From Acidobacteriaceae bacterium (GTDB taxonomy: Bacteria; Acidobacteriota; Terriglobia; Terriglobales; Acidobacteriaceae), in NCBI GenBank assembly GCA_003142935.1, contig PLOG01000141.1:1-32247 (forward strand): DNA of 32,247 nucleotides, read 5' to 3'. Below the pieces are notes generated by a model. It was not told the origin of the DNA. It worked only from the letters and a program-made list of their open reading frames with translations, and made no database searches. This document shows, in pieces, positions 1 through 32,247 of the stretch. Every line of letters starts with the position of its first letter. Position 1 is the first letter of the stretch. Both the position numbers and the translations under genes were made by a program.

Positions 1-2286
1 GCCGACTTCGCCGCTGGATGCGATTGGCCTAAGCGCGTGCGTCTCGGAATCGGCCGTCCCGATCCACGCCATGAGGAATTGCCCCTTGTCCACCGCGATG
101 CGGCAGGCGGCTGCGAGCATCGCCTGGGAATCTTTCTCGCGCACGATCGTCTGGTTGATATCGCTCAGGACCGAGTAGACGCGGTTGAGCTGCCGGACGT
201 GTTTTTCCGCCTGCCGCCGCTGCTCTTCATGGCGGTTGACTTCCAGGGCGAAGGAGATGTCCATGGCCATCTCATTCAGCAGCTTGGTTTCGTCGTCGTC
301 GAAAAACGCCAGTTCGCCGGCATAGAGGCAAAAAATACCAATGATCTTGCCCTCGTGGAGCAGCGGAAAAGCTGCCATCGAGCGATAGCCGTGCTGCAGC
401 GCACTGCCTCTCCACGGCTGGTTGAGTTCGTGCTCGATGTCGTTGCAGATGGCGTGTTCACCTGTATGGAAGCAGTGCGCCGCCGGTCCGGAGTCCGGTT
501 CTGATTCGCGAAAATCGATATTGATCTGATCGAAATAACCCTCCACGACGCCGCTGAATGCTACTGGTTCCAAAACTTGTGTGTCGGGGTTGATCATCCC
601 GATCCACGCCATGCGGAATTGTCCCTTGTCCACGGCGATGCGGCAGGCGGCCGCAAGCATGGTCTGGGAATCTTTCTCGCGCACGATCGTCTGGTTGATA
701 TCGCTCAGGACCGAGTAGACGCGATTGAGCTGCCGGATATGCGCTTCCGCCCGCTTGCGCTCCGTGATGTCTTCCGTAAAGACGACGATGCCCCCTATTC
801 CTCCGGAGGGTTCGTGCCATGGATGAATCTCCCACCGTAAACGTTGCAGGGAACCGTCGGCCCGAACAAAAGAATCATCCTCCGACTGCACCAATTCGCC
901 AGCCCGCGCGCGCCGATGTGCCTCCTTCCAGCGCTCCGGAATCTCCGGAAAGATGTCGTAGTGCGACAGGCCGCGCAGGTCCCGGTCTCCCAGTCCATAG
1001 TCGGCGGACCAGCGGCGGCTGGCGCAGATATAGCGCATGTCCAGGTCAAACATCGCCAACGCCGCGGGCGCATGCTCGACGAAGATCTGGAGCTGCTCCA
1101 TGCTCCGCTTCAGAGCCTCCTCGGTGTGCAGGCGCACGCTGATGTCGTTAAAGACAATGGCAACCTGCCTAAGTTCCGGCTCGCCGACGCGATAGGCGCT
1201 AACCTCGTAGTAGGCGTTCAAGGCTTTGGCTTCGTTGAGGAAATGCGCCGGCTCGCCAGTAAGTGCGATCTTCCCATAGATCTCGAACCAATGCTCCTCA
1301 TGAGTCGGGACAAGCTCGCGCATTCGCTTCCCGGCTGCCTCGTGCAGCCCAGTCTGCCTTTCAAAGGCAGCGTTAATCTGCAGGAATCGGTAGTCGGCAG
1401 GCTTGCCCGCGGCGTCGAAGATCATCTCGATGATGCAGAAGCCGTCGTTCATCGAGTTGAACAGGCCGCGATAGAGCGTCTCGCTCTTGCGCAGCGCTTC
1501 CTCGGCTCTCTTTTGCTCAGTGATGTCACGGCCCACCACCACCGACCCGACGATTGCGCCCTCATGGTCTCGGACAGGACCAAAGCTGTAGCTCCCGATC
1601 CACGTCTCGCCCGTATCCTTGCGGCGCAGGCGGTATTCCTCGTTGGCGGCGGTTTCTCCCCGCAGCGCCCTCGGAACCGCCCACATCTCCAGCGGAGCCA
1701 ATTGCCCATCGGCCGTCGACACTTCAAGGAATTCTGGATATTCGGCCAGCGTTCTGGCGCACTCGGACTTGTTCCTGAACTTGTGAAACGAGGCAAAGGC
1801 ATCATTGCATTGGATGAATTGGCCCTTGGCGTCGGATATGAACACGGCGTCGGTCATGCTGGCCAATGCCACATCCAGCTTTTTGTTGCTCACCCACAAG
1901 GCCTGCTCTTCTTTATAAGCCGCAATAGAGAGAAGGCCGCGCCGGTAGTTCTCGGCCAGCAAACAGATCAGAGCGCCCATCGTGGCAAACAAGATCAGGG
2001 CAATGACATCCGAGACGTCCACGATGCCAAAACGCCCGAGTGGAGGCAGAATAAAGTAGTCCGCTGCCAGCGTTGCCAGGACGGTGGCCAGCAGACCGGG
2101 CTTTAGGCCGGCCAGCACTGCAACGATGATGATGGCCGGAAAGAAAGTGATGAACGTCGGCATGGCCAGGCCGAGGCCCTGCACCAGGAAGTATCGCAGC
2201 AAAATCGACGCGGCAACTACCACGATTGCCAACGCGTAACGAGCGAACGGTTTATCAAGCGCGGCTCTGGAAATGTCCCGCATCAT
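1..2286 (-). CDS. Membrane-anchored multi-PAS/GAF sensor protein, C-terminus outside window (partial)
   Basis: Reading the minus strand from ATG at 2286 gives an uninterrupted frame of 762 codons that runs off the left edge. Residues about 17-117 form four hydrophobic segments with the 'LAADYFILPP' pattern of the DUF4118 (KdpD-like) membrane domain. Three PAS domains follow (about 140-262, 262-385, 385-505), the first and third ending in the classical 'DITE(Q/R)KRAE' linker. A GAF domain (about 510-690) comes next, then the start of a second GAF nearly identical to the first. An in-frame TGA 18 codons upstream fixes the start region. Such architectures normally end in a histidine kinase or a GGDEF output, but that part is not in the window, so the output is unknown. 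The membrane/PAS/GAF layout suggests sensing of small molecules or redox state at the inner membrane. Identification as a sensor is secure; the signal is not inferable. Confidence 0.9.
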   Translation of the reverse strand, partial: MMRDISRAALDKPFARYALAIVVVAASILLRYFLVQGLGLAMPTFITFFPAIIIVAVLAGLKPGLLATVLATLAADYFILPPLGRFGIVDVSDVIALILFATMGALICLLAENYRRGLLSIAAYKEEQALWVSNKKLDVALASMTDAVFISDAKGQFIQCNDAFASFHKFRNKSECARTLAEYPEFLEVSTADGQLAPLEMWAVPRALRGETAANEEYRLRRKDTGETWIGSYSFGPVRDHEGAIVGSVVVGRDITEQKRAEEALRKSETLYRGLFNSMNDGFCIIEMIFDAAGKPADYRFLQINAAFERQTGLHEAAGKRMRELVPTHEEHWFEIYGKIALTGEPAHFLNEAKALNAYYEVSAYRVGEPELRQVAIVFNDISVRLHTEEALKRSMEQLQIFVEHAPAALAMFDLDMRYICASRRWSADYGLGDRDLRGLSHYDIFPEIPERWKEAHRRARAGELVQSEDDSFVRADGSLQRLRWEIHPWHEPSGGIGGIVVFTEDITERKRAEAHIRQLNRVYSVLSDINQTIVREKDSQTMLAAACRIAVDKGQFRMAWIGMINPDTQVLEPVAFSGVVEGYFDQINIDFRESEPDSGPAAHCFHTGEHAICNDIEHELNQPWRGSALQHGYRSMAAFPLLHEGKIIGIFCLYAGELAFFDDDETKLLNEMAMDISFALEVNRHEEQRRQAEKHVRQLNRVYSVLSDINQTIVREKDSQAMLAAACRIAVDKGQFLMAWIGTADSETHALRPIASSGEVG
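124..183 (-). repeat. Second copy of the 60-bp perfect direct repeat
   Basis: Partner of 664-723, encoding the start of the second GAF domain (residues 'VYSVLSDINQTIVREKDSQ'). The repeat unit length is a multiple of three, so the reading frame is kept. Confidence 0.9.
664..723 (-). repeat. First copy of a 60-bp perfect direct repeat inside the sensor gene
   Basis: Bases 664-723 are identical to 124-183, exactly 540 bp (180 codons) away. They lie inside a longer, slightly diverged match (about 577-750 against 37-210) covering the start of each GAF domain. The identity includes synonymous positions, which indicates a recent in-frame duplication or gene conversion. Confidence 0.9.
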
Positions 2287-2423
2287 GCGCGCTACCGAGA
2301 CTACTCTCTTTTCGTCTTGCTGGTAGTAACGTATTCCTCAAATAAAATCGTCGACTGTGATGCTGGTCACATCGATTCGGGGGTCAGTTTTCTTATCTAA
2401 TTGATTCTTTGGAAACAAAGTCT

Positions 2424-3278
2424 TCATAGGTGGTCGATTGCCGCGTTCCATTCGCCCAAACCCATTTCCGCCTTGGCCAGAAAGTATGCAGTCTCCGGAC
2501 TATGATTCATAAGGAACGATGTGGTCAGCGGGTTGGATGCCATTTTGAAATCTCTTCGTCTGAGTGATTCGAGCCCATTATTGATCCGGCCAGATTGGAT
2601 AGCGACATTTGATCCTGCCCCGGATTCAAGAACAAGGGCGCGACGAGTTTCCGAAGCACGACTTATTCGCATTCGTTTCTTGCTTGCAAGCCCTTTCATC
2701 TCTTTATGCTCTTTCACCGTGACGCCGGACCATTCTTCATGAATGATATTGGTGAGGATGGCGAACTCCTGCCCCTGCTTTACATCGTGAGAGGTCCAGT
2801 AGTCGGTCAGTTTGTTGCGCGTGTCGTCAATTCGCGCATGGCCCGGTCATGCGCTGGGTGATCCACTTTTCGCTGCGGCCCAGCCTGCGCCAATTCTCCC
2901 TGGTCCGCTCCAGCGCCAAAGCAGGATCGGCGATCTCCCGCAAGCGTTCATAGCCCACCTTCGCAAGCCAACGCTTGAACGGCTCCGCCTTGGGGGAAGG
3001 GATGGACTGAATCAGCCGGAGAATTCCGGGAACGTTCCAGCACTGGAACCTTTGCATTCCCCCTCCGTTTCAAAGGGAAGCGCAAGGGGGGACAAATTGT
3101 CCTCCCCTTTGAAGGCCTGGGCCAGAGAGGGATCGCGGCGGCGCAGCTTCTTCAGGTAATCGGTGGGAGCGGGCGAGCGAGTCAGCGCGCTGACTATGTC
3201 TGAAAGAACAAGCCAACACTCCTCATCCTGAAAGACCCGGCGCACCGGACGTTCTTCAAAAAGGGCCATCTCGCTCAT
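2424..3278 (-). pseudogene. Bro-N family (phage antirepressor-like) protein gene, frameshifted
   Basis: Three minus-strand frames join to resemble one Bro-N family protein. Frame one starts at ATG 3278, with GAGGAG about 10 bases upstream, and encodes 'MSEMALFEERPVRRVFQDEE' and 'DYLKKLRRRDP'. At about 3057-3070, in a GGGGG run, the frame must shift to continue with 'LRLIQSIPSPKAEPFKRWLA' and 'RLGRSEKWITQRMTG'. At about 2840-2855 a second shift is needed to reach 'RNKLTDYW', 'VKQGQEFAILTNIIHEEWSG' and 'KEHKEMKGLASK'. After about 2676 the family-like sequence stops, and the remaining open frame to 2424 does not resemble the expected C-terminus. Family members of this chromosomal type are usually about 250-280 residues, so the tail is replaced or lost. 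One-base indels in a G-run could be sequencing errors, but two shifts plus a lost tail favour true decay. The family is DNA-binding and often phage-derived. Confidence 0.75.
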
Positions 3279-3356
3279 TTGAAAAACTTCTCCTCTTCTC
3301 TGCGAAGCGCAAGGCGGCCCACCATGTCCCGGCGTGCGACAAGCCGATCTGAAACT

Positions 3357-4064
3357 CTATTCCTTGAAACCATTGCGATGCACAAAATCTTCTCTGTCGC
3401 GACGCACACGCAAATAATGAACAGGGGTGACGGGATAACCCAATCGCATACTGAACGCCAGGCGCAACTTATCCGGGACATTGAGCAGCTTCGCAATCTC
3501 CGCCGCAACTTTCTTTCCAGACAAGGAGCTTACGATATGGACGCCGATCCCGAGCGAGTTGGCCATCAACCACATGTTTTCCATCGCGCAACCAAGACCG
3601 ATAATGCCCAGGAAATCGCCTTCTGAGGCCGGCGCCCGGCGGCTCGGATCGTAGAGTACGAAAAGAATGGCCGAGCACGATACTATCTGCCTGGCCATAT
3701 ACGCACCCCTGTCTTCATTCTCGATATCTTCAAGGCTGGGGTCGGGTGTTTGCCATGACTTCGGGAACGTCGTGCCCATGATCCCGGTTTTCTTCCGGCG
3801 CAATTCGTCTTCGGTAAAAGACAATTGGGGATAATTCTCTCTGATGAACGTCGGATCGACAGGAATTTTTATCTCACTGATCGCATTGAGGAGTTGTTTG
3901 TCGTCCACAACCACGATCTGAAAATTCTGCATATTGTGCGCCGTGGGCGTCCACCGCGCCGCTTCCAGAATCTTCACTATATCTTCAGCGGGAATCGCCC
4001 GCTCGGGGTCGAAAAGCCCCCTTGCCGACTGCCTGTTTTCGATGAGTTGCATAAGTTCTTGCAT
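3357..4064 (-). CDS. Nitroreductase family FMN-dependent oxidoreductase
   Basis: A 235-residue protein of the nitroreductase fold, which uses FMN and NAD(P)H to reduce nitro groups, quinones or related electrophiles. The N-terminal 'RQSAR' (11-15) is the usual FMN-phosphate-binding RxSxR motif, followed by 'ARWTPTAHNMQNFQ' (about 37-49), the common A-x-x-P-T/S-x-x-N-x-Q-x-W/F segment. 'GLGCAMENMWLMANSLGIG' in the C-terminal half is the conserved helix at the dimer interface. The start at 4064 is preceded by a good GAGG ribosome site and lies 9 bases after the stop of the upstream dehydrogenase gene, so the two are probably co-transcribed. The insert with 'DPSLEDIENEDRGAYMARQ' resembles the subgroup that handles larger substrates. 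The substrate cannot be told from sequence. Confidence 0.88.
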   Translation of the reverse strand: MQELMQLIENRQSARGLFDPERAIPAEDIVKILEAARWTPTAHNMQNFQIVVVDDKQLLNAISEIKIPVDPTFIRENYPQLSFTEDELRRKKTGIMGTTFPKSWQTPDPSLEDIENEDRGAYMARQIVSCSAILFVLYDPSRRAPASEGDFLGIIGLGCAMENMWLMANSLGIGVHIVSSLSGKKVAAEIAKLLNVPDKLRLAFSMRLGYPVTPVHYLRVRRDREDFVHRNGFKE

Positions 4065-4073
4065 AGTATGTCC

Positions 4074-5081
4074 TCAACCGATCTTCAGTACCGCTCTGAA
4101 GCGCACTTTGGCTGCCATCATTTTGTCGAAGGCAATCGCTGCCTGTTCGAGAGGAAACGTTTCGATCATTGGCATGGCGCCCGATAGCAAGCTGAAATGA
4201 ATGGCCTCTTCGATATTGCCGCTGACCCAGCCGCTGATCGAGCGGTTGCCTTTCAACAGGAGTCCCGGATGAAACTGCATCATGTCCTGCGGGGCCGAAA
4301 CAATAATGATCGTCCCATCCCTGCCCAGGCCGTCGATGAGTTCCGCAATGGCCCGGCTATTCGGAGCCGTGCAGAGGATTACCCGCGCCCCACCCATTTT
4401 TTGAAGTTCCTCGGCCGTGCCGCCCGAACTGGTGTCGAGATACGCGTGTGCGCCTAATTTTAGCGATAGCTCCTCTTTATCTGTACCGCGCGATATGGCG
4501 ATGGTTTTGAAGCCGAGATTGCGGGAATACTGTATGGCCAGGTGCCCTAATCCGCCGATGCCGTGAATGGCAACCAGCTCGCCGCCGCGGGCGCCGCTCG
4601 ATTTGAGCGCGCCAAATACGGTGCGACCGGCGCAAAGCAGGGGTGCGCCCTCGATAGCATCGAGCTCCTGGGGAATCGACACGACGGCCTCGCTGCGAGC
4701 CACCATATACTCGGCGTATCCGCCATCGACAGTAATGCCGGTTACCAGGTTTCGATTACAGGCTGGAAACTCCCCGCGCCGGCAAGCGGGACAATTGAAA
4801 CAATGGCCACCGTGCCAGCCTACGCCCACTCTTTGACCGATTTGCCAGCCGCTTACATCGGGACCAGATTTACTAATTGTCCCGATAACCTCGTGTCCGG
4901 GAATTCTCGGATACGTAAGACCTGGAAAATGGCCGCCTTTCAGAATCGCTTCGCCGTGACAGACGCCGCACGCCTGCACCTTGATTAACAGTTCTCCGGC
5001 GTTCGGCTCGGGGATCTCCCGATTTACCAGTTCGAAATCGGCGCCTGGCGCACTGATTTGAATCGCTTTCATTGTTGGCAT
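4074..5081 (-). CDS. Zinc-dependent alcohol dehydrogenase (MDR superfamily)
   Basis: A 335-residue medium-chain dehydrogenase that interconverts alcohols and aldehydes with NAD(P)(H). Catalytic zinc ligands are visible at C41 ('CGVCHGE'), H63/E64 ('GHE') and C150. Four structural-zinc cysteines sit at C94, C97, C100 and C108. The dinucleotide-binding motif 'GIGGLG' is at 174-179. Length and order fit bacterial AdhP/AdhA-like enzymes (about 340 residues). E44 replaces the more usual T-D after 'CGVCH', which is seen in some subgroups. A second Met at residue 4 (5072) is an alternative start. It is followed after 9 bases by the nitroreductase gene, and the amidohydrolase and exporter lie upstream on the same strand, suggesting an aldehyde or aromatic detoxification operon. 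The physiological substrate is unknown. Confidence 0.92.
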   Translation of the reverse strand: MPTMKAIQISAPGADFELVNREIPEPNAGELLIKVQACGVCHGEAILKGGHFPGLTYPRIPGHEVIGTISKSGPDVSGWQIGQRVGVGWHGGHCFNCPACRRGEFPACNRNLVTGITVDGGYAEYMVARSEAVVSIPQELDAIEGAPLLCAGRTVFGALKSSGARGGELVAIHGIGGLGHLAIQYSRNLGFKTIAISRGTDKEELSLKLGAHAYLDTSSGGTAEELQKMGGARVILCTAPNSRAIAELIDGLGRDGTIIIVSAPQDMMQFHPGLLLKGNRSISGWVSGNIEEAIHFSLLSGAMPMIETFPLEQAAIAFDKMMAAKVRFRAVLKIG

Positions 5082-5124
5082 GGTAGTCAGACCGTTGCTT
5101 CATTATAGGACCGTGAGCGAGCCC

Positions 5125-6105
5125 TCAGACGGCGGGGCGCAGACCGAGCAGGTGCTCGGCATTGCGATGGGTGAGCTTAGCAAGGTCTTCCTCGCCTAGT
5201 ATCTCCGGCAGACTGTCGAGAAGAGCCCGGCCGCGCGAGTTGGGGCTGTAGGGGTAATCGACGGAGAAGAGAAGGCGATCTATGCCGACCACCTCAAGGG
5301 CGCAGCGCAAGGGCGGCAGGGTGAAGTAGCCGCTGGTGGTCAAGTGAATGTTGGATTGGAAGTAATTGGCGACCGGCTGGCGAAGGTGCGGCGCGGCGTG
5401 AGAGAGGATGCCGCTGGAGCGGGCGAGCGCATAGGGCAGACCTTCTCCGACATGGCCAATGATGAGTTGCAACGCAGGCAGGCGGTCGAAGAGGCCAGAA
5501 ACGATGAGGCGCAGGGTATGAAGTCCGGTCTCAGCGTGCCAGCCCCAGCCCGCGATGGAGAGAAGGAAGCCGAGTTCACTGGGAAGGCCGGAATAATAAG
5601 CGTCGCGGACCGACTGGGGCGGCGGCGCGGGGTGGAGGTAGATGGGAACACCAAGATGAGCCGCAGCCTCAAAGACCGGGAGGAAGCGAGAATCGTCAAG
5701 AAAATGGCCACCGGTCGTGCCATTGAGGAGAGCGCCGTGGAAGCCGAGGCGTGTGACACTGCGCTCCAGCTCCGCCGCTGCCGTGGCGGGAGACTTCAGA
5801 GCAAGCGTTGCAAACCCACCGAAACGTTCGGGATGGGAGCGCACAGCCGCGGCGAGTTCATTATTGATGTCGCGGGCCAGCGAACTGGCCGTATCGGCAT
5901 CGAGCGCATCGAAACCCATGGCGGCGAGCGAGAGTACCTGGAGATCGATCCCAGACTTGTCCATGTCGGCGATCCGGCCGGCACCGATGTCGAGGAGTTT
6001 GGACTGCAACTCCGCAAGCTGCGGGGGAGTTTCCCTGTCATGCGCTCCGGTTGCTCGGAGGAAGGATTCCGTAACGAAGTGTTCTTCAAGCGTGATGGTG
6101 CTCAT
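5125..6105 (-). CDS. Amidohydrolase family protein (ACMSD / gamma-resorcylate decarboxylase-like)
   Basis: A 326-residue TIM-barrel metalloenzyme of the amidohydrolase-2 branch, which includes aminocarboxymuconate-semialdehyde decarboxylase and 2,6-dihydroxybenzoate decarboxylase. Metal ligands can be followed: E7-x-H9 ('LEEHF'), H158 ('YLHPAPP'), H218 ('IIGHVGEGLPY') and D283 ('SVDYPYS'). The E-x-H instead of H-x-H at the N-terminus is the form found in resorcylate-type decarboxylases, which favours non-oxidative decarboxylation of an aromatic acid over hydrolysis. It lies 43 bases before the dehydrogenase gene on the same strand and is probably in the same transcript. The exact substrate is an inference left open. 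Confidence 0.85.
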   Translation of the reverse strand: MSTITLEEHFVTESFLRATGAHDRETPPQLAELQSKLLDIGAGRIADMDKSGIDLQVLSLAAMGFDALDADTASSLARDINNELAAAVRSHPERFGGFATLALKSPATAAAELERSVTRLGFHGALLNGTTGGHFLDDSRFLPVFEAAAHLGVPIYLHPAPPPQSVRDAYYSGLPSELGFLLSIAGWGWHAETGLHTLRLIVSGLFDRLPALQLIIGHVGEGLPYALARSSGILSHAAPHLRQPVANYFQSNIHLTTSGYFTLPPLRCALEVVGIDRLLFSVDYPYSPNSRGRALLDSLPEILGEEDLAKLTHRNAEHLLGLRPAV

Positions 6106-6268
6106 GGAGGATTAGACGATGCCAGGGCAGCGGGAGTTTCCTCAATGTGGAAAGATGACGGCGGAACTGGAAGCCGATTGGAGCCAATTCGCTTTATCGC
6201 ACATCGAGTTACCGAACAGAGGTGAAGTGCGCTGAATCGGTGGAAGCGTGGCAGGGGCCGGGCTGGCT

Positions 6269-7837
6269 CTAATCGACTGACTTTGAAGGATCGGGGTCTA
6301 GCTTCGGCTTTCGCATCAGCAGCACCAAAGGGGCGGTCAGCAGAAACAGCCACGCCATCACGCGAAACACGTCGATGTAGCTGAGCAAGGTGGCCTGCTG
6401 TTGTAACGAGCCATACAGGAATCCAAGAGCCTGGTGCGTGGAGGTCACCTTGTCGGAGCCGTGCTGAACGAACATTGCCCCGGCCTGATTCTGCGCCTGC
6501 AGCAACTGCAGATTGGAGAGCGAGATGTTGCCGGCAAGACGGCCCTGATGGAACTGCGACCGGCGAGCCAGCAAAGTGGTCACGAAGGATATTCCCATGC
6601 TTGACCCAATGTTGCGCGTCACGCTGTACAGGCTGGTCGCGTAGGGTGTATCTTGCTTCGGAATAGGGCCCATGATAAGTAGGGTCAATGGCAGGAATAT
6701 AAACGTTTGACCTATCCCCTGATTGAGCTGATGGATCAAAATGTCCCATGTTCCTGAGTTCAGGTCCATTCTCGAATAGCCGAAGAACGCCATGCTTCCG
6801 ATGAGGCATCCGAAAACCACCATCCATCGGTAGTCCCAACGCTTACCCAGCATGTAGCCGACCACCGGCATGCAAACTGCCGTGGCAATCCCCCGCGGGC
6901 TCGTCCAGAAGCCGGCAGTTTCGGCAGTCCAGCCAAGCAACTCCTGCATGAACAGGGGCAGAGACACGAGGCTGCCATAAAGCACAAATCCCAGCACCGT
7001 TGTGATCACGATACCGACCGCGAACGATCGGTGCCGGAAGAGCGAAAGCTTGACAAGCGGCTGCGGTGTCTTCAATTCGCGAAATATGAATGCCGTCAGC
7101 ATGACGGCAGCGGTGATGGCAAGCGTTTTGATAAAGCGTGAGCTGAGCCAGTCGTCTTCCTGCCCTTTATCCAACATGATTTGCAGGGCGCCCATGCCGA
7201 TTGCCAACATTCCCATGCCCCACGCATCGAACCGCATGGTTCCGCGCTTGATATACGAAGGGTCATACACAAAGAGAGAGATCAGAATCAGGCTGAGGAT
7301 TCCAATGGGCAGGTTGATATAGAACACCCAGCGCCACGAGTAGTTATCCGTGATCCAGCCGCCCAAAGTAGGACCCAGCACCGGGGCCGCGATAATGCCC
7401 AGTCCCCAAAACGCCATCGCTTTGCCGCGTTCCCTTCCGGGAAATTCTTCGAGCATCACGGACTGAGAAAGTGGCTGTAACCCCCCGCCGGTGATGCCTT
7501 GAACCACCCGGAAGAAAATCAGGAAAGGCAGGCTGGGCGCCAGGCCACAGAGAACGCTGGACAGCGTAAACCCGGTCACGACCGTCAACAATAATCGTTT
7601 GCGTCCAAAATAGTTCGAAAGCCAGCCGGTAATCGGCAGGATGATTGCATTGGCAACGATGTAGGATGTGAGGACCCAGGTGGCTTCGTCGACCGTAGAG
7701 GAGAGACTCCCTGCTATATGCGGCAGGCTGACATTGACCACCGAGGTGTCCAGCACCTCCATGATCGCACTGGACATAACGGCAATGGCGACCAGCCATC
7801 GCCGTGAAAAGAACCGTGCTTTGACCGGAGCTGACAT
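6269..7837 (-). CDS. DHA2 family (EmrB/QacA) multidrug MFS exporter
   Basis: A 522-residue integral membrane protein with about 14 predicted helices, the size and pattern of the DHA2 drug:proton antiporters. The family motifs are present: 'LDTSVVNVSLPHIAGSL' (29-45) in helix 1, motif A 'GWLSNYFGRKRLLL' (71-84), and the antiporter motif C region 'APVLGPTLGGWI'. The C-terminal 'RRSQFHQGRL' loop before the last helix is also typical. EmrB proteins normally pair with an EmrA adaptor and an outer-membrane channel; neither is encoded here, so partners must be elsewhere. It is the first gene of the minus-strand cluster and is divergent from the sigma-factor operon, with a 257-base shared upstream region. 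The 163 bases between it and the amidohydrolase gene contain nothing recognisable. Confidence 0.92.
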   Translation of the reverse strand: MSAPVKARFFSRRWLVAIAVMSSAIMEVLDTSVVNVSLPHIAGSLSSTVDEATWVLTSYIVANAIILPITGWLSNYFGRKRLLLTVVTGFTLSSVLCGLAPSLPFLIFFRVVQGITGGGLQPLSQSVMLEEFPGRERGKAMAFWGLGIIAAPVLGPTLGGWITDNYSWRWVFYINLPIGILSLILISLFVYDPSYIKRGTMRFDAWGMGMLAIGMGALQIMLDKGQEDDWLSSRFIKTLAITAAVMLTAFIFRELKTPQPLVKLSLFRHRSFAVGIVITTVLGFVLYGSLVSLPLFMQELLGWTAETAGFWTSPRGIATAVCMPVVGYMLGKRWDYRWMVVFGCLIGSMAFFGYSRMDLNSGTWDILIHQLNQGIGQTFIFLPLTLLIMGPIPKQDTPYATSLYSVTRNIGSSMGISFVTTLLARRSQFHQGRLAGNISLSNLQLLQAQNQAGAMFVQHGSDKVTSTHQALGFLYGSLQQQATLLSYIDVFRVMAWLFLLTAPLVLLMRKPKLDPDPSKSVD

Positions 7838-8021
7838 TGTGGGTTGCTTTCCATACTAACCAACCCATGGCAAAAGCGTCGTTGCGGCCCTCCTTTGCAC
7901 TCCTGCCTCGACCGGTGTTTCTACGGCTTCCCCTATTCGGCCGATCTCTCGACGGGGCGAGGAAGGTCTCTCCGGTTGCTTCGCATGGCCTTGTCACCTC
8001 TCTGTCTATTTTCCCTTTCGC

Positions 8022-8048
8022 GGAACACTCGAGGCTTTTCCACCGTAA
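8022..8048 (+). promoter_or_regulatory. Candidate ECF-sigma promoter (GGAAC-N17-CGTAA)
   Basis: GGAAC at 8022-8026 and CGTAA at 8044-8048 are separated by 17 bases. GGAAC-like -35 and CGT-like -10 elements are the common pattern for promoters read by ECF sigma factors, which often activate their own operon. The predicted transcript would start near 8055 and give a leader of about 40 bases before the sigma gene ATG. Based on pattern only. Confidence 0.5.
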
Positions 8049-8057
8049 CCAATCTTG

Positions 8058-8079
8058 ACTGGATTAATAATTGTCCAGT
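8058..8079. promoter_or_regulatory. Inverted repeat, possible operator between divergent exporter and sigma operon
   Basis: ACTGGA (8058-8063) and TCCAGT (8074-8079) form a perfect 6-base inverted repeat around the AT-rich spacer TTAATAATTG. The whole element looks like a dimeric repressor site. It lies just after the predicted start of the sigma operon transcript and upstream of the divergent exporter gene, so it could act on either. No TetR or MarR family gene is present in the window. Confidence 0.4.
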
Positions 8080-8094
8080 TGGTGCGTCATCTCT

Positions 8095-8664
8095 ATGAAC
8101 AATGAAAAAGGTGGTTCAGTGGCCGCTGCAAGCCAAGCTATCCTGTCGGCGGAAGGCCGCGATGTCCTCTCGCAATTGTTCGCGGAGCATCATCGGCGCG
8201 TTCTCTTAACAGCTTGCCGCATCACCGGCAACATGGCGGATGCCGAGGATGTGGCCCAGGCGGTGTTTCTTCGCCTGGCGAACAGCGAGGGTCAGCCCAT
8301 CGCGAGTGCCGGCAGCTATTTATACAGGGCAGCGATCAATGGAGCGCTCGATCTGCTGCGGCGGCAAAAAGCCGCTCCGGCAGAACCGTTGGAGGAGGCG
8401 GCAAACGAAGCCTTTGCCGGTCGTGGCAGTTCTCCCGAGGCAGAGGCTTCAAACAGGCAGCTCGGCGCATGGCTCAGGCTGGCGATCGGCGAATTGGCTC
8501 CGCGTGCGGCTGAAATGTTCACCTTGCGCTATCTGGAAGAGTTGGGGAATCGGGAGATCGCCGAGTTGATGGGAACTTCGCAGGCGGTTGTCGCTGTGAC
8601 CCTTCATCAGGCGCGATCCAGGCTGAAGAAACGACTCAGAGAATTGGAACGGGGAAAACCATGA
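8095..8664 (+). CDS. RNA polymerase sigma factor, sigma-70 ECF subfamily
   Basis: A 189-residue protein with the two-domain ECF layout. Region 2 is at about 25-90, with 'RITGNMADAEDVAQAVFLRL' matching the DAEDV-Q-VF helix that contacts core polymerase and the -10. Region 4 is at about 128-183, with 'MFTLRYLEELGNREIAELMG' and the helix-turn-helix 'TSQAVVAVTLHQARSRLKKRL'. Region 3 is absent, as expected. ATG at 8095 is chosen; an in-frame TTG at 8071 would add 8 residues and would overlap the inverted repeat. Its stop overlaps the start of the next gene (ATGA), so it is translationally coupled to the FecR/zinc-finger protein, its presumed anti-sigma factor. Autoregulation through 8022-8048 is likely but inferred. 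Confidence 0.92.
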   Translation: MNNEKGGSVAAASQAILSAEGRDVLSQLFAEHHRRVLLTACRITGNMADAEDVAQAVFLRLANSEGQPIASAGSYLYRAAINGALDLLRRQKAAPAEPLEEAANEAFAGRGSSPEAEASNRQLGAWLRLAIGELAPRAAEMFTLRYLEELGNREIAELMGTSQAVVAVTLHQARSRLKKRLRELERGKP

Positions 8665-11249
8665 GACGAGATGACGAGATGCTTCTGAATTCCGCTGTGC
8701 AGGCGGTGCACGCCGATGAACCCGACGCAGAACAGATTGCGGCGTCCGCCAAGCGAGTGGCCGGTCGCCTCGATATCGATTTCGATGCCGGCGCCATCAA
8801 CAGTTGCAGTGACGTGACTCATATGCTGCCTGCTTACCGGGCGAGAGATCTCTCCAGTGCCCGTTCGTTGTTGATCGAGGCTCATTTGCGCGACTGCAAT
8901 GCATGCCGCAGCAGGCTCCGTGACGCATCGCGGCCGGCAATCGTGAATTGGTCCGCGCCGAAGCCGGCACGCGCGTTTGATTGGAAACCCCGCCGAATTG
9001 GCTGGGCACTGGCCGCGGGCTTCGCGCTCATGGTTTGCACGTTGTTCCTCTACAAGGCCTATTGGCAAGTTCCGCCGGGAGTCCGGGCCGAGGTGCAATC
9101 GGTCGATGGATCTGCGTATCGCATCTCGAGTGCAGGCGATCGTCAGCTTTTTCCTGGAGACAAATTGACCGAGGGCGAGCACCTGCGCACGAGCGGAGGA
9201 TCGCATACCGTTCTTCGACTCACAGATGGATCGACCGTTGAGGTGAACGAAAGGAGCGACCTCGGAGTGGGCGCCAGGGGACGCAGCATGACCATCACGC
9301 TCGACAACGGAGCTGTCATCGTGCAGGCCGCCAAGCGCGACTTTGGTCATTTATATGTGCGGACGCCGGATTGCCGCGTCGCGGTCACAGGCACGGTCTT
9401 CTCAGTCAACGCTGGAATCAAAGGGTCGCGCGTGGCGGTCTTGCAGGGTTCTGTTCACGTTATGCATTCGGGAGTAGACGCACTGGTACAAGCCGGCGAT
9501 CAGGTGACAACGAGTGACAATCTGGGCCCGGCGCCGGTCGATCAGCAGATTTCCTGGAGCCACGATCGCGAAAAGTATCTGCCGTTGCTGGCGGAGTTTT
9601 CCGCACTTCGGAACAAGATCGAGCAGATTCCGTTTCCTCAGCCGAGATATTCGAGCGACCTGCTGCAGCGGGTTCCCACTGGCACCTTGCTCTACATCAG
9701 CATCCCCAACCTCGGCGACTTCCTAAGCCAGACAAGCAACATCTTCCACGACCAGTTGAAGGAGAGTCCGGCGCTTGAGCAATGGTGGACAAGCGGGCAT
9801 CGTAGCAACACAGCGGACCTTGACTCGCTGGTAGAAAAGCTTCACCGGATGAGCCAGTATCTCGGCGACGAGATTGTCATTGTTGGCGTCAACCAGCCCG
9901 GCAATCCCGGCTTCGCGGTGATTGCCGATGTAAAGCAGAGCGGTCTTGGCGATTTCCTCAAACAGCAGTTCCTGTCTTCGAATTCAACCCCTGGACTTGC
10001 TGTCCTCGACGAGAGTTCGCTGAATGCCGCGCGCTTCTCATCCCCCACAAAGGCCGGCGGCTACGCGCTCATCCGTCAGCACGAGGCTGTCTTTTCAAAC
10101 AACGCCGCTTTGCTGAAACAGGTGAACGCGCAGTTGAATGCCGGCGCGAGTGGCTTTGCGGTGGGGGATTTCGGACAACAGATCGCGGCCGCCTATAACC
10201 GCGGCGCCGGAATCATTCTGGCCGCGGATGTACATGAAATGATGCAGAACAGGGCTAATGCATCGCGCACAGATCTTGCTGGCAACAAGGCCCTCGTAAA
10301 CAGCGGGATGGATGAGGTTAGGTATTTAATTGCGGAGCATCGAGAATCGAATGGTCAGCCTGAAAACCACCTGAATCTGCAATTCGCCGGCACGCGTCAG
10401 CGGGTGGCATCATGGCTGTCCGCCCCAGCGCCGATGGGTTCGCTCGGCTTCATCACACCCAACGCGGCGGTTGCAGTGGCAGTGCTTTCGAAGGAACCGA
10501 GAGACATCGCCAACGACATCATGACCATGACCGAGCCGGATAAGAATGCGGAAAATGAGAAATGGAGCGAGGCTGAGGCCAAGCTTCAGATCAACTTCCG
10601 CGACGATCTGGCTTCCAGCCTGGGTGGCGAGTTTCTTTTGTCCCTTGATGGGCCGGTCCTCCCAACTCCCTCATGGAAGGCCGTCATTGAAGTACACAAC
10701 TCGGAGCGACTGGAACAGACCATTGAGCGATTGACCGAGTCGATTCGCAATCTGAACCAAAGCAAAGGCTCTCACGTGGTTGCAATCGAATCCAGCGAGG
10801 CCGGCGGTCAGCGTTTTTACTCAGTCCATGACCTCACTTCCGGCAATGTCCTGGCGCAATACACTTTCTCCGATGGCTACATGATTGTGGCGCCGAGCCG
10901 AGCCATTCTCATGCAGGCTCTGCAAACTCAAGCGAGCGGGGATTCCCTTGCCCGTGCTGCCGCGTTCAAGGCACTCCTTCCAAAGGACGGCAACGATAAC
11001 TATTCTGCCATTGCTTACCAGAATCTGAGCCCGGTGTTGACTCCACTTCTCTCCAATTTCAGCGGAGAGTCGGCGCAGGCTCTCAGTCAGCTTGCCGGGG
11101 ATGCCAGACCGACAGCGATTTGCGCGTGGGGAAAAGAAAACCGCATCGAAGTGGCAAGCGACAGCCGTTTGTTTGGATTCGATCTGTTTACCCTTGGAGC
11201 TATGATCGATTCCGGGAACAAGCATGCAACCGCGAACGTAAAAGAGTGA
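8661..11249 (+). CDS. FecR-domain transmembrane anti-sigma-like protein with long extracytoplasmic sensor
   Basis: An 862-residue protein. The N-terminal cytoplasmic part carries a zinc-finger anti-sigma motif: C49 and H75-x3-C79-x2-C82 ('HLRDCNACR'). One transmembrane segment follows at about 114-131. Residues about 140-285 form a FecR domain, with '[12 protein letters not shown]' and the hallmark '[10 protein letters not shown]' near 241-250. The remaining roughly 570 residues are extracytoplasmic, with '[18 protein letters not shown]' and 'SPALEQWW' resembling DUF3352-like proteins. FecR proteins usually stay below 400 residues, so this C-terminal extension is unusual. Adjacent to and coupled with the ECF sigma gene, it is best read as its membrane-spanning regulator, with the zinc finger holding the sigma factor and the outside part sensing the signal. 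No TonB receptor is nearby, so classical iron-citrate signalling is not supported. The ABC genes start 1 base after its stop. Confidence 0.85.
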
Positions 11250-11250
11250 C

Positions 11251-12192
11251 ATGGGCATCGTCGATCTGAATGGATTGGAAGTCCGGCTCGGGAATCGCAT
11301 CGTACTCAATGGACTCACGGGGTCGTTGCAGGGCCAGGCGATCGGCCTGCTTGGCCCAAATGGCGCCGGAAAATCCACGCTGATTAACACGCTGCTGGGA
11401 TTTCATCCCCCTTCAAAGGGGACAGCGCGGGTGTTTGGGCTTGATTGTCAACGGGACAGGGCAGAGGTCCGCGGCGGAATAGGTTACATGCCGGAGAACG
11501 ATTCCTTCATAGGGAATATGAGTGGCGTGCGATTTGTTCGCTACATGGCCGAACTCGCGGGCCTGTCTGCCGGTGAAGCACTCGAGCGCGCCCATGAGGC
11601 GCTCTTCTATGTGGGGCTGGGCGAAGTGCGATACCGAAAGGTGAACACCTATTCGCTGGGGATGAAGCAACTCGTCAAGCTGGCTCAGGCGCTGGCGCAA
11701 GGTCCCCGGCTTCTGATTCTGGACGAGCCCACAAATGGCCTTGACCCGATTGCCCGCCAGCGCATGATTCAACTCATCAAGGAGATTCGCCAGCAAGGCA
11801 GCGTGCGGCTGCTTATCTCGTCGCATCTGCTTCGCGATATCGATGAAACGTGCGATGAGGTATTGATTCTGAAAGATGGACGCATTGCCGCTCTTTGCAA
11901 CATCGAAGAGGAACGCCGCTCCAACCGAAGCTTCATGGAACTGGAAACGGTCGGCGCCACGGAGAAATTCTCTGTGAGTATACGGGGACTTGGCTGCGAA
12001 TGCGCGTGCTTCCCCGGAGGACGAATCAAGCTGGTGATTCCGGACCACATCGAAGCGCGCGATCTTTATGTCATCGCATCGGAACAGGGAGTCCAGATCC
12101 GGCGCATGAACCGGCGGCGCGACTCGCTTGAAGATATCTTCCTCAGGGCGATGGACAACGAGTTGGGGCGAGCGGATCATGTCAGTCTATAA
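11251..12192 (+). CDS. ABC transporter ATP-binding protein (ABC-2 exporter type), copy 1
   Basis: A 313-residue nucleotide-binding subunit. Walker A 'GPNGAGKST' is at 35-43, the signature 'YSLGMKQ' at 134-140, and Walker B plus the catalytic glutamate 'LLILDEP' at 154-160, followed by the D-loop 'NGLDP' and the switch histidine in 'LLISSHLL'. The 'GYMPEND' at the Q-loop position is of the CcmA/NatA exporter kind. The last 90 residues form a C-terminal extension common in such exporters. ATG lies 1 base after the FecR gene stop. The 3' end overlaps the following permease gene by 14 bases, so the pair should be made together. The cargo is unknown. Confidence 0.93.
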
Positions 12193-13054
12193 ACACATTT
12201 ATCGCGCTTATGACGGCAAGGTGACTCCGGTGTGGACACGTGTCTTTGTGCTCGCACGGTACGGGTTCGCCGAAGCCTGGTCCTCGAAGATTACGATTGG
12301 GCTCTTCACGTTGTGCCTGTTGCCTCCCATCGTTTTTCTGATCGGGATCTATCTCGCAAACAACTCGATTGCAAGAGCTTTGATGGGTGGGCTAGACCCC
12401 CAGGGTCTACCCATCAATGCCAGGTTCTTTCTCATACTCCTCGAGGTTCAATCCTGGTTTGCGCTGGCCCTGACCTCATGGATCGCGCCCCGGCTGATTA
12501 CGTTCGATCTTGCCGATAACGCACTGCCGATCCTGCTCAGTCATCCCATCTCGCGCTTTGGTTATGTGCTGGGCAAACTCATCGCGCTCCTTGCGTCGCT
12601 CTCGGTTGTCACCTGGACTCCGTGCCTCCTGCTTTTCGCTTATCAGAGTTACTCCTCTCCGCTGCCGTGGGCCGCGGCAAATCTTCAAATTGCCGCCGGC
12701 CTGCTGGCGGGAGAACTGATCTGGATTGCATTCCTCTCCATCCTCGGGCTGGCTGTGTCTTCGTGGGTCAAGTGGAGAGTCGCGGCCACTGGCGCCATTT
12801 TCGCGGCGGTTTTTGTGCCGGCCGGCGTAGGGGGCATTGTAACCGGAGTGCTGAGGACAAAATGGGGTTTCCTGCTCAACATTCCATTCATGATGACCTC
12901 CCTCTGGCAACGATTGCTTGGAGCCCCTGAATCCGCCAGGGCGAACTTTTATCTGCCGACCGGGGCTATTGTAGCCACGCTGGTTCTGGCTTGCTTCATC
13001 TGCGCGGCCATGCTGAATGCACGCATCCGCGCTCGCGAGGTGGTACGCGGATGA
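12179..13054 (+). CDS. ABC-2 type transporter permease, copy 1
   Basis: A 291-residue membrane protein with about six hydrophobic helices. The cytoplasmic-loop sequence '[19 protein letters not shown]' is the pattern seen in ABC-2 permeases of the NosY/NatB kind, where 'S(H/R)PISR' follows an acidic stretch. ATG at 12179 is chosen because it overlaps the ATPase gene end and starts '[14 protein letters not shown]'; a start 17 codons upstream is possible but lies entirely within the ATPase gene. Its stop overlaps the next ATPase start (ATGA). Together with the upstream ATPase it forms one exporter unit. Confidence 0.88.
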
Positions 13055-13992
13055 ATGACCAGATCATCTTCGAGAATGTTTCCAAGTTCTATGGCGAGGT
13101 TCTCGGCGTGAACCGCATCTCGCTCTCCATTCCGCCGGGAATCACGACTCTGGTGGGCCCCAACGGATCCGGCAAAACAACGCTCATGAATCTCATGACG
13201 GGGTTGGTTCAGCCTTCGAGCGGGCGCATCTCGGTGATGGGACTCTCTCCCGTCAATGCGCCTGAATTGTTTTGCATCCTTGGCTATTGCGCGCAATTCG
13301 ACTCCTTCCCGCGCGGAATCACCGGATGGCAGTTTATCTTCGACAGTCTCATGCTCCACGGAATGAGCGAGGCCGAGGCCGTTGAACTGACTATTGAGTC
13401 TCTCGAACGCGTACAGCTTGGCGATGCGGCGGGGCGAAAAATCGCGGGCTACAGCAAAGGCATGCGCCAGAAGGTCAGGCTGGCCCAGGCCATTGCGCAT
13501 CACCCCAGGGTCCTGGTTCTCGACGAGCCGCTGAACGGCCTCGACCCCATGGCCAGGGCTGAATCCATCGCGCTCTTTCAGGAACTTGGCCGGCAGGGAA
13601 TGCATCTGTTGATCTCCAGCCACATTCTCGACGAGGTCGACCGCATTTCGGATCGCGTTGTCCTTATCGCCGGCGGATACCTGGTGGCCGAAGGAAGCAT
13701 TCAGCAGGTCAGGCATGAAGTGCGGGAAAAGCCGATGCAGGTTCTGATTCGTTGCGATCGGCCTGCGCTGCTAGCGGCGAAGATGTTCTCAGTCAACCAC
13801 TGCGTTGAGGCCAGATTGCATGCGGATGGAAAAGGTGTGTTTCTTCGCACCGGGGACATTGACCAGTTCTATTCCATGCTCAACGGAATTGCGGCGGAGG
13901 GGCTTGTCAAAATGGAGTCGGTGGCGCCGGCCGACGATGACGCCAGTGCCATCTACCAATATCTGATCGGTTCAAGCGGGGGTACGTCATGA
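13051..13992 (+). CDS. ABC transporter ATP-binding protein (ABC-2 exporter type), copy 2
   Basis: A 313-residue ATPase with Walker A 'GPNGSGKTT' (36-44), signature 'YSKGMRQ' (134-140), Walker B 'VLVLDEP' (154-160), D-loop 'NGLDP' and the H-loop in 'LLISSHIL'. Length and motif positions are the same as in the first ATPase of the operon, suggesting the two pairs arose by duplication, although the sequences have diverged. The Q-loop here has a true glutamine ('GYCAQFDSF'), unlike copy 1. The ATG overlaps the preceding permease stop, and its own stop overlaps the next permease start (ATGATG region), so all genes are coupled. Confidence 0.93.
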
Positions 13993-14852
13993 TGGAGGTG
14001 GTGGGCAAATTCCTGAGGAGTCTGACACAACAGCCATGGGGACTGTGGTGGATACAGGCGCGGCGCCTGATTCGCATCGAAGTAAGAAGAAACCTCTTCA
14101 CGTGGAAAGCGGGCTGGGTTTACTTTCTTGCTTTCATTCCCACACTCATCATCCTCATTCATTTATCCGTGGATAGGCATCCGGCATTCGCGATAAGCGA
14201 GGATACCAGTGTTTTAGCAGGAATCGTCCAGCTTTATTACATCCGGCTCGGAGTCTTCTTTGGCTGCCTGGGCATCTTTTCCCGTCTGATCCGCGGAGAG
14301 ATGATCGAGCGCAGCTTGCACTTCTACCTTCTATCTCCCGTGAGGCGGGAGGTGCTTCTGCTGAGCAAGTTCGTGGCAGGATGTATTAGCGCGGTACTGC
14401 TGTTTGGAAGTGCAATCGCCGCTGATTTCGCGTTGATGTATGCCGGCTTCGGCGCTGCCGGAACAGACTACGTTTTCAATGGCCCCGGCCTCGGTCAGTT
14501 GGAGTCTTATTTGGCGATCATCGTGCTCGCCTGCCTGGGGTACGGAGCGATATTTCTTCTCCTAAGCATGATGTTCAGGAATCCCACTCCGGCCGCAATG
14601 CTTGTCCTTGGCTGGGAGGCGATCAACCCAGTTTTGCCTTCTCTGCTCCAGAAGCTCAGCGTTGCCTCCTACCTTCGCCACCTGATGCCGGTCAGTGTCT
14701 CCGCCCATGGTATTTTCGCGCTCCTTACGGTCGAGACCGAGCCAGTATCCGCCTGGGCGGCGGCTTTAGGTTTGCTGCTTCTGATCATTGCGGTGCTGTT
14801 TTACGCCTGCTATCGGGTTCGTACGCTGGAGATCAGGTACACGACCGATTAG
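13989..14852 (+). CDS. ABC-2 type transporter permease, copy 2
   Basis: A 287-residue membrane protein with about six hydrophobic helices. It contains '[20 protein letters not shown]' followed by 'LLSKFVAG', the equivalent of the 'SRPISR...GK' loop of ABC-2 permeases. It differs clearly from the first permease, so the operon probably makes either two separate exporters or one hetero-oligomeric exporter. It is the last gene of the operon. Downstream, a short hairpin (AGCGG/CCGCT, 14869-14885) could weakly terminate, but there is no T-run. The next gene is convergent (purN). Confidence 0.87.
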
Positions 14853-14987
14853 CTGAAGGATGAACAGCAGCGGGGCAGCGCCGCTCGCTCAAGCCCCAAT
14901 CGAAGCGAGTAAAGCAAACGTCATCCGCCCGCAAATGCCTGGGACCTGCGCTCGCGAATCGGAATCTTGTTTCCCCAGAGCGCCACC

Positions 14988-15596
14988 TCAGGCCGCGCCC
15001 TTCTTCATAAACCGCCGGCCGCGTATCTCATAGTCTCCGCTCGCCACCATTCCAATCGCTTCGCTGTATGCGATATGTTCCTCGGCCAGAATTCGCTCCG
15101 CCAGCGAGTGCGCATCGTCGCTCTCTAACACCGTAATCGCTCTCTGCACCACGATCACACCATGATCCAGATCTTCGTCCACAAAGTGCACCGTGCAGCC
15201 GGCCACCTTCACCCCATAGGCAAATGCCTGTTCCTGCGCCTCCAACCCAGGGAACGCCGGCAGCAGCGACGGATGAATATTCAGAATTCGATTCGGAAAC
15301 GCCGCCACAAACTCCGCCGATAGCAGCCGCATATACCCTGCCAGGCAAACCAGGTCCACAGTGTGCGCCTTCAGGCAGGCGATTACATCGGCGTCGTGTT
15401 CGGCTCTCTTGCGGCCTTTTGAAACAAGAATCTCATGCGGCAGTCCCAGTTCCCGCGCAGCCTTCAGCCCTGCGGCATCGGCAACGTTTGAAACCACTAC
15501 GGAAATCTCAACGCCCTTCAATCTTCCAGCCCGTATCGCTTCCGCGATCGCCAGAAAGTTCGACCCTCGTCCCGACAGCAAGATCCCCAGGCGCAT
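14988..15596 (-). CDS. purN: Phosphoribosylglycinamide formyltransferase (GART)
   Basis: Transfers a formyl group from 10-formyl-tetrahydrofolate to glycinamide ribonucleotide, the third step of de novo purine synthesis, in the cytoplasm. With ATG at 15596 the protein has 202 residues. The phosphate-binding 'GRGSN' is at 9-13, and the catalytic triad N106, H108 and D144 falls at the same numbers as in the E. coli enzyme ('NIHPSLLPAF', 'DEDLDHG'). That agreement is why this start is preferred over the upstream in-frame ATG at 15632, which overlaps the purM stop (ATGA) and would add 12 residues. It is co-transcribed with purM, which lies directly upstream. Confidence 0.95.
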   Translation of the reverse strand: MRLGILLSGRGSNFLAIAEAIRAGRLKGVEISVVVSNVADAAGLKAARELGLPHEILVSKGRKRAEHDADVIACLKAHTVDLVCLAGYMRLLSAEFVAAFPNRILNIHPSLLPAFPGLEAQEQAFAYGVKVAGCTVHFVDEDLDHGVIVVQRAITVLESDDAHSLAERILAEEHIAYSEAIGMVASGDYEIRGRRFMKKGAA

Positions 15597-15628
15597 GTTC
15601 TCGCCGCCTGCATGCCGTTCTGAACCGC

Positions 15629-16750
15629 TCATGTGTACTGCACCCGCCGCTCGCCCTTCACCACCCGCCCAATCACGTGAAATTTCTCTTCAGCTCGATC
15701 CAGCAGATTCTTTGCCCGTATAAATTTAGCCGCGGGAATCGCTGCAATCAGCCCAATACCCATGTTGAACGTGCGCATCATTTCCTCTTGCGAGACCTGA
15801 CCAAGCTCGCGCAGATGTTCGAAGATCGGCAAAACCGGCCACGAACCAATCTCGATCTGCGCTCCCGTATTTTTAGGCAAAATCCGTGGCAGATTCTCCG
15901 TGATCCCACCCCCCGTAATGTGCGCCATCCCCGTCGTCAGTCCCGCCGTCACCAGCTTCTGAATCACATGCAGATAGCTGCGATGCGTCTTCATCAGCGC
16001 TGCCCCAGCCTTTTCCTTGATCGCAGTCACGTACTGCGTTGGCTTGTATCCAGCCACCTCAAACAGCAGCTTGCGCGCCAGCGAGTAGCCATTCGTATGC
16101 AACCCGGTCGACGACAGCCCGATCAGTACATCGCCAGCCTTGATGCCGGCTCCGGTCAACAGCTTGTCGCGATCGACCGCGCCCACTATAAACCCCGCCA
16201 GATCGTACTCGCCGTCCGCATAGAACCCCGGCATCTGCGCGGTCTCTCCGCCAATCAGTGCGCATCCATTGGCCCTGCAGGCGTCAGCCAAGCCCGTCAC
16301 CACGCTCTCCGCCACCTCCGGGTCAAGCTTCCCCGTCGCCAGGTAGTCCAGAAAGAAAAGCGGCGTCGCCCCCTGGACCGCAATATCGTTCACGCAATGG
16401 TTCACCAGGTCCGCGCCCACCGTCCCGTGCAACCCCAGTTCGAACGCCACCTTCAGCTTGGTCCCCACCCCATCCGCCGAGCTCACCAGAATCGGGTTCT
16501 TCCAGCGTTGCAAATCCAGCCGGAACAGCGCGCCGAACCCCCCAATCCCTCCCAAGACATTGCGGTTAAAGGTTTTCTGCGCCAGAAATTTAATGCGCTC
16601 CTTGGCGCGATCGCCTCGGCTGATGTCAACTCCGGCGTCGGCGTACGTCACGGATTTTTGTTTGGGTTCGTCAGGCACTTTAAGGACTTTCTGAGCGTGG
16701 AATGTAGGCCGGCGCGGATGCCCGGAAAGGTCGATTCTAGCAGCATTCAT
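15629..16750 (-). CDS. purM: Phosphoribosylformylglycinamidine cyclo-ligase (AIR synthetase)
   Basis: Closes the imidazole ring to make 5-aminoimidazole ribonucleotide with ATP, the fifth step of purine synthesis. Of 373 residues, the core starts at 'VTYADAGVDISRGDRA' (about 34). 'VSSADGVGTK' (89-98) and 'GGETAQMPGFY' (167-177) are the family's ATP/substrate-binding motifs, and 'STGLHTNGYSLAR' is also diagnostic. The first 30 residues are an extension compared with the usual 345-residue enzyme. The ATG at 16750 is the only ATG, but a GTG at 16678 would give a more standard N-terminus. It is followed by purN with a 4-base overlap. I saw no purine riboswitch in the 126-base upstream gap. Confidence 0.96.
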   Translation of the reverse strand: MNAARIDLSGHPRRPTFHAQKVLKVPDEPKQKSVTYADAGVDISRGDRAKERIKFLAQKTFNRNVLGGIGGFGALFRLDLQRWKNPILVSSADGVGTKLKVAFELGLHGTVGADLVNHCVNDIAVQGATPLFFLDYLATGKLDPEVAESVVTGLADACRANGCALIGGETAQMPGFYADGEYDLAGFIVGAVDRDKLLTGAGIKAGDVLIGLSSTGLHTNGYSLARKLLFEVAGYKPTQYVTAIKEKAGAALMKTHRSYLHVIQKLVTAGLTTGMAHITGGGITENLPRILPKNTGAQIEIGSWPVLPIFEHLRELGQVSQEEMMRTFNMGIGLIAAIPAAKFIRAKNLLDRAEEKFHVIGRVVKGERRVQYT

Positions 16751-16876
16751 CGGCCACGAATTCCACCGCCCTCCGACCTAACGGCCGCCCCCGATCAACC
16801 CCTATGCCAAGAAATGACAAGCCGGCTTGACATTTTTCTGCCTCCACGCTACTCTGTTTTGGAAAGTCAGCTTTAC

Positions 16877-17089
16877 ATGACGCCCTCAATCTCAAACCGT
16901 GTCAAAGAGCTCCGCAACGCTCGCGGATGGACCCAGGAGCAGCTCGCTCACGCCGTCGGTGTCTCCCGCCAGAGCATCAACTCCATCGAGCGCAACCGCT
17001 ACGTCCCCAGCCTCGAACTGGCTCTCATCTTCGCCCGAACCTTCGCCTGTCCCACCGACCGCATCTTCCAGTTGGAGAACCCACAATGA
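16877..17089 (+). CDS. XRE/Cro-CI family small transcriptional regulator
   Basis: A 70-residue protein that is almost entirely one helix-turn-helix domain: 'RVKELRNARGWTQEQLAHAV' then 'GVSRQSINSIERNRYVPSLE'. This matches the compact YozG-like XRE regulators that accompany small membrane proteins in many bacteria. It is divergent from purM. Its stop overlaps the start of the next small membrane protein (ATGA), so the two are coupled and the regulator probably controls the membrane-protein genes downstream and itself. A long open frame upstream in the same phase is antisense to purM and is not part of it. Confidence 0.88.
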   Translation: MTPSISNRVKELRNARGWTQEQLAHAVGVSRQSINSIERNRYVPSLELALIFARTFACPTDRIFQLENPQ

Positions 17090-17325
17090 CTCATCCCATT
17101 CTCAGCAGAATTCCCGTCCTGCGCAGATTCGTCGATGAACGCTTCCTCGAGCACCGCCGCCGTTCCTCCTCGATTGCCGGTATCGTTGCCGCATGCCTTG
17201 CTGTCGCCCTCTTCGAATACCGCTTCTTCTGGGACCACATCTGGAGTTGGGACCTCTTCGCCCTCGCCATCAGCTTTGTAGTCATCAAGATGTCGTTGTT
17301 CACCTGGTTCCGCATCAAAGACTGA
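17086..17325 (+). CDS. Small membrane protein, two predicted helices (XRE-linked)
   Basis: A 79-residue hypothetical protein. A basic N-terminal stretch with 'RRFVDERFLEHRRRSSS' (13-29) is followed by two hydrophobic helices (about 30-47 and 56-73) joined by an aromatic loop 'YRFFWDHIWSWD'. Its ATG overlaps the XRE gene stop, which supports it being real. I do not recognise a function. Small membrane partners of this kind are often found with XRE regulators and may transmit membrane state to them, but that is inference. Confidence 0.75.
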   Translation: MTHPILSRIPVLRRFVDERFLEHRRRSSSIAGIVAACLAVALFEYRFFWDHIWSWDLFALAISFVVIKMSLFTWFRIKD

Positions 17326-17346
17326 AACCCATAAGGAGATCTGGCC

Positions 17347-17571
17347 ATGCGCCTCGCAAGAAGAAACCTCACCCCGAAAGGCCGCCGCTTCCTCGTCAGC
17401 GGTAGTCTCTGCCTCTCGGCCAGCCTCATCCTGTCGATCTTTGACAAAGACCTCGGTCTGCAGCACGCAGCCCTCTACGATGCGCTTCGCGGATTCCTTC
17501 TCGGCCTCGCCATCGTCTTCAACTTCGCTGCCATGCGCCTGGCCCGTAATTGCCCCCAAAACCAACCCTGA
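17347..17571 (+). CDS. Small membrane protein, two predicted helices, paralogue A
   Basis: A 74-residue hypothetical protein with a good ribosome site (AAGGAGAT, 17332-17339) shortly before the ATG. The N-terminus is basic ('RLARRNLTPKGRRFL'), followed by helices at about 16-32 and 45-64. 'DALRGFLLGLAIVFN' in the second helix resembles 'DFFRGFMFGLAIALE' in the protein encoded at 17638-17889, so the two look paralogous. Same strand as, and 21 bases after, the preceding gene. Function unknown. Confidence 0.7.
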   Translation: MRLARRNLTPKGRRFLVSGSLCLSASLILSIFDKDLGLQHAALYDALRGFLLGLAIVFNFAAMRLARNCPQNQP

Positions 17572-17637
17572 ACTTCTCTCTTCAATCGATTCTCAACGTC
17601 GCTGTATCATCAGCGTCAGAACATCGGAGTTCCACAA

Positions 17638-17889
17638 ATGATTCTCCGCGCCCTCAAGAACTCGCCCGAGAAGATGATCCCTGTGGCCATGACCTTTGTC
17701 GTTGTCGGCCTCACCATCCTCATGATCGGCATCGTCTGGCCCCGATTCTCGCCCTCGGTCCCGCACCTCGGCACCGACTGGAACGACTTCTTTCGCGGCT
17801 TCATGTTCGGCCTCGCCATTGCCCTTGAGGCGGTCGGCATCGTCCTCGCTACGGCCGCTGTTTCAGCCAAGAAACGCAAAGCGCTATAG
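17638..17889 (+). CDS. Small membrane protein, two predicted helices, paralogue B
   Basis: An 83-residue hypothetical protein with two hydrophobic helices (about 14-35 and 53-73) and a basic tail 'KKRKAL'. Its second helix 'FFRGFMFGLAIALE' parallels that of the upstream 74-residue protein. It lies 66 bases after that gene on the same strand, and its last 6 bases overlap the end of the convergent DCC-family gene. Likely the final member of the XRE-led cluster. Function unknown. Confidence 0.7.
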   Translation: MILRALKNSPEKMIPVAMTFVVVGLTILMIGIVWPRFSPSVPHLGTDWNDFFRGFMFGLAIALEAVGIVLATAAVSAKKRKAL

Positions 17890-18324
17890 AAACCGCGCCC
17901 GCTCTTCGGCCGTAGGCAATGGACAGCTTTCCAGCTGCCCCCAAATGCGATAACGCCAGCGCGCGACCAATCTGTAACCCAAATCGCGCAGCGGACGCGG
18001 AATCCATTTGAGCGCCACCCCAATCGACGGCCATGGCCGCGGCAGCTCGCGCAACAGAGCCACCACAGCATCTGAACGCAGTAACACACGCTCCGCCGCC
18101 CCACCCGCATCCAGCACCACCAGCAACGTGCCTGTTGCCGATCCCAGTCCACCCAACGAATGCCGTGCCAGCACTCCCGCCACCTTCGTCGAATCCAACT
18201 CAACAAACCGCAGCCGGTCCCACCGGTCTCGCCGCAATAGCCCCCGCACCGAGCCGTTGCAAAGTGCGCAGCGCCCGTCAAACATCACCAACAACCGCCC
18301 GCCGATATCGATCGCCTCTTCCAT
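17884..18324 (-). CDS. DCC-family protein (DUF393, thiol-disulfide oxidoreductase-like)
   Basis: A 146-residue protein starting at ATG 18324 with an AGAGGA ribosome site. The family motif D-G-x-C-x-x-C is present as 'FDGRCALCNGSV' (D16, C19, C22), near the start as usual. 'FVELDS' and the C-terminal 'RPLRDLGYRLVARWRYRIWG' are also typical of DUF393 proteins. These have a thioredoxin-like CxxC and are predicted to act in thiol redox chemistry, though few have tested functions. A longer frame reaching 18420 lacks a family-like N-terminus and is not used. The 3' end overlaps the opposite small membrane gene by 6 bases. Confidence 0.88.
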   Translation of the reverse strand: MEEAIDIGGRLLVMFDGRCALCNGSVRGLLRRDRWDRLRFVELDSTKVAGVLARHSLGGLGSATGTLLVVLDAGGAAERVLLRSDAVVALLRELPRPWPSIGVALKWIPRPLRDLGYRLVARWRYRIWGQLESCPLPTAEERARFL

Positions 18325-18504
18325 TCGTCCTCTTGCTCTTATGATGTCAGGCAGACAGCCATCGCTTCGCGCACGCCCGTAAACCCGGCAACTCGCCGGG
18401 TGGGTTAGCAGTGCATTCAACGCCGCCCACCTACTGTTTTGCCAACCGCCAACACGCGCGCAGCGCGGCTAACTCGCTGCATCTCCATCTATACTGAACC
18501 CACC

Positions 18505-19824
18505 ATGAGTTCTAAACCACCCGTCCCCACCCGCACCCGTTCCCAGGCCCTCCAGCTCAGCGCCGAGCGCTTCTTTCCTGGTGGCGTCAACTCTCCGGTG
18601 CGAGCCTTTCGCGCGGTTGGTGGCGCACCGCCATTCATCCAGTCCGCCGCGGGCGCATACCTCACCGACGCCGACGGCAACCGCTACATCGACTACTTCG
18701 GCTCCTGGGGCCCCATGATCCTCGGCCACGCCCTTCCGCCTGTCGTCGAAGCCATTCAGCGCGCCGCAGCCAACTCCGCCAGCTTCGGCGCCTCCACCGC
18801 CGCCGAGGTCGACCTCGCCGAACGCATTGTCGCCTGCTATCCAGCCATTGAGAAAATGCGATTCGTCAGCTCCGGCACCGAAGCCACCATGTCGGCCATT
18901 CGCCTGGCTCGCGCGGCCACTAGACGCAAGATCATCATCAAATTCGAAGGCTGCTATCACGGCCATGCCGACGGCCTGCTGGTTAAAGCCGGTTCCGGCC
19001 TCGCCACCTTCGGCATTCCCGGCTCGGCCGGCGTCCCTGAAGAGGTCGCGGGCCTTACGCACGCCCTGCCCTACAACGACATTGCCGCTATCGAAGCCGC
19101 ATTTGATGCTCATCCCGACGTCATCGCCGCCGTCATCATCGAGCCCATCGTCGGCAACGCCGGCTGCATCCCCCCGGCTCCCGGCTACCTCGCCGCCCTC
19201 CGTGCCCTCACCCGCCGCGAAGGCGCCCTGCTTATTGTCGATGAAGTCATGACTGGCTTCCGCGTCGCTCTCGGCGGCGCCTGCCAGCTATATGAAATCG
19301 ACCCCGACCTCATCACCCTCGGCAAAATCGTCGGCGGAGGCCTCCCCGTCGGCGTCTTCGGCGGCAAGCGAAAATACATGGACCAGCTCGCCCCTCTCGG
19401 CCCCGTCTACCAGGCTGGAACCCTCAGCGGCAATCCCCTGGCCATGGCCGCCGGCATCGCCACCATCTCCTACCTGCAAGCCCACGCCGAGGAAATCTAT
19501 CCCCAGCTCGAAGCCACCTCGAAAGCCGTTTTCGAAGGCGTAGCCGCGGAAGCCGTTGCCGCCGGCGTCCCTCTCACCACCAACCGCGTAGGCTCCATGG
19601 GTACCTGGTTCTTCACGCCCGATCCAGTCACCAACTACGAAGAAGCCGCGAAATCTGACACCGCCGCCTTCGGCCGCTTCCATCGCGCCATGCTGGATCA
19701 AGGCATCTGGCTCCCGCCCTCTCAGTTCGAAGCCGCCTTCCTAAGCACCGCCCATGGAAAAGAGGAAATCGCAGCCACCATCGCCGCCGCAAGCCAAGCC
19801 TTCAAATTTGTACAAGGCGAATAA
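18505..19824 (+). CDS. hemL: Glutamate-1-semialdehyde 2,1-aminomutase
   Basis: A PLP enzyme that converts glutamate-1-semialdehyde to 5-aminolevulinate, the first dedicated tetrapyrrole precursor in the C5 pathway. The 439-residue protein carries '[13 protein letters not shown]' (23-35), the PLP-phosphate segment '[15 protein letters not shown]' (122-136), 'DEVMTGFR' (246-253) and the Schiff-base lysine K274 in '[13 protein letters not shown]'. Length agrees with the family (about 430). ATG at 18505 is preferred over an in-frame start 22 codons upstream because the family N-terminus begins here. It stands alone; other hem genes are not in the window. Confidence 0.97.
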
Positions 19825-20193
19825 ACGCACCTTCCAATCGCATCAGCCCCGTGCCGCCTCCCCGCTGTCATCTTGAGCGGAGCGTAGCGAGGTCGACAGA
19901 TCCGCGGTTGTTCTTGAGAAAGCATTACTGGCAAGTAGCTGACGAGTTGCCGACTAACCGACCGGAAATGCAAGAACCGATCACTGCGAGTGGATTTGGC
20001 GCCCATTCAATCGCAGGACATAAACTTGCGGTTATTGCTGCATCAAGAGCAGAACTGACCAGCACTAAGGCAGCCTAAATGGGAAACTGAAGAATCAGCT
20101 TGCCTTTGGAAGGCGCGCGGAAGTGCACTCCATGTCTCATGCGAGCGCGGCAAGCGGCGTTCAAGGTTCAACAGAATCGAAGAGGAGAACCAA
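19825..20193. other. Gene-free interval between hemL and the collagen-like lipoprotein gene
   Basis: 369 bases with no convincing gene. It holds the intergenic repeat at 19865-19906, and the ribosome site of the next gene lies near its end (20182-20187). No clear terminator follows hemL. Confidence 0.6.
19865..19906. repeat. Dispersed intergenic repeat element (ERS-type)
   Basis: The stretch reading 'tgtcatcttgagcggagcg' and onward to 'gtcgacagatccgcgg' matches a short palindromic sequence I know as frequent between genes in Acidobacteria and some other phyla, often mistranslated as 'HPERSE...'. It is bounded by CTGTC (19865-19869) and GACAG (19895-19899) as an inverted pair. Only one copy is in this window, so repetitiveness is from prior knowledge. 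Confidence 0.5.
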
Positions 20194-20568
20194 TTGAAAA
20201 TATCACTGTGTACTGGTATCGGTTTAATCTCGGTCATGTTGCTATGCGGTTGCCAGACAACGCCACCGCAAGCAGCGCCCGCAGCACCGGCAGCACCGGC
20301 AGCGCAGGCACAGCCTGGACAGCCTGGGCCGCCCGGACAAAATGGCGCGCAAGGGCAGCCCGGAGAGCAGGGACAAACGGGGGATGCAGGCCAGCCTGGT
20401 GACCGGGGGCACACAGGCGACACCGGACGACCGGGCGACAAGGGTTATACCGGAGATACGGGACAGAAGGGCGACACCGGCGATCGCGGCAAGCCCGCTC
20501 CATGCCCCGATGGACAGCATCGCTATACCGATCCTGAAAACGGAAGGGTAAGATGCGTGCAGAACTAA
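20194..20568 (+). CDS. Collagen-like triple-helix repeat lipoprotein
   Basis: A 124-residue exported protein. A signal peptide ends in the lipobox 'LLCGC' (lipidated C20). An Ala/Pro linker (22-41) is followed by 20 uninterrupted collagen-type G-x-y triplets (42-101), rich in GDT, GQP and GDK. A short C-terminal cap has two cysteines (C104, C121) that could form a disulfide. The start is TTG at 20194, fixed by a strong GAGGAG site 7 bases upstream (20182-20187). No ATG gives a complete signal peptide. It is single, with no obvious operon partners. Collagen-like bacterial proteins form trimeric stalks at the cell surface; a role here is an inference. Confidence 0.8.
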   Translation: MKISLCTGIGLISVMLLCGCQTTPPQAAPAAPAAPAAQAQPGQPGPPGQNGAQGQPGEQGQTGDAGQPGDRGHTGDTGRPGDKGYTGDTGQKGDTGDRGKPAPCPDGQHRYTDPENGRVRCVQN

Positions 20569-20600
20569 GCAGTAAAACAGCAAGGTAATCACGTGGGGGG

Positions 20601-20631
20601 GGGGCGCAGAACAGTGCAGTTCTGCGCTCCC
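20601..20631 (+). terminator. Strong hairpin, possible terminator after the collagen-like gene
   Basis: GCGCAGAAC (20604-20612) pairs perfectly with GTTCTGCGC (20619-20627) around a 6-base loop, and adjacent GGG/CCC can extend the stem. There is no T-run, so it may be a processing signal or a bidirectional terminator. It directly abuts a run of ten G (20595-20604). Confidence 0.5.
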
Positions 20632-20735
20632 GAGGGAAGAAACGGCAGATAACCGTCAAACAGGAAGTAACCCCATTTTCTGCCTTGCCGGGCGCCTCAA
20701 TCTTCCGCGCCTTTTACGGAAGGGTGGAATAGCAG

Positions 20736-21476
20736 CTAAACACCCCACGCATCCACCCGCACAAACCGATGCGTCTCCTTATACAGCGCAACAAGCAACC
20801 CCGAAGCCTTCACTGAAGCCTCTCGATCAGCTTCTTGCTCCAGATGTCCCCCATCATGCAGCACAATATTCGCCGCCCGCCCGCGCCGTCCCAGCCGGTC
20901 AATCTTCGCCGCCAACTGCTGCACAATCCGATCGGCCGATGTCTCGCTCCAATCCGAAGTCATCGCATTCCAGGTCACCACCCTCAACCCCAGCGACCGT
21001 GCAATCCGAAACACAGCAGGCCGCCGCGCCCCGAATGGCGGTCGAAAATAGCGGATCCGTTCCCCCGCGATCTGCTCCAGCGCATGACTGGTCCGCGCCA
21101 GTTCCTCGCGCACCCTCGCCGCCCTGGAGAGCGCCAGGTTCGGATGGCTCCACGAGTGATTCCCGATCAGGTGACCCTCCGCCGCAATCCGCCGCACCAA
21201 CTCCGGCTCCGCCTGCGCGCGGCTCCCCAGCAGGAAGAACGTCGCTTTCACTCCGTGTTCTCCCAGAACGTCGAGCAGCCGCGGCGTCCACTTCGGATTG
21301 GGTCCGTCGTCGAAGGTCAATGCCAGTTCTCCTGCCCGCTCCGGCGCAATCAGTACCGACCCAAAAATCCCCGACCCCGGCCACATCGCCGCATACGCAT
21401 AGCCGCCCGCCGCCAGCCCCAAAGCCCCGGCCGCGCCCAGCCCCGCATAAATCTCTGTTCCTAATGCCGAAAGCAT
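20736..21476 (-). CDS. NodB-domain polysaccharide deacetylase, membrane-anchored
   Basis: A 246-residue carbohydrate esterase family 4 enzyme that removes N-acetyl or O-acetyl groups from envelope polysaccharides. A hydrophobic Ala/Gly-rich N-terminus (about 9-31) is an anchor or signal. The NodB motifs are complete: 'TFDDGP' (54-59, catalytic D56 and metal D57), 'HSWSH' (H107 and H111), 'RPPFG' (145-149) and 'VLHDGG' with H207. All metal-binding residues are retained, so it should be active. It is divergent from panB with a 125-base gap and convergent with the collagen-like gene. The exact polymer is unknown; peptidoglycan or poly-N-acetylglucosamine are the usual substrates. Confidence 0.92.
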   Translation of the reverse strand: MLSALGTEIYAGLGAAGALGLAAGGYAYAAMWPGSGIFGSVLIAPERAGELALTFDDGPNPKWTPRLLDVLGEHGVKATFFLLGSRAQAEPELVRRIAAEGHLIGNHSWSHPNLALSRAARVREELARTSHALEQIAGERIRYFRPPFGARRPAVFRIARSLGLRVVTWNAMTSDWSETSADRIVQQLAAKIDRLGRRGRAANIVLHDGGHLEQEADREASVKASGLLVALYKETHRFVRVDAWGV

Positions 21477-21601
21477 CCTGCCTATCAGTGTGCGGCTCGG
21501 GCCCCCGGACCAGCAAGCCTTGCCCTCACCCCCGCCCCCAGGCGTACACTAGCCTTGTTCGGGTCGCATCCTGAGTCCCCGGAGCGGCACTGGAGACAAC
21601 T

Positions 21602-22558
21602 ATGAGCATCACCAGCTTCCCCGGCGGAGAGAGTCTCTCCCGCCTCGCCTCTCCCCAGACAAAAGTCACCATGCCTGCCCTCAGTGAAATGAAGCGCCAG
21701 GGCAAGCCCATCTCCGCGCTCACCGCCTACGACTACTCCAGTGCCCGCCTTGTGGACGAAGCCGGCATCGACCTGCTTCTGGTCGGCGACTCGCTCGCCA
21801 TGGTCGTTCTCGGCCATGAAAACACCCTGTCCGTCACCATGGAGGAGATGCTCCACCACACCCGCGCCGTTCGCCGCGCCGTCCGCCGCGCCCTCGTTGT
21901 CGCCGACATGCCCTTCGGCAGTTATCACGCCTCCATCGCTGAAGGCCTGAACAACGCCATCCGTTTCGTCAAAGAAGCCGGGGCCGAAGCAGTCAAGATC
22001 GAAGGGCCGCGCATCGAACTGGCCCGCGCCCTCGTTGACGCCGAGATTCCCGTTGTCGGCCACCTCGGCCTCACCCCGCAGAGCCTCCACCGCATGGGCG
22101 GCTACCGCGTCCAGGCTCGCACCGCAGTTGCGGCACAGCAGCTCAAGACAGACGCTCTGGCGCTGGCCCATGCCGGCGCCGGCGCAATCGTGCTCGAAGG
22201 CGTGCCACGCGAAGTGGCTGAAGAGATCACGGCCGAGCTGCCCATCCCCACCATCGGCATTGGCGCCGGCCCCGGCTGCGATGGCCAGATCCTCGTCTTC
22301 CACGACATGGTCAACCTAACCTTCGCACCTCCGGCAAAATTCGTTCGCCGTTACTGCGACGCTGGCGCGCTGATCCGCTCAGCAATCGAGAACTACCGCG
22401 AGGATGTTGAGCGTCGCGCCTTTCCGTCGGATGAAGAGAGCTACCATCTCCCGGAAGCCGCGCGGCGCGCACTCGGGTCTCAACTCGCTCCTGAAGCCGA
22501 ACTCAACGCTGGGGATGCCGTCGTGAATCAAGATGCATTGAAGGGTTGGGCGAGGTAG
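21602..22558 (+). CDS. panB: 3-methyl-2-oxobutanoate hydroxymethyltransferase
   Basis: Adds a hydroxymethyl group from 5,10-methylene-tetrahydrofolate to ketoisovalerate to give ketopantoate, the first step of pantothenate synthesis. The 318-residue protein has the TIM-barrel motifs 'TAYDYSSARL', 'VGDSLAMVVLGHENT' (metal ligand D63), 'ADMPFGSY' (D102), 'VKIEG' (E134) and the catalytic glutamate E199 in 'LEGVPREVA'. The C-terminal 40 residues are a tail beyond the usual 265-280. It is followed 10 bases later by panC, forming the standard panBC operon. Confidence 0.97.
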   Translation: MSITSFPGGESLSRLASPQTKVTMPALSEMKRQGKPISALTAYDYSSARLVDEAGIDLLLVGDSLAMVVLGHENTLSVTMEEMLHHTRAVRRAVRRALVVADMPFGSYHASIAEGLNNAIRFVKEAGAEAVKIEGPRIELARALVDAEIPVVGHLGLTPQSLHRMGGYRVQARTAVAAQQLKTDALALAHAGAGAIVLEGVPREVAEEITAELPIPTIGIGAGPGCDGQILVFHDMVNLTFAPPAKFVRRYCDAGALIRSAIENYREDVERRAFPSDEESYHLPEAARRALGSQLAPEAELNAGDAVVNQDALKGWAR

Positions 22559-22568
22559 CTAAAATTCA

Positions 22569-23414
22569 ATGGAAATTTTTCGCACAGTAGCCGAACTTCG
22601 CAAGTGGTCACGCGCCGTCAGAAGTCAGACCGGAAACACAGTCGGCCTTGTGCCCACAATGGGCGCGCTCCACGCGGGCCACGCTTCACTCATCCGCGCC
22701 GCCCGTGCTTCCTGCAGTCGTGTCGCCGTGAGCATCTTCGTCAACCCCACCCAATTCGGGCCCAACGAGGACTTCTCCCGCTATCCGCGCACCTTCGACG
22801 CCGACTGCGCCCTCGCCGAAGCCGAGGGCGCGGATGTAATCTTCGCCCCCACGGTAGAAGAACTCTACCCCGAGGGCGCAGCCACTTTTGTAGATGTTGA
22901 AGGCCTCGGCAACCGCCTCGACGGCGCATCGCGCCCAGGCCACTTTCGCGGCGTCGCTACCGTTGTCGCCAAGCTGCTTATCGCCGCCGAACCCGATCGC
23001 GCCTACTTCGGCCAGAAGGACGCCGCCCAGGTCGCTGTCGTTCGCCGCATGGCCGCCGATCTCTGCGTTGCCACTCAGATCGTCGTCTGCCCCATCGTTC
23101 GAGAATCGGACGGACTCGCTCTCAGCTCCCGCAATCTCTATCTAAATCCTGTGGAGCGGTCCCAGGCTCTCGCCCTCAGCCGCTCAATCCTCGAGGTAAA
23201 GGCTCTCATTGCCAGCGGCGAACGCCGCGCCGTCACCCTAATCCAGGCAGCCCGCCAAACGCTCGCCGCCGAACCCCAAATCCGCGTCGACCACATCGCC
23301 CTGGTCGACTGGTCCACACTCGAGCCGCTTGAAGTCGCCGCTCCCGGAACCCTCTTCGCCGTCGCCGCATGGGTTGGCTCTACCCGCCTCATCGACAACA
23401 CCATCCTCGAATAA
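22569..23414 (+). CDS. panC: Pantothenate synthetase (pantoate-beta-alanine ligase)
   Basis: Joins pantoate and beta-alanine with ATP. The 281-residue protein has the nucleotidyl-transferase HIGH motif in 'PTMGALHAGH' (29-38), 'FVNPTQFGPNEDFSRYPRT' (57-75), 'YFGQKDAAQ' and 'GLALSSRN', the KMSKS-equivalent loop. Length matches the E. coli enzyme (283). It is directly downstream of panB. Its 3' end is 39 bases from the convergent glycosyltransferase stop, with no hairpin visible between. Confidence 0.97.
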   Translation: MEIFRTVAELRKWSRAVRSQTGNTVGLVPTMGALHAGHASLIRAARASCSRVAVSIFVNPTQFGPNEDFSRYPRTFDADCALAEAEGADVIFAPTVEELYPEGAATFVDVEGLGNRLDGASRPGHFRGVATVVAKLLIAAEPDRAYFGQKDAAQVAVVRRMAADLCVATQIVVCPIVRESDGLALSSRNLYLNPVERSQALALSRSILEVKALIASGERRAVTLIQAARQTLAAEPQIRVDHIALVDWSTLEPLEVAAPGTLFAVAAWVGSTRLIDNTILE

Positions 23415-23453
23415 AGCCCGGCAATTGGAGCCGTCGCGAAGCCATATCTATTT

Positions 23454-24740
23454 TCAACTCGGCTTCAGGGTTTTCGCGTACAACTTCTCCAGCGCATTGC
23501 AAGCCGTCTTGACACCGTCCTCATTTTCCAGCCGTTTAGCCACGCTTGTCGCCTGCTCCGAGTATTTCGGCTTTGCAAACATCGCCCTCAGTTTCCGCAT
23601 CACCTTTGCGGGCTTGTAGTTCTCCTTTTTGATCGACATTGCGACTCCCAGCCGCCGCATCCGCCTGGCGTTGTCCGGCTGGTCATGCGAGTAGGGCATA
23701 ATCAGCATCGGTTTACCCGCGCGCAGGCATTGTGCTGTTGTCCCCACTCCCCCCTGGTGCACCACCAGTGCCGCCCGTGGAAACAGCACCGAATAGGGCG
23801 CGTACTCCGCCACGCATATCGAATCCGGCAGCGCAGCCTGCGGACGGTTCCGCGGGTCTGTCCCAATCAGCAGCACCGCCCGCGAGCCCAATTGCATCGC
23901 TACCCGCGCCGATTGCTCGTAGAAATCTCCCGCCGCGAGCACCGCAGCCGATCCCAACGTAAACACCAATGGCGCAGGGCCGTCGGCCAGGAACCTTTCC
24001 AACTGCGGCGGCAAGGCCGCATTCCCCGCATCCGCATCGTAAAAGCAGAAGCCAGTAATCAGCGTGTGTTCGGGCCAGTCTTTCTGTTCGACGCCCAGGA
24101 CTCGGGAAAACAGCGCCAATACAAGGTACGGCGAGTGCTTGGCGTCAAACAGAGGATTCGATCCCTTCGGCAGCCCCAACTCTCGCCGCAGATCGTAGAT
24201 GGGCTGCGGCCATTTTCGGCTCACAAATCGCGCCAGCCGCCTGATCACCCGTCCAAAGCCGGGCACAGCCTTGTCCGCCCGTGCCAGGCGCGGGTACGGA
24301 GGCAGCACCGGCGGATCGAACGCCGAAAAGAATGAAAGGGGAGCCAGCACGTAACTGGCCCACGGAATCCCCGTTACCTCCGCCACCACCGGTCCGGCGT
24401 AGTTCAGCTCGCCCAGCAACAGCAGATCGGCGCGCGCGGGCTTGGTCGCAGCATCAAGAAGATCGTCGTACGTCTGCCGCAGCGCCGGAAACAGAAACTC
24501 CCGCAGACCTGTCTCCGTGCCATTGTTAATGTCGTAGATCATCTCTACCAACAGGTTATTGTTGGGGTCGATGTCCGGTCGAATGGAGTGGAACTCGAGG
24601 CCGAGCGGCCTGATCCTCGGCTCGTACACCGCAGGCAGCGCCATGATCGGCACATGCCCGCGGCGTTTTAGCTCCAGCGCAATCGCAATCAGCGGATTGA
24701 TGTCGCCAAGAGTTCCGATGTTTGAAAGAACAATGCGCAA
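23454..24740 (-). CDS. UGT/MGT-like glycosyltransferase (GT1 family)
   Basis: A 428-residue GT-B enzyme that moves sugar from a nucleotide donor to a lipid or small-molecule acceptor. 'NIGTLGDINPLIAIALELKR' (7-26) is the N-terminal G-D-x-x-P acceptor-side motif, and 'HQGGVGTT' (328-335) with 'MPYSHDQPDNARR' (348-360) is the donor-binding UGT signature. The start is TTG at 24740, with TGAGGAC about 10 bases upstream; no ATG gives the conserved N-terminus. Similar enzymes glycosylate sterols, rhamnolipid precursors or macrolides, so the acceptor is left open. It stands alone and converges on panC. Confidence 0.88.
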   Translation of the reverse strand: MRIVLSNIGTLGDINPLIAIALELKRRGHVPIMALPAVYEPRIRPLGLEFHSIRPDIDPNNNLLVEMIYDINNGTETGLREFLFPALRQTYDDLLDAATKPARADLLLLGELNYAGPVVAEVTGIPWASYVLAPLSFFSAFDPPVLPPYPRLARADKAVPGFGRVIRRLARFVSRKWPQPIYDLRRELGLPKGSNPLFDAKHSPYLVLALFSRVLGVEQKDWPEHTLITGFCFYDADAGNAALPPQLERFLADGPAPLVFTLGSAAVLAAGDFYEQSARVAMQLGSRAVLLIGTDPRNRPQAALPDSICVAEYAPYSVLFPRAALVVHQGGVGTTAQCLRAGKPMLIMPYSHDQPDNARRMRRLGVAMSIKKENYKPAKVMRKLRAMFAKPKYSEQATSVAKRLENEDGVKTACNALEKLYAKTLKPS

Positions 24741-24914
24741 GTTAAAGTCCTCAGAATCCGTGAAAGGCCGCAGCGATTAGGGTAATGCACACGCCTCGTT
24801 TTCGCCGCACGCTCCTGTCGGAAGTTCCAAAGGAGGGGTTAACTGCGGAGAACCGGGGACTACAACAATTTGTTGAATTCATCGCAACCCGCTCGTGCGA
24901 TCCTTGAAGTCGAC

Positions 24915-25022
24915 ATGAAGATTGCTGTGATCGTTGTCGTGGTTGTTCTTGTAGCTGCCTCCGTTTTCGCCGATTACAAATGGCGCCAGTGGATGGCCGC
25001 GCGCCGCCGCGATCGCCAATAG
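24915..25022 (+). CDS. Putative 35-residue single-helix membrane peptide
   Basis: ATG at 24915 opens a 35-codon frame: a highly hydrophobic N-terminal helix (Val/Leu-rich, residues 3-19, ending in 'ASVFAD') followed by a basic tail with 'RRRDRQ'. The upstream ribosome site is weak (TTGAAG). The pattern of one helix plus positive cytoplasmic tail is typical of real small membrane proteins, but no homologue is known to me. It lies 57 bases before the thioredoxin-like gene on the same strand. The bases 24741-24914 hold nothing else recognisable. Confidence 0.45.
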   Translation: MKIAVIVVVVVLVAASVFADYKWRQWMAARRRDRQ

Positions 25023-25079
25023 TCGCAACTCTTCCGCATCTCTGCCGTTACAATGAAGATAGGGAGCCGTCTAATCGCT

Positions 25080-25754
25080 ATGTCTCAACATTTTGCCCTT
25101 GCCCCTTCCATCAGGAATCGCCGCAACCGCATTGGCCTCTTTCTCGGGCTTGCCATGGTAACTCTGCTTGCGGCCACCGCCCATGCACAGTTCGGCGCAC
25201 CGCCAACAACCCCGGTTCACGACCCCTCGGCCCTTCGTCCGCCTGCCGGCGCCCGGGTGGCCATCATCGAATTCGCGGATATGGAATGCCCCGATTGCGC
25301 GCAGGCCAACCCGTTGCTGAAGGAAGCTTCGGAAAAGTACCACATCCCATGGGTACGCCACGACTTTCCGCTCCCGTTCCATGCCTGGAGCTTCGACGCG
25401 GCCGTAAACGCCCGCTGGTTCGACATTAAGAGCAAGAAGATTGGCGACGACTATCGCGACTATATCTTTGCAAATCAGATATCTATCAATACCCGCGGCG
25501 ATCTGACCCAATACACTGAAACGTTCGCAAAGAGCCGTGGATTGGCATTGCCCTTTGCCACCGATCCCCAGGGCAAGCTGGCAGCAGAAGTAAAGGCCGA
25601 CTACGCGCTGGGCCAGCGCATCGGCATTGAACACACGCCCACCATTTGGGTGGTCACCGCTAACAGCAAGGGAGCGCCCTTCGTGGAGGTTGTCGACCGC
25701 AGCAGACTCTTCCAGTTGATCGACCAGGCTATTGCCGACACTCGCGGAAAATAG
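25080..25754 (+). CDS. Exported DsbA/thioredoxin-fold protein with CPDC motif
   Basis: A 224-residue protein with a signal peptide (basic 'RNRRNR', hydrophobic core, cleavage after 'ATAHA' near residue 36). The thioredoxin-like domain opens with 'VAIIEFADMECPDC' (active-site C70-P-D-C73) and ends with the cis-proline loop 'EHTPTIWVV'. This is the DsbA-like (thioredoxin_4) arrangement, with a helical insertion between. It should act on thiols in the periplasm, as oxidase or isomerase. An in-frame ATG at 25053 would add 9 residues. The CPDC dipeptide differs from the CPHC of DsbA, implying a different redox potential. A partner such as DsbB or VKOR is not encoded nearby. Confidence 0.88.
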   Translation: MSQHFALAPSIRNRRNRIGLFLGLAMVTLLAATAHAQFGAPPTTPVHDPSALRPPAGARVAIIEFADMECPDCAQANPLLKEASEKYHIPWVRHDFPLPFHAWSFDAAVNARWFDIKSKKIGDDYRDYIFANQISINTRGDLTQYTETFAKSRGLALPFATDPQGKLAAEVKADYALGQRIGIEHTPTIWVVTANSKGAPFVEVVDRSRLFQLIDQAIADTRGK

Positions 25755-25796
25755 ACCGCCGAAAATAATAAGATGTCAGAATAAGGATCTTCCCCG

Positions 25797-26972
25797 ATGC
25801 CTACAGCGCCAGCCGCCTCGCGTCTTGCCCTCAGCCAACTTGCCCCCGGCGCACTCCAGTCAGAGATTCGCGCCATGACTACGGAGTGCGACCGCATCGG
25901 CGGCATCAACCTTGCCCAGGGCGTGTGCGACACGCCTGTGCCCGCGGTAGTCGAGGCCGGCGCGATCGAGGCCATCCACAACGGCGACAACATTTATACC
26001 CGCTGCGATGGCATTGCGCGGCTGCGCCAGGCAATTGCCGGTAAGCAGCTCCGAGACTACGGGCTCCGCTACGACCCGGAGAACGAGGTGATGGTTGCCT
26101 CGGGCGCAACCGGTGGTCTGCATGCAACGGTCATGGCGCTCCTGAATCCCCAGGACGACGTGCTGCTCTTCGAGCCCTTCTACGGCTACCACGCTGTCAC
26201 TCTGCAGTCGCTGCGCGTGAATCCGATCCTGGTGCCCCTTGCGGAGCCGGACTGGTCGCTGGATGCAGATGCGCTGAAGGCCGCGGTCACGCCGCGCACT
26301 CGCGCCATTCTGCTGAATACGCCCGCCAACCCGAGCGGCAAGATCTTCAATCGAACCGAGCTTGAAGCGGTGGCCGCGGTTTGCATCGAGCACGATTTGT
26401 TCCTCATCACGGATGAGATCTACGAGTACTTTGTGTACGACGGCGCGCAGCATGTCTGCCCCGCGACGTTGCCCGGCATGAGGGAGCGGACGATCGTGCT
26501 CTCGGGGTTCAGCAAGACGTATTCGGTGACGGGCTGGCGGCTGGGCTACGCTACGGCCGACGCACGATGGATGCCGACGATGGCGCACTTCCACGATTTG
26601 ACCTACGTTTGCGCGCCGGCGCCTTTCCAGCACGGAGCCGCGGCGGGGCTTGAGCAGCTTCCGCCGAGCTTCTACAGGCAGTTGGCCGCGGACCATCAGG
26701 ACAAGCGCGGACGGCTGTTGAGCGCTCTCGAAGCGGCGGGAATGGAGGCTGCGGAGCCTCCGGGCGCTTACTACATTCTGGCCCGCGCGGCGCGGCTGCC
26801 GGGGAAGAAGGCGGCAGAGAAGGCGCGGCATCTACTGGCGGCGACGGGCGTGGCGGCGGTTGCGGGGTCGGCGTTCTTCCGGCCCGGGCGCGGCGAGGAT
26901 CTGCTGCGGTTTTGCTTTGCCAAGAAGGACGATGAACTGAACGAGGCTTGCTCGCGGCTGCGGAGAATTTAG
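25797..26972 (+). CDS. Class I/II pyridoxal-phosphate aminotransferase
   Basis: A 391-residue fold-type I aminotransferase. 'ASGATGGLHA' (101-110) holds the cofactor phosphate, 'NTPANPSG' (174-181) includes N178, 'TDEIYEYF' includes D206 and Y209, and the Schiff-base lysine is K240 in 'SGFSKTYSVTGWRLGY'. The C-terminal 'LLRFCFAK' provides the substrate-carboxylate arginine. Sequence style is close to kynurenine/methionine/glutamine aminotransferases, but substrate cannot be fixed. It lies 42 bases after the thioredoxin-like gene. Base composition of the plus strand changes from C-rich to G-rich inside this gene. Confidence 0.93.
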   Translation: MPTAPAASRLALSQLAPGALQSEIRAMTTECDRIGGINLAQGVCDTPVPAVVEAGAIEAIHNGDNIYTRCDGIARLRQAIAGKQLRDYGLRYDPENEVMVASGATGGLHATVMALLNPQDDVLLFEPFYGYHAVTLQSLRVNPILVPLAEPDWSLDADALKAAVTPRTRAILLNTPANPSGKIFNRTELEAVAAVCIEHDLFLITDEIYEYFVYDGAQHVCPATLPGMRERTIVLSGFSKTYSVTGWRLGYATADARWMPTMAHFHDLTYVCAPAPFQHGAAAGLEQLPPSFYRQLAADHQDKRGRLLSALEAAGMEAAEPPGAYYILARAARLPGKKAAEKARHLLAATGVAAVAGSAFFRPGRGEDLLRFCFAKKDDELNEACSRLRRI

Positions 26973-26998
26973 AGGATTCATGAACTCGTCCTCACAGT

Positions 26999-27015
26999 TT
27001 CACAGAATCTGTGAA
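26999..27015. repeat. Perfect palindrome downstream of the aminotransferase gene
   Basis: TTCACAGAATCTGTGAA has two 8-base arms around one central base. It could be a protein-binding dyad or a small transcription-terminating hairpin; the short loop makes a protein site more likely. Confidence 0.55.
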
Positions 27016-27065
27016 GCAGCGTTGAGACATCTAAATAACTTCTTTATTGTGAATGCTTTATCTGG

Positions 27066-27168
27066 CGGCTTCACTCTTCCACGATTTCACGGATTATGTG
27101 GTTCGGCCCGATTTAACTCTATAACCAGCCTGTTTTGAATCATTTGCGGACGGCTTCACTCTTTCACG
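27066..27168. repeat. Pair of 18-bp direct repeats in AT-richer gap
   Basis: CGGCTTCACTCTTCCACG (27066-27083) and CGGCTTCACTCTTTCACG (27151-27168) differ at one base and start 85 bp apart. Further TTTCACGG/TTTCACAG variants lie nearby (26998-27005, 27085-27092). The interval 26973-27200 carries no gene, so this set of spaced TTCAC boxes is its only visible content. Confidence 0.65.
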
Positions 27169-27200
27169 GCAAATAACCGCCATTTTTCGGGAGGTGGGGG

Positions 27201-27419
27201 TCACTTCTGCCGCCTTTGGTAGGGTTGGCGACTCGGCGTGGAGCCGAATTCAGGATCTGCAGCGAGGAGATTTCGAATGGCTTGCGACAGTAATGGCAGG
27301 TTCTCGAGGATGAACCCCACCATCGCCGATACGGACTGATTATGATTGGCGGCGTGGACGCGCGCCTTGAGGTAACTGCGCTCGGTCACAGCGACGGTAA
27401 TGTTCTTTGTTCTTCTCAC
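27201..27419 (-). CDS. Ribbon-helix-helix (CopG-like) small DNA-binding protein
   Basis: A 72-residue protein if translation starts at GTG 27419, which has a GGGGAA ribosome site 5-6 bases upstream. An in-frame ATG at 27461 would add 14 residues unlike the family. 'RRTKNITVAVTERSYLKARV' followed by 'HNQSVSAMVGFILEN' fits a ribbon (strand KNITVAV) plus two helices with the usual S-x-x-x turn. Such proteins are antitoxins or regulators that bind operator DNA as dimers. No toxin gene is next to it on the same strand, so it is either a solitary regulator or a relic. The basic C-terminus 'RQPYQRRQK' follows a short linker. Confidence 0.6.
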   Translation of the reverse strand: MRRTKNITVAVTERSYLKARVHAANHNQSVSAMVGFILENLPLLSQAIRNLLAADPEFGSTPSRQPYQRRQK

Positions 27420-27751
27420 GATGTTCCCCGATTGATGACAAGGAGTTGAGGCCAGAATCATTTATTTGGACAGGCCCCTACTTAAGATTGTGCGCTGTTG
27501 GGAGGTAATTATCGGCAAAGCGATATTGGGGGGACTCTGGGCTGTTAGATTGGCAGAAAAAACTCGTGTCGACACTAAGTGATTTAAGCTCTGAAATCCA
27601 ACAGATTATGGCCTCGCACTCGCCCGAAATAATGGCGGATCTTCTTGACAGTAAGGTCTTTAGGTTATAACGACACGTACTGGTCACAGCCTCGGCGCGA
27701 TGCGGAGGCTGACGCCGACGCCTCTGAGAGTATTCACCCCCCAAGGGTGCC
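27420..27751. other. Gene-free scar with a coding-like remnant
   Basis: 332 bases between the RHH gene and the MFS gene end. The plus strand has an open frame 27509-27670 without a normal start codon at its beginning. Its translation ('LLDWQKKLVSTLSDLSSEIQ', then 'PEIMADLLDSKVFRL') looks protein-like and ends in TAA, suggesting the tail of a lost gene. The opposite frame (27478-27744) does not look like a protein. Nothing else is recognisable. Confidence 0.4.
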
Positions 27752-28987
27752 CTAGCTTAATGCCGCCTTGATGACCAGATTTAAGGCGATCATTAGTACG
27801 GCGGAGGCGGGGATGAGGAGGAGAGCTTTTTTGAGGCGGAGGGGATCGCCGCCGGCGATGGCGCCGATGATTCTTGAGCTGACGGCCAGACCGGCCCATC
27901 CACAGGTGATTACGAAGCCGATGGCCGTCCCGGTCATGCGCGGGAAGGCGGTGCCGGTGATGGCAAGAGTGGTGGGAAAGACCGGTGCCATGGAGAGACC
28001 GGCGATGAAGACCAGGGCTCCAGCAGCGGCGGGCTTGACGGTGCGGAGCATGAGAAACGTGGTCACCGCCATGGCGATGGAGGCGGCCAGAAGAACCTGA
28101 ATTGCCGGGACGCTGATGAGGATGGGCGAGACGCCGACGCGGCCAACGAGGAGGCCGAGAGCGAATCCGAGCGAGAGGATGTTGAGGGCGCGGGACTCGG
28201 GAATGCCCTGGGCGATGAGGTGGCGGGGAAGCCAGTTCCAGACGCCGACTTCGCAGGAGACGTAGAGGAAGAGGAAGGCTCCGAGAAGAAACAGGAGCGG
28301 TCGGCCGAGGACGGGACCGGCGTCGGCGAGGACGAAGCTCGCGGCTGTTGTAGGCGCGGGCATGCGGGTGACGGCGTGAACGATGAGGGCGACGACGGTC
28401 AGCGATGCGACCGTGTAGCAGAGGCGGACCCAGTTGCGCTTAAAGATGTTGGCGGAGATGAAGGGGGTGGTGAGTCCGCCGAGTCCGAAGAAGAGATTGA
28501 GGAGATTGAGGGCGGTGGCGCGATGGCCGGGGGTGACGGCGCTGACCAGGGCGTTGGCGCCGGTGACGACGATGCCGCCGCCGATGCCGAGCAGAAAGAG
28601 CAGAGCGGCGATGCTGCGGAAGCCGCCGGAGCGGGGAAGGGCGAAGAGGGCGACGACGATGAATGCGAGACCGAGGATGAGGCCGACTTTGTCTCCTTGA
28701 TTGTCGAGCAGGGGACCGACGCCGACCGAGGCGATGATAAGGCCGAGCGCCTGGGAGAAGGCGATGGCGCCGTTTTGCGCGGGGGTGAGATGGAAGCGGT
28801 CGGACAGGTCGGGGAGGATGGTGCCGAGCATGGCAGCGATCATTCCGTAGACGAAGATGGCGAGGACGGCGGCGAAGATGAGCACGCGGCGGGTTCCTTT
28901 CAAGGAGCGAATCGGGAGTGCAGGAAGTTCAATTGAACGGAGTTTCTGTGTAGATTGCGGAGTCGCGAGAATTTTACTGCGCGGCAT
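27752..28987 (-). CDS. Major facilitator superfamily transporter (12-helix)
   Basis: A 411-residue membrane protein with about 12 hydrophobic helices. 'LPDLSDRFHLTPAQNGAIAF' after helix 1 and 'GPLLDNQGDKVGLILG' (a variant of MFS motif A, D-x-x-G-x-K) place it among MFS permeases of the sugar/FucP-like or NarK-like style; substrate unknown. ATG at 28987 is chosen because the helix-1 region begins about 30 residues later. The frame stays open to 29710, but that stretch is antisense to the next gene and not protein-like. It is divergent from the fibronectin-type lipoprotein gene with a 117-base gap. Confidence 0.85.
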   Translation of the reverse strand: MPRSKILATPQSTQKLRSIELPALPIRSLKGTRRVLIFAAVLAIFVYGMIAAMLGTILPDLSDRFHLTPAQNGAIAFSQALGLIIASVGVGPLLDNQGDKVGLILGLAFIVVALFALPRSGGFRSIAALLFLLGIGGGIVVTGANALVSAVTPGHRATALNLLNLFFGLGGLTTPFISANIFKRNWVRLCYTVASLTVVALIVHAVTRMPAPTTAASFVLADAGPVLGRPLLFLLGAFLFLYVSCEVGVWNWLPRHLIAQGIPESRALNILSLGFALGLLVGRVGVSPILISVPAIQVLLAASIAMAVTTFLMLRTVKPAAAGALVFIAGLSMAPVFPTTLAITGTAFPRMTGTAIGFVITCGWAGLAVSSRIIGAIAGGDPLRLKKALLLIPASAVLMIALNLVIKAALS

Positions 28988-29104
28988 CGAATATAGGCCA
29001 GCGAAGAAATGCAGGAGTTGCAAGGATTGATTGGGGCCGAGCAAGGCGCCGGAGCGCAAGGAGCCTGAAGCCAGCCGAAGCCGGTCCAGTAGACTGAAGG
29101 GGCG

Positions 29105-30241
29105 ATGAATTGGGTACGAAGATGTGTGGGGTCCGCGGGATCGGTTGCTTTGTTGGCTGCGCAGGCGGGCGTGCTGGCTCTGACGGGCTGCGGAATGCCT
29201 GGCGCGCCACTGCCACCGACGCTGAACCTGCCTGTTCCGGTGAAAGATCTCGCTGCGACCCGAGCGGGCGACGAGGTTTCGTTGACCTGGACCATGCCCA
29301 AGAAGAACACCGATAAGCTGCTGCTGAAGGGCAATCTGCATGTGGTGGTGTGCCGCAGAGAAGGTGGGGCGGGCCCCTGCGCGCCGGTTGCAGATCTGCA
29401 ACTTTCTGCGGGAGCCGATGGGACTTTCAGCGAGACGCTGCCGCGTGCGCTGGCCTCGGGCGTCCCTCGCCAGCTCAGCTACTTCGTTGAGGTCAGGAAT
29501 AGTAACGGGCGCTCGGCGGGGATGTCGAATGCCGCGGTAGTTCTGGCGGGTGAAGCGCCTGTGGCCGTAACCGGTCTGGCGACCGAAGTGCGCAAAGAAG
29601 GAGTGGTGCTGCATTGGAATCCCGATCCGCAGGAGGCGGCGCCGACGGCGATCCGCCTGCATCGCACGCTGCTGACGCCGGTTCCGGCGAAGACGAATGC
29701 AGCGCGGCAAGGTCCACTAGCCCCGCCACCCGAGGCGGCGGTGCTGACTTTGCTGGTGGATGCGAGCGGGCGGGCCGGGCGCTCGCCGGATCGGGCACTG
29801 GATAAGAATATTCACTTTGGCGAGACGTATGAGTATCGCGCCCAGCGCGTGGCTCGCGTCACTGTGGACGGCAAGACACAGGAGCTGGATGGGCCGCTTT
29901 CCGCGCCGGTGCGCGTGGAGGTGCTGGACGTGTTTCCTCCGGCTGTGCCTGCTGGACTGGCCGCAATCGCGATCATCGGCGAGAACGGCGGCGAGCCTGC
30001 AATCGACCTGAGCTGGCAACCGGATACAGAGGCCGATTTGGCGGGTTACATTGTTTACCGGCGCGAGGGGAGTGCGAGCTGGCAGCGCATCTCGACGGCG
30101 CAACCGGTGGTTGGTCCTGCTTTTCACGATGCGCAGGTGCAGGCGGGACACAGCTACAGCTATGCCGTTGCAGCCATCGACTTGGGCGGGCATGAGAGCG
30201 GACGGTCAGGCGAGGCTGAGGAGACGGTTCCTGGACCTTGA
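29105..30241 (+). CDS. Lipoprotein with fibronectin type III-like domains
   Basis: A 378-residue exported protein. A signal peptide ends in lipobox 'LTGC' (C29), so it should be lipid-anchored. Three fibronectin type III-like domains follow (about 45-147, 152-275 and 280-375). Each opens with a 'V-x-x-L-x-A' strand and contains a 'W-x-x-P/D' strand ('LTWTMP', 'LHWNPD', 'LSWQPD') and a Y-x-V strand ('YFVEV', 'YEYRAQ', 'YSYAVAAID'). GAAGGGG lies just before the ATG. FN3 lipoproteins of this size with no enzyme domain are usually surface adhesion or scaffold proteins; the role is not known. Confidence 0.82.
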   Translation: MNWVRRCVGSAGSVALLAAQAGVLALTGCGMPGAPLPPTLNLPVPVKDLAATRAGDEVSLTWTMPKKNTDKLLLKGNLHVVVCRREGGAGPCAPVADLQLSAGADGTFSETLPRALASGVPRQLSYFVEVRNSNGRSAGMSNAAVVLAGEAPVAVTGLATEVRKEGVVLHWNPDPQEAAPTAIRLHRTLLTPVPAKTNAARQGPLAPPPEAAVLTLLVDASGRAGRSPDRALDKNIHFGETYEYRAQRVARVTVDGKTQELDGPLSAPVRVEVLDVFPPAVPAGLAAIAIIGENGGEPAIDLSWQPDTEADLAGYIVYRREGSASWQRISTAQPVVGPAFHDAQVQAGHSYSYAVAAIDLGGHESGRSGEAEETVPGP

Positions 30242-30280
30242 GGGAGCATGTCGGAGATGAGAGAAAAGAACACTCCTCAG

Positions 30281-30335
30281 AGGCTAAAGCCCGCGTCAAT
30301 TTTTGATGTGTTTATGTACGGGCTGAAGCCCGTAC
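30281..30335. repeat. REP-like intergenic palindromes
   Basis: GGCTAAAGCC (30282-30291) and, 25 bases on, the longer gtacgggctgaagcccgtac (30316-30335, stem 8, loop TGAA). The shared 'GGCT(A/G)AAGCC' core is a dispersed intergenic element I associate with Acidobacteria. The second could also act as a transcription-stopping hairpin after the lipoprotein gene. Confidence 0.55.
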
Positions 30336-30399
30336 CCTTCATCGAGATCCTGGTTTTGGATTGATTCAATGGACGTATCCGTGTGAGGAGATTTCCCCG

Positions 30400-31218
30400 A
30401 TGAAGTACTGCCGATTCTCGCTTGGTAACCAGATTCATTATGGAGCCGTGGAAGAACGTAAAGGCGAGCTTTGGATTATTGGGCCTGCGGAGGCGCCGGA
30501 GGAGGATCTGGCCTTCCGGCTGGCGCTGGAGCGGGCTACCGCCGAGGGCTTCGACTTCGAGCCGATGCCGATGAGCGCGGCCCACCTGCTGGCTCCGGTG
30601 ACGCCTTCGAAAATTATCTGCGTGGGCCGGAACTATCGCGACCATGTGAAGGAGCTCGGCAACGAGATGCCCGCGGAGCCGCTTATTTTTTTCAAGCCGC
30701 CCTCGTCGCTGTTGAAGCCGGGCGGGACGGTGCGGCTGCCTGCGGCTTCGACACGCGTTGACTTTGAGGGCGAGCTGGCACTGGTGATTGGGAGGCGCGT
30801 GCACAAGCTGAAGCCCGATGACGATTTGCGCGGGGTGATTCGGGGCTACACGCTGGCTGACGATGTGTCCGCACGGGACCTGCAAAAGAAGGATTTGCAA
30901 TGGGCACGGGCCAAGGGGTTCGACACGTTTTGCCCGCTGGGACCGCTGGTGAGCGATGAAGTGGACCCGATGGCGGGAGTGACGATTGAGACGCGGGTGA
31001 ACGGCGAAATTCGGCAGCAGGCTTCAACGCTGGATTTCATTTTTCCGATTCCGATGCTGCTGAGTTTTATTTCAGAGGCGTTTACGCTTGAGCCGGGCGA
31101 CGTGATCCTGACTGGGACACCGTCGGGGGTGGGGCCGCTGAAGGCCGGCGACCAGGTGGAGGTGTCAATTGCGGGGCTTGGCACGCTTGCGCACTCGGTG
31201 GAAGGGGACAGGGATTGA
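30400..31218 (+). CDS. Fumarylacetoacetate hydrolase family protein
   Basis: A 272-residue protein of the FAH fold, whose members hydrolyse or decarboxylate C-C bonds in beta-diketo and hydroxyl-keto acids from aromatic catabolism (for example HpaG-like or acylpyruvase enzymes). 'CVGRNYRDHVKE' (74-85), metal ligands E123 and E125 in 'DFEGELALVIG', D155 in 'ADDVSARDLQ', and 'KGFDTFCPLGP' with 'ILTGTPSGVG' are all present, so it should be active. ATG 30400 follows a GAGGAG site; an earlier in-frame codon at 30361 is not needed. It stands between the lipoprotein and transaldolase genes with no clear pathway partners. Confidence 0.93.
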   Translation: MKYCRFSLGNQIHYGAVEERKGELWIIGPAEAPEEDLAFRLALERATAEGFDFEPMPMSAAHLLAPVTPSKIICVGRNYRDHVKELGNEMPAEPLIFFKPPSSLLKPGGTVRLPAASTRVDFEGELALVIGRRVHKLKPDDDLRGVIRGYTLADDVSARDLQKKDLQWARAKGFDTFCPLGPLVSDEVDPMAGVTIETRVNGEIRQQASTLDFIFPIPMLLSFISEAFTLEPGDVILTGTPSGVGPLKAGDQVEVSIAGLGTLAHSVEGDRD

Positions 31219-31330
31219 GCCGAAAGCTTCGCGGGGATGCACCCCTAGTCACATTGGCGCATCTTATATGAGGGGTACACTATTGCCGTAGAGAGTTTAG
31301 AGACGGGAATCCCCTTTTCCTGGAGGAATT

Positions 31331-32247
31331 ATGCCGCAGAATCTGCTTGAACAGTTGCGCAAGTATACGGTTGTGGTTGCCGATACCGGCGACATTGAGG
31401 CGATGGAGAAGTTTCGGCCGCAGGATGCGACCACCAATCCATCGTTGATTACGGCGGCGGCGCAGATGCCGCAGTATCAGCCGATTGTGGACGGCGTTTT
31501 GAAGGACGCGCGCAATGAGCTGGGCGACGGCGCCAGCGACCAGGCGGTGGCGAACGTTGCCTTTCAGCGGCTGGCGATTGCGTTTGGCAAGAAGATTCTG
31601 GCAATTGTGCCGGGACGCGTGTCCACCGAAGTCGATGCGCGGCTGTCGTTTGATACCGAGGGCACCATCAAGCAGGCCCGCAGCATTATTGTGCAATACG
31701 ATGCGGCGGGGATCGGGCGCAATCGCATCCTGGTCAAGATTGCGTCGACGTGGGAAGGCATTCGCGCGGCGGAGGTTCTGGAGAAGGACGGCATCCACTG
31801 CAACCTGACGCTGCTGTTCGGACTGCACCAAGCGATTGCGGCGGCCGATGCGGGCGCGACGCTGGTTTCTCCATTTGTGGGGCGCATTCTTGACTGGTAC
31901 AAGAAGGATACCGGCAAGGATTTTCACGGGGCCGACGATCCAGGCGTGCAATCGGTGACCAAGGTTTACAACTACTACAAGAAATTCGGCTACAAGACGC
32001 AGGTGATGGGCGCGAGCTTCCGCAATATCGGCGAGATTACGGAACTGGCGGGAAGCGATTTGCTCACAATTTCACCGCAACTGCTGGCCGAGTTGGAAGC
32101 GACCCAGGGCGAACTGCCGCGCAAGCTCGATCCGCAGGCGGCGCAAAAGCTTTCCCTCGAGAAGATCGTTGTGGACAAGGCTACGTTCGAGAAGATGCAT
32201 GCGGCGGACCGCATGGCTACGGATAAGCTGAAGGAAGGGATCGAAGG
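31331..32247 (+). CDS. tal: Transaldolase, 3' end outside window (partial)
   Basis: Moves a three-carbon dihydroxyacetone unit between sedoheptulose-7-phosphate and glyceraldehyde-3-phosphate in the non-oxidative pentose-phosphate pathway. From ATG 31331 (GGAGGA site 4-9 bases before), 305 codons are visible. 'DATTNPSL' near residue 36, the Schiff-base lysine K136 in '[16 protein letters not shown]', '[11 protein letters not shown]' and '[11 protein letters not shown]' mark the TalB-type enzyme. Length already approaches the usual 315-320 residues, so only a few codons are missing. Confidence 0.96.

What the first reader, a model, noticed from the sequence alone, without database searches (positions are those of the whole stretch)
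20194..20568. Collagen-like lipoprotein with TTG start and 20 perfect G-x-y triplets
A lipobox, a Pro/Ala linker, 60 residues of uninterrupted collagen repeat with charged GDK/GDT triplets and a two-cysteine cap are packed in 124 residues. Surface collagen stalks are known mainly from Gram-positive pathogens and phages; a small lipidated one beside a polysaccharide deacetylase is unusual. DNA repeats in it could drive length variation.
Basis: partly seen in the sequence, partly recalled or inferred. Interest (0 to 1): 0.5.

Follow-up and report, generated by a model that had tools for sequence, protein, structure and literature searches.

The report
Wandering gene for collagen-like lipoprotein
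A small collagen-like protein, probably lipid-anchored on soil bacteria, is real, and its gene turns up little changed at at least four unrelated chromosome positions in different peatland Acidobacteria, as if it travels alone between them without any visible transport machinery.

Summary
Window 20194-20568 encodes a 124-residue protein (TTG start) with a lipoprotein-type signal peptide, Ala/Pro linker, exactly 20 Gly-X-Y triplets and a 23-residue two-cysteine cap. The deacetylase is not a conserved partner. Homologues (59-93% identity) occur in 7 of 80 genomes of the genus (own included) and in two genomes of other genera of the family. Eight loci fall into five chromosomal neighbourhoods, one seen from one side only. 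At four sites the flanking genes lie together without the gene in other genomes; at engB a 769-bp insert lies between 90%-identical flanks. Cassette DNA is far less diverged than host genes: four-fold sites 1-20% against 20-55% in hemL, lower in 21 of 21 pairs. Triplet number runs from 20 to 28. No transposase, phage or plasmid carrier was found in the searches made. Best reading: a laterally spreading single-gene cassette for an outer-membrane collagen-like lipoprotein; mechanism and function are inferred. Cassette divergence tracks host divergence (r = 0.77) and three carriers share the lon-engB neighbourhood, so vertical descent with relocation remains a serious rival.

The parts
20194..20568 (+). 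CDS of the collagen-like lipoprotein, 124 aa, TTG start, stop included
20194..20253 (+). signal peptide with lipobox-like L-C-G-C; Cys20 would carry the lipid
   Evidence: sequence; this Cys is kept in all 9 members compared; lipobox rule recalled, no predictor run
20254..20316 (+). Ala/Pro/Gln linker, residues 21-41
   Evidence: sequence
20317..20496 (+). 20 uninterrupted Gly-X-Y triplets, residues 42-101
20497..20565 (+). C-terminal cap, residues 102-124, two cysteines, predicted beta-hairpin (strands 108-112 and 119-123)
20152..20193 (+). leader with ribosome-binding region, nearly identical in all eight aligned loci
   Evidence: the exact 34-base core is found in the window, G017 and G011 copies only, the other five differ at a few bases
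19947..20151 (+). 5' module shared with G017 (231 of 247 positions over 19947-20193), which has it at another chromosomal site; five other carriers have a different 5' module
20600..20631 (+). 13-bp perfect hairpin after the gene; a like hairpin in 5 of the 7 loci with 3' sequence; no T tract
20569..20651 (+). 3' noncoding part of the cassette, shared with G017 (72 of 80 positions)
19857..19916 (.). dispersed short repeat left of the cassette (matches in G010, G016, G017)
18508..19824 (+). hemL-like class-III aminotransferase, left neighbour at this site only
20736..21476 (-). polysaccharide deacetylase, convergent right neighbour at this site only

Best explanation
A single-gene cassette of about 0.5-0.77 kb (leader, gene, 3' hairpin) encodes an exported lipoprotein. 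After signal cleavage, Cys20 is lipidated and, in these diderm bacteria, most likely sorted to the outer membrane (inferred; Gln follows the Cys). A flexible Ala/Pro linker, then a triple-helical Gly-X-Y rod formed by three chains (inferred), then a small beta-hairpin cap closed by Cys104-Cys121 (hairpin predicted, disulphide inferred) make a short trimeric stalk with three lipid anchors; at about 0.29 nm per residue (recalled) 20 triplets give about 17 nm. The most likely role is an accessory surface spacer or adhesive tip for cell-cell, matrix or phage contact, with rod length tuned by tandem duplication (function inferred). The gene is accessory and laterally spread: gained at different intergenic spots in different species and lost again. 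Sequence shows the patchy presence, different sites, empty sites and low divergence; transfer is inferred from them. How it moves is not shown: uptake of DNA with recombination in repeat-rich intergenic DNA, or mobilisation in trans by a recombinase, are the candidates.
For: Collagen match and conserved architecture; lipobox Cys in all 9 members and two cap Cys in the 8 with a complete C-terminus. Present in 7 of 80 genus genomes, own included, and 8 of 397 sampled order genomes, two of these outside the genus. Neighbourhoods differ: hemL/deacetylase (window), uvrD-recA/PIN side (G017), lon-engB (G004 and bog_321 just after engB; G011 beside lon), ABC transporter/radical SAM (palsa_128; G010 right flank), recombinase fragment (palsa_343, one side). 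Empty sites: hemL-deacetylase 77 bp apart in G011 and 51 bp in G018 against 917 bp in the window; after engB in G010, G011 and G017; PIN-uvrD in the window's own genome, 87 bp between aligned blocks; ABC-radical SAM in G004 and G017. Divergence: cassette four-fold sites 0.01-0.20 against hemL 0.20-0.55, lower in 21 of 21 pairs; 5' noncoding 93.5% and 3' noncoding 90% identical between window and G017 although the sites differ. Length 20-28 triplets. Cap modelled as a hairpin with pLDDT about 83.
Against: Cassette divergence correlates with hemL divergence across the 7 genus carriers (Mantel r = 0.77, 6 of 5040 permutations as high). On the hemL tree carriers are somewhat clustered (5 changes; 15 of 500 shuffles as low) and well-supported branches do not rule out one origin. 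G004, bog_321 and G011 share the lon-engB neighbourhood. All this suits vertical descent with relocation. No transposase, terminal inverted repeats or clear target duplication was found; a truncated recombinase lies beside one copy. No carrier in the phage, plasmid and viral collections, though the exact pattern fits only three of eight known copies. The rod is modelled with pLDDT under 50 (single chain). Seven of nine members have Cys, not the usual Leu, at the -3 position of the lipobox. No expression, triple-helix or surface data. The seven named carriers are MAGs; the palsa_343 copy is cut by a contig end and its bin was not checked.
Confidence: 0.55

Rival explanations
1. Vertical descent with relocation: the gene was inherited within the genus, perhaps from the lon-engB neighbourhood, lost in most species, moved within chromosomes by rearrangement, and its DNA evolves slowly for reasons unrelated to transfer.
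For: Cassette divergence follows hemL divergence (r = 0.77; ratio of four-fold divergence 0.04-0.36). G004 and bog_321 share the spot after engB, G011 has it beside lon, and lon and engB lie 0.2-0.6 kb apart in G001, G012 and G018. palsa_128 and G010 share the radical-SAM flank. One origin is not ruled out by the hemL tree.
Against: Needs unusual constraint on synonymous sites as well as on 5' and 3' noncoding DNA. The copy in another genus (palsa_343) is as close to G004 (1 of 49 four-fold sites differ) as copies inside one clade (bin not checked). In the G004 assembly the hemL, uvrD, ABC and engB sites lie on four different contigs.
Confidence: 0.3
2. Non-autonomous mobile element: the unit is excised and inserted by a recombinase acting in trans (tyrosine recombinase or REP-type transposase), with the gene as cargo. 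This is one mechanism for the best explanation, so the odds overlap.
For: A 769-bp insert between 90% identical flanks at engB. Integrase fragment about 240 bp upstream of the palsa_343 5' module. Dispersed repeats around several copies.
Against: One copy per genome in the 7 genus carriers; ends differ between copies; no convincing terminal repeats; TAGAAG/TAGCAA at the engB edges is too weak to call a target duplication.
Confidence: 0.25
3. Phage-derived lysogenic-conversion gene (moron) or remnant of a phage collagen fibre.
For: The protein matches PHROG tail-fibre families; a solitary gene with its own leader and 3' hairpin.
Against: All 22 PHROG matches overlap the Gly-X-Y region and none covers signal peptide plus cap. 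No prophage genes recognised by eye in the ORF lists beside the copies, apart from the integrase fragment of palsa_343. No hit for the protein in 50,697 phage records; no exact leader match in the viral contigs (that exact pattern fits three of eight known copies).
Confidence: 0.08
4. Neighbourhood function: partner of the polysaccharide deacetylase.
For: Adjacent in the window.
Against: Convergent strands; other carriers have other neighbours; hemL-deacetylase pairs without the gene are common.
Confidence: 0.02

Closest known systems
Burkholderia collagen-like proteins Bucl8 and Bucl3 (PMC4565658, passages read)
   Same: Gram-negative; Bucl8 predicted, Bucl3 presumed, to be a lipoprotein; Gly-X-Y number varies between strains
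   Different: Larger, with efflux or talin-like domains; Bucl3 has 38-63 triplets, mostly GTS, Bucl8 only GAS; no report in the passages read of one gene at several sites
Legionella Lcl adhesin (PMC6617341, passages read)
   Same: Gram-negative surface collagen-like protein; [quoted passage not shown]
   Different: 431-position model, NCBIfam match 23.3 bits against a cut-off of 500; type II secretion substrate
Streptococcal Scl1/Scl2
   Same: Gly-X-Y rod on the cell surface (NCBIfam names; rest recalled)
   Different: LPXTG-anchored; 36.8 and 35.1 bits against cut-offs of 400 and 325; Gram-positive
Prophage collagen fibres of E. coli (PMC3368898, passages read)
   Same: Gly-X-Y repeats on mobile DNA
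   Different: Phage-fibre domains PfN/PfC, carried by prophages
Minimal mobile elements of Neisseria (concept recalled; PMC3898611 seen only as a search listing)
   Same: Small gene units exchanged without mobility genes, probably by DNA uptake
   Different: There different genes alternate at one site; here one gene is found at several sites

Membership tests
Pfam Collagen (PF01391) | score above gathering cut-off, uninterrupted Gly-X-Y | tested here: met
   42.6 against 27.2 bits, 20 triplets
Pfam Collagen (PF01391) | forms a triple helix | not testable with these tools
   only single-chain modelling; rod pLDDT under 50
bacterial lipoprotein | short signal peptide ending in a lipobox with invariant Cys | tested here: inconclusive
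   Cys in all 9 members; L at -3 in the window, I in G370, C in the other seven; no predictor available, motif recalled
Scl1/Scl2 LPXTG adhesins | NCBIfam cut-off | tested here: not met
   36.8 and 35.1 bits against 400 and 325
Legionella Lcl | NCBIfam cut-off | tested here: not met
   23.3 against 500 bits
phage collagen tail fibre | match beyond the collagen repeat, phage neighbourhood | tested here: not met
   22 PHROG matches at E up to 0.01, all overlapping the repeat; no phage hit; neighbours read by eye only
insertion sequence or MITE | terminal inverted repeats, target duplication, several copies per genome | tested here: not met
   one copy in each of the 7 genus carriers; no clear end repeats at the one site with close flanks
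integron gene cassette | attC site and integron integrase | not tested
   3' hairpin present, by eye unlike the recalled attC core; no attC model or genome-wide integrase search was run; truncated tyrosine recombinase beside one copy
minimal mobile element | gene exchange at one fixed site between conserved flanks | tested here: not met
   sites differ; definition recalled

The most novel reading that the evidence does not exclude
A self-contained, transposase-free single-gene unit that hops between unrelated chromosome positions and between species and genera of Acidobacteriaceae, carrying a length-variable lipid-anchored collagen-like stalk, mobilised in trans by a recombinase not yet identified; the surface stalk would be the adaptive or selfish reason for its spread.
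Probability: 0.28. Interest if true: 0.68.

Novelty: new variant of a known kind. Interest (0 to 1): 0.5.

Why it matters
It would show a surface collagen-like protein in peatland Acidobacteria as a travelling accessory trait rather than a fixed part of the envelope. Because the same unit of roughly 0.5-0.8 kb sits at different places in close relatives, with the empty sites known, it offers a clean system for finding how single genes move in soil genomes without visible mobility genes. The compact 23-residue cap on a natural 20-28-triplet rod could also be a minimal trimer-capping module for collagen engineering.

Tried and rejected
Phage or plasmid origin: protein search of phages and plasmids, none; DNA search of phages (15 records, pieces covering at most 9% of the query) and plasmids (one record, 8%); viral contigs by protein profile (five loci, all long generic Gly-X-Y proteins by their frames) and by an exact 34-base leader pattern (none; the pattern itself fits only three of eight known copies).

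Structured RNA in or around the copies: Rfam at E up to 1 on five loci gave two matches far below their gathering scores. The 3' hairpin is strong but has no T tract, and the terminator scan of 19830-20740 found none. The only promoter-like match there lies inside the gene.

Transposon ends: engB insert edges compared with the empty site; possible duplication TAGAAG/TAGCAA judged too weak. Radical-SAM and PIN-uvrD sites: edges not sharp enough.

Is the 43-bp match right of the cassette (20648-20690) another cassette end? No collagen-like frame among the frames of 110 or more codons at the matching place in contig C164; rejected.

Cap in the PDB: two hits with E 0.99 and 2.1, chance. The profile search of the PDB found collagens, one fibril protein and a BclA chain, best stretches in the repeat. 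No fold search was run because only the short cap is modelled confidently.

Transfer that scrambles all relationships: not supported, since cassette and hemL distances correlate. The hemL tree is poorly resolved (14 of 58 inner branches well supported), so I do not count events from it. Of 65 genus genomes with a hemL match, 61 were read (62 loci, two from G065); one row under 380 residues was left out of the tree.

Mended on checking: I had counted G011's place beside lon as a sixth, unrelated context. Searches show lon and engB next to each other in several genomes, so I now count five neighbourhoods, and I lowered the best explanation from 0.6 to 0.55, raised the vertical rival from 0.25 to 0.3 and lowered the novel case from 0.3 to 0.28.

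Full report
What is there. The frame 20194-20568 is real and as described: TTG start, lipobox-like Cys20, Ala/Pro/Gln linker, 20 uninterrupted Gly-X-Y triplets (residues 42-101) and a 23-residue cap with two cysteines. The next longest G-x-y run in the window is 4, and the longest in 40 shuffles 6. Pfam Collagen is well above its cut-off (42.6 against 27.2 bits). The start codon is supported by G017, where TTG follows directly after an in-frame stop, and by ATG at the same place in six of the other seven aligned homologues.

Who else has it. In the window's genus 7 of 80 genomes hold a match at E <= 1e-8 (own, G004, G010, G011, G017, G049, G056). In an even draw of 397 genomes of the order, 8 do at E <= 1e-10, two of them in other genera of the same family: G397 and G370. 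The seven named records kept are MAGs of Acidobacteriaceae or Acidobacterium with fen, bog or palsa in their isolate names; two further hits of that call (L059, L060) are long generic collagen proteins and were dropped. G370 is the most distant member (59% identity) and keeps the lipobox Cys, 21 triplets and the cap; in it only three cysteines remain, the lipobox and cap ones.

Length variation. Triplet counts are 20 (window), 20 (G017), 22 (G010), 27 (G004), 28 (G011), 28 (G056), 21 (G049), at least 20 (palsa_343, cut by the contig end) and 21 (G370). G004, G011 and G056 carry an extra 54 bp (18 residues, six triplets) that repeats the neighbouring unit. Four signal peptides carry an extra 18-bp unit as well.

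Where it sits. Neighbours: hemL and deacetylase (window); a UvrD-like helicase and recA on one side and a PIN-domain and LOG-like gene on the other (G017); just after engB (G004 and bog_321); beside lon, with only about 1 kb of sequence to the contig end on the other side (G011); ABC transporter and radical-SAM gene (palsa_128; G010 shares the right flank only, its left side being the contig end); a truncated tyrosine recombinase (palsa_343, one side). Gene names other than hemL, deacetylase and the recombinase are my reading of the translations. lon and engB lie 0.2-0.6 kb apart in G001, G012 and G018 and several kb apart in G004 and G010, and G011's engB stands at the end of another contig, so G011's copy probably lies in the same neighbourhood as those of G004 and bog_321, on the other side of engB. 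I therefore count five neighbourhoods among eight loci, four of them with an empty counterpart. In the G004 assembly the hemL, uvrD, ABC and engB sites lie on four different contigs.

Empty sites. At the hemL-deacetylase site G011 and G018 have 77 and 51 bp where the window has 917 bp. Among 62 hemL stretches from the genus 41 have the deacetylase in the fetched stretch, all 41 convergent, 23 of them less than 200 bp away; the cassette is in the window's stretch alone. In the 12 larger gaps looked at, other frames lie between the two genes and none resembles the cassette, so the spot is variable. After engB, G004 has a 769-bp insert between flanks 90% identical to G010, which lacks it there and has its copy at the radical-SAM gene; G011 and G017 lack it there too (124 and 32 bp between aligned blocks). 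At PIN-uvrD the window's own genome has the flanks (68-81% identical) without the cassette. At ABC-radical SAM, G004 and G017 have the flanks about 88 bp apart without it. The neighbours stay together and the cassette is the part that comes and goes. For each single pair insertion and deletion are not distinguished; bog_321 is also filled at engB, so loss in G010 is possible.

How diverged it is. Across 21 pairs of genus carriers the cassette's synonymous distance is 0.04-0.24 and hemL's 0.33-1.27. At four-fold sites it is 0.01-0.20 against 0.20-0.55 in hemL (21 pairs), 0.16-0.47 in engB (10 pairs) and 0.21-0.54 in the ABC transporter (10 pairs). Restricted to glycine codons the cassette is still below hemL in all 21 pairs. 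Noncoding parts are equally close: 231 of 247 (5') and 72 of 80 (3') positions between window and G017, which have it at different sites; the other 5' module is 91-94% identical among G004, G010, G011 and palsa_343. Against this, cassette and hemL distances correlate (r = 0.77, 6 of 5040 permutations as high). On the hemL tree the label needs 5 changes, 15 of 500 shuffles are as low, and well-supported branches force only one, so a single origin with losses is not excluded. dN/dS of 0.25-1.3, palsa_343 included, suggests weak constraint on the protein.

Unit structure. A leader of about 42 bases before the start is nearly identical in all eight. Upstream there are two unrelated modules: one in the window and G017, another in G004, G010, G011 and palsa_343, with a shortened form in bog_321; palsa_128 has Ns there. 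Downstream a hairpin is kept in five of seven loci with 3' sequence (z -2.3 to -4.3); G011 lacks it (z 0.2) and G010 has another sequence with an assembly gap, not folded. Dispersed short repeats lie around several copies (the last two listings were capped).

Mechanism, shown and inferred. Shown by sequence: architecture, patchy presence, different sites, low divergence. Predicted: beta-hairpin cap (residues 101-124 at pLDDT about 83). Inferred: lipidation, outer-membrane location, trimer, disulphide, surface role, lateral transfer. The mobilising step is open; recombination of taken-up DNA in repeat-rich intergenic DNA and a recombinase in trans are both possible.

Known or new. Collagen-like proteins of bacteria, predicted lipidated ones and repeat-number variation are known (PMC4565658 and PMC6617341, passages read). 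A solitary collagen-like gene at changing chromosomal sites was not seen in the paper searches made (listings, with passages read in five papers); that library is partial and the listings were short. I file the protein as a new member of the bacterial collagen-like proteins and the whole as a new variant, because of its site-changing single-gene cassette.

Noticed in passing
window 20595-20604: A run of ten G at the foot of the 3' hairpin where relatives have five or six; slippage or a sequencing error.
   Followed up: no
L054 4819-5565 (-): Tyrosine recombinase frame that seems to lack its C-terminal part (PHROG integrase match), about 240 bp upstream of the conserved 5' module in palsa_343.
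   Followed up: partly
L028 11276-11998: G011 holds a second, unrelated collagen-repeat protein (frame cut by the contig end) with a possible IPT/TIG-like N-terminal part by eye.
   Followed up: no
L053 1-540 and 1558-1911; L056 5808-5870 and 6787-6858: Dispersed short intergenic repeats, many matches across the ten genus genomes searched, near the cassette.
   Followed up: partly
hemL-deacetylase spacer, 12 genomes of the genus: The spacer holds different frames in different species (membrane-protein-like and acyltransferase-like by eye), so it may be an integration spot.
   Followed up: partly
L056 6410-6426: In palsa_128 a one-base difference near the stop codon adds two residues (NQ).
   Followed up: no
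L090 6701-7063 (-): The most distant member (G370, another genus) has a repeat dominated by GQT triplets, and lies beside a frame of 315 codons; its flanks were not compared with other genomes.
   Followed up: no
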